Below, piece after piece: positions 1-64,000 of a stretch of DNA of 64,000 nucleotides. The stretch is from positions 496,001-560,000 of the forward strand of contig QXJR01000011.1 in the NCBI GenBank assembly GCA_020975725.1, in the 5' to 3' direction. Source of the DNA: Picocystis sp. L7 (Eukaryota > Chlorophyta > Picocystophyceae > Picocystales > Picocystaceae). Numbering within the stretch: the first letter of the stretch is position 1; every line of letters starts with the position of its first letter. The position numbers and the translations under genes were made by a program. The notes below the pieces were generated by a model. It worked only from the letters and a program-made list of their open reading frames with translations. It searched no databases and was not told the origin of the DNA.

Positions 1-1
1 C

Positions 2-1222
2 CTCTTTGTGATGACACTGACCTCCGTGTCCAACCTGGTCCTCTACTTTACAAGATTCACAGATGAGACCTTTTCAGCTCTGAGTTCTGTCATCTTCATT
101 TATGAGTCCACAAAGACCATTGCAAAGGAGTTCGTAAAGCCAGGCGCGGACCCAACCACCGCCTACCTCTCAGCCCTACTGGCAGCTCTTACCTTCATCA
201 CCATACGCACCTTTGCTGGAATAAGAAAAAGCATCTTTTTTAGGAAGAAGGCAAGGGAATTGGTGGCCGACTTTGCCCCCACAATCGGCATTGCCGTGGG
301 GGCACTAGCAGCGTCCAAAGCTGTCATTGCCTTCGGCACCACACTGCCAGGATTGGCACTGCCAGTTGGCCTTCACACATCTACAGGGAGACCATGGCTT
401 GTTGATATTTTTAGTGCCCCGGTATGGGTGCGTTGGGCGGCTGTTCTGCCAGCAATCATGTTTTCACTGCTGCTTTTCATGGATCAAGTCATTACCACCC
501 GTTTGGTGAACACACCAGATAACAAGCTGAGAAAGGGCTGGGGCTATCATTTAGACCTACTGGTTATATCTGCGTACACTCTGTTTGCTTCATTCTTTGG
601 TCTTCCATTCATGACTGCGGCGACAGTGCCCAGCCTCAACCACACGCGGTCGCTTGCATTTGTGGACTACAAAGGGGACGTTGCTGGAGTGATCGAGAAC
701 CGCATGTCAAATTTCCTCATTCACTTGGGCATCGGTTTTTCTGTACTTTTTCTACGACCGCTCTTGGTGTCCATTCCATTGGCCGTATTTATGGGGTTAT
801 TTCTGTACTTGGGTGTTTCCGCGGCTTTGAACAACAAGTTCTTAAACCGGGCAACTCTCCTTCTTGCAGACCCCGATCGGTTAAAGAAGTTCAGGCCCAA
901 AAAGTATGTGAGAAACCTGCCTTTGTCAGTGACAATCAAATACACGCTCGTTCAGTTGACCTGCCTTGCGTCACTTTGGCTGGTCAAATCGTTGCCCAAT
1001 GTCGGGATAATGTTTCCTGTACTTGTTGCTGGCCTGGTTCCCTGTCGCCTCATAGCTGGCAGATTCTTTGACAACGAACATCTTCAAGTCCTCGATGACT
1101 GCGGTGATGCGCTGGAAGCTGGTCGAAAAGCTTTCGTCAACGAGGTTGGAGGCATACAGTCTGGGGTTGCCACGGAAGAAATGGTGATTTTGGAAGCCCC
1201 GGACGACTACGAGGAAGAGTAA
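2..1222 (+). CDS. SLC4-type anion/bicarbonate transporter, C-terminal part
   Basis: Multi-pass membrane transporter of the SLC4 (band 3/bicarbonate or borate) family. The open frame runs off the left edge, so the first ATG at 11 is internal and the N-terminal cytosolic domain and early helices are missing. Family hallmarks are clear: LVLYFTRFTDETFSALSS near the start, then DQVITTRLVNTPDNKL, the GLPFMTAATVPSLNHTRSLA segment, ENRMSNFLIHLGIGFS, and the last helices with SLWLVKSLPNVGIMFPVL. At least eight hydrophobic segments are visible, followed by an acidic C-terminal tail ending EDYEEE-like. In an alga such a protein could import HCO3- for carbon concentration, or export borate; substrate and membrane cannot be read from sequence. 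AATAAA at 1302-1307 is a likely polyadenylation signal. Family call is firm, substrate is inference. Confidence 0.9.
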   Translation, partial: LFVMTLTSVSNLVLYFTRFTDETFSALSSVIFIYESTKTIAKEFVKPGADPTTAYLSALLAALTFITIRTFAGIRKSIFFRKKARELVADFAPTIGIAVGALAASKAVIAFGTTLPGLALPVGLHTSTGRPWLVDIFSAPVWVRWAAVLPAIMFSLLLFMDQVITTRLVNTPDNKLRKGWGYHLDLLVISAYTLFASFFGLPFMTAATVPSLNHTRSLAFVDYKGDVAGVIENRMSNFLIHLGIGFSVLFLRPLLVSIPLAVFMGLFLYLGVSAALNNKFLNRATLLLADPDRLKKFRPKKYVRNLPLSVTIKYTLVQLTCLASLWLVKSLPNVGIMFPVLVAGLVPCRLIAGRFFDNEHLQVLDDCGDALEAGRKAFVNEVGGIQSGVATEEMVILEAPDDYEEE

Positions 1223-2051
1223 GCCCTGAGAAGGAGAGTGTGGGATGAAGATTGCCTAGTTTTTGCTGCACTGGCATAAGGAGTTTGGAAGCAGTTTCTT
1301 GAATAAAGATCTACTGCTTCCTTGGCGGTCATACATCGAATGCAGCTTCATGGATGTCCGCCTTTGGAGAAGACACCTTTACAATGTGATTTTGGCGTTG
1401 AGCATCCCTGCCGAACCATGATGGACATTGATTGCTTTGGTACACTGCGCTACTGTAAGGGGATTCCTTTGCAAAAGGGGCAACAGTTTTGCCTTGCTCT
1501 CTCCCGAAGAACTTTCTTGCATCAGCATGACATTCCTTTTCACAAACCCCAATCTCTGTCAGATGTCCATTCCTACCATCCAACATTTCCTTGCATTTAT
1601 TCCACTTCCTCTGCTTACACCGATCACGATACTACCTACAGTCAGTCTCTTGCAAGTTTGCGGTCTACAACCCTTAGTGGATACATTACCTCTTTCAGCC
1701 CATACAACACAAAGGTCTAGCTCAGCCAACCAGCATTGCATAATCTAGCTTGATTCCGTGTGTTGCGCGAGAACGTCGACCTTTGGTGCGAAGCGGAATT
1801 CGACATGATGGATTGTCATTGGACGACTCACATGACGTATGAGTTTCACGACGAAGGAGGAAATTGAAAGGAATGCCCTGTGCATTGGTAGCAGCGAGGT
1901 AGGTACAACATGACAAGCACTTCATCTTACACAACGCTTGTTAAAGTGTTGTTCAAGAGGTTGCCAATCACAAAATTGGCCAGCCAGCAAACAGCGTATT
2001 TCCGTATTCGTGACGCATGAATTGGACCTGGCAAAGGGTAGGCCTTTATGT
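1223..2051. other. Convergent 3' intergenic region, no gene seen
   Basis: This stretch lies between the 3' ends of the SLC4 gene and TPI. It holds the AATAAA at 1302-1307. Open frames of 70-130 codons occur on both strands but show no family features and overlap each other, so I call none. Confidence 0.5.
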
Positions 2052-3174
2052 CTACACTCCTACAGCATCTTTCTCGCTTGCGGAATTGCAAATGGCAACA
2101 AACTCCTCTCCCTTGAGGGACGCTCCACCTACGAGGAAGCCGTCAATGTCCTCCTTGCCTGCTAGCTCTTGGCAATTCTTTCCATTTACGGACCCGCCAT
2201 ACAGGATGCGCATCTTGGAGCTAACGTCAGCGGACACGTTATCAGCCAACCACTTCCTCACTTCGGCATGAACCTCTTGTGCTTGCTCCGGTGTGGCTAC
2301 TACACCAGTGCCAATTGCCCACACGGGTTCATAGGCGATCACGACTCTGTCCCAATCGGAAACCTTTGCTGCTATCGCTTTAAGCTGATCATTGAGGACA
2401 GTAATCATGGTCCCATTTTCCCTCTGTTCCAGGGTTTCGCCAATGCAGACGATGGTAGACATGCCTTGTTCCAGTGCATAGGCCACTTTCTCGCCCACGA
2501 ATTCGTTGTTTTCGCCGCAAAGGGCGCGCCTCTCCGAATGCCCAAGGATGACCCAGTTGATGCCGAGGTCCACCAGCATCTCTGCGGCCACTTCACCAGT
2601 GAAAGCTCCGCCCTTTCCTACCCAGCAGTTTTGCGCTCCTACTTGGAAGGGAGCTTTCAAGGACTGCAAGACTTGGGGAAGGTACACAAAGGGCGGTGCA
2701 CAGACAATGTCCACGTTTGCTGTGACACTTCCAGCATTCAGGTCCTTCACTAGCTTCTCCACCGATGCATGGGATCCATTCTGTTTCGTCGTGCATCCAT
2801 TGTTTCGCAGTTTGGGTTTGCCTGTCGGTCAGCCAGGGTCCGCGCCGTCGGGCTGGTCTCGCAGGCGCACGCCATCCGTCGATTCGCCACGTACGCATTT
2901 CCAGTTTCCTCCGACGAAGAACTTTCCCGTTCCAGCGGCCACGCACGTCGACGTGCGCCTGTCGCGACGTGCGACTCGTCGCGACGCGTGACCCTTCCTC
3001 GGCTGGGAAACCTGCGTTCAGGTCGGCCATGCGTCAGCTCTACGTCGCCGATCCGCCTTCCGTTGCCTTTCACGCCTTCTTCGCTCCAATGGGTATCCGA
3101 ATCGACCGCCTTTCGTCCCGAACACCCACCTGTGTGCGCGTGTGCGCCTGTCGAAAAGCCATCGCCATCGCCAT
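2052..3174 (-). CDS. TPI: Triosephosphate isomerase, plastid type, three exons (proposed)
   Basis: Interconverts dihydroxyacetone phosphate and glyceraldehyde 3-phosphate in glycolysis and the Calvin cycle. The main exon (2780 down to 2052) carries [16 protein letters not shown], the catalytic His in ILGHSERR, the catalytic Glu in [11 protein letters not shown], and the phosphate-binding ends YGGSVN and GFLVGGASL. The N-terminal signature FFVGGNWKC sits in a separate exon ending at 2895 with donor GTACGT; a 114-nt intron (2781-2894) joins it in phase to NGSHAS. That exon has no in-frame ATG. A further exon at 3130-3174 encodes [15 protein letters not shown], ends in phase at GTGGGT, and can splice to GTT at 3011 (or CCG at 3002), giving about 296 aa with a transit-like leader. 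CTGAC precedes both acceptors. The resemblance to plant plastid TPI ([16 protein letters not shown]) supports plastid targeting. Identity is sure; the first exon is inferred. Confidence 0.9.
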
Positions 3175-3685
3175 GTTCACGTGAGAATTCCACCACTGGA
3201 ATTCGGATGGATGCGATTCTCCTCCACCACCCATGCCCCTGTCCACCTCTGCGCCACACGGACGATCCGAGGGAACCTTGTCGAGGAAAGGAGGGGAGGA
3301 AGGGGGCGGAAATCGCGGAGATCGACGAGGAAGAAGGGAAGGAGGGGCCCGGAGGTTTCCAGACGGTTAAGTAGAAATCCGAGGGAGAGGGGAGAGGACG
3401 AAACGAGTTAACCGAATGTTTAGGGAAATCGGAGGGGCGTCTCCACCTCCCATCGGCCAAAAGGGGGGCATTGAGGATGCGATGGCTTGGGGGATCACGG
3501 GGAGAAAGGGGGGCATTGAAAGAGGATGAGCTTCAGGCAACCTGTGGTGTTCCTGGCCTGTGATGGATAGAAGACTGGAACAGAAGGAAAGAGGAATGCA
3601 AGTGGTGCCTGGTTCGAGTGAGGTGCCGAATGGACCTGACAACAAGGAACAAACGGGACGTTGGATGTCTATGAAAGGATGAGCA
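3175..3685. promoter_or_regulatory. TPI upstream region with two G-tract elements
   Basis: Between the proposed TPI start and the AP-1 mu stop. It contains two copies of AAAGGGGGGCATTG, at about 3460-3473 and 3505-3518, spaced 45 bp. The same motif recurs upstream of other genes in the window (near 10431, 10497, 39414 and 41740). It could act in the TPI promoter or lie in the 3' UTR of AP-1 mu. No gene seen. Confidence 0.4.
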
Positions 3686-4969
3686 TCAAACCATGCGGAC
3701 CTCGTATTCACCTGCAGCGGTGATGTACCGTACCCAGGGCAATGCCTGATACCCGCTCTTCTCGATCACCTTCAAGTAGCGGACCTGGATCCCAGAAACA
3801 GTGTAGTACGGGATCTCGAACTTCACATTGATGGGACGCTTGCGATGGTACGTCTCCTCGTCTTCTGCTGCTACACTTGGAAGACTGAAGCGCGCCCGCA
3901 TCATGAATTCCTTGTACCCAGGAAAGCTCTTGATCTTCCACAGAAGAGCCTCCCGCTCTGGAGCGTAAGTTGCATTTCCTTGCGTGCAACGCACTGATGG
4001 CATTGTTGCGTCCGGGGCTACAGGGAGTTCGATCTCCACACTGGTCGCTACGCTCCGCTCTTTGAAGGTGCTCCTTGCCTTTACTGTGTACTCAATCCTG
4101 CTGCGGCTGTGACGTTCTACCGTACACTCCACCCAAATCAAGGGCTTGACAGGAGTGGACAACCGATACGACATGAGCTCAAAAGCTCCGTCTGGTGGGA
4201 TGAAGGATATGGTACGGTCATTCTCAAATCGCGCAAGTCTCACGCACTGGTGAAACTTGATGTCCTCCAAATCCACTGACTTGGTCCTGCTACTCCTACC
4301 CTGTGCCTCCAGCAGCACTTTGTCGTTCAGTCCTAGCTTGCACTCGGGCATTCCTGAGAGATACGCTCGCATCTTTAGCGCTCCTACCACCTCCGACCTG
4401 ACAACTTGACCGTTGCTGCTGATCAGCAAGTTCACGCTTTCCACTACATCTAAGAAGATCTCGTTCTTCTTGTGTCTGATGCCCTCGTTCCTCCAAGAAA
4501 CCGCATTGGTGACGGCCATCGGCGGTTTCACCGCAACCTCCATTTTGTAAGCGTCCGTTTTGATGAATTCCGAGAGAATCTTTGCCTCCGTGTATTGGGG
4601 GTAGCCAAAGTCCATCACTTCATCAAGAAGTTCGTACACAATGACGAAATTGTCACGGATAGACTCTTCTACCACTTCTCGAAAGTAGTCCTTGAATATT
4701 TCTACCAGTTTGTGCAAGAAAAGGAGCAGGCTCATGGCGTTCATGTTGCTCCTAGAGGCCGCTACGAGGTACAGGTTCGAGACCTTGACATAAGCAAAGG
4801 TGATCCCATCTTCAAGGAATACCGGGCGTTCTTCCGAAGGTTCTGACTCGAATTCGCCCACTCGCTTGATAAAATTTTCCAGCGCACTTGCAGGTACGTC
4901 GCCACGGTAATCCCTGGCGATCAGGATTTTCCCCTTCACGTCCAGGATGAACACGGCGGACGCGGCCAT
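3686..4969 (-). CDS. AP1M: AP-1 clathrin adaptor complex, medium (mu1) subunit
   Basis: 427-aa mu chain of the AP-1 adaptor, which selects tyrosine-motif cargo for clathrin vesicles at the trans-Golgi network and endosomes. The N-terminal longin-like domain begins MAASAVFILDVKGKILIARD and includes DNFVIVYELLDEVMDFGYPQ. The C-terminal mu homology domain includes WRNEGIRHKKNEIFLDVVE, CKLGLND, FIPPDGAFELMSYRL, and ends LPWVRYITAAGEYEVRMV as in other mu1 chains. I chose the ATG at 4969 because it matches the family start; an in-frame extension upstream is not family-like. Length equals the usual 420-430 aa with no intron. It lies 118 bp downstream of the MOZART2-like gene on the same strand. Confidence 0.96.
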   Translation of the reverse strand: MAASAVFILDVKGKILIARDYRGDVPASALENFIKRVGEFESEPSEERPVFLEDGITFAYVKVSNLYLVAASRSNMNAMSLLLFLHKLVEIFKDYFREVVEESIRDNFVIVYELLDEVMDFGYPQYTEAKILSEFIKTDAYKMEVAVKPPMAVTNAVSWRNEGIRHKKNEIFLDVVESVNLLISSNGQVVRSEVVGALKMRAYLSGMPECKLGLNDKVLLEAQGRSSRTKSVDLEDIKFHQCVRLARFENDRTISFIPPDGAFELMSYRLSTPVKPLIWVECTVERHSRSRIEYTVKARSTFKERSVATSVEIELPVAPDATMPSVRCTQGNATYAPEREALLWKIKSFPGYKEFMMRARFSLPSVAAEDEETYHRKRPINVKFEIPYYTVSGIQVRYLKVIEKSGYQALPWVRYITAAGEYEVRMV

Positions 4970-5087
4970 ACCGGTCCTTCTCCTCTCTTTTCGAAAATCA
5001 CGGGCTCTTCCCTTGCTGATTCCGTTTTCGATTGCCGTCGGTGTTATGTCCAGCACCCCAACGCGATGATGGCTGCTATTCGTCCCC

Positions 5088-5330
5088 TCAGGTCAGGCGG
5101 TCTTGTGGCCCGTGTCCGTTTCCCTCCACTGCGGCTCTTTTGCAGAACTGCTTGAGCACTTGTGCAGTGGCTGTCGGCACCACTCCAAGGTCGGTCAACT
5201 TCACCACGGCTTGAAACACTTCCGCTTTCAGTTCTATTCCAGAAAGAGCGGCTATGCAAGCCAGATCTTCCGCCCCTGTATCCCGTCGTCCGCGGCGCGT
5301 TTCGTCGTCCCAAGGCGCGACGTCGCGCAT
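5088..5330 (-). CDS. MOZART2-like mitotic-spindle organizing protein candidate
   Basis: 80-aa protein. The core LACIAALSGIELKAEVFQAV followed by VKLTDLGVVPTATAQVLKQF resembles the short helical MOZART2 (MZT2) domain, where the family pattern is ELxxLAxxxGxxIxPxVFxxLVxLLxLNVxPxAVxQMLKxxC; here the final Cys is also kept (KQFCKR). MZT2 binds gamma-tubulin ring complex component GCP2 and helps place or activate microtubule nucleators. The ATG at 5330 is the only good in-frame start and the protein is close to the domain in size. It is upstream of AP1M on the same strand and divergent from the mTERF-like gene. MOZART1 is an alternative, but spacing and the VFQxxVxLxxLxVxP pattern fit MOZART2 better. 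The call rests on motif recall, so confidence is moderate. Confidence 0.55.
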   Translation of the reverse strand: MRDVAPWDDETRRGRRDTGAEDLACIAALSGIELKAEVFQAVVKLTDLGVVPTATAQVLKQFCKRAAVEGNGHGPQDRLT

Positions 5331-6140
5331 CGTTCCACGTTCCCGTGCGTTCTTCCACCGTCAGATCGATTTCTTCCCTCGTCCAGAGGACGCGGTCGGC
5401 GACGAAGCGCACGACTGTTTCCGCCTCGTCGTTCCCACGTGCGATCGCGTCCCACACGCGCGTCGTCGACCCCTTCCAATGCGTCTCCAGCCTTCCTCGA
5501 CCACGTCCTGCGCTCACGTACGCCTCTGTGCGTCCATGGACCGATCCAACGGCGCGAAAGCAGCTTCGCGACGTCGCAATGCGCGTCGATGTCGCGAGCA
5601 AATGGAGACTTGAAACTTCCTTCGAGGAAGGCAAAAGGTTGGATCCATCCGAACGTCCTCTGCAGCAACGGTGAAGGATCTGGTTTTACGAGGCCGAAAC
5701 GGAGCCTCCGCGTCGTTTCGACGAACCGCGAAAGGACCGGATTCCCCCGGTTCGGGACGGGTCGCAGAACCCCTTCTGAAGGGTCCGAGACCGGGTCAAG
5801 ACACCGTTCCGGTTGCCGTGGAGGACGGTCCTCGGGTCCGGTCCCAGTGACCACGTCCGAAAGGGTGAAGCCGACCGGGAACCCCACCAAGTTGATTGGA
5901 GGTCCTGGAGTGTGTTGAAAGGCGTAGTTGGGAACCTTCACCCAAGCTTCCCACACGAGTTTTGCCCCCCTTCACAACACCGATCAGTGGGACCTGGATC
6001 CCATCGTACAAGGATCGGTTTCCAACTGAACCCGGTGCTGCTCGGGTTCAACTTCGTTTTTGATCGGAGGCACACGTGGCGTAGTGGGCGTGCACTCGAG
6101 TCCAGTCGACGCCAAGGCGCGAGCGCACGGATCGGCGAAG
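5331..6140. promoter_or_regulatory. Divergent upstream region, GC-rich, no gene seen
   Basis: Shared upstream region of the MOZART2-like gene (minus) and the mTERF-like gene (plus). It is GC-rich and open in several frames by composition. A CACGTG core occurs near 5438. No protein-family features were found in any frame. Confidence 0.45.
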
Positions 6141-6764
6141 ATGGCCGCACGAACGCGCCTGCAAGCGAAGCATGCGGGCTCTGGGAGCACGGTGGGTGCG
6201 AACGGAAGACATGGAGGGAGGAGGAATTGCGCACCGGTCCATGCCAGGACGACGCCTGGAGGTGCGCTGCGCCAGGTACGGTCCAGGACGGTGTGCTGGG
6301 GCACACCCGCCAAAACCATGCCTGTGATCGAACGATTGGAAGGAGAAGATGCAGACAAGTGGAACCAGTGCATGGATGTCTTGTCTGAGATCGGACTGGA
6401 GAAGCCGGATGCCGAAAAGTTTCTCACGCGGGCTTATGGCTGGGGATCCCAAGCATACTGGAGGAAGGAGAAAGTGGAACAAGTCCCTGAACCAGAAAAC
6501 GTCCAAGCTTGCATTGGATACTTGAACGAACTTGGTCTTGAAGGTGAAGATTTGCTGGGGGTGATCAAGAAGTTTCCTGAGGTCCTTGGGTGCGATGTGG
6601 AGACCAGGCTTAAGGCCAATGTAGGTGTGCTGGAGAACCAGTGGAAGATGAAGGGAATGGTGATCACCAACACTCTGAAAAGGAAACCCGAGATTCTGGG
6701 CTTCACCATCGATTGCTACGGTGATTGTGCAGGAGAATGCAACCGCTGCTGGGTGAGATTCTGA
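6141..6764 (+). CDS. mTERF-like plastid protein with Cys-rich tail
   Basis: 207-aa protein. The N-terminus from ATG 6141 (MAARTRLQAKHAGSGS) is basic and poor in acids, as in a plastid transit peptide. The middle holds helical repeats with mTERF character: ACIGYLNELGLEGEDLLGVI, then KKFPEVLGCDVETRLKANVG, then a third repeat with KRKPEILGF. The C-terminus CYGDCAGECNRCWVRF is a Cys cluster that I recall from algal plastid proteins of this type. mTERF proteins bind organelle nucleic acids and act in transcription or RNA maturation. This one has only about two or three repeats, fewer than canonical family members, so it may be a divergent short form. The frame is also open upstream of 6141 but lacks a better start. 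It is convergent with glyoxalase I, 185 bp away. Confidence 0.65.
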   Translation: MAARTRLQAKHAGSGSTVGANGRHGGRRNCAPVHARTTPGGALRQVRSRTVCWGTPAKTMPVIERLEGEDADKWNQCMDVLSEIGLEKPDAEKFLTRAYGWGSQAYWRKEKVEQVPEPENVQACIGYLNELGLEGEDLLGVIKKFPEVLGCDVETRLKANVGVLENQWKMKGMVITNTLKRKPEILGFTIDCYGDCAGECNRCWVRF

Positions 6765-6949
6765 GAGAATCGAAAAATACCATGCAGATATTCATCAAAC
6801 CGCCGGTGCCAGGAAGGGCAATCGGTCCCCTACCTGGAACTCGAACATGCCCATACCAAGTGCATGCTCTATTTTTGTGTAATTCATAGGCCATAGAGAG
6901 TTGTGACAGGGAACTGGAAGAATGCAGCACCATTTCACTGTGAATTGCA

Positions 6950-7606
6950 TCATGCGAACTGACGGCTGTTTTTGGCATTGAGGATTTCGATCCAGTATCC
7001 GTCAGGATCCTTAATAAATGCCAAGCCCTTCATTTTTCCATCGTCCGGTCGCTTGACGAATTCCACGCCCAGTTTCTCGAAACGGTCACATGCTGCATAG
7101 ACATCCGGCACGCTGAATCCGATGTGTCCGTAACCTTTGGGATCGGAATTTCCGCTGTGATATCCATCAAAATTGCTGTCCTTTTCCGTTCCCCAATTAT
7201 GCGTGAGTTCAAGACACGCTGGTTTCTTGAACATCCACTCGGTGCGATCAGCTGGATCGTCCGGGATGTCTTTCGGATTGCAGTATCCTAGGAAGTACAG
7301 GCTGAACTGCATCTCTGGAAAGTCCAGTTTCTTCAGGAGTGTCATGCCGAGGATCCTGGTGTAGAAGTCCATGGACACCTTCGGATCTTTGATGCGGTAC
7401 ATGGTCTGCTGGAACACGAAATCCTTCGTGGATGCATCTGGCTCGTGGCACACGCCAGCTGCATCTTCACCGGCCATGGTGCGCAAAGAGTTTCTTCTCC
7501 TCGATCCGTTGGAACTCGGACGCCTTCCGATCGGCGTTGGACGGGCGTAGCTTCGTGGGACGGTGCGTCGGGAGCACTGCAGCATGCGCGACGCGACGTG
7601 CAACAT
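6950..7606 (-). CDS. GLO1: Lactoylglutathione lyase (glyoxalase I), eukaryotic type
   Basis: Converts the methylglyoxal-glutathione hemithioacetal to S-lactoylglutathione, the first step of methylglyoxal detoxification. The sequence tracks the human enzyme closely: [91 protein letters not shown]. Metal ligands are all present: Gln in FQQTM, Glu in LELTHNWG, His in GYGHIGF, Glu in DGYWIEIL. From the ATG at 7606 the protein is 218 aa with a basic, Arg/Ser-rich leader ([14 protein letters not shown]) suggesting an organelle. A second ATG at 7477 (MAGEDAAGV) gives a 175-aa cytosolic form like the human protein, so dual starts are possible. Identity is firm, localisation is inference. Confidence 0.95.
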
Positions 7607-10600
7607 ACGCTTCGATCCAGAACCTTCTGATCCCTGTTGAATCCCGGACGATCTGCGGTGATGGCCTCGAAGGGATGGAGAAGGCACGCGTTTCGTGCAC
7701 TGGCGCTGCACCAACCAGGTGTTGTGATACGTCACACCACAGGGTACACCGGGGTGGAAGCCATCTCCCCTTCCCACACACCACCACCTTCACAACCCGA
7801 CCATTCGAGGCATACGGTTCTCTTTCCAACCGATCTGGGATGGCCACAAGGCCGTGCGGTTTATCACAATCTCGCTTCCGACGGCCTCTTTTGCCGTCGG
7901 ATGTCTTTGGACGGGATCGGACCATCTCAACGTAGGTTGGAAAGGGACCTCGACTCGAAGGTCGTACGACGGGGACCAACCAATGAGTGGTCAAAAGCTG
8001 CCGCAATCGCATCGCCAGCAACGTGGGTGGACGCAACCGTGCACCTTGGCATGGGTTTTCCTCCAAGATAGACGGTAGAAAGGCGTGTGAGTTCGTTCAA
8101 GCATATCGGTCATGCATACGAAGGCAAGGATGAGCACACAACATCAATGGCGAGGAAGGTGTTGATGGATTGGGCACCAATGTGCAAGGCACTTGGAATT
8201 AGCAACCAAGACATCACGTTTCAAGAAGGGGGCATTCGGGAGGAACACTTCGAGTCTCAAGGAGAGCGGCTTTTGCTATTTCACACATTCGTTCACACGA
8301 GCGAGGTTGCTAAAGAATCTGGAGTTCGAGACGTATCGGCACCTTTTGGACTTCAAGCCAAAAAACCGGGTTTCCCTCTCTTGCGTGATGACCGTCACTG
8401 GAGCGTGAACTACGCATGAAAGAAAATCTTTGGTCGAGAGTCCCAAAAGCGATGCATACGGAAGGAAAACATGACACACACCCGCTCGCGTTGGCAGTTT
8501 TTCTAGCAATTCCCATTCTTCAATTTTAAGCGGAGAAGGAAAGCACGCCATCGGTTCTACTCACGTTAGTTGCCATCGAGAGAAGCTTTTTGGGTTTGGA
8601 CCTAGAAGAAGCGATCAAGCGTTGCGATTTGAATGGTTCATTGGGTGTTCAAAGGGCCAATTTTCTAGATATCAAAACCTCTCGCGGAGTGTATCATCCA
8701 TGAGGGAAGATCCGGCGTCCTTGGAGTAGGGACAAGCCATTTGGTCGCGGCTCCTCCCACCGTAGATACGCAATTTTTCTCCTTCACCCTACCTTCACAT
8801 GCCCCTACCCTAAACAACTCTTCATTTCATCCGAACCCTCCTTCTCCACGACGACCACTTCACCCTGCAGTCCTAAGGCTTGGATCTTACGTACGGCCGA
8901 GCATGTCGTCTTGTACTACTACGAGGATGATAATCCCGCGTCCCCAACCTCACACAAATCATACGGACCTAAAGAGAAGCTTCGAGGCCTAGGATATCGG
9001 ACATGAAGCACACCTATGCCATTGGTGCATCATGGGCAATCGAGTTGCCCACGGTGGACATGTCCACGCCCCGGTCGAGAGAGGCACATAACCTCCTTCT
9101 TGCGTTAGGCAAGGAGGGACAGAACACGCTCCCTCGGGTTTCCGTCCATGCCTTCTTTCCACGTCGCAGCTGCACGAAGAGTGAAACGTATAGAACTGAC
9201 CGTTGATTCTAACGTGGGAGACCTCGTTCCCTCCGAACCTCAAAAACGGGATGGATGGTTGGTGTGTCGAACATTGTGTGTTGGTGGGACATGTGGGGCA
9301 TGATTGGTAGGATCCCTCAATATGTCCAAGTCAATCGTAAAGCTAAGAACACCGCGCAAGGACATGAAAACGAACGTGCATCGCGCTTTCAATCGCTATC
9401 ATTTTCATAAAGCTTTCGTTTCCTCACCCACAAGTTCATGACCTCTAGTTGTATCCTCTTGCTGCGGAAAAGGCCAAACGATCACAACCTTTAAAGAGTT
9501 GCAACATGTTGTATACACACTCCAATTGCTCGAAGTAGAGAGATTGTCGTGGGCTCGTTGCCGAATTGGGAAAGTGGAAAGTGAAGAGTATCTTGCACTT
9601 GCTTGAAGATTTGAATGGTTCGTGGCGGAGGTGGTCCGACGATCGGATGCCATCAACGATGCAATAGCTCATCTCTTTCATAGATCCTTGCAAGATTTGA
9701 TGCGATAATGTTTCAAGTTCGACCTCCACATTCACTCTTGCTCTTCTTGTGGCCATCTAACATCTCGATGGGTTCACGTTTGTTTCACTGCCTCGAGCGT
9801 GACTTGACGCGAGGTGCATCTTGCATGCGCAAACTTTGAGGCTCCAACTTCCTTTCCTCGGGTGAATGAGCACTCAAGCATCGAAGACACAACTTGCCAT
9901 TCGTGCTAGGTTGAGCTTGACCACAAGATCGCCGTACGCCCGCGGGATGTGATTCGAGGGAAAGAATGCGAACAGGCAACCCAAGGGAGGGGATGCCATT
10001 TAGAACGTAACAAAGGCGAGAAACATCCGACGATGCCCCCGTGCGAATACGTGGAGAGAGAGAGTGCAAAGGTGACGAAGAGGATGGCGACGTGGGCAGT
10101 GAGACGCTCCTTTCAACGTGGGTGAAAACTTGCAGTGGTCCATGGTGCTCTTTGTCCTCATGAATTCGCCGCGCGGAGGGACGGCAGTTCGATGGTCTAG
10201 GGTAAGCCCACCTTGGCCAACGCCCACAAAACTTCGCTTGTGTTGCGATGCTGTCTTTCACTGGTGTTCTTGACCTCTCTTCCTCCGTCCTTAGCTCGTG
10301 CAGTTGGCCCTACTGCACTCCCCGTGTTGGATGAGAAGGGGAGCTCGTGTGTCCATGGTTCGATCCGTTCACGTGTTCCCCCTCCCCAAGCAAGGTACGT
10401 GCCAGATAGCCGTTCGCCCCAGAATCGCCTCCAATGCCCCCCTTGTTGGTTCGGGGACGGGGCGGGGTCGCCTGGTGACAGGCTGGGGTCGGATTCCAAT
10501 GCCCCCCTTTCTCGGCTCGGGACGGTCACCTTGGATTCCTTTCTTGCGGTTTTGGTGGATTGCGAACCGCACATTCTTCCTGCTTGTGCTGGTTGCAAGT

Positions 10601-10798
10601 GCAACAAGCATCATCTGCCATTGCTGGTGCGTGCAAGGCGACCACTGCTCGACCGTCTCGAAGCCAGCTCGAGGGCTAGACGTCCGGAGGAACGACTTGC
10701 TTCCGCCACGTGACCTAGCGCCGAAGCGCTTGGACGTGCGAACTGACGCGTGCGCACTCGACCACGTGGTTCTTGGACACTTTGACAAGCTTGGGAAG
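7607..10798. other. Gene-poor region, no recognisable gene
   Basis: About 3.2 kb between glyoxalase I and the LysM gene. Up to about 8.07 kb it is GC-rich; from 8.1 to 10.2 kb it is lower in GC with short interrupted frames that may be decayed repeat DNA, though I cannot name a family. Nearest the LysM gene it holds two copies of CCAATGCCCCCCTT (10431-10444 and 10496-10509), 52-65 bp apart, matching the G-tract element found elsewhere. Several 100-200 codon frames exist but all overlap one another and show no conserved features. Confidence 0.45.
10706..10770. promoter_or_regulatory. Two G-box (CACGTG) sites upstream of the LysM gene
   Basis: CCACGTGA near 10706-10713 and the 10-bp palindrome ACCACGTGGT at 10761-10770, the latter 29 bp before the ATG at 10799. 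Paired CACGTG sites close to the start also occur upstream of the prolyl oligopeptidase and acyl-CoA oxidase genes here. CACGTG is the known core bound by bZIP and bHLH factors. Confidence 0.45.
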
Positions 10799-11702
10799 AT
10801 GCCTCCCAAAAGCAACGTGTCGGATGGAGGGGAAAAGGAAGAGAAGGTGTCTTGGCTTCGCAAGCTGGCCTGCTGCTTCCCGCAGAAGAGCAAGAAGAAG
10901 GACCAGAAAGATGTTCCGCGAGCGAGCAAGGCACCTGCAGCAGCCGAAGAGACCGCGAAGCTCACCTCGACCGCAGCCGCCACCACCTCCAGGACCAAAG
11001 ATGCAGGTGTGGAGGCCATGCGAAAGGAAGAAGAGGACGTGGCCAAGTTCTCCTCCGTCGGTGTGGAAGTCAGGAAACTCGAAGAACAGTTCAAGTACGC
11101 CAACAAAGCGTCCGGTGCGGACGAACCGGCCATCTCCGACGACGAGGCGAAAAGCATGCCTGCTGTGCCCACCACGGTGATGAGCTCGGGAAGCGAACCC
11201 TCCCAAAGAGACGCCAAAGCACTCTCTCCTGCCTTGGAAGCGGAAAGCGAAGCCACGAAATCGGCCAAAGGATCCGCCAAACGAGAAGGCTCCCAAAGTT
11301 CCTCCAAAGCGGCCAAAGTGACCGGAGCAGTCGGGGGTTCGGCTGCAGCAGTGATAGGATGTGTCGCTGCAGCGATGGCTGGAGCGAAATCAATTCAAAA
11401 CCGTACGCGGCACGGAAAACATCATGTGCTCTGGGGACAGGTAAGACGTGCGCCTTGGCCTTGGATCGTGCGACCCATGAGATCAAGAAACCTTGGCAGG
11501 GATTCTTCGCTGCCCATGCAATCTTCGAACGTCGCTGACCACAATTCGATTGCTGTCTTTTGTTTGCTTGCTCCATTTACGTCCACAGAACTTGTTCCGC
11601 ATCTCTAGATCACATAAAACCACCATTCAGGACATGGTTGATCTGAACGAGCAAGTCATCGATCCAGATCTGATCTATGCGGGAGACACCCTCAAGTACT
11701 GA
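10799..11702 (+). CDS. LysM-domain single-pass membrane protein, two exons
   Basis: Exon 1 (10799-11440) encodes MPPKSNVSDGGEKEEKVSWL, a Cys-containing basic patch (ACCFPQKSKKK), a long low-complexity Ala/Ser/Lys/Glu region, and one hydrophobic segment (TGAVGGSAAAVIGCVAAAMA). A 148-nt intron (11441-11588, GTAAGA...CCACAG with CTGAC inside) joins in phase to exon 2, whose 37 residues hold most of a LysM: NLFRISRSHKTTIQDMVDLN then DPDLIYAGDTLKY at the C-terminus. The LysM therefore straddles the splice (HHVLWGQ|NLFRIS). Total 251 aa. LysM folds bind N-acetylglucosamine polymers or serve as protein docking modules. With the domain right after the membrane span, it would face the lumen or outside if the disordered N-terminus is cytosolic. 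There is no enzymatic domain. Confidence 0.8.
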
Positions 11703-12486
11703 GGATGGTTGACTTCTCGTACAATCAGACGTTTGTCATGATGGCAGATCTTGTGGAAGGTTCAACGGGAGGGGTAGGAACGTTGGATTCAGGAAACACC
11801 CCCTTGCGCTTGTAATCCACCTGATCTTGAAACTGTGCTTCTACTTCACATGAGGGGATGCGTGGCGAGCACTACGCGTCGATTCCAAGTGACCGTCTTG
11901 TGCCGGGACAGCCTGGAACATTGCCAATGGCATTCACTTTCCTGATTGTTGTTGTCTTTCTACACGGTTTGTTTGCGCAGTTCTCACGCTTTCAAAACGC
12001 AGCTCAAAACACGTTTTGGCGATGAGCACCGCCCGTCGGAAGCCTTGCAGTTGGATCTGCTTCCGTCAGGGTACACATTCTTCCACATTTATTCCTCGAC
12101 TGACATGCACCATCCTCCACATGCACATTGACGGGAGCTACCTTTCGATCCAAGACAAGCACGAGGTCTTTCAGGATGGCCGTTCTAGCTGTTGACTTGG
12201 CGTGGATCGTTGCTTCCCACCTTGCTTCCTGGACCCATTTCCACGGTTCATCGACCATTACATCTCTTTTCCCTGCATCCACCATTCATCTTTTTTCTGC
12301 ACATGATTCCACGGTCACATCATGGACTGGCATTGGTCTTTGGATCCTCCACAGGGGGTGCTGGTCCCTTGGGTTCCATCTTACCCCGAATGGGAGAAGG
12401 ATGAGTTTCAGACTTCATGGCCGTCGTCGGCGAAGGTGTGGTGACGCGTCGCATCGCATTGCACAGTCGCAGAACGCAGGCGTCGG
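11703..12486. other. Intergenic, with a possible upstream exon
   Basis: Between the LysM gene and the next small gene. From ATG 12322 a 40-codon frame (MDWHWSLDPPQGVLVPWVPS, then YPEWEKDEFQTSW) looks protein-like and ends near GT dinucleotides at 12436-12441. It could be a 5' exon of the following gene, for example by splicing after AAGGTGTG to the acceptor before CCAAGGTAGG near 12514. I cannot confirm this. Otherwise I see nothing here. Confidence 0.3.
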
Positions 12487-12780
12487 ATGCGATCTCCAAC
12501 CAAAGATAGCCAAGGTAGGATCCTAGAACGGTCCGAAACGGAACTGACCAGCCAGGTGGAAAAAAAAGCGGAAAAAGTGTATCGGAAGCTCCGTCTCAAG
12601 CACGCCCAGAGGCTGCGAGGAAATATCCTGAATTCCAAGGCCTACAAGCGGAAGCTGCTGCCTAACTACGTCAAAGTGGGAAGTTTGGAGGTCGCATGCG
12701 GATCTAAACCCCCTCTCCAAGTGTTCCTGGCAACACCACGCATCGACAAGGCATTGCAAGAGTTGCTGGGAGAAAAGTGA
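12487..12780 (+). CDS. Small basic hypothetical protein
   Basis: 97 aa from the ATG at 12487, unrecognised. It is rich in Lys and Arg in the first half (VEKKAEKVYRKLRLKHAQRL), predicted helical, followed by KAYKRKLLPNYVKVGSLEVA, and a tail with ATPRIDKALQELLGEK. Codon use and amino-acid balance look coding, and the helix-then-loop pattern recalls small ribosomal or RNA-associated proteins, but I know no match. The true N-terminus may lie in an upstream exon (see the region 11703-12486). The gene is convergent with prolyl oligopeptidase, whose stop is 449 bp away. Confidence 0.5.
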   Translation: MRSPTKDSQGRILERSETELTSQVEKKAEKVYRKLRLKHAQRLRGNILNSKAYKRKLLPNYVKVGSLEVACGSKPPLQVFLATPRIDKALQELLGEK

Positions 12781-13228
12781 AGGGAGAAAAGCAGCCTCAG
12801 AACCACGAACAGGAAGAAGAACGGGGAACCAGTGAGAGAATAGAACGGAAAGAGGGCTTCGAACATGGCGCAGGAGGAATCCATCGCCGTGTTAGTGCTT
12901 CATGCCATTGCGAGATTGATCCGGAACTTTGAGTTTGAAGCACTTACACTTTTGGTCGTGTTTCTCATTTACTGGGGTGTGAGAGAAATCACAGCACCAG
13001 AACGTTATGGATTCATCTTTCATCCACAGTAGAAAAGAAAGAGAAGGGAATGCACTCAGCCTACCAGTACCAGGTAAATTACAGAGGAATAAAAACACGC
13101 ATGCGCATTCAATCTTCATGCGAATGAATCTGCAGGAAAAAAGGAAAACGCAGAACTGGCCGAAAGAATTCACGAGCCGAACATGGCAGTTTGCTTCTGT
13201 AAGTTTTCTCTTGCTGTATCTTCGCGGC
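12781..13228. other. Convergent 3' region, no gene seen
   Basis: 3' flanks of the small basic gene and of prolyl oligopeptidase. It contains AATAAA near 13088. No coding features seen. Confidence 0.45.
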
Positions 13229-15568
13229 TCATCTCCACTCGCCGCCAAGGCATTCCCCTATGAATGCATACACATCAGCGTACTGCTCAATGACCTTGTC
13301 GGTAGGCTTGCCAGCACCATGACCGGTTTGAGTTTCAATCCTGGCAATCACAGGGTTGCGTGGAATGTTCCTGCCTCCATCCACCTGTCGCATTTGATGG
13401 TGAATGGTCGCCACTAGTTTGAGCGTATGGAGAGGTACGACACGGTCATCATGATCACCGGTAAGCAGCATCATTGATGGAAACTCCCCTTCCCCGCACT
13501 CTGGAATCCGTACGTTGTGGATGGGAGAATATGCGAGCAAGTTTTGGAATTCTTCCTCCGAGTTGTCTGCACAGCCATATTCTGAACACCATGCATGCCC
13601 GATGGTGAATTTGTGGAAACGGAGCATGTCCATGACACCCACATGAGCAATAGCACAGCCAAACAGATCGGGGCGTTGATTTGCGCAAGCCGCGACGAGC
13701 AAGCCACCATTGGATCCACCTTGAATGGCAAGCTTGGTTGGACTGGTGTATCCACTCTGGATCAAGTGCTCAGCGCAAGCAATGAAGTCATCAAAGACAT
13801 TTTGTTTGTTTTTCAGACTTCCTGCTTTGTGCCATTCCTCCCCATATTCTCCACCACCCCTCAGATTCGCAGTGACCGCGATCCCATCAAACCCAAGCAC
13901 AAAGGCCAGCTGAGAGGCGCTAAATGATGGCGTCAGGCTGATATTGAACCCACCGTAACCATACAACATTGTTAAATTGCTGCCATCTCTCTTGAGGCCT
14001 TTCTGGTGAGTCACAAACATGGGAACTTGGGTCCCATCCTTGCTCGTGGCGAATATTTGCTCAGTCACAAGACCATGGGGATCATACTTTTCATCTTTTA
14101 GATCAGATCTATGGAACACTTCCGGTTGTGTGACCATCCCCTTATCAGTGTCAACCCTATATATGGTACCAGGTTCTGTAAAGGTCTGGAACTTGAAGTA
14201 GAAATCGCTATCTTCCCTTCTGCAGCTAAAAGAGGTCACAGATCCGATTGGAAGGTCCAGCTCTCCCAAAAAATCTCCGCTGGACAATTTTCTCACCTGA
14301 AGGACATCCTTCGCATCCACCAGGTAGTCGCAGACCATCACATCTCCCTTCAACGCAGCTGCCCACTTGAGGACGTTATCTGATTGGGACAGCACCTCCG
14401 TCCAGGTCTCTGGTTTGTTTATTTTGCTTTCGTCACTCAGATCAACCCTGACCAGCTTGTACCTGGGTGCATTTAGGTTGGTTTTGAATGTAAACACGGG
14501 TCCATCGTTAGCCACATAATCGTACTGGGCATCAAAATTGTCGACCATGTACCTTCCTTTCTTCATCAGGCACCCTTCGTCGACATCTGCTCCCATTTCT
14601 TCCAAGTCTAATACCACCAACCGGTTCACAGGATCGCAACCATGGGTGATCCCAACCACGAGGTATTTTCCATCGTCTGTGATCTCTCCGGCGGCCATCC
14701 ATTCCTCTTGTTCACCCTCTGCCTTCCACAGGATCACATCCTTTTCCTGACTGGTCCCCATGCGGTGGTACACAAGTTCTTGTCCGCGGTTGGCATTGGT
14801 TTCAGTGCCTAGGTCCGGACCGCTTCCTTGGTCTTGTCCGTCTTCTGCTTGTCGTTCCGAATCTGCACCTTCCTTCTTCATGTTGGGTGGTGGGTATCGG
14901 TTGTACACAAGGGCTTCCCCGGTATGGTTCCAAGCCAAACCGGTGAACTTGACGTGTCGTAGCTTCTCTGTTAACTCTTCCACGTGCAATGCCTCTTCGT
15001 CCTCGTGGCTCAAATGAACGAATCGCACTTCGCACCAATCCGAGCCGCCTTTGGAGAAGGCATAGGCCAGCTTCCTGCCGTCCTGCGACGCCTCGTAGCT
15101 GGCGATGGCGCCTCCCATGCGCGTCGGATCCACCACCACGGGATCCTCGCCTTCCTTCCCGCCAGATTCGCACCCGCCTCCGCCTCCACGTGTCACGCAG
15201 AGGTCGTCCTGGGCCTGCAGGCCTCGGTTCCTCGTGTAGAAGGCGCGCCTCTTACCTCGTTTCTTCGGTGCGCTCCTCCTGGGATGGTCCAGCAGGAGCT
15301 TCAGGCGCTCCTTCATCGGTCCACGCGCGCCACGACGCTTCAAGGTGTCTTCTGCGACCTCCTGCTGCTGCTCCACGAACTGCTTCGTGTCGGCATGGAA
15401 AGGATCTTCCAGCGCATGGAACGGATCCAGGGGACGTTCTTCGTCCACCGCGGTCCAAGGATAGTCCTTCGGCGCTCGTGCCAACGGCGAGGAGCGGGAA
15501 CGCGAAGCCATCGCGGACGCGCGACGAGGTCGGATGGAAGCGAACGCGCGTCGCAAAGCGATGGACAT
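13229..15568 (-). CDS. PREP: Prolyl oligopeptidase (S9A family)
   Basis: 779-aa serine peptidase that cleaves short peptides after proline. N-terminal part: DYPWTAVDEERPLDPFHALE. A seven-bladed propeller region follows, with SGSDW-like KGGSDWCEVRFVHL, HTGEALVYNRYPP, GCDPVNRLVVLDL. The alpha/beta hydrolase domain has LYGYGGFNISLTPSFS, NLRGGGEYGEEWHKAG, the nucleophile Ser619 in GGSNGGLLVAACANQRPDLF, the Asp within GDHDDRVVPLHTLK and the His in TGHGAGKPT. These match animal and plant POP closely. The ATG at 15568 is the first in frame; a second at 15511 (MASRSRSSP) is possible. The leader MSIALRRAFASIRPRRASA is basic and organelle-like, about 60 residues longer than the 710-aa mammalian enzyme overall. 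An acidic insert (DSERQAEDGQDQGSGPD) lies in the propeller. No intron. Confidence 0.95.
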   Translation of the reverse strand: MSIALRRAFASIRPRRASAMASRSRSSPLARAPKDYPWTAVDEERPLDPFHALEDPFHADTKQFVEQQQEVAEDTLKRRGARGPMKERLKLLLDHPRRSAPKKRGKRRAFYTRNRGLQAQDDLCVTRGGGGGCESGGKEGEDPVVVDPTRMGGAIASYEASQDGRKLAYAFSKGGSDWCEVRFVHLSHEDEEALHVEELTEKLRHVKFTGLAWNHTGEALVYNRYPPPNMKKEGADSERQAEDGQDQGSGPDLGTETNANRGQELVYHRMGTSQEKDVILWKAEGEQEEWMAAGEITDDGKYLVVGITHGCDPVNRLVVLDLEEMGADVDEGCLMKKGRYMVDNFDAQYDYVANDGPVFTFKTNLNAPRYKLVRVDLSDESKINKPETWTEVLSQSDNVLKWAAALKGDVMVCDYLVDAKDVLQVRKLSSGDFLGELDLPIGSVTSFSCRREDSDFYFKFQTFTEPGTIYRVDTDKGMVTQPEVFHRSDLKDEKYDPHGLVTEQIFATSKDGTQVPMFVTHQKGLKRDGSNLTMLYGYGGFNISLTPSFSASQLAFVLGFDGIAVTANLRGGGEYGEEWHKAGSLKNKQNVFDDFIACAEHLIQSGYTSPTKLAIQGGSNGGLLVAACANQRPDLFGCAIAHVGVMDMLRFHKFTIGHAWCSEYGCADNSEEEFQNLLAYSPIHNVRIPECGEGEFPSMMLLTGDHDDRVVPLHTLKLVATIHHQMRQVDGGRNIPRNPVIARIETQTGHGAGKPTDKVIEQYADVYAFIGECLGGEWR

Positions 15569-15592
15569 GGACGTCGGGAAGATCTGACACCG

Positions 15593-15635
15593 TGCCACGT
15601 GGCAGGGGAAGGGGGCACCCGAGTGCCACGTGGCA
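15593..15635. promoter_or_regulatory. Two perfect 12-bp G-box palindromes
   Basis: TGCCACGTGGCA occurs at 15593-15604 and again at 15624-15635, centres 31 bp apart, starting 25 bp upstream of the prolyl oligopeptidase ATG. Both copies are perfect palindromes. The same 12-mer occurs in front of the acyl-CoA oxidase gene at 45815. CACGTG is the bZIP/bHLH G-box core; the binding factor here is unknown. Confidence 0.6.
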
Positions 15636-16866
15636 TGGCCTGGGGGCGCCGGAGGGAGGGGTCACGTGATGGTGGGGAGGAGGGCAGGGACGTGACCGAC
15701 ACCACGGAACGCGTGCACTTTGCATCCAAGGACAAGATCGTAGGAGCGAAGTACGTCCTCAACGCATCGTTTGTCGTGAAGGCATCGCTCCAACGGAACG
15801 TTCGCCTTCCCACGCGATGAAGGAAATGCCACGTGCGTGTTCGTACCCGGATCATCGATGTCTTGCGACAAGTGACGATCCGCAAGACTCAGGTCCATCC
15901 ACCGAACAATGGGACAGGCCATGAATCGAGCGGCCGTCCGACGGAAGACATGTCGCCAATAATTCCCACACGTTGTGCGCGAAACACGCCCACAACATCT
16001 TTCGAAGAGGATGGCTGCCGAAACCTACCGTTCTGCACTCACCACTTTTCGTGATGTTCATGTTTAGGATCTGCTTTGCAAGGCCATGCCCCTGCAAACG
16101 CGATCTTACCTTCCGTGCCCTCGTGTGGGCGATCAAGGAGGGTTCAACTAGAGGTGATTCACGTGTTCGAGGTTGGAACGGCCTCCCTCGTGTTCGCGAT
16201 TGCAAAAGCCACGAAGGGCACAGCGACCCAAGCACACGAGATCCTACGTTCTTCGTTTTCAAAAAATGCCCACCGGCGTACTTGCGAGGTTGCGTTCTTC
16301 TTCTTCCGTTGTGCAAATTAACATGTCCACGGGTTCCCTCAAGACGGTGCGTTGTTCCTTCGATCCCTCGATCTTGACCCGAATCACTTGTCACAAGAAA
16401 CGTCCCTTGCTTCATTTTGAGTGCGTGCGGAGTCGATGAACACATTTCAATCTAGGATCGGCCCTCTTCGATTTTCGGCCCCCTCTCGTTTCGTTTGATG
16501 ATCTTCTCTCTTCTCCACTCGCACTAGCCTTGCCACGCCATACAAGCTCACGCCCTCCTCCTCGCTTTTGTATCGGTGGATTCCCATTCGTCTTCTTGTT
16601 TGCGTTCGCACGGGTTTTACACCTCGGTGGTTGGTTGGTCTTGAAATTGCACGGTCGGCCACGTTGGTGGTCCATCGGTCGCGGTGTTGCGAAGGTGACT
16701 CTGGCCGTGAATGGTGGGTCTTGTTGGATCACGCATGGCCTTGACACATGCAATTGGTTCCTCATCACAAGGCACGCCCATGAGGAAGGTGCAAAGACGT
16801 GCCAAAAGGTGGGGTTCAAGGGGAGCAGTGGTCCCCACCCATCCAGTTCACAACCGACGAAGAGGA
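15636..16866. promoter_or_regulatory. Divergent upstream region of PREP and DPE1, no gene seen
   Basis: About 1.2 kb between divergent genes. No frame shows family features. 15.9-16.7 kb is a patchwork of short frames, possibly decayed repeat DNA. Confidence 0.4.
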
Positions 16867-18546
16867 ATGAGCGTGGAACGGATGGCGATGGCGACGCATT
16901 CGATGAAACCGACGCGACTGGCGCGTCGGACGAGGCGCGTGCGGTGCGTGAATCCGGGAAAGGAGCTGCCAGGAAGCTACGTGGACCGTCCAGCGGCGCC
17001 CAAAGGTCGACGGAGACGCGCCGGCGTGCTCCTGCATCCCACGTCGCTGCCTGGAGAAGGTGGCATTGGAACGGTTGGATCCCAAGCGAGGCGCTTCGTG
17101 GACTTCCTGTCGTCGGCAGGCATGTCTGCCTGGCAAATGCTCCCACTGGTGCCGCCAGACGCCGATTTCCACTCGCCATACTCCGGCGAGGACGCCAACT
17201 GTGGGAACGTGATGCTCATCGACCTCGCATCGCTCGTAGACGTGGGATTGCTGGAAGCCAAAGAGGTAGACAAAGCCCTCAAACAGTGGAATTGGCAATG
17301 GAAAGCAGCCAAAAAAGCAGACTTCGAAGGAGCAGAGAAGGCCAAGCGGCCACTCCTGGAGAAGGCAGCCAGGAACCTCCGGGAAGGCAAGGGTATGAAA
17401 CAACTGCTGGAGAAATTCAAGGCGTTCCGTGCCAGGGAAGACATCAGTCCTTGGTTGGAAGAATCCGCACTTTTTTCTGCACTCAAAGGAAGGGAAGAAC
17501 TCAAGGATTTGTTCTGGTGGGAGTGGCCAGAAGAGCTCCGGGACCGCCACCCAGAAGCACTGAAGCGGGCACGCGTGGAAGAAGCGGAAGCCATTGACCA
17601 ATTTGTGAGCCTGCAGTTCCTCTTTGACATGCAGTGGCAAAATTTGAAAATGTATGCCAACGAAAATGGCATTGCCTTGGTAGGGGACATGCCCATCTAT
17701 GTTGGAGGGCACAGTGCCGACGTTTGGGCTAATCGTGGCCTGTGGGAGCTACGGGAAGATGGCACGCCAGCACAAGTCAGTGGTGTGCCTCCCGATGCTT
17801 TCAGCAAGACGGGCCAGCTTTGGGGAAGCCCGCTTTACCACTGGCCATCTCACGAGGAGGAAGGATACAGGTGGTGGGCACAACGGCTAGGCAGAGCTCT
17901 CCAGCTGTACGACGAGCTACGCATCGATCACTTCAGAGGATTCGCAGGATACTGGGCGGTGGATGCGGATCAAGAGACTGCTATGGTGGGCACCTGGAGG
18001 GCAGGACCAGGGAAGAGCCTCTTTGACTCTCTGAAGGAACAGCTTGGTGGCTTCAACATTATTGCAGAAGACCTGGGTGTCATCACTCAGGATGTGGTGG
18101 ATCTCAGAGAAGCTATTGAGGCGCCAGGGATGGCCGTATTGCAGTTTGCATGGGGAGGATCTGCAAGCAACCCCCACCTGTCCCATAACCACTACGAAAA
18201 CTGTGTCGTATATCCAGCTACACATGACAATGAGACTACCGTGGGTTGGTTCAAGCGAATTCCAGCGGAAGAGAAAGGGAAAGTGCTTGCCTACCTAGGC
18301 ACAAATGGGAAAGACATTGCATGGGATTTTATTCGTGCAAGTATGTCCTCAGTTGCAGATACATCGATCTTCTTGATGCAAGATGTGATGCGCCTGGACA
18401 ACTCTGCAAGAATGAATACTCCAGGTGTAGCGGAGGGAAACTGGGCCTGGCGAATGGGGAACGAGAAAGTTTGGAAAAAACTGAAACAGCAAGCTGAGGA
18501 ACTTCGCACGCTTGCTGAAATCACGGGGCGTATTCCATCTGGTTGA
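16867..18546 (+). CDS. DPE1: 4-alpha-glucanotransferase (disproportionating enzyme, GH77), plastid
   Basis: 559 aa. Transfers maltosyl and longer glucan units between alpha-1,4-glucans, recycling maltotriose in starch metabolism. The leader MSVERMAMATHSMKPTRLAR followed by RTRRVRC fits a transit peptide with a VRC cleavage site. The mature start AGVLLHPTSLPGEGGIGTVG is typical GH77, then SAWQMLPLVPPDADFHSPYS, ALVGDMPIYVGGHSADVWAN, GVPPDAFSKTGQLWGSPLYH. The catalytic triad is visible: nucleophile Asp354 in RIDHFRGF, acid/base Glu401 in IIAEDLG, Asp454 in ATHDNET. The end has MNTPGVAEGNWAWRM. The ATG at 16867 was chosen because upstream in-frame codons give unrelated sequence. No intron. It points away from PREP and toward the WW/FF-domain gene. 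Confidence 0.96.
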   Translation: MSVERMAMATHSMKPTRLARRTRRVRCVNPGKELPGSYVDRPAAPKGRRRRAGVLLHPTSLPGEGGIGTVGSQARRFVDFLSSAGMSAWQMLPLVPPDADFHSPYSGEDANCGNVMLIDLASLVDVGLLEAKEVDKALKQWNWQWKAAKKADFEGAEKAKRPLLEKAARNLREGKGMKQLLEKFKAFRAREDISPWLEESALFSALKGREELKDLFWWEWPEELRDRHPEALKRARVEEAEAIDQFVSLQFLFDMQWQNLKMYANENGIALVGDMPIYVGGHSADVWANRGLWELREDGTPAQVSGVPPDAFSKTGQLWGSPLYHWPSHEEEGYRWWAQRLGRALQLYDELRIDHFRGFAGYWAVDADQETAMVGTWRAGPGKSLFDSLKEQLGGFNIIAEDLGVITQDVVDLREAIEAPGMAVLQFAWGGSASNPHLSHNHYENCVVYPATHDNETTVGWFKRIPAEEKGKVLAYLGTNGKDIAWDFIRASMSSVADTSIFLMQDVMRLDNSARMNTPGVAEGNWAWRMGNEKVWKKLKQQAEELRTLAEITGRIPSG

Positions 18547-18775
18547 CAAATTGTCACTGAAACATGTGATAGCTGATGCTGCCAATCGTTTGGAAAGAAG
18601 TCTGGCGATGAATTGGTACAAAGCTACGATTGCCAGCGACCATTTTATTCGCTGCACGAACGGTTGGCTGTAAATTTAACATTCGTCGTTCCAATGGTGC
18701 AGGGTCACGGCGGATGACGAGGCATTCTTTATTCTTTGAAATACGTGAACGGGTGTAGTCCTGAGGGATCTGGAA

Positions 18776-20011
18776 TCATTTTGATGGACTTTCCACGTGC
18801 TTCCAAAACAGTGCCTCCTGGAGGCTGGGAGGACAGCGCTTGAACCGAATATCTGTGGCCATCTTAAGCTTTGTTTCTTCCCACGTTGCACTCGATTTCT
18901 TTGAAGGTGGGACTACCTCCTCCAAAAGTTGTCTGAATCCCGATTCGACCCTCTCACGCAGCTCCCGTACATGTGCCTTGAACAGCCTCCGCTGTTCTTC
19001 GAAGTCAACATCATCGGATCTTCTTTGCAGGTCCTCTGCAAGGATAGGGTGCCAGTTTTTCCATTCAGCCATTGGATCCTTTATTTCTTCAGCAAGGAGT
19101 GTTTTGAAAGCTTCAGCAGCAGCACGATGTGCGACTTTTCTTCGTTTGCGTTCTGCCTCCATGCGTTCCTGCTCTACTTGTGTGATCCTCCTCTTTTCCT
19201 TTTCCCTGACTCTCTTCTGTGCCTCTTGCAATTCTGCCATGTACTCGGAGTAGATCTTTTTTCGCTCCGACTCGTTTGCCAAAGCTTTCCCACGGGGGTC
19301 TCGGTCCAGTTCCTCCTTCCAGAGTTCCCAGTCGTCCTGTGCACGTACTCCCAGTTCCTTCAGCATCCTCCGAAATTGGATCACGTTCGTTTTCTTCTCC
19401 TGTTCGGAATTGGCTCTCGTTTCGTCTCTTTTTCCCTTCTTCGTTCCGCCGGAGGCATTCAAGCTTTCAATGTAGGCGTCGAACGCCTTGGTTCGATCGC
19501 TTTTGTCCAAGGCTTGACACCTCGGGTCGTCGGCGACTTGTTTGTGCACGTTTTTCCAGAAGGAGAACCGCGTCACCTTGGCTTCCTGCAGCATTTCGAA
19601 GAACTTTTGTCTCTTGTCGTTCTTTTCGTTGGATTCGTCTTCCTGGCTCCTTTCCGGTTCGATGTCCTCTGGTGCAAACACAAAGTCTTCCTCGTCCGAA
19701 GGCTCGGTTGGTTCGGAGTCTTCGTAGGCCTCTGGATCTAGATCCACCTGGAGATCTCCTTCGATCCCTTCCTGGATCCCACCAGCTCCTTCCTTCTTCT
19801 CTTCTCGAGGAAAGAACCACCTCCTTTCGCGCGTGTGTCGATGGAAGTAGTAGGTGTTCCCATCGCTCAGCCGAACTTGCCACCAAGGCGTCCCTTCCAT
19901 GGCTTCCACGCCCACGGGAACGCGCCAGGCGCTCCATCCCATCTTCAAGTGGACGAAGTAGGTCCTTCCTGCCTCGTCCGTGCGAAGAGACCACGGCCAG
20001 GCCGCGCGCAT
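18776..20011 (-). CDS. WW and FF domain protein (PRP40/TCERG1-like)
   Basis: 411 aa from the first true ATG (20011); the frame upstream begins only with GTG. Two WW-like modules lie at the N-terminus, WSLRTDEAGRTYFVHLKMGW and WWQVRLSDGNTYYFHRHTRE. An acidic linker follows, then about four FF domains: FFEMLQEAKVTRFSFWKNVH, FRRMLKELGVRAQDDWELWK, FKTLLAEEIKDPMAEWKNWH and FRQLLEEVVPPSKKSSATWE, with a basic helix (KRVREKEKRRITQVEQERME) between. This architecture belongs to PRP40 (U1 snRNP splicing factor) and TCERG1/CA150 (links elongating RNA polymerase II to splicing). WW binds proline-rich SF1-like ligands, FF binds phospho-CTD. The second half of each WW is atypical. I cannot choose between the two families. 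Confidence 0.85.
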   Translation of the reverse strand: MRAAWPWSLRTDEAGRTYFVHLKMGWSAWRVPVGVEAMEGTPWWQVRLSDGNTYYFHRHTRERRWFFPREEKKEGAGGIQEGIEGDLQVDLDPEAYEDSEPTEPSDEEDFVFAPEDIEPERSQEDESNEKNDKRQKFFEMLQEAKVTRFSFWKNVHKQVADDPRCQALDKSDRTKAFDAYIESLNASGGTKKGKRDETRANSEQEKKTNVIQFRRMLKELGVRAQDDWELWKEELDRDPRGKALANESERKKIYSEYMAELQEAQKRVREKEKRRITQVEQERMEAERKRRKVAHRAAAEAFKTLLAEEIKDPMAEWKNWHPILAEDLQRRSDDVDFEEQRRLFKAHVRELRERVESGFRQLLEEVVPPSKKSSATWEETKLKMATDIRFKRCPPSLQEALFWKHVESPSK

Positions 20012-21049
20012 CGTGGAAGAGAAGGCCGAAAAGTGCGCGCCTTCGCTGGACCAAAGCACGGACCAAAGCACGACACCACGCACGGATTCGTTCCGATCAA
20101 CCGACTCTCGATCGTCTCTCGTTTCCGATCAGTGGGGATCGCGTTGCAAAAATGGGACGGTTTCGGGAATTTCGACCGAGGGATCGAGGGGTTTCGAGGG
20201 ACACGGTCGGTTTTATAAATCGTCTTGGAAACGTGAATCGCCAGGATTTCCCATCCTCGGGTGGGAGGGTGAGGGTCGGTTGGAGCTGGAGACCCGGGGG
20301 AGTCCCGCCTCCCATCGACATCTTCGACCGCGGTATCGAGATCTCCATCGAGATCTTTCGGTTCGATCCGAGGATGGAGGAGCGGGCGGGTGGTCCGCCT
20401 CCCCGGATCCGATCCTCTTCGGGTCCCGATCTTCGGAAAGGCCTTAACCCAATGCGATGTGGCAATAATGGGGCGATGGGGACGATATTCGCAGAGGAAT
20501 CCACTCCACCAAGGTCGTGCTGGGTGTGGATCGCCCCCACGAACCCTCGATCCTCTGCGTGTCCGCGAGTTACGTCCCTCCTTCTTCCCACCCGAATGCT
20601 GTGCATACCCTCGTACGGTACTCGTACGCGTCGAGGATTCCGTTCGCTTTTCCTCTGCGATCCTTCGTCCCCTTTTCTCCTTTCTTCGAAGGAACGTCCC
20701 GATCGATTCCGCCCATCGGATCCATCCCCGCAGAGCCCGGTGCCGGTCCTCGTCGCACCCCTCCGCACGCCCCAACTCCCCTCGGTCCACCCTCCCATCC
20801 GTCCGCAAATCCCCCGCCTCGTCCCGTCGAGGACCTCGCGGAGGCGGAGGGTTCGTCCCCCCCCTCCCCCTCGCTCACCGGTCCGATCGGGGCGGGATCC
20901 CCCTTCCTCCCCCCTTCGCGCGGGGCGGTGGCGTCCATCGCGCGTGGAGGAAGGCGGACCCTCGACGCCTCGAGTGGAAGCAGGAAGGGTCCAAGAGCCA
21001 CGAACGAAAGAGACAGGAAAGGAAAGAAGCGAAGGAAGCGCAGTTGGCG
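20012..21049. promoter_or_regulatory. Divergent upstream region, GC-rich, with TATA-like site
   Basis: Shared upstream region of the WW/FF gene and the AP2 gene. TTTTATAAAT at 20211-20220 is a TATA-like site 200 bp from the WW/FF start. GATCGGATC-type words cluster at 20320-20420. The 20.6-21.0 kb part is very GC-rich and open in all frames by composition. The AP2 frame is open through it, but the residues look like noise. Confidence 0.4.
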
Positions 21050-22491
21050 ATGACGTGGGAAGACGCACTGCACGCGAGGGAAGCGAGGCTTGGCACCGCG
21101 GTGCGAGAAGGGAATGGAGAAGCCATGGCCCTGCCCCGAGCCGTCAACGCCCACGGGAACCACAAGAGCTCCAGGTCGCTGCACCGCGGCGTGAGGCTGG
21201 AAGCCTGCGATGGAAAGTGGCAGAGCCGGATCAAAACCAAAGGAAAAGAACTCTACCTCGGAGCGTTCGGAACCGAAGAGCTCGCAGGTGAGATCCACCG
21301 GTGCAAAACGTCGGGAGAACCGTGCCGCGAGAACGGAGAGGCGTAGGACCAAGCATGCTGACCTGAAGGTGCACGGCGTGTACAGCGAGGGCGTACGACA
21401 GGGCAGCCATATGCATCCACAACCATTACAACGCCACCACCAACTTCCCCGTCACCGAATACAAGGACGAGTGGGAGAAGCTGGAGGGCATGAAACCAGA
21501 AGACATCATGAGCCTGCTCCGAAGGGAAGCCCTCCTGGCCGGACCGAAACCGACCGGCAACACGCAAAGGTGGGCGGAAACCGTCAAAGCCTCCAACTTC
21601 AGAGGGGTGAGGCTGGAAGTGGGAGGGACCACCTGGGCGGCCAGGATGCAGGTGAACGGGAGGAAGATACACCTCGGTAGCTATTCCACAGAAGTGTCCG
21701 CAGCGAGGGCGTACGATCGGGCCAGCATATGCATACACGGTTTCCAAGGCGCGGTCACCAACCTGGACCGCAAGCTGTACCAAGCGGAAGCTGCCTACCT
21801 GGAAGAAATACCTTTCGAAACCCTGGTCACCATCCTACGCGAAGAAGGCAAGTCCATGCCCAGACAAAATGTAGAGCTGCAGGGACAGGTGCCTCAAGGA
21901 TATGCGTCCCAAGGACATGCGCCCAGGATCCATCCAAACATGGCCACAGGAATGCACGACCGACTGAGGATGGGAGACCCCTCCGTTTCCCCCATGACGG
22001 CAGCGCAGCCCTTCCCTGGCATGCTCCCTGCAGAGTACGCCGGGCACATGCAGATGCAATCGATGCCTCAGGGAGGACACGGGAGCTACGCACAGTTCAT
22101 ACCCTTCAATCCCATGTTGGCAGGCCGCGTGACAGGGCCCTCCACGGGATTAACATTGCCGCCAGGATTCTATGGAGGATCGTGGCAGCCCACGCCGTTC
22201 ATGCTCTCCCCCCAAGGCCAACCGGTGGCACAGTCCATGCCAGAGCAGCATGCAGGATGGGGAGGCCAGTACGGTCAGCAACCTCCTGCGCCTTCGACAC
22301 ATCTGTCCCTCAGTTCCAGTGGCGTTCCTGCCGTTCGGTCGCAAGAGCAGCCCAAGACAACCGAGGGAAACAAACGGGGTTTGGGTCTGGAGCTTTTCAA
22401 CGAGAGGGGGAATAAAGCACCGCGGAAGGCAGAGGAGAACAAGAAAGCGGCCGAAGCTTTGTTGGTCATGAGCCACAATCAGAAGAAGTAG
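21050..22491 (+). CDS. Two-AP2-domain transcription factor, two exons
   Basis: Exon 1 (21050-21287) starts MTWEDALHAREARLGTAV and carries the first AP2 half: SLHRGVRLEACDGKWQSRIK, ELYLGAFGTEELA. A 98-nt intron (21288-21385, GTGAGA...GTACAG with CTGAC 28 nt from the end) splices in phase to ARAYDRAAICIHNHYNATTN FP-type sequence, completing the domain. The second AP2 follows: NFRGVRLEVGGTTWAARMQV, GRKIHLGSYSTEVSAARAYD, ASICIHGFQGAVTNLD. The C-terminal half (about 200 aa) is Met/Gln/Pro/Gly-rich and probably an activation region. Total about 447 aa. AP2 domains bind GC-rich DNA; two in tandem recalls the AP2/ANT subgroup, although algal factors can be independent expansions. The exact start is uncertain because the frame is open upstream. 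Confidence 0.85.
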
Positions 22492-22610
22492 GTTTGTAGG
22501 AACAGGTCGCTATTCGATGTGGACGATTTTGGCAAGTTCTTGCATTGTATCATACATACTCATTATTCCACGGTAATACGAATGTAGTACTTAGTCTTTG
22601 GGCAAGCGAC

Positions 22611-23388
22611 TCAGTTCTTGATCTCGCCCGGTGTCTTGCATGTCATCGCGTCGACCGCGTGCACCACATCCTGCAGTTCTTGCCAGATGGCCTTGTACAC
22701 CATCCTCTGTCGAGCCACGGAGCTCTTCCCTTCGAAAGCATTGGACACCACGTCGATGTTGACGTGTCTTCCGTCCCCGCTGACGTCCGCCACCCTCACC
22801 ACCTGTGCTTCCAGCTCCGATTCGATCTTGGTACGCATGGATTCCATCAACTTCGCCGTGATTTGGCTGTCTGGAGCGCCTTCCGCACCCGCTCGCACCT
22901 TCCAGCGTCCAGCTGCATCCGGCCACGATCGTCGGTGGATCCCGGTGCGTCGTTTCGATACACGTACAGGCACGCACGTGCGCATGTACACACGCATGCA
23001 TCGGTCAGCCTCGCGGTTCCTCCTCCCAAAAGAAAAACGAAGCAAGCCTTGCGTTCCGACCCCTTGGACTTGACGTAAATCGCATCCTGGGATGTGAGGC
23101 GCGCGTGAAGGACGGCCGAGGTCCTGGCAGAGCTCCCATCGACCGCATGCGAATGCGCGCCTCCGTGTACGAACGTCGTCCACTCGATGTCGGGCTCGTG
23201 CCATTTGATCGCGTGCCATGGTGTTCGTTGAAGGCAAGAAATTGGTAAACGAGCCCCGTCGCGCGTCCCGCAGATCCGATCGGATGGAGACCAGGAGACG
23301 CCCACGTACCATCAGGTCTTCGAGACGCCTCCCTCTGCCTTCCAAAGCGCGAAAAACGCGCCTGAGTGGGCGAAGAGCGCACGGCCAT
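22611..23388 (-). CDS. BOLA4: BolA-like protein, plastid BOLA4 type, two exons
   Basis: 126 aa after splicing. Exon 2 (22912 down to 22611) carries the BolA fold: [60 protein letters not shown] and [13 protein letters not shown]. The invariant His of the FEGK..RQR..Y..L..E...HA pattern is present (VVHAVD). BolA partners monothiol glutaredoxins in Fe-S cluster handling. Exon 1 (23388 down to 23310) encodes [20 protein letters not shown] then ASRRPD, a convincing transit peptide; donor GTACGT and acceptor GATGCAG enclose a 397-nt intron (22913-23309) in perfect phase (1+2). The join gives [13 protein letters not shown], a plausible cleavage site. An unspliced start at 22997 is the alternative. 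The [14 protein letters not shown] stretch is closest to plant BOLA4. Convergent with the AP2 gene at 119 bp. Confidence 0.9.
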
Positions 23389-25760
23389 CGCGCCGCCGAG
23401 GTGCACGGACACGTCGAAGCTCACCACTTAATTCGATCGTAAACTTCGAGGACCGTCCGGAGGGAAACCGAGGGGGGAAGCAGCAAATCGACCACGTCCG
23501 TACGAATATTCGCTGCATCCGGAAGGACGGAACGAGGTGGCCTTGCTTCTTCCCACGTGGCGGCGGTCCAGCGCACGGCGTGAGAGGAAAGGAAGGGAAG
23601 GGTTCGTGACGGAAGGCTCTTGTGCATCCGCATGAGCGAACGCGCGCGACTGCTCGCGCAAACGCACCCCCATGAATCTCATCGAAAGTCCATGCCATGC
23701 ACGCGTGCGGCAAGGAAACCACGGGCGAATGGATGACAAGTTGACGGTGCCTTATCACCAGCGGTTCAACGTGAAGTTCCTTCCACCATCGCATCACTTG
23801 GTCACCCGATTGTGCGTCGCACGAGTCGCCTCGCCGTTGTACCCACACAACTGCGCATGCAAATTCCCTCGATAGGCAATTGCCAACGTTGCTTCCCATC
23901 TAGCCGAGCTTTAACGCGTTCCAAAGCATCCACGCGCATCGGAATGCAATGCGATTCCTAGGCGTGAAACGTATTGAGCTCTCGCACACCCTTTCTCTTG
24001 GAAGCGCAACATAAACATTCGAGCCAAGACAACTTGGGCGAGGTGGTCTTCCATCCTCTTGGCCTACTTTTGCAAAGACGAATCCTTGAGAGCCTTCGTT
24101 TCTTCGTGTCACGCATGCCAGTAATCCTTCGTCGAAACCCTTCTATCGTTCTCCCGTCGTCCGTTTGTTGAAGCAATGCGCAAGGCATGCGACTCGTTGG
24201 GTCTCATCCCATGCATGGGGTGATGGATCGAGGATCGAGTCGAATGCCTCGCATGTTGATCACGGGACGGATATACCATCCTCCCCTGTGTGGAGCGTAA
24301 GTGATGGCCCAAGAAAAACGAATCAAGTGTGCAGCGTTGGTCGGGTAGGCACAGTTCGAACCGGCAGTTGCCGACGCAAAGGCGAGCGCGTCGCAAGCTT
24401 GATCTAGTTCGATCGTTTTCCAAATGCCACTTGTTAAGTGGTGCATGCCCATGGTGGACGTGCCAACCACGAAAGCGTTGGATCGATGTGGACCCGTGAA
24501 TCCGATTCCCTAAGTCACCATTTGGGGAAGTCTGTTGACACGCAGGAATCACATGTAACCGAGTGGTTTCGGACACGCACTCAAGCATCTCATCCACCAC
24601 ATTGGATCGCACACCCCTGTACCTTTCCCTATCCTACCCTTCGGAACGCGTCCAACCCCGAGGCTTCGACCCAATTGTTTCCTCGTGATCCGGTGGACGT
24701 GTTGGAAGCAATGCCCCTTCCCTCGGTACATAGCCTACTCCAAGGCAAACTAGGGACCCGCCAAAAGAAGGAGTCCCAAGGAATCGAGACAAGACGTCCG
24801 AAATCGACGTCGTGTGAAACGCCCTCGCTGCGAACCAGTGAACAAGACGAAGACAACATTGGTCACCGGATGCTCCAACGACACGCGATCTCGTTCGTCT
24901 CGCCGGAGCGCACTATGTAAAGCGCTCGCCACCGTACCCGCAACCAGTTTTTTGCCTTACCAACGACAGCGACGCCTACCTACCTGCACCTGCTCCCACC
25001 TCATCACCGCGTCAACAACGTGTGACGCGATCGATCCGCCATCGCCGAAGAAGCGTTCCAGATCTACGGCCACAAAGCCCTGGAATCGACCCCATCGACT
25101 TGTCTCTCATTCCACAGAAGGGAGGACTCACACCCAATCCTCAGACAACTTTTCCCCTTCCGCCCCAGCCAAAGGGAGGACACAGACCCGATCCTCGGAC
25201 GGTACTTGCCCGGATAGACCGATGGAGAACCGTTACTGATCCTACCTTTTTCGAAAGGGGATGATGGTGGACCGTTTCCTATCGAGTCCAGTTGGCCTCC
25301 ATCGCGCGATGGCCGAGGCGTCGGCTCCGCGTTGGGCGCTTTCGCGCGCGTTTCCGAACGCATGGCGTGCCGACGCGGCCCATCGACGTCCCGTGGCCCT
25401 CTGGAAGAAGGAGTCGTGGCCGTGCGGACGGCACGGGAGGGGCACGTGGACGGCAGTGGCGATCTGGACCGTCCTGGTCGCCTTGGTCGACTTGCTGCTT
25501 CGCTTCTGAATTGCAAGTGGTGAAACGCACCGAGGCGAGGAGCGATGGAAGGAAACGGACGAGCGGCCTCTTCCTCTCGCTTACGCGCGAACGCATGGAC
25601 GAAGATGCGGTCGGGAACGTTCCTGGAGGACGGAGCCGAAGGATGCACGTGGAAGGGATGGCGGCGTGCAGTGTTGGAAACGGATGCACCTGCTGCGACG
25701 CTGCTGCTGGAGACGCAGGAAGCGTCCTTGGATGCGCACGTGCGAAGGTTCGACGACACG
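23389..25760. other. Gene-poor region, no recognisable gene
   Basis: About 2.4 kb between BOLA4 and the ankyrin gene. CCACGTGG at about 23564 is a G-box core. 23.9-24.9 kb consists of short mixed frames, possibly decayed repeat DNA. 25.3-25.75 kb is GC-rich antisense to nothing I recognise. No coding feature can be supported. Confidence 0.4.
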
Positions 25761-27242
25761 TCAAAGCTCCTTGTCTTCGGCGGCGTGGGTGCTCGGGTTT
25801 TGCCGTCGTTGCACTGCCGTCGCGATCCACAGGAACAGGACGAAACACAAAAGCTGCAAGAGCGTCGTCCGGAACACTTGTCGCCAAGTGAGGCCCTTCG
25901 CTTCTACCTCCATGGGCTCTTGCTGCGGCGCCGGTTGGATTTCCGAAGGATCGTGAGGAGCGTCGACGGTGCGCTTGGCCTGTCGAAGTGCACGTCGGAG
26001 CTCTTTCGCCGCTCTCGCGTCGGCTTGTCGGGTGACGTCTTCCTGGCCTGGCGAGACCAGGAGCTCTTCCAGGGCCACTTTGCGAGCGCCGGATCTGCGC
26101 CGCAACTCCTGCAGCTGCCTGAGTTTGTGGAGTGCAACCATGGCGTCGGGATGGTGGCTCCAACGCAGGATGCAACGCGGATCGTCGGCCACTTCGGCCA
26201 CGGCTTGGCGCACGTCCTCTCGACGCATGGCCTGCTGGAAGGCTTGATCCTCGTGTAACTGCTTCACGGCTGCGCGAAGAGCGCGCTCGGCACGAAGCGC
26301 TTGCGCGTCCGAAACGGCGTCCCTCGTCCACGCGCCAGCTTCGTCGGTGCTTGTCGGTGCAGGTTCCTCCAAGGCTGGCGGTGTGGGTGCTGCAGCGGAT
26401 CCGTTTGGGATTTCTTTCCCGTTCGCTCGACCGCGTTCCTGCACGTCTGTGCTCGAATCTGTGGATCGATGCCGTCGGATCCAGCGCACGGCGCGCGCTC
26501 GTCCGAGCGCTTCGGCGAGTGCGAGTGCCTCGTGTCCGTTCACCTTCCAGTCTCCTGCAGGACCGGCTGCGCTTGCCAATCGGTCGGCCATGGCGGTGGC
26601 GTCCTCTTCGCAGCGAAGCACGTCTTCTTCCTCCTCGAGTTCTTCGTCTCCGTAGTCGAGCACGTCGTCCGAGTCGTCGGACATTTCGAGTTGACGTCCG
26701 ACGTCCGTTCCGAACCAGTTTCGGATGCACTGTCGACCTCTTTCGGCGGCTTTTTGCTTCCTCGTCGGCACCTCTTCGAAGTCCACGCATCGCAGGAGCA
26801 GTTCCATGAGCGGCGTGAGGCCATCTGTGTTGGTTGCTTTCCCATCTGCGCCGTGAAGGAGGAGCCAATCGGCGAGGCGAGGCCTTCCGCGACGTGCGGC
26901 GAGGTGCAGTGGCGTGTCGTCTCGTTCGTCTCCGCACGAGAGGTCCCCTCCCGCGCGTTCCAGGACCTCCATGGCTTCCGTTCTACCCGCAGACGCCGCC
27001 ACGTGTGCGGGAGAGACGCCACGGACGTCGCAGGCGTCTGCATCTGCGCCACACCGCACCAGGAATCCCAGCGTGGCGGCGTCCTTCCTCGCGGCTGCGA
27101 AGTGCGCTGCCGACCTTCCCTTGGAATCCGCCGCATCCGGTGCGTGTGCGGCCAGTTCACGCACCAGTCCCAGGTCGCCTCGCCATGCGGCCTCGAGGAA
27201 GCTTTCTTTCTCCTTTCGCGACGACGACGTGCTCGTGGCCAT
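25761..27242 (-). CDS. Ankyrin-repeat protein with STI1-like domain and C-terminal tail anchor
   Basis: 493 aa from ATG 27242 (one codon inside the open frame, which opens with GTG). About four ankyrin repeats at residues 10-150 (DSKGRSAAHFAAARKDAATL, DVRGVSPAHVAASAGRTEAM, DERDDTPLHLAARRGRPRLA, NTDGLTPLMELLL). An acidic linker (MSDDSDDVLDYGDEELEEEE) follows, then a Pro/Ala-rich part. Next comes FQQAMRREDVRQAVAEVADD then PRCILRWSHHPDAMVALHKL, which fits the STI1/DP2 helical pattern of Hsp70/Hsp90 cochaperones. The end is one hydrophobic helix (TTLLQLLCFVLFLWIATAV) plus a short charged tail, so a tail-anchored protein. Ankyrin plus STI1-like regions occur in the plant AKR2 targeting factor, in reverse order and without an anchor. 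A membrane-bound chaperone receptor is an inference. Confidence 0.8.
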   Translation of the reverse strand: MATSTSSSRKEKESFLEAAWRGDLGLVRELAAHAPDAADSKGRSAAHFAAARKDAATLGFLVRCGADADACDVRGVSPAHVAASAGRTEAMEVLERAGGDLSCGDERDDTPLHLAARRGRPRLADWLLLHGADGKATNTDGLTPLMELLLRCVDFEEVPTRKQKAAERGRQCIRNWFGTDVGRQLEMSDDSDDVLDYGDEELEEEEDVLRCEEDATAMADRLASAAGPAGDWKVNGHEALALAEALGRARAVRWIRRHRSTDSSTDVQERGRANGKEIPNGSAAAPTPPALEEPAPTSTDEAGAWTRDAVSDAQALRAERALRAAVKQLHEDQAFQQAMRREDVRQAVAEVADDPRCILRWSHHPDAMVALHKLRQLQELRRRSGARKVALEELLVSPGQEDVTRQADARAAKELRRALRQAKRTVDAPHDPSEIQPAPQQEPMEVEAKGLTWRQVFRTTLLQLLCFVLFLWIATAVQRRQNPSTHAAEDKEL

Positions 27243-27596
27243 CACCGCAGCACGTCCAGGTCTGGTCGGTCTCCCTCCCTCTCATCCGGGAGACCGAACG
27301 AACCCGTCCTTCGACCCGGTGGGATCGATGGAACAGAAGGAAGCCTCCCCGGGTGAAACCAGCGGTTCAACCGGAGGGTCGGCGTTCGATCGGATCGGAC
27401 CGGGGACAGAGGGAGGGGAGGGATCCAGGGACGAAACAAGGGGGGACATGGACGTGGTCCAACATGGCCTTGGACGTGGAACAGGGATCGTCTGCACAGG
27501 CATGGAGGCGCCACACCTGCCGATCGACGCGTACGGGGTTCGGTTCGGATGCCTGCGAGGGAAAAGGGATGCGAAACCAACGCAACGTCCAAGAAC
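27243..27596. promoter_or_regulatory. Upstream region of the ankyrin gene with a G-tract
   Basis: 354 bp between RPL5 and the ankyrin gene, both on the minus strand. It contains AAGGGGGGACATGG near 27439-27452, similar to the recurrent G-tract element, and several GATCGGATC-like words (27385-27400). Confidence 0.35.
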
Positions 27597-28475
27597 TTAA
27601 GCATTGGCCATGGCCACGAGCTTGGCCTTGAGGTTGGCCTTCTTCTGCTCGTACGAAAGCTTGCGAGGCTTCCACAGCTTCTTCTCCGCTGGCTTCGTCC
27701 TCTCCTTGCGTTGCGCGGATGGATCCTCTCGGATGGCTTCGTGCACCTTGCGGTACATGTCTTCCAGGCTGTCGGCATCCAATCCTTCCTCCAGGTACTT
27801 GGAGAAGTGCTTCTTGAACTTGTCTGGATCTTCTTCTTCCATCTCTTCCATGTATTCCGCGACGTGACCTCCGACCAAATACTTGCCCAGCACCTCGTCA
27901 TCCAGCTTCTTCTCGTCCGCTTCGTACCCTACCAACCTCTTCTCGTTGTGCGGCACGTTCATGCCGCCGTCGCAGGCGCCTTTCATGACTGCAAACACGC
28001 GTGCGCCGGTGGAGGTGCGCACGAGTCCGGCGTCGAGGAAGGCCGTGAACGGTCTCCTCTCGGCCTCGTCGTCCGCTTCGACGTTGTAGTCCTCGCCGTC
28101 CGCCTCTTCCTTGCCCACGTAGATCTCGTCCAATCCGAGCTGCTGCAGCATGCGACGCGCCACCAGCAAACCTACGCAGTAGGCGGCGGCGTAGTTGGTG
28201 AGTCCCACCTTGAGTCCATACCTCGGCAGTTCGGCGCTCGATGCGGAGCAGACGACCACGTCTCCACCCAGCGTCGCCTTGGTGACTTGTGCCAGGACTT
28301 TCTTGTTGCTGAATCGCGCCACGAGGCGGTACTTGGGTGCGCCGTACTTGTTCTTGTCCTGCAACACCAGCCGTGTACGTGCACGGTAGTCGGTCTTCCC
28401 TTCTCGCCTGCGTCGGAACTTGACCTGGAACCGCTTGAAGTAGGCCTTGGTCTTGGTCACCTTCATCACCGCCAT
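27597..28475 (-). CDS. RPL5: 60S ribosomal protein L5 (uL18)
   Basis: 292 aa, the usual length. Cytosolic large-subunit protein that binds 5S rRNA with L11. Signatures: [114 protein letters not shown], and a Lys-rich tail ([20 protein letters not shown]). The ATG at 28475 gives [13 protein letters not shown], fitting the family start MGFVKVVKNKAYF. No intron. It is followed on the same strand by the ankyrin gene. Confidence 0.98.
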
Positions 28476-31400
28476 CTCGATCGAGGGACTCGGAGCACGT
28501 CAGGCGACTCGCACGGGTCCTACGAACACGCGATGGGAAGCTTGGCGATGGACACGAACCACCTCCGATGTCTCCCTCTCCTGGCCCCATGGGCCGCCGC
28601 CACCCCCCTCCCTTCCCACCCGGACTAGGGTTCTGCACGAAAACGAGAGGAAAACACAGTTGTGAATTTCCCCGGCCTCGGGAGGGGGGTCCCGGACACC
28701 GAGGGTTGTGAAGGGAGAGGAGGGTCGAGGGGGGGATGCGAAGGTCCGGGTCCCCCCGAGAGGAGGGTCCGATCCGTCGGGAAAGGGGGAAAGGAGGAAC
28801 CAGCACGACACGTTTGGTGCACGGAATCCAAGGCATGGAGAAGGCTTGGACCTCGCGTGGAAGCGCCGACGGAAACGGGAATGGATCGCCCTGTTGTGCC
28901 GAGCTGGCACGCTCGTCGAGGAAGACGGTCCGTCCAATCGCCATGCTCGCACGTACACCTCCCGAAACGTGGAGCCGTGGTCGAGGAAAATTCCTTTGCT
29001 ACGTCGTCATCCAACGAGACCGCCAAGGCTTGGCTTGCACATGGAAGAGTGATAGGGGACATCAACGCAGCGTGGATTTTCGCGGAGCAATCGCACGCAA
29101 TGAAAACTTCAACAACGCAAGATCAACGAAGAAACCATGTCATCGTACGTTCATGAAAAAAGAACAATCGCTTTGCTCCCGAAAATGCTCGGGGGACGGT
29201 CACATGAGAACTTGTTGGAGCCGTCGTCTCCCTTGCACGTGTGGGACTCGGTTGTACGTCTATGCATCCTACAAACCAACTAAACGCTTTCGAACGGCTT
29301 GGCAAGAAGAACATGCGATCGATTTTATCGGACATTGCTTTATGTATTAGCATCTCCAAGAGAAGCTCTCTCACCCAGTCTTACATTGCATATTTAAATC
29401 ATTTGGTTTTCCCACACGGGTGTCGCCATGAATCCATGGGTGGCTCTATAGCCCCTCCATTGAAGGGTAGAAAAGCAAAGTTACCTAGTCTATCCTTCGA
29501 CGAGGACCAAACAATTCGGAAAGAATGCTAACGTATTCTTCAACCTCGAATCAAATGACAAAGCACGCATTGCTGCCAGCACAAAGGAGGCCCATCACAA
29601 ATGTCTACATTAATTGCGAGAGGAATAACCGCACATCTCTATGCGTCAATCCCTTGTTAAATTTCTTCTCAAACTTGTGAATTGCGTTATTCGTCTGCAA
29701 GCATCCTTACCTATCATTGTTAGAAACAAGACACGAGGCACGCCAAGAACTTCTCTTTTTTGCAATTGTGCTTCCGCTCAAGGTAAAAAAGGGATAGAAG
29801 GGTGTGAAAAGTTTGGAACCTTGTGCATTTGCCATCAATCGTTGCTAAAGAGCCCCAACCTACTTTCAATACCTTACTTTGCTTGGCTAAATAAACCACC
29901 CGCTAGAGTCAACCACGAATGGCGGTCCTCCAAGCCGGAGCGCCCTACACCTCTATTGCATAGGGATACACGTGGTGTCTTACCATGCTTCAAGCAAGAG
30001 TGCATGCCCAACTCCCATAAGAAGAATGCTCTATCTACCATTCTCTCAAACTTTGATGGTGACTTGGTCTCTGTGATAAGATTCATTGCAAGATCAATGT
30101 AAGAGCACCATGATCGATGTCTATGAGCGCCATTGGTTCCAAGCAAGCCACAAAGCCACACAAATACAACTTTCGTAAAGGAATCAATCTCGAGGGCTTC
30201 CTTTGCAATTGCCATGTGTTTAAACACGTGCTATAACGACAACTGGAGATGTTAAATTAAAATTTTTCAATGCATATCGGCAAACCGTTGGCCTTAAAAA
30301 AAGATCAACAGGTCCGAAAATCGATAAGGTACTATCCTTATTCTTTTTGATCACGTGCTCCTTGGCATGGCATATTATTGGAAACATTCTCTCCCTTATC
30401 AAAGTATTCCTCCCTTCGAAAATCAGCTACAACCTTCAATCATTCCCAAAGCCCAACTTTGAGATCTGTTGAGCACTTTACCAAATTGTGAACACATCTC
30501 GCACATTGCACCTTGTTGGCTTTACACACGTGCATGACCCATTCCTCCATGGATATAAATTTGCGCATCTAACCGCAACTCTAGCTTCCAATATTGCAGC
30601 AATGGCGGCCAATAATCGAGTTTCTCTACGAGACCCGAAATATTTTCATACTGCATTCGAAGGCGAAATTGTTCTACAAGCATTGATACATGCCATTTTC
30701 ATCGCTCTATTGCAATATTTATTTTGAACATGAAGCGATGAAGTTGGTGACCGACACCATCAATCCAAATTGCTCCTACCGGCATTGCCCTTTTTGCAGT
30801 CACAATCCACCTCATTCGGAGTCCGACTATGCTTCCAAAATAGCAGGATTCCTTCCAAATTCTTCCCAGTGCGTTCTAGCACCAGCACCTCGCTCGCATG
30901 TCCGAGTTGGATTGCGTTTTCCCGCCTACATTTCATACATTGGCGGGGGATATCGCGCGTGCACCAACCATTTTACTACCACGCATGTCCACATTATGAG
31001 ACTTCAACAGAGATTCACATCGTCAATACACTAGGTTAGCAATAGGGAATGGCACCTAAATGCGCGTGGAAGAGCGATGCAGTCTTGAGGATGAAGTAGG
31101 AGCAATATTCAAGCAATACATTGAGTGAGATCAAGATGGAGAGATAAGCGATGATTGTGCATTTTGTGCATGGTCTACATTCAACATAAACCATGGAAAA
31201 CGGATTGAAAACCTTTAAATGATAATCCGGAGGGTGGCGACTGTGACAATTTATTCGACTTTGCCATACATACCTTGCCATTCATATCAATTCAATATAA
31301 AGTTTCCTAAGTAGTTCATGCTTACCGAGCCCCATTTGGGAGGTCAAAGATATTATGTGCACTGACATAAAAGGTGGCTTGGAGAAGAAATTCCCGGTTG

Positions 31401-32763
31401 TTTTGTGTAGCTCAAGTGTAGACCCAATAACGCTTTCAACACACTTCAACAAAACCAATACGTTTTGAAAATTACTTAGCAAAAGACTTTAAGATTAAAG
31501 CATCCAATGATGCATTGTAAAGTTACTTCTATTTTTGAATGGGTCACATAATCAAACAACCCAGAGAATGGTTCAACATTGTAAATTGAGATGTTGCTTC
31601 GAAATCATGACCAAGTCCGACCACATAATGGAAAACATGCCGATGAACTGGGACGCTCGTAATGCGTGAATTTCGACGTAGAAGGCCTCTCTACACCATT
31701 CCAAACATGTGTATTTACCTTTGATCAGCCGTGTACCAACGCAACGTTTTCCTCCCTTCGTATTTCTCACGACTTCGCCGTTGAAACCTCTCAATTGCAC
31801 AAATTGTGCATGGATGTGGATGAACAAGATCGAATGTTCCTCGTGCGGGCATCACAATTGTGCATTTGTCTTGAGTTGGTCAGCGAAGTGCTTGGTTAAG
31901 AAAATGACCGAGACTCACAACCCCAATTATTGCGAATGGATAATGGTGCACAGCTTTTCATTTTAAAACTTACTTCCCACATATTCATCTTGCAATCCTT
32001 CCTCCTCTCTAGAATGGTTGCGACCAAGTTTGCAACCAAACATTGGAATTACACTCTCTTTAGGCTTGTGTCTTCATCACCAATCCACGATCCAAACTTG
32101 CATTTGGTTACCTAACAACTTTGCATGCAACAAGCTCTAGTGGGTTTCCCAAAGATAAAGAACTTATACTAGGCAAAGTTTACGATCTGCATGGTGTGAC
32201 AAACGGCAGGCAATTTTGTTATGCGAAGTAATCCTGCTTCAACATGAACTAGGCTACATGATGGAACATTGCCGACCTCACTTCCTATAGCTTCAATCGA
32301 ATCAATTCGACAAGCAGCCCTCTCTTGGCTTCTTCAACACGTGGAAAGAATTGACCTCGAGGGTTTCCTTCACAGGGTCATACAATGAGCCCAATCTCTA
32401 TCTTGAGGAAATGTTTGCCCCCAATCCTCCTGGCCATGTACCATTGAGAGGGCAGCAATCAAATTGCATTTCGATAGAGGCAGTATCCAAACAGCCACAT
32501 TTGCGTTGTGTTGCCGCTGCGGCACCTAAAAGGGAGGGGGACAAGTACTATTGGGAACATCAGTAATTCTACCTTGATTTGAAAAGATGTCGATGGAATG
32601 CAGATTGACGCATCCGAACAATTTCTACTTCATACAAACAAACCCAGGTGGCATCGATCCCGTTGCATGTTAGCAACATGCATGATCTACAGTGCTGAAT
32701 TGGTGGAATGGTGTTTGCCATCAATTCCCTCCAATTCTGGTATTGATGCAACGAGACAGGGCT
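28476..32763. other. Gene desert, AT-richer from about 29 kb, no recognisable gene
   Basis: The first 450 bp is RPL5 upstream DNA with a G-tract (GAGGGGGGGATGCG near 28726). From about 29 kb to 32.7 kb the sequence turns clearly more AT-rich than the flanks, with A/T runs (for example 30245-30270), no frame longer than about 150 codons, and no domain features on either strand. It may be an old repeat graveyard, a replication-origin-like or heterochromatic segment. I cannot name any element in it. Confidence 0.45.
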
Positions 32764-33099
32764 TCACTTCTGTCCCGCTGGTAATGCTTTAACATCTACC
32801 GGTACATTAGAATCAATAACTTTTCCGTTGATATCAACCACACTGTGACTCCCGATAAACGCTGGATATGGATTTCTTTCCTTCAAGCATGCTTTATAGC
32901 ACCCCACCAAACTGTAATAAATCAAGGGAGGGCCGATCACCGATACAATGACGATGCCAACGATTGCACCAGTGCTCAAGCCACTGTTTGCAGCTACCCT
33001 GGCACCACCAGCTGTTGGGCGCCGTCCTTCCACGAGCGTGAGACAGCAACCAAAGAACAGGAGAGACCCCAATGCTTCCAACTTCGCCCGTGCCACCAT
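32764..33099 (-). CDS. Small secreted-pathway single-pass membrane protein, unknown
   Basis: 111 aa from the first true ATG at 33099. The N-terminus MVARAKLEALGSLLFFGCCL with TLVEG looks like a cleavable signal peptide (basic n-region, hydrophobic core, small residue near the cut). A second hydrophobic stretch follows at about residues 46-68 (GAIVGIVIVSVIGPPLIYYS). The tail has CYKACLKERNPYPAFIGSHS, then VVDINGKVIDSNVPVDVKAL. This reads as a type I membrane protein with a short cytosolic tail. I recognise no family. The clean signal peptide plus membrane span makes it a credible gene despite its size. Confidence 0.6.
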   Translation of the reverse strand: MVARAKLEALGSLLFFGCCLTLVEGRRPTAGGARVAANSGLSTGAIVGIVIVSVIGPPLIYYSLVGCYKACLKERNPYPAFIGSHSVVDINGKVIDSNVPVDVKALPAGQK

Positions 33100-34378
33100 T
33101 CCACCAGCCTTCAACAGCGGTAGCGACGTCCCAGATGTAGACTCTCAGCCGGGTTGACGATCACCGACCAGTGTGCACGGTACGTTGGCGATGGACGAAT
33201 GCGGAGGAACGTGTGCAGGCCAATCCCTGGCTTTGCTCATCGAACGGCCGTCCATTCGGCCGCGACCCTTGTGATGGCGTACGTGGTCTTGCCCCTGTGC
33301 TTTCTGTGGTGTACGAGCTGCCAGTTGCCGTCCCCATCCCACACACCCCACGAATGGACGCATCCCATTGGTTGCAGGGTTCTTTCCATGTACCTTTTCC
33401 CCCTTGTCTGGAACCTGGACACGTTCTTATCCCATCCGAATGGATTGGAATGGTGTGGGGCGGGCCAATTGGGGCGGACAGGACAGGGTCCGGAACATAC
33501 AAGACCAAAAAGGACCTGTCCTGGTGCATGTAGGCCTGCCTGGTGGTACGAAGGTTGGGAACAGCGAAGGAAAAAGCATCGGCATGGTTCACGAGGTTCT
33601 CCAACTCGTAGGGAAGCAACACGTCTCGACGAAGGGGGCTCCCGCCTCCCGTCTTGAAAGTATCCAGGAGAGCAGAACACACGTGGTGCAGATAAGGAAC
33701 AGCAGGATCGGATTCTGCCGTGCAAACACTTCAATGGTCAGGCGTGTGAGCTTGTACCGGTGTGCGGAAACATCGCATCAGGAGGGGCTGGTCGATAAAC
33801 ACCGTTGGGACATTCATCTCGCAGCAATAAAAGGGTGGATGGAATGCTGGCAGTCTCTTCTTTTTAGGTCAAGGCACTTGATCAATCAACGGGGATTGGT
33901 AGGTAACAAGCGGAAGGATGCCCTACCTCTCTCTATGCAATCGCATGAAGCCGGTCGGAAGGAACGCCAATGTTCCATTCTGGAGCCCTCTGAAAGTAGA
34001 CCATGATTCTGGATACTGGCCATGATTCAATCGCGCGAAATCGTGTGGACACACTGAGATACGCTCGCGGTGTTGCGACGCAGCATGTGTCCTATCGCCC
34101 CTGTGAGATTCATCCGTGTTGCCAACCCTTGCCCATTGACGCTGGGAAGACGTTTGTATCCTTCCCTGGCGCATCCCACGTCCTGTATTTCTGCATGTCC
34201 ACCTGTTGTTCACCCTCTCATCTCCTGCAACCATCGTGTATCCAAGATTACCTGGGTTGTGTTCCCAACCCTCGGTCCGTTTTCGGGGCGTTGTGTCGGT
34301 TGCAACCACATTTTCGATGAATTTGAGGTAGAAATCGACACTTATCCTCGGGAATGTCGGTTCGGATTCACAACCGCG
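33100..34378. other. Divergent region with a possible unrecognised spliced gene on the minus strand
   Basis: Between the small membrane protein and the V8-like protease. On the minus strand, 33714 down to about 33510 reads as protein-like (SDPAVPYLHHVCSALLDTFK, LRRDVLLPYELENLVNHADA, FSFAVPNLRTTRQAYMHQDR), preceded by a CTGAC...GGCAG acceptor at 33715. Upstream, MVYFQRAPEWNIGVPSDRLH at about 34003-33944 also looks coding. I could not join exons in phase with confidence, and no family is recognised. The rest holds nothing visible. Confidence 0.3.
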
Positions 34379-35596
34379 ATGGCGCGCGCCGCGTCGCTCT
34401 GGTTTTGGACCGCGATAGCGACGCTTTTGGCGAGACTAGAAGCGTCGAGAAGGCTACGGAGATGTCCTTTCAGCCTTCGTGCAGCACCCGAACCGTCCTG
34501 GAGAGTAGCGCAGGTCATCCGCGGCCAGTTGCACCGGTGGGAAGAGCATCAGCTGGATGAACACACCTCCTGCATCATAAAACTGTATCCCAAACGCAAA
34601 GTTTTGGGAGAGCTGGAAGCAAAGAAGTTTTTGGACCTTACCAGCTTCTGGGAATTCTTCGCAGGACCATATCCAAGTTGGGAAGAGGTCCTGCACAGCC
34701 GTGATGTAAGCTTTGACCTCCCTGCAGAGCGTGCACCATACGACGAGAATGATACCAAATCTTGGTACGATAGGAGATCTGGTTTACCATACTCTGATGC
34801 AGCAGTCAGTCGTTCTGATTCTGAGACCAAAGGTCGGGAAGCACCGTTGTGGATTGGTTTGCCAGAAAATGGAACGGATGGGCGCGTGGTTATTGGAACT
34901 GATCTGCGCACGCAGGTGCAGGATACACGAAAGTTTCCATACCAGACCATTGGGTACGTAGAAATGAGCTGGCCTAGCGGTGCAAGGAGTAGATGCACAG
35001 CTTTCCTCATATCCCCCTTTGTCGCTTTGACCAATGCACATTGTGTATACAGTGAGAATCAAGGAGGTTGGATTGATGAAGCCAAGTTTGCACCAGCACA
35101 GTACGTGACAAGCGACAACTTCTTATCACGCCCGTACGGATCAGGCACGTCATGCAATGTGGCCACCAACATAGGCTATATTCACAGCCCGAACAGTGGA
35201 CAAGATTACGCCGCGTTGTTCTTTCCAACCCCCTTCCACGGTTTTCAGACTTTCATGCCCCTGGTTTTCTCCTTCACTCCAAAACTCGGTAGCGAATTGC
35301 GCAGTGCTGGTTATCCAGGTCTTCCTCAAGAGACGTTTAGTGTCGACATGTGGGAATCAGCGGGCAAAGTGATTGATGCGAGTGATCGCATTATTCGTCA
35401 CACTGTGGATACAAGCTCTGGACAAAGTGGAAGCCCATTGTTTCGTCCAGTTGGGTATCTGATGAATGATGCAGTAATTGGACTGCATTCCTTTGGTCGA
35501 TCGGGAGCAAATGGAGGCCCACGTTTCGTGTTTGAAAACGAACCACTCATTGTGACCTGGATGAAGGAAGGGCCAGCTGCTTGCACATTCAATTGA
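34379..35596 (+). CDS. Secreted trypsin-fold serine protease, V8/glutamyl-endopeptidase-like
   Basis: 405 aa. ATG 34379 gives MARAASLWFWTAIATLLARL, a signal peptide. A pro-region of about 140 residues follows, then the protease fold. Catalytic His is in FVALTNAHCVY, Asp in NSGQDYAALFFP, Ser in TSSGQSGSPLF; HSFGRSGANGGPRFV closes the domain. The GQSGSP form is typical of V8-like endopeptidases and trypsin-like proteases of family S1B rather than of digestive trypsins (GDSGGP). Cys residues flank the His (CTAFLISPFVALTNAHC), suggesting a disulfide. It likely acts in the secretory system or outside the cell. The frame is open upstream to 34070 but that part is not signal-like. Substrate preference cannot be read. 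Confidence 0.85.
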   Translation: MARAASLWFWTAIATLLARLEASRRLRRCPFSLRAAPEPSWRVAQVIRGQLHRWEEHQLDEHTSCIIKLYPKRKVLGELEAKKFLDLTSFWEFFAGPYPSWEEVLHSRDVSFDLPAERAPYDENDTKSWYDRRSGLPYSDAAVSRSDSETKGREAPLWIGLPENGTDGRVVIGTDLRTQVQDTRKFPYQTIGYVEMSWPSGARSRCTAFLISPFVALTNAHCVYSENQGGWIDEAKFAPAQYVTSDNFLSRPYGSGTSCNVATNIGYIHSPNSGQDYAALFFPTPFHGFQTFMPLVFSFTPKLGSELRSAGYPGLPQETFSVDMWESAGKVIDASDRIIRHTVDTSSGQSGSPLFRPVGYLMNDAVIGLHSFGRSGANGGPRFVFENEPLIVTWMKEGPAACTFN

Positions 35597-36637
35597 GCAG
35601 CCGAGGAAACCCATGCCATTGCACTGGTCTTGCTGGTTCTCTTCAGGCATACTTATTCTGCTAGAAAACGGAGCAAAACGTTTTCCTTCGCAAAGGAATG
35701 CACCGATTTGTAGACAGGTGAAAGCAGCTAGGTCATTGTTTCTAAGTTGGGCACTGGCTATCTGGCTCCAGATCTTTTGTCCCTTTGTCAGGACTAACCC
35801 ATGCAAAAGCAAAGATAAACAACAGCCAGGAAGGGATCCTACGCTCAAACTTCTCTCGTTGATTTGCAAGCCTGTGTTCGCTGGCCGTGACAGGTAACGC
35901 TGTATGTGTTGGACGCATCTTGCCCTTTAGGTGCTTACTGGTGCCTTCTTAAATTCACGAATGGGTCTAGATGGTCTTCCTTGGGCACATTGCTGCTGTA
36001 GACTGATATTAATTATTTAAATACATGATGGCCTTAGTTTGTTCAACTTCCACTTCAGCAACTTTTCTGTATTGATGGCGTCACAGGATCTTGGCGGGGT
36101 CGTTCGTCTGGCGCTACTACCAAGTCTTATGCTGCCATATGATGCTCCTCTTGGATAACGATTCCACCAGACCACTATTTTTTTCCTTAGAGAAGCATTT
36201 CATCTGCGATTTCCATTCTCGGGTCGATCAAGCATGGAACTCGGATGGTGCAATGGCATTGATCTCCAGTGCCACTGCCTGCATGCATGGCTTCACTTGG
36301 ACACCTCACTGAAGCCGCACCTCGCATGAACTGCAGCACTTCTGCTCGATTCCATCGGCCATCATTTATGTTTGGCCTTTCATCTATGTGTCCATTGCTT
36401 GATCACAGACTGTCCAACTCCACCAGCACGGTCCTGAGATGCTGTCATCTGTTCGTTTTGGATCCTTTTCTCCCCTTCCAGGGACCCTCCCAAAGGGAAA
36501 TTCGTGCCCCTTTCGATCGGAACGACGTTCCCTTTCGATTGGATCGGATGGAAAGGAGAATCTCGGGGTGGGCATCGAAGCCGCCACTTCGGCCGACGAT
36601 GCCGCGAAGCGAAGCGCACTCGCGCGATGCGCCTCGC
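35597..36637. other. Intergenic, no gene seen
   Basis: 3' flank of the protease gene and upstream region of the RNA polymerase subunit gene. An AT-rich patch lies at 36005-36035. No supported coding feature. Confidence 0.45.
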
Positions 36638-37782
36638 ATGACGTGCGCCTCGCACGCCAACATGGATGTACGTAGCGTTGCAAGATCTCCTGCTCCCACG
36701 ATTGCTACAAACTGCAACTCCACCGAGGCCACGGCGGCTCCGTGCGACGCGCTGCATTGTCTGACGGCTGGTGGTTGGTTGTCTGGCAGGTGTCGACGAA
36801 GACTTCGGTCCACTCTGCGTTGCAAACAGATGCATTCTCGATGAAACGTTTCAAAGACGAATTTCGGATCGATGTGCTTTCCAAGGATGAAGAGAACCTG
36901 CAGTTTCGCATGGTAGGCATCGATCCGGCCTTGGCCAATGCTTTTCGGAGGATCTTGATTGCAGAGGTGCCAACCATGGCCATTGAAAAGGTGTACTTCG
37001 TCAACAACACCTCTGTTATCCAAGATGAGGTATTGGCGCACCGTCTAGGACTCGTTCCGATCCGTGCAGATCCTAGGCTCTTCGACTTCAAAGGCGCAGA
37101 GGATGACTACCACGAGAAGAACACCATCGTGCTCAAGCTCAAAGTTGTATGCACCCAGGAAGGAGACGAAGTCCTGAACAAAAATGTCTATTCCAGTTCG
37201 TTGGAATGGCTACCGGGAGGGAGCGAAATCCCCCACGACGAGGAGCAGAAAGTCATTCCTTCGTTTGGTAGGAATCAGACGGAATTCATCTCAGACACCA
37301 TCCGCCCGGTTCACGATGACATTTTGATTGCACGGCTTTGTCCAGGGCAAGCCATAGAATTAGAAGCACATTGTGTGAAAGGAATTGGGCAAGAGCATGC
37401 CAAGTGGTCCCCTGTAGCAACGGCATGGTACAAGCTGCAACCGGAAATCAGAATGTTGAAACCAGTGGAAGGGGAGCTGGCAGAGACCCTTTCCCGGCTA
37501 TGTCCGAAGACATTCAAGCTTGTGAAGGATGGGCGCGGCAAGGGGAAGCAAAAGATAGAACTCACATCAGCACAGGGAGACGAGATGGAACTCGAGAGGA
37601 TCCGACACTTGAGCGCCGAGAAGCCATGGGAGGGGCACTTCAAATTGCAGAAGTTGAAGACTCATTTCATTTTTACCATTGAAAGCACAGGTGTTATGGC
37701 TCCGGAGCAACTGTTTGTGGAGGCTGTCAAGGTGCTGATGAATAAGTGCGACACTTGCGAACAGCTCTTGCTTACTGAATAA
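36638..37782 (+). CDS. POLR1C: DNA-directed RNA polymerases I and III subunit RPAC1 (AC40)
   Basis: Alpha-like subunit shared by RNA polymerases I and III, paired with AC19 in the assembly platform. Signatures: FRMVGIDPALANAFRRILIA, EVPTMAIEKVYFVNNTSVIQ, DEVLAHRLGLVPIRADPRLF, TIRPVHDDILIARLCPGQAI, HCVKGIGQEHAKWSPVATAW, and a C-terminal dimerisation part with IFTIESTGVMAPEQLFVEAV. A safe start is the ATG at 36841 (MKRFKDEFRIDVL). The family usually has some 30 more residues, and a proposed first exon 36638-36667 (MTCASHANMD), donor GTACGT, a 122-nt intron with CTGAC 29 nt from the acceptor, joins in phase to VSTKTSVHSALQTDAFS at 36790. Predicted length is then 341 aa. The stop codon overlaps AATAAA. 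Identity sure, first exon inferred. Confidence 0.93.
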
Positions 37783-37818
37783 ATGCTTGATTTCGCAGCA
37801 ACCTCATCTGACTTTCTC

Positions 37819-38211
37819 TTAGGTGGAGGTTTGGAGAAAGTGCTCCAGTGCTTCCACAACCTCCGTTTCACTGCTGCATCTTTCCAGTTCGAGGCACTTT
37901 CCTTTCTTCCCTCCTTTCCATTGACAGAGCGTGGGAATAGATTTCAGTTGCAGCCTCGGATCGCACTTGAGTGGATGTTTTCCGGTTATCTCCTTCCAAT
38001 CCTGAACTTCTCCCACTTGCACCTCCACGAGCGCCGTGCCACTTGCAGCTGCAGCTTCACGCACGAGAGGGTCGACACGTCGGCAATCTGGGCACCAAGG
38101 CTTGCCATCTTGGTTGTTCCCACTTGTGAACAGCACCAGTGCTCCTGATGTCAGCTTTGCATCCTCCACCGCCTCCCAAAATCGCTGGTAAGACACCTGC
38201 TCCGCCTTCAT
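37819..38211 (-). CDS. TXNDC17: Thioredoxin-like protein TXNDC17/TRP14
   Basis: 130 aa from ATG 38211. Thioredoxin-fold reductase of the TRP14 (DUF953) family. The active site is WCPDC in NQDGKPWCPDCRRVDPLVRE, followed by VQVGEVQDWKE, KCDPRLQLKSIPTLCQWKGG (with the cis-Pro loop IPT) and a C-terminal helix. These match human TXNDC17 (KSWCPDC, QVGEKPYWKD, VTAVPTLLKY). It reduces selected disulfides and persulfides in the cytosol with thioredoxin reductase. The polypeptide is close to the 123-aa human length. Its 3' end is only 36 bp from the RPAC1 stop, so the two convergent transcripts probably overlap. CACGTG lies at 38258-38263, 47 bp upstream. Confidence 0.93.
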   Translation of the reverse strand: MKAEQVSYQRFWEAVEDAKLTSGALVLFTSGNNQDGKPWCPDCRRVDPLVREAAAASGTALVEVQVGEVQDWKEITGKHPLKCDPRLQLKSIPTLCQWKGGKKGKCLELERCSSETEVVEALEHFLQTST

Positions 38212-39503
38212 TTGCGGTCGTCTCAAGCCTTGCTCGCCAATTCCTGGCCTCGTCCGACACGTGCGCGACGTTGGTGCAATGGCAAAGGATCGAAGTGGCG
38301 GTGGAGGCGCGCACCACGTCGATGAAGATGAAAGGAATTGTGATTCTTTTCGAAGATATCGAACTCATAGATGGAAAGGTGCAGGACAGGGTGAGGAGGG
38401 GACGCATCCAACCTGGAGAGTGCAGTTCGAGAAGAAAGGAGCTCACCACCGGAAGGGCCGTGGACACAAACACACCATGATCTATTTTGGAGCGTATGCT
38501 CGCTCAGCTTCACATTCATCTTCAAAGTGGAATTTGCGAGTCATCTCAATGGGCACTCGTCTTGTTAGGGCTTGAGAATGGCGTGTCGCTTGGAGAACAC
38601 AACACAAGAAAATGGATCTTGTCCAGGTGGAAGAAGACACAAGGCAAGATCGAGCTTCTGGGGACTACTCGTCACATTCAACGAACTGCCACCCCAATCT
38701 TCGATGCATCATCTGCCACAAAGCTCTACGCAGGGCTCCAAGAACCTCGACTTCTCTTCGAACTATGTAGGCATGCCAACGATCACGCACGAACCCATTC
38801 GTTTTGCCATTCCTTCAACTGATTTGTGCGAGTTTGTTCGAGCTTTTGGGGTGTACGAAGTGCGTTGTCCCATGTAAATTTGCTTGCATTCAAGAGAACT
38901 TGGATTTGACGACCTCGAGGCCAATGGAAACTTTTCATCCTTTAAGTCCACGAATTGGGCCCTTTGGGTGCATGTTTGCAAATTCTTTTGCGCATGAATC
39001 CTCCTTGAACGATTTCAGATAGATATTTCTATGAGGAACGTCCGAATGTTCTTGCCTGCCGCATTGTACAATTTCCAATGCCGACTCTTGGATTTCTCTC
39101 TATCGCTCGCTTCCGAGCGAATTCGTTCGCTCGCTTTCCCCATGAAAATCGCCACTCAAATGGACCAGCCACATTCGAGTTCTTTTATTTGTGCGCCCTT
39201 TTTAACCTTGCCCTTCGGTACGGTTCCATGGAGACGCTTCCACCACCCACACTTGCATGGGACGCGCAACTCCCTTCCACAGTGCGTCGCATCATGGACC
39301 CCTGCCTCCACCCCTCCGGACAAGATATCGATCTCACACGATCGAGATCTCGATGCGACTCAGAGGGTGTGTCTGCTTCTAGTTGCACCCCAACTGCCCT
39401 TGTGGTCCCTCAGAAAGGGGGGCATCGAATGGGGTGTATCTGGACATGAGGGTGGGCTGGTGGATGTCGGAAGACGAGGCATTGGCAGGCGACGTCCGAC
39501 ACG
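38212..39503. promoter_or_regulatory. Divergent upstream region, no gene seen
   Basis: Shared by TXNDC17 (minus) and the ParB-like gene (plus). It holds CACGTG at 38258 and a G-tract element (AAAGGGGGGCATCG, 39415-39428) about 80 bp before the ParB-like ATG. The middle 38.5-39.1 kb is lower in GC with no coding features. Confidence 0.4.
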
Positions 39504-40397
39504 ATGTCGCGCGCCAAGGCGCCTCGCGTGTCGTTCAAGTCGCAAGGGAGCGTGGATTTGGACCTTCCCAGTGTCCGTGGAAAGGCCAGCAAGCTCCACT
39601 CGCGCCTACGTCCCACGCAGGACGCTCTGGGCTGGGACTGGGCCTTCTACAAGCTGCAGAACTTCCACAGTCGTTCTGCCGCGCAGGATTACATGGACAA
39701 GAAGCCCGTCCCGGTGATCCAAAGAGGGAAGAAATACTACGTGGTGGATCACCACCACACGCTCACGGCCTTGAAAATGAGCGGTTGGGACCCCGAGATC
39801 ACGCTGCAAGTGGTTCAGCAAGTGGACAAGGACGAACGGTCGCTGGATGCGTTCTGGGGTTATTTGGAAGGGAAAGGTTGGGCATTCATGCGCGACGAGA
39901 ATTACCAAAGGCAAAATTTCGACGACATGCCGAAGGAAATGGAATTGGAACACTTCCGGAACGACATCTACCGCTCTTTGGGTGGATTCGCCAGGGGCCA
40001 CAACATCCTTCAACGTGGGAAGACCTTGGACGAAAGGCTGTTCTTCGAGTTTAGATGGGGGTATTTCTTCTGGCTGCACAGACACAACGAATTCGGGTTG
40101 TGGCCGGACGAAAGGTTACACCGCGGGTGGTTGCGTATGATGAATGTGGTGCGTGACATTGACATGACGGAGTACATGCTGGAGAACGTGGCCAACACCG
40201 AGCACGTGAACGATCTGCTCTTTCTTTCCAAAGAAGTCATTGAACCTGCGTATCGGATGCTCTGCTTCCATGTGAAACACCTGTGCTACGCGTATGACGA
40301 CTTACCAGAGGAAGAAAAGGATGTACCAGGGATGAAGGATATCTTTGGAGTCACACATAGCAAACTCCCCGGCAAGGTGCTCCGTCCTCACCAGTAA
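39504..40397 (+). CDS. ParB-like nuclease-fold protein (ParBc_2 type)
   Basis: 297 aa. The ParBc_2-like core is visible: SRLRPTQDALGWDWAFYKLQ, KKPVPVIQRGKKYYVVDHHH then TLTAL, a Trp-rich helical part (FWGYLEGKGWAFMRDENYQR), and NDIYRSLGGFARGHNILQRG with FFEFRWGYFFWL. In bacterial members the pattern RPTQxxxG...VPV...YxxDHHH...DxYRSLxGFxR...FxEFxWxxFF is the same. The function of the family is poorly known; the DHHH cluster suggests metal or nucleotide chemistry rather than DNA partitioning. There is no obvious targeting peptide (start MSRAKAPRVSFKSQGSVDLD). A bacterial origin by transfer is likely given family distribution, but GC and codon use look like the neighbours. Convergent with the coiled-coil gene. 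Confidence 0.8.
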   Translation: MSRAKAPRVSFKSQGSVDLDLPSVRGKASKLHSRLRPTQDALGWDWAFYKLQNFHSRSAAQDYMDKKPVPVIQRGKKYYVVDHHHTLTALKMSGWDPEITLQVVQQVDKDERSLDAFWGYLEGKGWAFMRDENYQRQNFDDMPKEMELEHFRNDIYRSLGGFARGHNILQRGKTLDERLFFEFRWGYFFWLHRHNEFGLWPDERLHRGWLRMMNVVRDIDMTEYMLENVANTEHVNDLLFLSKEVIEPAYRMLCFHVKHLCYAYDDLPEEEKDVPGMKDIFGVTHSKLPGKVLRPHQ

Positions 40398-40604
40398 GAC
40401 TGCCAGTGGGACATCTTACCACGAGAAGCGTGACTAGGATACACTGAAAATAACAAAACTGCGAGGTCTATATTTTTTACATTGTAGTGTTCTACGAGGG
40501 AACCTACCAGGTAGGTGCGCGACGGGTCGCCTAGGACACCTCGACGCTCTCGCCCATCCAGAGCGCTTGTGGAAAGAAGCATTTTGCGAAGTTTCCTACA
40601 TGTG

Positions 40605-41486
40605 CTACGTCCTAAGCCTACTCAAGGAGACCACTGGTAAACCATCTGCCCTATCTGCTCCTGGAAACGCATCCGGTTGGTTGTAATCCAACACGTCCCT
40701 CTTCCAGGTTTCCTCCATCGTAGCGGCGAGTTCACCGCAGGAAGTGCCGCATTGGGAACATCCAGCCCTTCTTCCACTCCCTAATCTTTCTTGAATGAGA
40801 TACCTCTTTTCATCCTGCAACTCATCTACCTTCCTTAACAGCTCACGCACGCTGGCTTTTGACTGATCGTACTTCATCTGCAGGGCTCCCAGCTGGAAGT
40901 TGTCATACTGCAGTCTTTCATTCGTTCGCACGAGTTTGTTTTTGTGCGCCTGTGCATCTGCCAGCATGTTATCCATGTGTTCTAACGTTCTTTGGGCTTT
41001 GATCTTCTGTGCGCGTTCCACGTAAAGAGCTTCTTGCAATCCTTCGACCCTTTGGGAGAGCTCGTCGTTCCTCTGTTCGAGGTAAGCGATCTTCCGGTTG
41101 GATTCTTCGAGCAGCCTTCGATCGTCTTTGAGCGTGGTGTAGATGGACGGCGGTTCGATCTCGTTTTCTTCGATCTGCAGCTGCACGTGTTCGATTTGGC
41201 TTTCGGACTGCGTGTGTCGATGGGCTTGTCCTGCCTCTTTTTTCTTCGTGCTATCCACCGTCCAGTCGTCTTCGGTGTGCTGCGGTTTCTCCTTGGCTCG
41301 CCTATCCTCCTTGGGCTCGGACACACGCAGCTTGCTGAACTTCTTGCTCCACCATTCTGCGCCAGACCACCACCAGCCCGCCGGGTGAGAAGATTCTCCT
41401 GCCGCCTTGTCGTCCACGGGCATGCCGCGTGTCCGTCCCGCGTCCCGCACCATCTCCTGCACCTCGACGGCCTTTTCCACGCCCAT
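40605..41486 (-). CDS. Coiled-coil protein, unknown
   Basis: 293 aa from ATG 41486 (MGVEKAVEVQEMVRDAGRTR). A Trp-rich basic patch (GWWWSGAEWWSKKFSKL) lies at about residues 37-54. A long coiled coil spans roughly residues 115-250, with heptads such as RRLLEESNRKIAYLEQRNDE, LSQRVEGLQEALYVERAQKI and LLRKVDELQDEKRYLIQERL. A short Cys cluster (CSQCGTSC) follows. The last part has DYNQPDAFPGADRADGLPVV. The frame is open upstream to 41711 but without a better start. I recognise no family. Coiled coil plus CxxC could mean a scaffold or trafficking protein. Confidence 0.6.
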   Translation of the reverse strand: MGVEKAVEVQEMVRDAGRTRGMPVDDKAAGESSHPAGWWWSGAEWWSKKFSKLRVSEPKEDRRAKEKPQHTEDDWTVDSTKKKEAGQAHRHTQSESQIEHVQLQIEENEIEPPSIYTTLKDDRRLLEESNRKIAYLEQRNDELSQRVEGLQEALYVERAQKIKAQRTLEHMDNMLADAQAHKNKLVRTNERLQYDNFQLGALQMKYDQSKASVRELLRKVDELQDEKRYLIQERLGSGRRAGCSQCGTSCGELAATMEETWKRDVLDYNQPDAFPGADRADGLPVVSLSRLRT

Positions 41487-43635
41487 GCTTGCTTCCCACG
41501 CCTCGCCACGCGTGCCTGAGCGACCTCGAACCGGCCTTCTTTCGAGGCGAAGTGCGCTCGTGCGCGTGCGCGCGCGAAGGAGCACGCGAAATGGACGGTG
41601 GAGAGCAGGGGCTGTAGCCACGTTCTGGGACGGGCCGACGGGGTTCTGGGAGGGATCGACGAGGGAGCAACGGTCGGGGCGCGTGTCCCCCCCCACACAC
41701 CGCAGAAGCACGGGGACACCTGTTTTTTTCGGGGGGAAAGAATGCCCCCCTTTCCTCCTGCCTCGCGTGGGAGGGACGGGGCAGGGATCGGGGGATCAGG
41801 TACCCCCCTTTTCGTCCGAGGGGGGCTGGGGGAGTCCTGCCAGGCTGGATCCCCTCGTGTGGGGGCGGGAGGAAAGGGGGAGGAGATGGACAGGCAAGGC
41901 CGGGGTGGTGTGGGGTGGGGAAGATCTCACGAGGGAGACGTGTGGCCCTTACGTGAGGTGGGGGATGGATCTCCCTGTCCCCCCGTCCCTCGAATCGGAC
42001 ACGAATCTACGGGAAGACCGCCATCCGACCAAAGTTGTTTAGACCGGCATGTGAACTTGGAAACACTCCGTTTACGACCGAACAACAGAAGAAGGTGTTC
42101 CCACTGGTTCCAACCCCGTCCCTTGGATGCTCCAGGAACAGTTGGGGATGGGAACCCTGAGTGTGGAGCATTATTTCCCATCAAACCCATGGTGGTCGCC
42201 TACGTTGCGACCAAGTTCGCTCCGGGCGGCCACGGAGAGCTGGCAATGCGGACATCGCGGGCGTTCAAGGAGTGCGTCTTGTGCTTCAAGACCGTGCCGG
42301 TGGACGAGTTTAGGACAACCGTGGTGCACGGAGGGGACGGCTTGGCGATGAAGCAGGTTTGGAATAGGCGCAAGCATGCAGCGGCCAGGGCTCGACGGGG
42401 TGTGGTTCCACCAAAGGCAAGTTTGTCAATCGCGCCCCGAACGTTGCTCTGAATCTTTGGCGGTGCATGGCTTTGTTGGTCCGGCCAACCGAGTTGTGCC
42501 GTGTTGTAGTGCAGGGGTGGCTGTAGAACATCGTCGGCATGGTCATTCGATGTTAAAGAGAGAAGAGAATGCGGGTTGCCGCTGGGGCTGGCAGGCAACC
42601 TAATGGATTGATGCACACGTTGGGTTGTTTGTGTGCAAAGTAGCGCAGGGGACGCTAATGGTTGCTTGATACACCCTATAGCATTGTCGGTCGACGGTGT
42701 GTACACTCTATGGGTCTGAAGAAAAGCGAGGTGTTTCGCTCTTTAGTAGACCGAGTGTGAAACGATAGAAAATACCGGGGTGGCCGTCCTCCAAGTTAAA
42801 AAGGTACAAAAACATGCACTTTTGGAGAGATCGAAAAAAACTTGGCCTTGTCACAAAGATGGGTGCACCCACAAGAATAGTTAGGATGATTCGCAATGCT
42901 AGGTGCGTCTCCTAGACAAAAGGAAAGGAAGACGAAGCTAGAGGATCGGACACAAGGAAAAGCACGAGGATTTCGGAGTGAATCAACACCCTTTGGCACA
43001 CGTACGATGGTGACCACACCCGTTCCACAACGTGCATGTGATGGTGGGTCATGGCAACAAGGATAACTTTACATGCACACGTGTGCTCGAGTGAAGAGTA
43101 GTATCGAACGAGGGTAAGTAGTCGTGCGTTTGTACGAAATAGGTGTTCCATGCACGCTTTGTCCCGCTCACACATGTCGAGAAGTATGGAACACTATTCA
43201 CAAAGGGAGAGGACAAGCCTGGACCATCTACGAAGGGGAAATCGTCTTGGAAGTATCTAGAAAGACATGAATGCACTATGGTCCTTTCGTGTACATAGAA
43301 GAGGCATTCATCAAGGTTGCCAAACGTGAAGAATCTCAATTCGACGGGATGTGATTCTTGGTTGAATCCTTTGCACCACCAACACCATGGAGAATGCATG
43401 TCATGCGGAGGATTGCTACACCGAAAGTATGCATGCTAGACAAATGGGGATGGATAAAGGATACATAGCATTTTACTCAAGATAGCAAAGTGACCGTGGG
43501 CAAACGTATCGATGTACAATGCAAGGAGCAAGATAGATGCAACCACACCCTGTCGATCAAGTTGCCAAGGGTAGAACATGCATCAGTAGCAATGAAATTT
43601 ACAAAGACATGCAATCCCAAGAAGCCAATATTTTC
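41487..43635. other. Gene-poor region: G/C-run promoter part, then mixed sequence
   Basis: 41.6-42.0 kb is full of C and G runs, including GAATGCCCCCCTTTCC at about 41740 (the recurrent G-tract element, here inverted) and TACCCCCCTTTT near 41801. 42.4-43.6 kb has short broken frames only; frames near 43.05-43.63 kb look vaguely protein-like on both strands but show no domain. Possibly decayed repeat DNA. Confidence 0.4.
42189..42452 (+). CDS. Doubtful small ORF with a CxxC pair
   Basis: 87 codons from ATG 42189: MVVAYVATKFAPGGHGELAM, then CVLCFKTVPVDEFRTT and a basic tail. The CxxC followed by xxPxxEF recalls short zinc-ribbon segments, but the second metal pair is missing. It could equally be chance or repeat debris. 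Kept only as a weak candidate. Confidence 0.2.
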   Translation: MVVAYVATKFAPGGHGELAMRTSRAFKECVLCFKTVPVDEFRTTVVHGGDGLAMKQVWNRRKHAAARARRGVVPPKASLSIAPRTLL

Positions 43636-45781
43636 CTACAACTTGGACCAGTTGAAGGCGATTGGAGCATGAAGTAAGTGGTCTGGAAGTCCAAAGGCAT
43701 CGCACACCTGCAGTAGAATTGAGCCATCTTGTGCATCAACGAGTCCATTGCAATGGCTGATTAACTGCTCACGGACTCCTTCCGCACACTTTGACCCAAG
43801 CGTACCCAAGACTACGAAAGTGCCAAGGTCCTTCTTGATCCTGGACAATGCGTAGATCTTCAACAAGGTTGTCAGAACTGGCCGGATCCTCTGATCCGCC
43901 GAATTCACCTTCTGGGAAAAGAGCTCCAAGCAAATCCTTTCTGTGTAGGCCCACCCAAGTCTCACGACCTTGTCCAAATTCGAATCGTAGCCGGCCTGGC
44001 CCTGCTCCTTCATATCCCTGGCTATTGTCCTGGTCAAATGACATTCTCTGTACTCGAACAGGGCTAACAGATGATCTTGTGCAAGAAAATCACTGTCACG
44101 TGGGGAGCGTTTCGGAAGGGGCAATTCTTTTCCGGACGAGGCTTGGTCAAGAAGGAATTTGGCAACTTGCTGCATGAGCACAGTGTTGTCTCCTTCAAAA
44201 GTGACGTCCACGTCGCAGTCTGTCTTGTAGGAACCAATGCGGTTCTTCGCTAAAAAGCCCTGTCCACCACAGCATTCCCTACAAATCTGCAGTGTCTCCA
44301 CACGTGACCAAGTGGCAGCAGACTTCAACCCACTTGACATGACATGCAGGAGTTTCGTGTCTTCTGGCCGATTGCATACAGCTGTCATTTTCAGGTGCTG
44401 CAGACCAAGGTGCCATGCTACGGTTGCTGCCAAGCAAGGGATCAACCTCAAACGATGAGTGAGGTATTCCATGATCGGCTTTGAGCCAAACTGGGGTCGC
44501 TTCATTGAATATCGAATGGCAATGATGAGGCCGAGCTTCGATGCATCAGCTGCAGACTGGGCTATGATGGTCCTGCCTGCAGTGAGAGCGCCAACGGTCA
44601 CTGCGAATCGCTGAGATACAGACTTGATTTTACTGTGATAATGGCCATTGTCATCAACAGTAGCGAAAGCATCCAGCAGTTCATCCTTTGGCACACGCAC
44701 GTGATGGAACCAGATCCTTCCATTGTCAACTCCATTCAAGCCCATCTTGGGACCATTGTCCTCTATCCGCACACCAGGAGAAAGGTGCCCGAAATCATCT
44801 CTAAGACGGACAACAAACGCATGGGGGCCCTCTTCCTTCCCGTTGATTGTAAGTTGTGCAAAGACAGTGCAGATTTTGGCATGCAGCGCGGCACCCCCGA
44901 TCCAAAATTTGGAGGCCTCATCTGAGGGCGTATGGATGATGAACTCTTCTTTCGCGTGATCATACACAGCTGTGGTCTCAATGCCCATCACGTTCGATCC
45001 GTGGCCCAGCTCAGTCATGCCGAAGCATCCTGGAAGGGTCAACGTGTCGATTCCCCTGAAATACTTACGGTGGTGTTTCTCGGTTCCTAGCTTGGCAATG
45101 GTTCCTCCGCAAAGCGAGAAATGGACTCCGGCTTTAATAGAGAGGCTGTAATCACACCACGCCAGGGTCTCCAGTGCGATCTGGAACTTCATGGGATCTT
45201 CCACGTAGTCCACCACCGAGAAGAGTTTCATGTCGGCCACGACCTTGAGGCGTTGCAGCGTGAGTTCCCTGTATGCTGCGATGGAGAGGTAGTAGTCTGG
45301 TTGAAACAGAGGATCCTGCGAATTCGCGAGGGTCAGTCCATCAACAACAAAGCGGCAAACATCATACATTTCCTTGGCTCAGGAAAAGCGACCGACAGGA
45401 CACCTCCACGTGACAGGTCCGGTTGGAGGCGCTGGATCCCCTTGGCACCGCCTCCCTTCCACTGTTTCTCGTTCTTCTCCAAGAAGCATTGCACCGTGCA
45501 TGTCTTTCATTCGCGGCACCGTCTTCTTTTGCGCACTTGGGATCGCCATCTTTCGTGGAGCTTTGCATGTCCCTTGTTTCCCAACCGCGTCCGTTACGCA
45601 CCTTGAACGCCTCCAGCAGCTTCTCCCGGACGTGCATGTGTCGTGGGCCGTACGCCTCGTGCAATGCATCGTGCAGCAGCGCGCTCCATGCCGAAACCAT
45701 GCCGCTGCCACGTGTCGACGTGTCGGCGCTGGCCACGTCGGATGTCTCGCCTGTGTTTTCGTTCGAGTTAAGTGTAGCCAT
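43636..45781 (-). CDS. ACOX: Peroxisomal acyl-CoA oxidase, two exons
   Basis: FAD enzyme for the first step of peroxisomal beta-oxidation, making H2O2 and trans-2-enoyl-CoA. Exon 1 (45781 down to 45602) begins MATLNSNENTGETSDVASAD and ends HVREKLLEAFK at donor GTGCGT. A 229-nt intron (45373-45601) joins in phase to EMYDVCRFVVDGLTLANSQD. The body has GCFGMTELGHGSNVMGIETT, FWIGGAALHAKICTVFAQLT, DNGPKMGLNGVDNGRIWFHH, RYSMKRPQFG, and ETLQICRECCGGQGFLAKNR, with KTDCDVDVTFEGDNTVLMQQ after it. The C-terminus NWSKL ends in the peroxisomal signal SKL. Total 638 aa, usual size. Chain-length class cannot be fixed by eye. Confidence 0.95.
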
Positions 45782-45814
45782 GGGGACCCCCCCGGTCCCG
45801 AGGGGAGAGATCCT

Positions 45815-45862
45815 TGCCACGTGGCAGGTGCGGACGAAAGGATCTGGGACTGCCACGTGGAG
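45815..45862. promoter_or_regulatory. G-box pair upstream of ACOX
   Basis: TGCCACGTGGCA at 45815-45826 (perfect palindrome) and TGCCACGTGGAG at 45851-45862, 36 bp apart, starting 34 bp upstream of the ATG at 45781. The arrangement mirrors that in front of prolyl oligopeptidase (15593-15635). Confidence 0.6.
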
Positions 45863-46051
45863 GAAGGAGGACAGGGTGGAATGCCACGCTGGAGCGAATG
45901 CTAGAGGCACTGGCCATCCCACGATGATGCCATGAGACCATGCGGAGAATGCACGGGAAGCAAGCGTGGCCAAGGATTGAACCAAACATCGTGCCATCCA
46001 GGTGTCCGCTGCCTGGGCACGTGCGGTCTCTTTATTGCAAGCAAAGGTGCA

Positions 46052-48922
46052 TCAGGCAAGGCGCGAACTCAGTTCCTTGAGGAACTTGCGCTTACGGCGA
46101 CCTTCCTCAGACACAATCGTGTATTTATTCGATATGCACTGAATGAGCGACAAAACCTGCGACTTGGTGAACTCTGGATGCACTTGTATCCATTCCAAAA
46201 GACCCTCCTCTGCAACGTAAAATCCTTTGATGTAATTGTCCACCGGCATCATGGATGGGCTCACGGGTACACCTTCAAGGACTTCCTCCAGGCTATTGAT
46301 CAGCACCTGCATGTCCAGTGCCATCATGCCCCTCCCCTCCTGCGAGCACTTCTTTACTCTCGACAAACCCTCCACAATGTGATGGGCACACACTTCCACT
46401 GCAAAGCCTAGAAGCATCCTTGAAACTTTCTCACCAATGCCTGCCACGGAGAGGCGTGCAGACAGACTTCTGAACTCAGCAACCAAGGAGCCCACCCACG
46501 GGTTGTGCTGGACGCCAATGTCGCGGATATCGTACTTGGTCGAACCGATGCGCTCTGGCAACCATTCGACGCTCAAAAGGAGCCGCGATGCCGTCCTATA
46601 TACGTGTTCTTGCAAGTCCCCAGTAGCCTCCAGAGTACGGTTGAAAAACTGCTCCGTCACAGGAGATGTAACCAGCCTGCTATCGGCAAGAACTAGGCCT
46701 TTAATTTTCTTTATCTCATCAGCCACAACAACCAGTGATTCTGTTGCCACGCTCCGCTCTTTCAACCCATACAGATTTCCTTGTGACATCGTCCCACCCC
46801 GTCCACTGATGGACTTACGCACCTGCCCCGATTCACCCTGTGAATTCATGGCTAAAAACTGAGGTGGATTTCTGGGCGTGTCCACGTTTTCAATGCTCTT
46901 AGAAATGGCAATGATGGTTTTCCTCAGTCTAGGTGTCAGCTCATTCAAACCAAGTACCTCTTTGCTTGAGTTATCAATGGTGCCATCAATGGCCAGCCCA
47001 AAAGCTTGAAAGGTGTACAACATACAGCACTCAAACAGCTGGCAGACACCACCAAATACATTGGCATCTGGACTCAATTCGCCTATTATTCCCAGGTACT
47101 CCTCCATCAAGCGTAAAACTTTGAGCGAGGTGGAGGTCATGAGACAGTTTGTATGAGCTTGTGCATTTGCCGGTACGGCCGTCTCCTTTTCAAGGGGGTG
47201 CCCTGCAGGCATCGCGGGCACCTCACCTTCCCAAACACTCGTCGCTGGTCGAACCCCTCCGTTCTGGAACATCTGGTTCGTTTCCACCAAAGCGTTTTGA
47301 TCCGTACCTTGGTCAAGGTTGGATGGTAAGCGGCGAGGAGAAGATATTTCCATCCCTGCTGTTGCATCATCGTCCTTCCAAGGATTCCCGTACTCAAGCC
47401 ATTCCCCAGTTCCCCAAGGAGGATCTCGCTGATCCAGCAAACCTCCCCTGGCTTGATAAGCCTTGTACAAATCCGGAACTGCAATAGATCCAGCTGGCAG
47501 CGCTTGCCATACTTCCTTTTCCAGCATTCCATTGACCATTTCAAGATTCTGTCTGTGATAGGCAGCAAAGTAACGAGCGCTTTGTCGTTCAAAGGCATTT
47601 TGGAGCTGAGCAGTTGCTCCTTTGCCCACGAAAGATTCCCCAATCAATAAGAATACCTTAACCCACTCCAGAATCTGCATGAAATGTTCTCCTTCTGTGC
47701 CAGTGGGCAAAGCCAGAATAGCCGTCACACGTCTACATCCTAAGTTCCAAAGTGTCTTTCTTGAAGTGTCAAGCATTTCTACGACCTTTCTACAAATCAA
47801 AAGTTCCTGCTTCTTTCCCAATTCTGATGGAGAGCAGGACTCACAGCCTTCTTCCAATTTAACCAGCCGGTTTTCGTGCCACTGTAGCATTTTGAAGCAG
47901 CTACTGTACGTATCATACAAGGACCCCATTACCTTTGAGAGGCAGGGTCGAAAGTGTTCAGATGCAAGGTGAGAGACCAGATCATTGAAGGGAACCGTGC
48001 CATTCATGATCTTCTGCCGCTTGAGTGTACTAAATTCTTCTTCTGGCATGCTTAGCACCATGGATCTTGCGATTGCGCTTGATTTACCCAGGATGATCTC
48101 TGAGAAGGCTGTCTGAACTTTTTCCGCCAGTACATCTGCATCATCCAGCTCGACGTAGGCTTGCAGGATGGGCAGGTACCTATCTGCTTCAAACGATTCA
48201 CACACTCTTGAAAGCAATCCATCAATTCTCACGATGATGTCATGCAGTGCTTGGTCTAGCTTTGCTTGCAGCTCTGGGATGCAAAGCAGCTCCTTCAGTT
48301 GGATCATCTGGTTGTGCAGTGACATGCAGACACGGAAGCACTCTTGGAATTCTTCTTTCGGCGCCAGTTGCTGCAGCCTTTCCATGTCGGCGTGCATCTT
48401 CTTGAGCTGCAGCATCCGTTGGAGCACTTGTTGCAGCCTTTGTTTTTTCCTAGTGTCTCTGGCGATGGCGATGCCGTGTCGAACCTCGGCATCTGCGTCC
48501 TCGAGGTGCTTCCTGGCTTCTTTGGCATACCTGAAGGCTTTTTCGAGCTCTTGCTGCATCTCAGCGACCTTTGACATCCCTTCGACGAAACTCTTGTAGC
48601 TTTCGGTGATGTTGGTGGTGAGCTCTTCGTTGACGGCCCCGATCTGTTCCATCCTCGTGGCGATGCGCTGTTCCACGTCTTCCGCCTCGAATTCCCTCGG
48701 CAGCTTCGCGACGTCCTCCATGGCTGCATCGTGATCTTCTTGAAAGAGCTCTAGTTCGACTTCACGCAGGATTTCGTGTCTTTTCCTCGTCTCCTTTTGC
48801 ACGGTGGACGCGAGGAAGTCGATCCTCTGCTGCATGGCCTCGTCCGCGGCCTTTTCGGCCTCGGCATGGCGCACGCGCGTCTTTCCTCGCCCGAACAGCG
48901 ACCGTTTCGCACCGTGCGCCAT
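46052..48922 (-). CDS. VPS50: VPS50/syndetin, EARP complex subunit
   Basis: 956 aa from ATG 48922 (MAHGAKRSLFGRGKTRVRHA); the frame above it opens only with GTG. VPS50 replaces VPS54 in the GARP-related EARP tether with VPS51-53, acting in endosomal recycling. The N-terminal coiled-coil region (residues about 30-170) is followed by LKKMHADMERLQQLAPKEEF, ALHDIIVRIDGLLSRVCESF and ILQAYVELDD typical of the VPS54_N-like domain. A low-complexity middle (about 520-590) precedes the C-terminal domain with KYDIRDIGVQHNPWVGSLVA and DNYIKGFYVAEEGLLEWIQV then HPEFTKSQVLSLIQC, the most diagnostic segment. Single exon. ACOX follows 270 bp downstream on the same strand. Confidence 0.9.
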   Translation of the reverse strand: MAHGAKRSLFGRGKTRVRHAEAEKAADEAMQQRIDFLASTVQKETRKRHEILREVELELFQEDHDAAMEDVAKLPREFEAEDVEQRIATRMEQIGAVNEELTTNITESYKSFVEGMSKVAEMQQELEKAFRYAKEARKHLEDADAEVRHGIAIARDTRKKQRLQQVLQRMLQLKKMHADMERLQQLAPKEEFQECFRVCMSLHNQMIQLKELLCIPELQAKLDQALHDIIVRIDGLLSRVCESFEADRYLPILQAYVELDDADVLAEKVQTAFSEIILGKSSAIARSMVLSMPEEEFSTLKRQKIMNGTVPFNDLVSHLASEHFRPCLSKVMGSLYDTYSSCFKMLQWHENRLVKLEEGCESCSPSELGKKQELLICRKVVEMLDTSRKTLWNLGCRRVTAILALPTGTEGEHFMQILEWVKVFLLIGESFVGKGATAQLQNAFERQSARYFAAYHRQNLEMVNGMLEKEVWQALPAGSIAVPDLYKAYQARGGLLDQRDPPWGTGEWLEYGNPWKDDDATAGMEISSPRRLPSNLDQGTDQNALVETNQMFQNGGVRPATSVWEGEVPAMPAGHPLEKETAVPANAQAHTNCLMTSTSLKVLRLMEEYLGIIGELSPDANVFGGVCQLFECCMLYTFQAFGLAIDGTIDNSSKEVLGLNELTPRLRKTIIAISKSIENVDTPRNPPQFLAMNSQGESGQVRKSISGRGGTMSQGNLYGLKERSVATESLVVVADEIKKIKGLVLADSRLVTSPVTEQFFNRTLEATGDLQEHVYRTASRLLLSVEWLPERIGSTKYDIRDIGVQHNPWVGSLVAEFRSLSARLSVAGIGEKVSRMLLGFAVEVCAHHIVEGLSRVKKCSQEGRGMMALDMQVLINSLEEVLEGVPVSPSMMPVDNYIKGFYVAEEGLLEWIQVHPEFTKSQVLSLIQCISNKYTIVSEEGRRKRKFLKELSSRLA

Positions 48923-50520
48923 CTCGGCCGTTCCCTCGACCTCAGCTGCGCATGTCTCGTGCCTTGTGGCGTCCGTTCGCGAGCGCAGCACGCGCGCCTC
49001 GATGCGGCTTCGAAGGATCGAAAATGGAAGCTTCGCGTCTTCAGGGTGGGTCCCGACCCCCTCCCCAGTCCTCGGTGAACTTCGGGGTTCATTGGAGGGG
49101 GTCCAAAGGGGGAACCCGATCCTCCAAAGGGGGAAGGAAGGGACGGGTAGGAAGGGATGCCCTTTCAGTAGGGAACAGGGCCATGTTTAGGGGTTCGACC
49201 CCACCTTCGACCATGGCCATGACCGGGTCGCCGGTCAGGGAAGATGCCGAGGAATCCAACATTAGAGAGACAAACAACCGCCTGGTCGAAAGACCCAAGC
49301 GACAGCGAAACGGACCAGTCAGGGACCCGTCGTGCAATGGAGGACGGAGCGTCGTTCGAACAAACAAGGAGCGATACCAACACCGCGCATGCGTTACTTG
49401 TAAAACAGATTCTGCCATCCAAACCGAGCTGCCACAAGCCCTTCTTGACACCGAGCGACGTTCATCGCGAGCCTCTTGACGTGCCACTCAAGGCATCACA
49501 CGTCTGGACGATCGACGAAAACGCTCACCTAGGGTTTTACCAATCGTCACTCTCGAATCACTGCATTGCGAGGTGCACAACGACGTGCCAAGATTAAGGA
49601 GAGTCAAACAAGGGGCTTGATAATCCATCAAAAAAGGGACACTCCTCCGAGGGTGGTTTGGCGTGTGGCATCCACCACCTCCTCCTCGAACGGTTGCCAT
49701 CTAGGTCGCAACCGAACCCATCGTGGCTTGGCTCGTGGTGCAAGACGAGAAAAAGGAGATCAAAGGATCCAAACATGTCAGAGCCAAGCTAACGGGAGGA
49801 AAAGAAATGCACGTGCATTCGCGCGTTCCCACGCACGCCCGCCCCCGTGGGTTGGGTCCGTGGTTTCTCGAGTCTACATGGACGAGTTTCGCCATGCCAT
49901 GTCTCCATCGTGTGTGGCTCACACGCGAAAGTTTGTGGTGTTGCCGACGCGAGCCGGTCTTTTCTGCGCTACGACAAGTCAAATAATCAAATCTCGTTCC
50001 AAGGAGGAAGGTCGCTTGATTGGGAAGTGTTCGACCAAACAAGGCACGATCGTGTTCTTGTCATCCCCCGACGCAATGGGCACCATATCCTCTCATCCCA
50101 ACCGGATTTCATTGCGCGTTAGTGCACCCTTGAAGCCACGCCGGTGCGCCCCGGCGGCGATTCCGATGAAACATACGTCGCGATTTACAATCACAAGGAC
50201 CCGGTTTCCGACCATTGGATGCTCGAATCTTCCACCGAGCAATGTAACTTCAAAGCCAATAGACGTAGGTACTTGCAAGTGTCCACGGGGATCCCGTCCC
50301 GGCTCGCTCCCCAGGATGGATCCCTGCTTTCTCGTCCACCTTGCCCGACCGTGGAACAACCTTGGTGCATCGGCTCACTTGAAGCGAGCCCCGTCTTCAC
50401 CAAAGCACCATCCACCATCCCTGCGTAGGAACCACCGACCTTGCTACAGGGGCGGAAGTCTCGTGGTACGATCGCTGAGTTGTGAATCGAGAGAAGGGTC
50501 ACAGTTGTGAATCGAGGGAG
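48923..50520. promoter_or_regulatory. Divergent upstream region, 1.6 kb, no gene seen
   Basis: Between VPS50 and the lipase gene. Near VPS50 it holds two CCAAAGGGGGAA words (about 49096 and 49122). 49.2-50.4 kb has many short frames on both strands with no family features. A GGTTCGACCC word at about 49192 looks like a tRNA B box but has no A box or cloverleaf around it. Confidence 0.4.
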
Positions 50521-51456
50521 ATGGCGTCTGCGAGGCGCGTGCGCGCGTTCGGAAGCACACCAGTCCGCACTTGTGCCTCTACGACACGCTCCAACCCCCG
50601 AGAGTTCGCCCTTCGACGCCTGAGGTCGCCCAAACCGGTCCTGATTGTCCCTGGCTTCCTGGCCGACGCGTCCGACTACCAGGCCTTGGCCACATGCCTC
50701 AACAAGCGTGGTCTGCAAGCTGCTGTGGCACCGGTAAGATGGTATCATTGGCTTCCTTGCTTGGGAGGAAGGAGTGTACGTCCTGTGATGGATCGAGTCT
50801 ATGCTAGCCTCGTAACTCTGCTCTACGAAGGACCAGATGCCGTGTCTAGCTTGGAACAGGACCAGTACGGCTGGCGGGACTTTGGACAAGAGATGGCGGA
50901 TGCTTCACAAGGAGCCTGGACGGGAGGATCCAAGCTGATCGAAACGATGCCGGATAGGAGGCCATTACGCAGGAAAGCATCCATTGTAGGGCACTCCGCT
51001 GGCGGATGGATCTCAAGGATTATGCTCGGAGACCTTCCATACGGCGAGTACAGCTTTGACGCTGCACGGTATGTGGACCGGCTCATCACCTTGGGGACGC
51101 CGCACACAAGTGTGGATGGAATTACGAAGAAAAATTTGGACTTCGTCAACGTCAACTACCCAGGAGCGTTCGAAGAGGGTGTCAATTATGTGTGCGTTGC
51201 AGGCAGAGCAGTGAGAGGCAGCACCAAGGGGGTGTTGAGGGACTTTGCCTACCAAAGCTATGAGCTTTGCTGCGGAAGTGGGGAGGTGTGGGGGGATGGT
51301 GTTACACCAGAGGAGTGTGCGTTGGCCCTAGAAGACGTGCTTGTGCAAAAAGTGGTGTTGGAAGATGTATTTCACTCTCCCACTGCAGAAAAAACTGGGA
51401 AGCTGTGGTACGGCTCGGAGGATGTACTAGACACCTGGGCCGAGTATCTGTTTTAA
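50521..51456 (+). CDS. Alpha/beta-hydrolase, PGAP1/lipase-like, probably plastid
   Basis: 311 aa from ATG 50521. The leader MASARRVRAFGSTPVRTCAS followed by TTRSNP is Arg/Ser/Thr-rich and acid-free, like a transit peptide. Hydrolase landmarks: PKPVLIVPGFLADASDYQAL (oxyanion region), the nucleophile elbow SIVGHSAGGWISRIML (GxSxG), then LITLGTPHTSVDG and a Gly-rich GEVWGDGVTPEECAL segment where the Asp or Glu is expected, and EDVFHSPTAEKTG with the probable catalytic His. The pattern fits plant GHSAGGW hydrolases related to PGAP1 and plastid lipases. Substrate unknown; galactolipid or other acyl ester is a guess. Confidence 0.8.
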   Translation: MASARRVRAFGSTPVRTCASTTRSNPREFALRRLRSPKPVLIVPGFLADASDYQALATCLNKRGLQAAVAPVRWYHWLPCLGGRSVRPVMDRVYASLVTLLYEGPDAVSSLEQDQYGWRDFGQEMADASQGAWTGGSKLIETMPDRRPLRRKASIVGHSAGGWISRIMLGDLPYGEYSFDAARYVDRLITLGTPHTSVDGITKKNLDFVNVNYPGAFEEGVNYVCVAGRAVRGSTKGVLRDFAYQSYELCCGSGEVWGDGVTPEECALALEDVLVQKVVLEDVFHSPTAEKTGKLWYGSEDVLDTWAEYLF

Positions 51457-51746
51457 AGCAACTGGATTCCCAAGCCTCTGCAACACTTTCCAAGCTCGAA
51501 GAATGCACGTACTTCGGCAAGGATCCCTCCGAATCATCTGGCGTTCTCGTTTCAGCACGCGACTGTTCCCTTATCTCATCGCCCTACGCCAATCGAAGTA
51601 TCTCCCTACATGCCCCTCATGAAGAGTGGAAGAGGTCGGTCATTTCTGACGGCTTGCTGCAACAATCACCGATGACTTTCTACCACCAAGACCTTGGAAG
51701 AACTGTGCTTCAACGGACACTGGTCTCGCATGCCGAGATTCTAAGC

Positions 51747-52313
51747 TCACGCCCCAAGTTCGTCTGGTTTTTCCCATTGTGTAGTGCCAGTGGTGCGGTT
51801 GTGATAGTAGGGTCTTCCGTAGGTGTCGAAGTAGGTTTCCCACGTGCTGGTGGCCGGGGGTGCTGGTTCTTGTACAGTTGCATCCTGTGCGGCGATCTCT
51901 TGCCCTGCTTGTGGCATGGATGTGACCACCATGGGGTGCACGGCCGCAACCTCCTCTTTCACCTCCTCTGCAATCGGTGCATCGCTCATTGTTTGTGGTG
52001 GTGGTTCGCTCTCTGCCTGCGTGGGTTTGGGTTTCCACTGCGCCTTCTTTTTCTCCTTTTCCTCCTCCTCCGCTTTCCGCCTCGCGTAGGCCTTGGCTTT
52101 CTTTTTGAGCATGTCCAGGTCGTGTTCCACGTAGTTCTCCATCAGCAGTTGGTAGTAAGGCCTTGGGATGAAGAAGAAATCCAAGCCATACTTTTCCTTC
52201 CAGTCCACCGTTCCGTTCGGACAGTTGGCGGCCTGGTGTCCTTCTATCCCGCAGATGTTGCATCCGTGTATGGAAGAACCGGGAGGCCTGCGAAGCTTGT
52301 GATGCTTCTCCAT
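51747..52313 (-). CDS. CCHC zinc-knuckle and WW domain protein
   Basis: 188 aa from ATG 52313. The frame above continues 16 codons to a GTG and then a stop, so 52313 is the first ATG. A zinc knuckle lies at the N-terminus: CNICGIEGHQAANCPNG (C-x2-C-x4-H-x4-C). A helical charged stretch with a Lys/Glu run (AYARRKAEEEEKEKKKAQWK) follows, then a Pro/Glu-rich linker, and a C-terminal WW domain TWETYFDTYGRPYYHNRTTG with TTQWEKP. The combination suggests an RNA-binding splicing accessory protein whose WW docks Pro-rich partners. No exact orthologue recognised. It is divergent from the PSB33-like gene and convergent with the lipase gene. Confidence 0.8.
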   Translation of the reverse strand: MEKHHKLRRPPGSSIHGCNICGIEGHQAANCPNGTVDWKEKYGLDFFFIPRPYYQLLMENYVEHDLDMLKKKAKAYARRKAEEEEKEKKKAQWKPKPTQAESEPPPQTMSDAPIAEEVKEEVAAVHPMVVTSMPQAGQEIAAQDATVQEPAPPATSTWETYFDTYGRPYYHNRTTGTTQWEKPDELGA

Positions 52314-52644
52314 CGCGTCGAAACAAGCGTCGCGAAGTCGCGCGATGCGCTCTGTCGCCACCAGCGTCGGTTAACTCGTTCGTAAACTTCGGGGCCATCC
52401 CCGTCCTTCCCCATCGGGACAGACCGGATCCAGCTCGGGTTCGATCGGACCCCTCCTTCGGGTTCGAAAGGGAAACGAAAAGGGGGGGTCGGTCGGATGG
52501 GCTCGGTTCGATTCCCCCCCCCTTGGAACCCAATCCTGCCCGATCGGAAGAGAAGAAACTCCCGCGAGTGGATAAGTTAACCCGAGGGTTAACCGACGCG
52601 TCGGCATCGCCATTTCGTCGCGGATGGTTTTGTTTTTGCGCGCG
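52314..52644. promoter_or_regulatory. Short divergent promoter with G-tracts
   Basis: 331 bp shared by the CCHC/WW gene and the PSB33-like gene. It contains an AAAAGGGGGGG run (about 52478) and CCCCCCCCC near 52514, plus repeated GATCGGA/GGTTCGA words. Compact enough to act as a bidirectional promoter. Confidence 0.4.
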
Positions 52645-53109
52645 ATGGCGTCCCGCACGGCTCTTTTTCCGACGGCATCGAAGGGATTCGGATCCGGCAG
52701 GAACGTCCCTCCGAAGAAGGTGAAGCAAGCACCGCCTGGATGGACGCAAGTGGGACGCACTTCCGACCTGGTGGACAACAAACCCATCAAAGCCGTGGAA
52801 GTGGGAAGAAACGCCATCGTGCTCGTCCGATCTGGCGAAGAACTCTTCTGCACGGATGCTAAAAGCACGGCCTACCAGTTCCCGCTCGTGGACGCCAACC
52901 TCGTCGAAGTGGAAGGCAAACCTGCCATTGAATGCCCGCTCGACGGAACCGTGTACGACCTCAGAACCGGAAAAGTACTGGAATGGTGTCCCAAAAACAA
53001 CGTCATACGCGCCTTCCTGGGAAAGCTCAAGGAAAAAGACAAACCCATCAAGCTGCAGACGTATCCCTTGTCCGTAGGAGAAGAAGGAGAAATCTACGTC
53101 AAGCTCTGA
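52645..53109 (+). CDS. Degenerate Rieske-domain plastid protein, PSB33-like
   Basis: 154 aa from ATG 52645; an upstream in-frame ATG at 52624 adds seven residues. Leader MASRTALFPTASKGFGSGRN is transit-like. The body resembles a Rieske fold: VEVGRNAIVLVRSGEELFCT, AKSTAYQFPLVDANLVEVEG, PAIECPLDGTVYDLRTGKVL then EWCPKNN. The iron-ligating CxH and CxxH pairs of true Rieske proteins are lost: FCTDAKS and ECPLDG keep the Cys but not the His. This is what I recall for plant PSB33/LIL8, a thylakoid protein that steadies photosystem II antennae under changing light. The CPKNN...RAFLG tail agrees with that family. No transmembrane segment is visible in the C-terminal part. Family assignment from memory, moderately sure. 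Confidence 0.65.
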   Translation: MASRTALFPTASKGFGSGRNVPPKKVKQAPPGWTQVGRTSDLVDNKPIKAVEVGRNAIVLVRSGEELFCTDAKSTAYQFPLVDANLVEVEGKPAIECPLDGTVYDLRTGKVLEWCPKNNVIRAFLGKLKEKDKPIKLQTYPLSVGEEGEIYVKL

Positions 53110-54227
53110 AAGAAACGGTCCTGTGGAGGGTCCGAGAGGGAAAAGATAGGGACGACCAGGTGTGCGAGCTGGAGAGATGCCAAAAGAACGGTGATGCTTG
53201 AAACCTGCTTCATAGGAAAACCCAGATCCCGAAGAAGGGATGTTGAACGGAAAAGGATAGGCCTGGATGGCTGGCGGTGTCTGCACGATAACGACGTTGG
53301 AAATACGGAGGATGCTCGTCCGAGGTTGACCAATACCGTTCCGCAGGATCGTGCTGGAGACAGGCGTACATCCATGCACAGGTCACTCCTGAGAGTACTC
53401 TACCTTCAATCAGAATACGCTGTGTGTACTCAGGCGTCACATGCAGAGGTATTGCGAATGTCTTGCGGCCCCAGTGGCAACATCCAGTTCGAAGTCTCTC
53501 GCAACCGAAGTGCATGTTGGAGGGTTCGTGTCTGGGTTCTTGAACGGTGCACCGTGCCTGGCCATCTATGTACCATGCCTAACAATGCCCAGCCATGGAA
53601 ATTTCGATGGAGTAGATTGAAAAGGTTGGTATGTAATCGATCGAGACCAGAACGGCAGATCTTCTGTCCTTCCCTGTCACTCCGAATCCCCCAGGAGCAG
53701 TCCAAGCCATAAGAAGTATCTCCCAAGCTTACCTTACCGCCACACATCTGGCCAAACTTGTAGAGCTACTGAAGATGGGCACGCAAGGCAGCTTTCCGTG
53801 GCCATCCTGACAAGAGAACGCAGCTGCCCTACATCAAACTCATCTGTCCCAACTGAGAGTTGGTAGGCTGTTCCTACTGGAATGGGAATGACAGCGATAG
53901 AGCGACAATAACTTTTCAGCTCATTTCATGTGTCCATTGATGGCAGACAGGTGACATGGAACAGAGATGCTTTTTGAGGGGAATACACGCAAGTAGGCGG
54001 ACCGAGGGAATCAAGATCTCAGAGTGAATCAACATGTAAAACTATGAAAAGAGGAACCATGCTGGTAGCCACTCTCTTCCATGAAGCAGCAATCTTTGAG
54101 TAATGTCAGTAGATGGAGCACAGCCCCGATTGCCGAGCAGGCAGATGGCAATGTTCAGGAACGTTACAGTTTATTCGGTGAGCGGAAACACAAGGGTGTT
54201 GCTGCATCAAAGGTAGGTGGTGGTAAA
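53110..54227. other. Convergent 3' intergenic region, no gene seen
   Basis: 1.1 kb between the stops of the PSB33-like gene and the F-box gene, longer than other convergent gaps here. No supported frame on either strand. Confidence 0.45.
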
Positions 54228-54974
54228 CTATCTCTCGCTATCATTGGACTGATTATTCTTAAGGTCCTCTATGCTATCGATGGACAGGGGCTGGAATTCC
54301 CACACCGTGCCTTTTCTGTGTAAGTCTGTATGTTTCACCTCTGTATCAATCAGCATTCTGCTGGCACATACCTTGTCCCCCACCTTTTGAAAATTCCCGA
54401 TAAACGTTTCTACCCCGCTGGAGCAGAAGAACGAGAAGGTTACACTGCGCATCCAAGTGCTGTACTTTGCATTGGTGGTCTGCTGGTCCAGGGACAGACG
54501 TCTGGCCTTCTCCCGTGATAGCTTCCTTCCTTGGCTTCGCATATATGCCACTTTCCTTTCCTTCTCAAAGAATTTCAACCATGATGTCTGATTGGCTTCA
54601 AGAATCTTTGAACGCAGGAATGGTGAGGGAAAATCAAAACATTTATATGCACCATCAAACCTGACCCTTGGTTTCTTGCAGTACATCTTCTTCCATTCGA
54701 CGTCGTACAGGGGAAGCTGTGCATCTAGCTGTTGCCGCTTCCCATCAAACTCTCTTTCGCACAATGCTTTCCATCTTGACTCACTATCCATGTGTTTCCT
54801 CCACCTGCTGCACACCCGTGTTGCTACGAAAAGGTCTGGTCCATCCAACACATCTGCAACTCTAGCCAACCACTCCTCTGGCAGATGATCCCATGGACGC
54901 TCGGGCGGCACGGACCACCAACTGGCAATCCACCTCCAGAAGTCCAAGAAGGTTTTCCACACACGCTTGACCAT
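54228..54974 (-). CDS. F-box protein, unknown class
   Basis: 248 aa from ATG 54974. The N-terminus MVKRVWKTFLDFWRWIASWW is aromatic and amphipathic. It is followed by an F-box: WDHLPEEWLARVADVLDGPD then LFVATRVCSRWRKHMDSESR WKALCEREF-type sequence. F-box domains bind SKP1 in SCF ubiquitin ligases. The remainder (RVRFDGAYKCFDFPSPF, KFFEKERKVAYMRSQGRKLS, RSVTFSFFCSSGVETFIGNF) shows no Kelch, LRR or WD repeats, so the substrate-binding part is unrecognised. The protein may be plant-like F-box of the small single-domain type. An 18-bp G-box palindrome lies 184 bp upstream. Confidence 0.75.
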   Translation of the reverse strand: MVKRVWKTFLDFWRWIASWWSVPPERPWDHLPEEWLARVADVLDGPDLFVATRVCSRWRKHMDSESRWKALCEREFDGKRQQLDAQLPLYDVEWKKMYCKKPRVRFDGAYKCFDFPSPFLRSKILEANQTSWLKFFEKERKVAYMRSQGRKLSREKARRLSLDQQTTNAKYSTWMRSVTFSFFCSSGVETFIGNFQKVGDKVCASRMLIDTEVKHTDLHRKGTVWEFQPLSIDSIEDLKNNQSNDSER

Positions 54975-56069
54975 GGCAACAACTTAACTCCTCTTCACAA
55001 CGACTGCTGGGCAAGGTATGCTGCCCAAATCTCGGCCCAGCTTGCAGCAAGTGTCCTCCACGTGCAACTTCCTGTCCCTCGCACGTACGTAGGTTCGGCT
55101 TCACCTGCAGCAGGCTGCGATGATTCGCTTTTCTCGCGCTCGGCTTCCTTTCTCTGTAAAAGCCACGTGGCTTTTGCTCTCCAGCACCAGGTCTCCTTAC
55201 GTGGCAACCGACACCCCCACGGTCCCCAGCCCATGGTTTTCTGGGAGCGTTTGTGGGGGTGGACCGTTCGTGGACCGTCGGAAAGACAGTAAAGACCGCA
55301 TGGAGCGGATGGATCTTAGGGATGGGCCGTCCTATGCTGTCCACGGGGAAGGTGGCGATCTTGGCAGACGTGGACGGACCATCCAGGCTCGAGGGACGGG
55401 TTGTTGGCTCTGCAGGGACAGGTGGGAAGTACAAGCGGGTTCGGTGGAGACGTGGACGAACGACGGGAGGGACGGGAAGCGATCCTCCATCGAGGTGGCT
55501 AGGTCGGTTCCCTCCACAAGATCGAACAGGGAGCAGGATTGTGCTGTCCAGCCCATCCATGGGCAGGAGTACGTGGCATCACCACGCGCCTGTGCGTCGT
55601 CGTATGGCGCCAACACCTTTTCGCTCACGTTTCGAGTTCCGTACCATCACGTGCCGTTTCGAGACCCTCCCTGTCGATCTCGAGAGATCCCTCCTGATCC
55701 GATTCTCTATTAAATTCGGAGAGTCGAAGATCCGAGCGGATCCATGAGGGAAGGGACGGGGACACCGACCTCCCTCGCCCGGATCCACGAGCACGTGTTT
55801 CCTGTTGATCCCAACAGATTCCATCCGTCGTACACAACCCTCAGATCTTCGATCCACCTTGATCCAGGGCTCATGTCCGGACCGACCCCATCCGATCCCC
55901 ACTGATCCAATTGCCCCTGTTCTTTCTCTCCTCGTGATCCGATCCGATCCGGATCCCACCTCCTCCCCGATCCGCACTGATCCGTTTCGTACGAGGTTTG
56001 ATACGGATGCGGATCTCGGATGATCCATATCGGGAGGAGGCAGGGTCGAGGCCTCGACCGACGAGTGCG
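54975..56069. promoter_or_regulatory. Divergent upstream region with GATCC-rich block
   Basis: Shared by the F-box and PAP/fibrillin genes. From about 55690 to 56040 there are roughly fifteen GATCC words, some in tandem (GATCCGATCCGATCCGGATC near 55938). A second CACGTG core lies near 55792. Frames are long by composition only. Confidence 0.45.
55158..55175. promoter_or_regulatory. 18-bp perfect palindrome with G-box core
   Basis: AAAAGCCACGTGGCTTTT, a perfect palindrome centred on CACGTG, 184 bp upstream of the F-box start. A half-related TACGTGGCA follows about 23 bp further. Probable bZIP-type binding site. Confidence 0.5.
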
Positions 56070-56894
56070 ATGCCGATGACGTCGCGTGTCGCCATGGCGA
56101 GCGCTTCGGCATCGCCTTCCTCGCGACCGCCTGCGCGTGCTGCAGGCGTCAATGCACGCAGGATACGCGTCCAAGGGGAGCTGAGGCAGCTGTGCGAACG
56201 GAGCCACTTCGGACGCGAGCTGAGAGGGGAGGACAGGGCAGAAGCGGAGGCGCTCGTGGCGGAACTGGAAGACGCCATGCCGACGAGTGGACTCAAGCTA
56301 GACGATCTGCGAGGAAGATGGCAGCTCGTTTACAGTTCCGTGGAGGAATTCCGATCGTCACCGTTCTTCTGGACCGCCCAAAAAGCTGCCGACCGCGTGG
56401 GTGGAGACGGCACCGCCAGGACGGTGCTCGAGACCGTCGCACCGATGCAGGAACTGCTCGGCATCGCCTTCGGACCTAAGGTCGTCCAGGAGTTTCAAAT
56501 TGACAATCGAGGGAGTGGAAAGCTCGTGTCCGAAGTGGAGATGTGGCTTCCGACGCCCAGCGCTGGGAACCGGACAGGCAGAGGCGAAGAAGACAGGGGA
56601 GTCAGGGTGACTTGGATCACATCTGCCGATTTGGAGACTTTTCCTGGGACATACGGGATCCAAGTGAATGTTTCCGGCACTAGGCTAGATCTGAGCGAGT
56701 TGAAGCGGCAGTTTGGACTGCTGAGTGGCTTCTTCGATCTGGTGGAGGCCATCGAGGCACCTGTGGAAAGGTTCCTACGTGCTCTTCAGATGCAAGAGCA
56801 AAGCAAGTCCATGCTCACCATCACCTACCTCGATGAGAACTACAGAATAAGCCGAACCGACGATTGGGAGGTTTATGTATATGCCAAGATATGA
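56070..56894 (+). CDS. PAP/fibrillin family plastid lipid-associated protein
   Basis: 274 aa from ATG 56070. Leader MPMTSRVAMASASASPSSRP with PARAAGVNARR is a typical transit peptide. The PAP/fibrillin domain is clear: LDDLRGRWQLVYSSVEEFRS near its start, AFGPKVVQEFQIDNRGSGKL, and the terminal strand LTITYLDENYRISRTDDWEV followed by YVYAKI, matching the family's LYLDxxLRIxRxxxxxxxV end. Fibrillins sit on plastoglobules and thylakoids and bind lipids such as plastoquinone or carotenoids. A basic, Asp-poor insert (SAGNRTGRGEEDRGV) interrupts the barrel. ATG 56070 chosen over the 55998 opening because it starts the transit peptide. Convergent with the CCCH gene at 204 bp. Confidence 0.9.
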   Translation: MPMTSRVAMASASASPSSRPPARAAGVNARRIRVQGELRQLCERSHFGRELRGEDRAEAEALVAELEDAMPTSGLKLDDLRGRWQLVYSSVEEFRSSPFFWTAQKAADRVGGDGTARTVLETVAPMQELLGIAFGPKVVQEFQIDNRGSGKLVSEVEMWLPTPSAGNRTGRGEEDRGVRVTWITSADLETFPGTYGIQVNVSGTRLDLSELKRQFGLLSGFFDLVEAIEAPVERFLRALQMQEQSKSMLTITYLDENYRISRTDDWEVYVYAKI

Positions 56895-57098
56895 CCACGT
56901 AGCACCCCCTAGGGCATGTATTACATGATTTTCGCATGAAACCTTTCCTTCTGCCCCAGTGTCCCGCACCAACCCCGTCATGTTCTCTGCTGTGAGCTTG
57001 ACAAGGTGCCCACCCAAGCAACCAACACAATTATTTGAAACAATGGCGACACGTCCAGTTGAGCAAGGAAACGATCCGTCTTCCAAAAAAAGGAGTCC

Positions 57099-58409
57099 TC
57101 ATCCCGCGGTGGGAGGAAGCACCGACGATCCACTAGACAGCATGCCGACCCCGTGACTAGGGACCGTACCAGTCGACAGATGCCCCCCTGTATGTGGATA
57201 CATCAAGTGTTGGGAGTACATAGGCACGCCATGACCGCTCGGTAGCATGGCTGAGAGGTAAGACATCAGTTCCGGGTGATGGAACTTGCATGTTCTACCA
57301 AATTTGCATGTCCTGGTCTTCATGTAGTACGAGCATTCGGCAGCACCTGGGCGCATGGGAAGACCCAGAGAATTGAGGGACACCCCTCCCTCTGACGTGG
57401 TCGACAACTGGGCCAGCCTTTCTGGGGGATGGTTGAACTTGCATGTAGCACCAAACCTGCAGTGCCCTGTCTTCATGTAATACGTGCAATCGGGCGCATC
57501 TGCTCGTACCGGATAGGGCGAGGCCTCACCGTACATGTACGCATGTGGTGCCATCCCCCCCGCCTGTGTGTACATGTAGGGGAACATGTTTGCGTACGAC
57601 ATCGGCATCATGCCACCATACTGGTACGACATTGCATGGACCGGTATGCCGTACTCTTGTGTGCCTTGGGAAGTAGTGGTGGCGTGGCCTTGGGTTGGGC
57701 TGCTGGTAGCGCTGGTCTCGGAAGGCTCGACTGGTGATGATTCGTAGGCATGTCCGTTGGAAAGGGCAGCATTTCCTTCGCTGGACCCCGCATGGGTAGT
57801 TGGAGGGACGAACGGCATGGAGACATTGGGATAGCTCCCGGGCACGATCGCCTGCATATTGGCCATGTTGTAGGGGTAGGCTTTCCACAAGTGTCCTGGT
57901 GTGGCCATGTTCTGCAGGTCTGGATGATCGAACTTGCACGTGGCTCCGTACTTGCAGGTACCCATGCGCAGATAGAACGTGCAGGGTGGTTTCCCAGGTC
58001 TTCTGGGGAGTTCAGGCTTGTTGTGGACGTGTTCTGGTGCATCCATCCCTGTTCGCTTCCCTTGCTCGTCCTTGGACATCGATTCCTTCTTGTTCCTGGG
58101 GCTTCCGTGCTCGTTTACGGATCCTTCGGGTGCCCCCTTGCGTCTCTCATCCTTTTGGTGGTCTAGGATGTCGCCTTTCACGGCGTCGTACATCCCTTCT
58201 CCCTGTGTCCTTTCCCGAGGTTCCACGTCGTCCAGGTTCGGGTGCAGTGACTTGTTGGCCCTTTCTTGTCTTTCTTCCGCCCTTTGTTTCTCCACGTCGC
58301 ACGTCCCTCTTCTCTCCTTGTCTTTTCCCTTCCCACGCGCGTCTTTCAGGTTCTTCTGCACCGCTGCGGCGTAGCCGCGCTCGCGACCACCGCCACGTCC
58401 CATCCTCAT
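57099..58409 (-). CDS. Triple CCCH zinc-finger protein (HUA1/ZFN-like)
   Basis: 436 aa from ATG 58409 (MRMGRGGGRERGYAAAVQKN); the frame above opens only with GTG. Three C-x8-C-x5-C-x3-H fingers: CTFYLRMGTCKYGATCKFDH, CTYYMKTGHCRFGATCKFNH and CSYYMKTRTCKFGRTCKFHH, each preceded by a PGxxxC-like linker. The N-terminal 180 residues are charged and disordered, with an RG/RGGG start; the inter-finger region is rich in Met, Tyr, Ser and Pro. Spacing and the YYMKTxxCKFGxxCKFxHP form match plant ZFN/HUA1 RNA-binding proteins, which act in mRNA processing or decay. Three fingers is fewer than the usual five to six of HUA1. CCACGTGG lies at 58598-58605, 189 bp upstream. Confidence 0.92.
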   Translation of the reverse strand: MRMGRGGGRERGYAAAVQKNLKDARGKGKDKERRGTCDVEKQRAEERQERANKSLHPNLDDVEPRERTQGEGMYDAVKGDILDHQKDERRKGAPEGSVNEHGSPRNKKESMSKDEQGKRTGMDAPEHVHNKPELPRRPGKPPCTFYLRMGTCKYGATCKFDHPDLQNMATPGHLWKAYPYNMANMQAIVPGSYPNVSMPFVPPTTHAGSSEGNAALSNGHAYESSPVEPSETSATSSPTQGHATTTSQGTQEYGIPVHAMSYQYGGMMPMSYANMFPYMYTQAGGMAPHAYMYGEASPYPVRADAPDCTYYMKTGHCRFGATCKFNHPPERLAQLSTTSEGGVSLNSLGLPMRPGAAECSYYMKTRTCKFGRTCKFHHPELMSYLSAMLPSGHGVPMYSQHLMYPHTGGHLSTGTVPSHGVGMLSSGSSVLPPTAG

Positions 58410-59188
58410 CGCTCGTTCCTCCCACACCCCCTTTTCCCCCCCCTTCCAGCAGTTGCACCCCCCTTCCACGACCAGATGCACCCCTTTCCACCAGGTGCAC
58501 CCCGAGATCCCCACCCGGACCCGAACGAACCGGTGGAGGCCCGTCCGTACGGATCACGTACGGGTACGCGTATCCGGACGGAGGAGTCGCCCCCGGACCA
58601 CGTGGCGAGTGTCGTGACGTGGATCGGGTCCGTACTGAAGGGACGCCCCACAGGTGGGGACGCTGTCCCATCCACCCGAACGGTTTATCTATTTGTAGCC
58701 AGGCTACAAATTAGCCAGTTTTTTCCTCTGCGGGATCAACCACCGTCCGTTCCATTCGAACCAAACAGCGAGGAGTAAATATACACTTTTGAACAAAAAC
58801 ATGCAGAGGAACAAGGATTCCTCCTCGTGTCTTCGAAATATTCGCTTGAACGATTCACCGATTCATCGATCGCCTGTCTCGAAAGCGACAACTGCCGCAG
58901 AGCGATTCCCGCTCCATTGTGAGGCGAAGGGGGGGCACCCTTGGGTCTCACCGGAGGACAAGGAAACGACTAAGCCAAAACAACCAAAGGACTCATACAT
59001 TGATCGACTTGCTGAGCCATTTCCGACGACTTTCCCGCCACAGACCACCGCGAAAGAACGCGAACACAGCCGGAAAAAAGAAGACGCACGTCGATCAACA
59101 CGTCTCGGCAGCCTGTTCACACCCGCCAGCAGCAACCGAAAAGACAGCAGGCGCCGACCGTGGGTGTTGTTGCGGGCTGCATTTGCGA
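58410..59188. promoter_or_regulatory. CCCH gene upstream region and outer flank of the transposon
   Basis: Holds the G-box at 58598-58605 and C-tracts near 58430-58445 next to the CCCH start. The left outer boundary of the 53-bp array begins about 59189. No gene seen in the remaining 400 bp. Confidence 0.4.
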
Positions 59189-60770
59189 CATCCAGGACAG
59201 CAGGTGACGGCATCGGACAGCCAGGTGGGCTGCTTTGGAGGCTTCCAGGACAGCAGGTGACGGCATCGGACAGCCAGGTGGGCTGCTTTGGAGGCATCCA
59301 GGACAGCAGGTGACGGCATCGGACAGCCAGGTGGGCTGCTTTGGAGGCATCCAGGACAGCAGGTGACGGCATCGGACAGCCAGGTGGGCTGCTTTGGAGG
59401 CATCCAGGACAGCAGGTGACGGCATCGGACAGCCAGGTGGGCTGCTTTGGAGGCATCCAGGACAGCAGGTGACGGCATCGGACAGCCAGGTGGGCTGCTT
59501 TGGAGGCATCCAGGACAGCAGGTGACGGCATCGGACAGCCAGGTGGGCTGCTTTGGAGGCATCCAGGACAGCAGGTGACGGTATCGGACAGCCAGGTGGG
59601 CTGCTTTGGAGGCATCCATTACAGCAGGTGACGGCATCGGACAGCCAGGTGGGCTGCTTTGGAGGCATCCAGGACAGCAGGTGACGGCATCGGACAGCCA
59701 GGTGGGCTGCTTTGGAGGCATCCAGGACAGCAGGTGACGGCATCGGACAGCCAGGTGGGCTGCTTTGGAGGCATCCAGGACAGCAGGTGACGGCATCGGA
59801 CAGCCAGGTGGGCTGCTTTGGAGGCATCCAGGACAGCAGGTGACGGCATCGGACAGCCAGGTGGGCTGCTTTGGAGGCTTCCAGGACAGCAGGTGACGGC
59901 ATCGGACAGCCAGGTGGGCTGCTTTGGAGGCTTCCAGGACAGCAGGTGACGGCATCGGACAGCCAGGTGGGCTGCTTTGGAGGCATCCAGGACAGCAGGT
60001 GACGGCATCGGACAGCCAGGTGGGCTGCTTTGGAGGCATCCAGGACAGCAGGTGACGGCATCGGACAGCCAGGTGGGCTGCTTTGGAGGCATCCAGGACA
60101 GCAGGTGACGGCATCGGACAGCCAGGTGGGCTGCTTTGGAGGCATCCAGGACAGCAGGTGACGGCATCGGACAGCCAGGTGGGCTGCTTTGGAGGCATCC
60201 AGGACAGCAGGTGACGGCATCGGACAGCCAGGTGGGCTGCTTTGGAGGCATCCAGGACAGCAGGTGACGGCATCGGACAGCCAGGTGGGCTGCTTTGGAG
60301 GCATCCAGGACAGCAGGTGACGGCATCGGACAGCCAGGTGGGCTGCTTTGGAGGCATCCAGGACAGCAGGTGACGGCATCGGACAGCCAGGTGGGCTGCT
60401 TTGGAGGCTTCCAGGACAGCAGGTGACGGCATCGGACAGCCAGGTGGGCTGCTTTGGAGGCTTCCAGGACAGCAGGTGACGGCATCGGACAGCCAGGTGG
60501 GCTGCTTTGGAGGCTTCCAGGACAGCAGGTGACGGCATCGGACAGCCAGGTGGGCTGCTTTGGAGGCTTCCAGGACAGCAGGTGACGGCATCGGACAGCC
60601 AGGTGGGCTGCTTTGGAGGCTTCCAGGACAGCAGGTGACGGCATCGGACAGCCAGGTGGGCTGCTTTGGAGGCTTCCAGGACAGCAGGTGACGGTATCGG
60701 ACAGCCAGGTGGGCTGCTTTGGAGGCATCCAGGACAGCAGGTGACGGCATCGGACAGCCAGGTGGGCTGC
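59189..60770. repeat. Left array, about 30 copies of a 53-bp tandem repeat
   Basis: Unit length 53 bp, near-identical copies. Each unit contains GGACAGCAGGTG and GGACAGCCAGGTG, so it looks internally duplicated, and an inverted CAGCC...GGCTG around AGGTG. Scattered variants: GGAGGCATCC versus GGAGGCTTCC, GGCATCGG versus GGTATCGG, and one CCATTACAG replacing CCAGGACAG near 59616. Six consecutive CTT units lie at the inner end. 53 is not a multiple of 3, and the minus strand has no stop in any frame, which produces spurious 370-560 codon frames. Confidence 0.97.
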
Positions 60771-60887
60771 AGTTAAGAGCCACCTTTGAAAGTTGGTTGG
60801 AAAAGAGTTAAGGAGGTTGAGCTGGTGTGTGCTGTAAATGTGGTAAATGACTTCATCTTTTCAACAGCTGCATCTGCTATCCTTGAA

Positions 60888-63239
60888 CTACTTGTGAATC
60901 TCCGTACATGGCCTCCGCCTTTTTTGCTGTGGTCTCCCCTTGCCACGTACCGATGGAGGGTTTAACATTTGGCATGCTCCTTGCGCATGGATTGGAACGT
61001 TAGGGGGTGACCCAAGCGATGAGTGTTTTTCTACTATGGTGGCGGCAAGTTTGTCAAGTTCCCTTAGTACGATATCGGTAGTGCTTGCATCATTCACACA
61101 TGATGCCAGCTCACATACATATTTGGCCTTTTGTTGGATTGCTACATAAACTTGTTCTTTTGTTTGCAATTCTTTCTCTCTAATGGCCAATAACTCAACA
61201 TTTGGAGCATTGCTTGTTGAGTAAAAGTCTTTATATGCATTCAATGTTCGTTGGTTGCATTCAAGCTTCCAATTTTCATTGAATTCATCACCTTTGAATG
61301 AGAAGATTTGCTTGTGAATATAGAGAGCCAACATATGCCTACAAGGCAAGCCCATGTTTAAGCTATATTGGCATGAACATCTCCCAAGGGAAGTTGAGCG
61401 GCTGTCCAATCTTGATGATATTCCTAGCTCCGCATCCAAAGAATTGGTAGTTTCAATGGTTTGCTCAGTAGCTTCATTAGCACCCTCCATACGGACACTA
61501 TTTGGCTCGTTGTGAGTTGAATTTGTACGAATTCTTTGAACATGATATTGTTCACTTGCCATCCCACCTTCTTTACTCACAAGGTAATATTGTGCTTGGT
61601 TTAGTTGCCCGCTCAGATGACGCCATGCAAATGGAGTGATGAAATCAGCCGCACTATCAAGAAGAGGTGAATGCAAAATCTGGCTAGCTTGAAATAGTCT
61701 CCCATGTAGAACACGCATATAATTTTCACTCATTTTCTCATTGGCGTATTCTGACAACTTGTTCAACAAGTGAGTTAACGAACTCCGAGAGGAAAGAAAC
61801 CCCTTGATGGCAGCGTGTATAGATTCTGACCGTTGAGTGGAATGAGCCCCTTGAGTGAAATGTTGCCAAGTCCATCTACTAGCCCATTGTCTCCTTTTTG
61901 CATACATCATATCTAAGTACCTTGTTGCTTTTTGTGTCGTCGTCCACTTTTTAGAAGGCATACTTGAAGAGCCCATTGATTTGTCGTTTGCTTGGTATGT
62001 CCCTTCATCGAGTGGGGCCTCTACTTGGGACGTTTTCCAATCATTGTGATCTTCGAAAGATGTACCTTTGGCACTTTTTCCACCCTTGTTGGCCCTCTCT
62101 GCTACAACCTTCGAAACAAGCTCCTTGAGCTGTTCAAAATCTCTCTCAAATGATTCGATTGACCGGGCATCCGAGTCCATTGCTATCTCCCAGAACAACT
62201 TGCGAAATGTGGACCATGAATTCCCAAGAATCGGCTTCAAGTTCTTCACCACGTTTTGTGCAAAGTGCCATAGGCATAGCAAATGAGTTACTTCCGGCCA
62301 TGTACTCTTCAATGCATATGCCATCGCTTGGTCACCATCTGTGAACACCACACGGGGTGCATGACTATTCGAAGCATCCTCGAGGGATTTGAAAACCCAC
62401 TCAAAATCTTCAACGGTCTCTTGCACGAGCAAAGAGCAAGCAACAATGACCGTCATCCCATTGGCATTAGTTGTACAAAAACACCCAAGCTTCATCCCAT
62501 GTCTATTCGTGGCATGACTAGTATCATAAAGAAGAACCCGCGAACTCGAAGCTTTGATCCACGCCTCTTTACCTTCCTCGAGGGTGAAGAATGCCCTCGA
62601 CAATCTTCCTTCATTATCGCAATGAATGTTCCACGACTTGCTATCATGACGGTTGCGAAGTAGATTTAGAAAGTCACTACAATCTCTTGCTTTTTCCCCC
62701 AAAGAAGGTGCCAACTTGTTACAAACATCCTTGTATGTCCACATTGGTGTTTCTCCTTTGTCTTTCATCATTTGTTGTAAGCTCACATGTATATCTCGCA
62801 TCCGCATACCCGATCGTAACAAGGATTGCCCATAATCCAATACTTCATTGGGAATGGTCCGTTCCGCGGGTATTACCCGCAATTCACCCGCATGATCCTC
62901 CTTGAACAATTCATGGTTGTGAACTAGGGAAATAAAGCGTTTCAAGTACCATTTGCCATCACGTTCCTCAACGATGAACCCATAGGGACAACCATTACAT
63001 TGAGTTGTTGTTCGCCGTATATGGGCTTGAGAGGGGCGGTTGCCACTTCTGCGACACAAGATTTTCTTCCTTTGTCCAGATTTTTTTGTAGCCGGTATCG
63101 ACCCACCAAACCGAACCCACGATTTACCATCTTCACACAAACTTAAAAATGTGTTCACTTCACACAAAGCCCCCTCAGCCGTAGACCAAGGGCCCTGTGG
63201 GAAGCCAACAGGCCCAATATGGAGTAAACTTTGCTCCAT
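60888..63239 (-). CDS. MULE transposase, FAR1/FHY3-like
   Basis: 783 aa from ATG 63239; an open frame continues into the right array but starts there only with TTG. Domains in order: a FAR1/WRKY-GCM1-type zinc-binding domain (CNGCPYGFIVEERDGKWYLK ... VHNHEL, C-x2-C ... H-x-H), a MULE DDE core with Asp in RVLLYDTSHATNRHG, Asp in RVVFTDGDQAMAYALKSTWP and Glu in HSTQRSESIHAAIKGF, the LLCLWHFAQNVVKNLKPIL helix between, a SWIM zinc finger CSCQYSLNMGLPCRHMLALY (C-x-C-xn-C-x-H), and a basic AT-hook-like tail (GKGRPQQKRRRPC). All catalytic and zinc residues are present and the frame is intact, so the gene may be functional. The start lies 34 bp from the right array, so the promoter probably lies within the array. 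Confidence 0.95.
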   Translation of the reverse strand: MEQSLLHIGPVGFPQGPWSTAEGALCEVNTFLSLCEDGKSWVRFGGSIPATKKSGQRKKILCRRSGNRPSQAHIRRTTTQCNGCPYGFIVEERDGKWYLKRFISLVHNHELFKEDHAGELRVIPAERTIPNEVLDYGQSLLRSGMRMRDIHVSLQQMMKDKGETPMWTYKDVCNKLAPSLGEKARDCSDFLNLLRNRHDSKSWNIHCDNEGRLSRAFFTLEEGKEAWIKASSSRVLLYDTSHATNRHGMKLGCFCTTNANGMTVIVACSLLVQETVEDFEWVFKSLEDASNSHAPRVVFTDGDQAMAYALKSTWPEVTHLLCLWHFAQNVVKNLKPILGNSWSTFRKLFWEIAMDSDARSIESFERDFEQLKELVSKVVAERANKGGKSAKGTSFEDHNDWKTSQVEAPLDEGTYQANDKSMGSSSMPSKKWTTTQKATRYLDMMYAKRRQWASRWTWQHFTQGAHSTQRSESIHAAIKGFLSSRSSLTHLLNKLSEYANEKMSENYMRVLHGRLFQASQILHSPLLDSAADFITPFAWRHLSGQLNQAQYYLVSKEGGMASEQYHVQRIRTNSTHNEPNSVRMEGANEATEQTIETTNSLDAELGISSRLDSRSTSLGRCSCQYSLNMGLPCRHMLALYIHKQIFSFKGDEFNENWKLECNQRTLNAYKDFYSTSNAPNVELLAIREKELQTKEQVYVAIQQKAKYVCELASCVNDASTTDIVLRELDKLAATIVEKHSSLGSPPNVPIHAQGACQMLNPPSVRGKGRPQQKRRRPCTEIHK

Positions 63240-63273
63240 GTGCTGAATGGGACCCAAGAGATCTGCCTCAATT

Positions 63274-64000
63274 ACCGTCGCCTGCTGTCCTGGATGCCTC
63301 CAAAGCAGCCCACCTGGCTGTCCGATGCCGTCACCTGCTGTCCTGGATGCCTCCAAAGCAGCCCACCTGGCTGTCCGATGCCGTCACCTGCTGTCCTGGA
63401 AGCCTCCAAAGCAGCCCACCTGGCTGTCCGATGCCGTCACCTGCTGTCCTGGAAGCCTCCAAAGCAGCCCACCTGGCTGTCCGATGCCGTCACCTGCTGT
63501 CCTGGAAGCCTCCAAAGCAGCCCACCTGGCTGTCCGATACCGTCACCTGCTGTCCTGGAAGCCTCCAAAGCAGCCCACCTGGCTGTCCGATGCCGTCACC
63601 TGCTGTCCTGGATGCCTCCAAAGCAGCCCACCTGGCTGTCCGATGCCGTCACCTGCTGTCCTGGAAGCCTCCAAAGCAGCCCACCTGGCTGTCCGATGCC
63701 GTCACCTGCTGTCCTGGATGCCTCCAAAGCAGCCCACCTGGCTGTCCGATGCCGTCACCTGCTGTAATGGATGCCTCCAAAGCAGCCCACCTGGCTGTCC
63801 GATACCGTCACCTGCTGTCCTGGATGCCTCCAAAGCAGCCCACCTGGCTGTCCGATGCCGTCACCTGCTGTCCTGGATGCCTCCAAAGCAGCCCACCTGG
63901 CTGTCCGATGCCGTCACCTGCTGTCCTGGATGCCTCCAAAGCAGCCCACCTGGCTGTCCGATGCCGTCACCTGCTGTCCTGGAAGCCTCCAAAGCAGCCC
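63274..64000. repeat. Right array, inverted copies of the 53-bp repeat, cut by the window edge
   Basis: At least 13.7 units in the reverse orientation relative to the left array. It carries the same variant classes, including one unit with CTGTAATGG (the complement of CCATTACAG) followed by one GATACC unit, in the same order as in the left array but about 9 units from the inner edge instead of about 22. The first unit at the inner edge reads CCGTCGCC instead of CCGTCACC. Confidence 0.97.

Follow-up and report, generated by a model that had tools for sequence, protein, structure and literature searches.

A putative foldback-type Mutator-like transposon with arms of 53-bp tandem repeats in the green alga Picocystis sp. 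L7

The right-hand end of the 64-kb window (the whole stretch of 64,000 nucleotides that was analysed) holds a long transposase frame flanked by two arrays of one 53-bp unit, direct on the left and inverted on the right (Table 1). Elsewhere in the window, 12 of the 20 other frames scanned match Pfam cellular families at E 0.001 or better, one of these matches (AP2) being under its cut-off, and a PAP/fibrillin domain was found by Pfam among the window frames. One of the frames encodes a glucanotransferase that scores 572 bits against solved chloroplastic DPE1 chains, as compared to 391 bits for the highest-scoring chain without that name. With the PAP/fibrillin domain, this makes a plastid-bearing alga a likely source. 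The uninterrupted ORFs at 46055-49186, 13232-15661 and 16711-18543 (syndetin/Vps54-like, prolyl oligopeptidase and DPE1-type glucanotransferase, respectively) are long, which suggests an intron-poor genome. A 4-kb stretch at 29001-33000 is richer in AT (GC 0.40-0.46 vs 0.54 for the window) and is devoid of any stop-free frame of at least 220 codons. Scans of the window with Rfam (at the gathering threshold) and for tRNAs were empty.

Table 1. Features of the putative element and its borders (positions in the window)
Feature	Position	Strand	Description
Possible degenerate unit or host flank	59121..59173	+	21 of 53 bases match the unit in register
Left arm	59174..60770	+	30 direct 53-bp units plus 7 bp (GGGCTGC); Tandem Repeats Finder and unit-by-unit variants
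Unique DNA, stop codon to left array	60771..60887	-	117 bp
Transposase ORF	60888..63239	-	783 aa, uninterrupted; first in-frame ATG at 63239, stop at 60888
Unique DNA, ATG to right array	63240..63274	-	35 bp
Right arm	63275..64000	-	Inverted 53-bp unit, 14 in the window; end cut by the window

In random DNA of matching composition, an open frame of 783 codons would be expected with a chance of about 4e-22. The protein contains a Pfam MULE domain (residues 235-329, E=2.6e-22, 79.5 bits vs a cut-off of 27.6) and a SWIM finger (residues 619-643, E=7e-5, 22.7 bits vs a cut-off of 19.6), and a ZSWIM1-3 RNaseH-like match (9.2e-9) overlaps the MULE domain. The NCBIfam matches to IS1249 and IS256 are weak and far under their cut-offs (E=1.9e-5 for IS256). 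The sequence-only reading had described this frame as an intact-looking FAR1-like MULE transposase; intactness and the MULE assignment both hold, while the FAR1 label is softened by a weak match (residues 53-112, E=6.5e-4, 20.8 bits) that lies under the curated cut-off of 28.1. The same reading had stated that all DDE, zinc and SWIM residues are kept, and this agrees with what we find when they are placed by the motifs of these families: D239, D301 and E472, which we take to be the catalytic DDE, C621, C623, C633 and H635, presumably the SWIM set (CxC...CxH), and a C/H set that we assume to be FAR1-like are all present. The ORF also differs in composition: its GC is 0.44 and its GC3 0.42, whereas the seven other window frames compared have a GC3 of 0.50-0.66. 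The single-sequence AlphaFold model of the transposase (mean pLDDT 40.6) was too poor for use.

The two arrays are long and very regular. Tandem Repeats Finder reported 30.1 copies with 98% matches on the left and, as the reverse complement of the left unit, 13.7 copies with 97% matches on the right, in agreement with the earlier count of about 30 direct and at least 13.7 inverted copies. Together with the unit variants, it places the start of the left array at 59174 rather than at 59189, where the element had previously been taken to begin, and gives a left arm of 1597 bp. The right array continues past the window end, and its copy number is a lower bound (at least 14 units, the innermost a partial one of 37 bp) with the outer end beyond 64000. 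Spacing is exactly 53 bp in 29 of 29 intervals between left units and 13 of 13 between right units. When a 24-mer from the core of the unit was searched with up to 3 mismatches, all 44 matches (30 on the forward strand, 14 on the reverse) fell within the two arrays and none elsewhere in the 64-kb window; the control of 100 shuffles gave 0 matches. The arms are complementary at 97-99% in the inverted pairs listed, the right-hand terminal position being outside the window. Long inverted arms made of tandem repeats, the feature that marks foldback elements, are thus what the 53-bp arrays form.

Each unit is itself a doubled motif, with two copies of GGACAGC(C)AGGTG, and none of 1000 base shuffles attained its self-similarity score of 20 (best shuffle, 19). 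Exact copies of the motif number 59 in the left arm and 25 in the right arm, with none elsewhere in the window, and the doubling is retained in nearly every unit. We regard GGACAGC(C)AGGTG as a candidate transposase site, nothing more. CACGCGC, which we take to be the plant FHY3/FAR1 site, is absent from the 53-bp unit, and the single-strand hairpin of one unit is not exceptional (z -0.91). Translated, the arrays also give long ORFs with a 53-aa repeat (59098-60807 on the reverse strand, 63185-64000 on the forward strand). A coding role was set aside; one strand of the unit is stop-free in three frames, which is probably due to chance and was judged unremarkable for a 53-codon cycle.

The relationship between the arms is best seen in the variants of the unit, which were compared over 42 interior units (29 left, 13 right) with the two edge units excluded. 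These fall into five types: the consensus (18 left, 5 right), 17T (8 left, 5 right), and 38T, 17T+38T and the double change 22T/23T, each of these last three with one unit per arm. Because all five interior types are present in both arms, the arms read as one mirrored sequence and not as two unrelated minisatellites. Private changes are confined to the edge units, with one in the innermost right unit and four in the outermost left unit (59174-59226), where all four substitutions lie within the outer 15 bp. Unequal exchange and conversion would leave just such homogenised interiors and divergent edges, and a recent homogenisation of the arrays is the best reading of the pattern. The order of the units is partly common as well: the single-copy 22T/23T (T) and 38T (C) units are adjacent in both arms and come in the same order from the inside outward, while the 17T+38T unit lies on opposite sides of a run of 17T units in the two arms and so is placed differently relative to its neighbours. 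An alignment of unit order scored 11.6, a value equalled or exceeded in 142 of 5000 trials with the right arm shuffled (about 3%), in what is a modest test with weights of our own choosing; the score with the right arm reversed was lower (7.4). Read outward, the last units of the right arm in the window are T, C, two consensus and A, and the left arm shows T, C, five consensus, A and the edge unit. If the arms mirror each other, we predict that the right end lies no more than one or two units beyond 64000.

No inverted repeat bounding the core was found inside the arrays, the four pairs listed being all within the ORF, so there is no conventional TIR between arrays and gene. The DNA of about 120 bp on the inner side of the left array (60771-60890) has a weak resemblance to the unit in reverse orientation, with 11 of 1000 shuffles as high, in one of six such comparisons. 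On the outer side, an extra degenerate unit may lie at 59121-59173, which makes the left outer boundary uncertain: the segment has the 9-mer GACAGCAGG in register, and its resemblance to the unit is weak since another register gives 23 matches. For the 100 bases before the left array, the local score was reached by 66 of 1000 shuffles and by 44 of 589 background windows. The array begins with GGG at 59174; an arthropod survey of 2026 reports conserved G/C at positions one to three of most MULE ends (PMC13359780). Mutator elements are recognized by a target-site duplication of 8-11 bp, and foldback elements by multiple genomic copies with variable arms. If 59174 is the left boundary, the copy of the duplication on the right is predicted to end in GTTGTTGC.

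Judged on its sequence, the locus is probably an autonomous-looking DNA transposon of the Mutator superfamily (MULE) with a foldback build. An intact MULE ORF between inverted 53-bp arms makes the foldback-like MULE with tandem-repeat arms that had been proposed before the best reading available; the suggestion of a new element type has to be given up. Such an element might function as follows. The transposase would bind both arms at many of their GGACAGC(C)AGGTG copies, pair the two ends and cut at the outermost unit. The unique DNA ahead of the ATG amounts to just 35 bp, so any longer 5' leader would extend into the array; the promoter would be sited in the array or within this short stretch, barring a transcription start outside the arm, and the gene may be transcribed from within the right array. 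Arm length would drift through slippage or unequal exchange, and conversion or exchange would homogenise the arms, the edge units escaping; drift and homogenisation together could explain why 30 units in one arm and at least 14 in the other are built from few common variants. By analogy with Galileo, and given the doubled motif, the units probably offer many binding sites for the transposase, and many sites combined with an array promoter are a reasonable mechanism. A bolder and rather improbable extension is that the arms lack a unique terminal sequence and every 53-bp unit serves by itself as a complete modular end, carrying promoter activity and two transposase sites; cutting at different units would then move a variable number of them, and arm length would act as a heritable dosage control of both mobility and self-silencing by hairpin RNA.

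Within the transposon reading, it is conceivable, with odds somewhat below even, that an original MULE TIR was amplified internally, in which case the arrays would be neutral and only the outermost unit would work as an end. The four private substitutions of the outermost left unit fit this idea, and plant MULEs with tandem TIRs exist, for which slippage has been proposed (PMC3310237). On the other side, the doubled motif kept in nearly every unit fits the use of inner units, although homogenisation alone would also produce it.

The arrays could instead be a host minisatellite, with a MULE or a domesticated MULE gene caught between inverted copies by inversion or duplication, so that they would not be transposition ends. 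The absence of a conventional TIR between the arrays is compatible with that, and foldback repeats may exist as free satellite arrays, as those of Tetris do (PMC4079207). Insertion into an array would, however, give direct and not inverted flanks; the arrays begin just 35 and 117 bp from the ORF; the core of the unit is absent elsewhere in the 64 kb; and the five interior variants are all common to both arms. We consider such an origin unlikely. A domesticated FAR1-type host gene would have no TIRs around it, and here inverted arms lie within the same short distances of the gene. Still less probable, to the point where we give it little weight, is that the inversion was created in assembly by a palindromic or chimeric read or by mis-joined repeats. 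Long, near-identical inverted arrays are indeed difficult to assemble, but the arms end at different unit phases beside the core, as a mirror-image read would not, which argues against such an error, and the order of the variants differs between the arms apart from the common blocks. Copy numbers may still be wrong.

The preferred reading, a MULE with foldback arms, places the element in known company. An association of MULE transposase and tandem-repeat foldback arms, thought possibly undescribed in the sequence-only reading, is already in print for Muta1 and Tm1. Muta1, a MULE active in Aedes aegypti, has been classed as a type 2 foldback element (PMC5225508). Like the algal element, it has its transposase between TIRs that are largely tandem repeats (9 copies of a 12-bp repeat), and subterminal tandem repeats occur in 10 of 12 long-TIR MULE families of Aedes (PMC5225508). 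It differs in having 145-bp TIRs, a 10-bp terminal motif and a two-exon transposase of 504 aa (PMC5225508), as compared to the 53-bp unit, the 1.6-kb left arm and the uninterrupted 783-aa ORF with a SWIM finger found here. Tm1 of root-knot nematodes, presented in its title as a Mutator/Foldback family, has variable numbers of a tandem motif that make unequal TIRs around a MULE-type transposase; its motif is only 13-15 bp, its 7-bp end motifs are asymmetric and its 496-aa transposase is of the Phantom type with FLYWCH (PMC3169594). The Tm1 authors also name FARE of Arabidopsis, cited as a plant foldback element with a MULE transposase (PMC3169594, PMC4486113).

Other elements resemble the algal one in part. 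Tetris of Drosophila virilis, put in Mutator by its authors partly on 8-10 bp duplications, has TIRs that contain internal tandem repeats and reach 1,735 bp, but its repeat is of about 220 bp, it has a separate flanking TIR domain and it is non-autonomous (PMC4079207). Galileo, also from Drosophila, has long TIRs with tandem repeats and a transposase of the P superfamily, not a MULE; the THAP domain of this transposase binds sites in two TIR repeats, and the 2013 paper regarded such binding as then still untested for Foldback and Phantom elements (PMC3688188). Plant tandem-TIR MULEs have repeated terminal units at both ends, which are whole TIRs repeated two or three times and not minisatellite arrays (PMC3310237). 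In two surveys, MULE TIRs range from 14 to 500 bp in the text of one, with a red-algal table entry of 640 (PMC6446971), and from 13 to 1193 bp in arthropods, with one table row of 1527 (PMC13359780). The left arm exceeds these values and stays below the Tetris maximum of 1735 bp (PMC4079207).

As elements of such a build are known from animals and plants, we see here a long-armed variant and not a new kind of element, and on the best reading it is the unusually long and clean arrays that set it apart among foldback-type MULEs. Among the matches listed from the open-licence literature, we noticed no MULE with array arms whose host is an alga or whose transposase is of the FAR1 type; neither the 53-bp unit nor a 1.6-kb array arm beside a SWIM-bearing, weakly FAR1-like transposase was seen there. 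Sequence searches covered viral, prokaryotic or plasmid DNA and solved structures, collections with little bearing on algae. Pattern matches to the full protein and to its 120-aa catalytic stretch numbered 4 and 6 in viral contigs and 32 and 55 in genome contigs of the viral, prokaryotic or plasmid collections, none of them confirmed as a relative; tblastn of the transposase against phages and plasmids gave no match, two patterns of the 53-bp unit gave 0 matches in viral contigs, and the PDB sequence search returned 0 matches. No second MULE copy was found in the 64-kb window, where, apart from the element's own ORF, tblastn gave nothing better than E=0.046.

If confirmed, the element would widen the range of foldback-type Mutator elements to include a plant-like transposase with a SWIM finger in an alga, a single copy showing both the transposase and the array arms. 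Because the number of units could be varied in a transposition assay, arms built from one clean 53-bp unit would also allow direct tests of the roles proposed for tandem-repeat TIRs (binding specificity, promoter, silencing). As for the site itself, the left array starts 765 bp upstream of a CCCH zinc-finger frame, counted from that frame's first ATG (58409), in line with the preference of MULEs for the 5' regions of genes.
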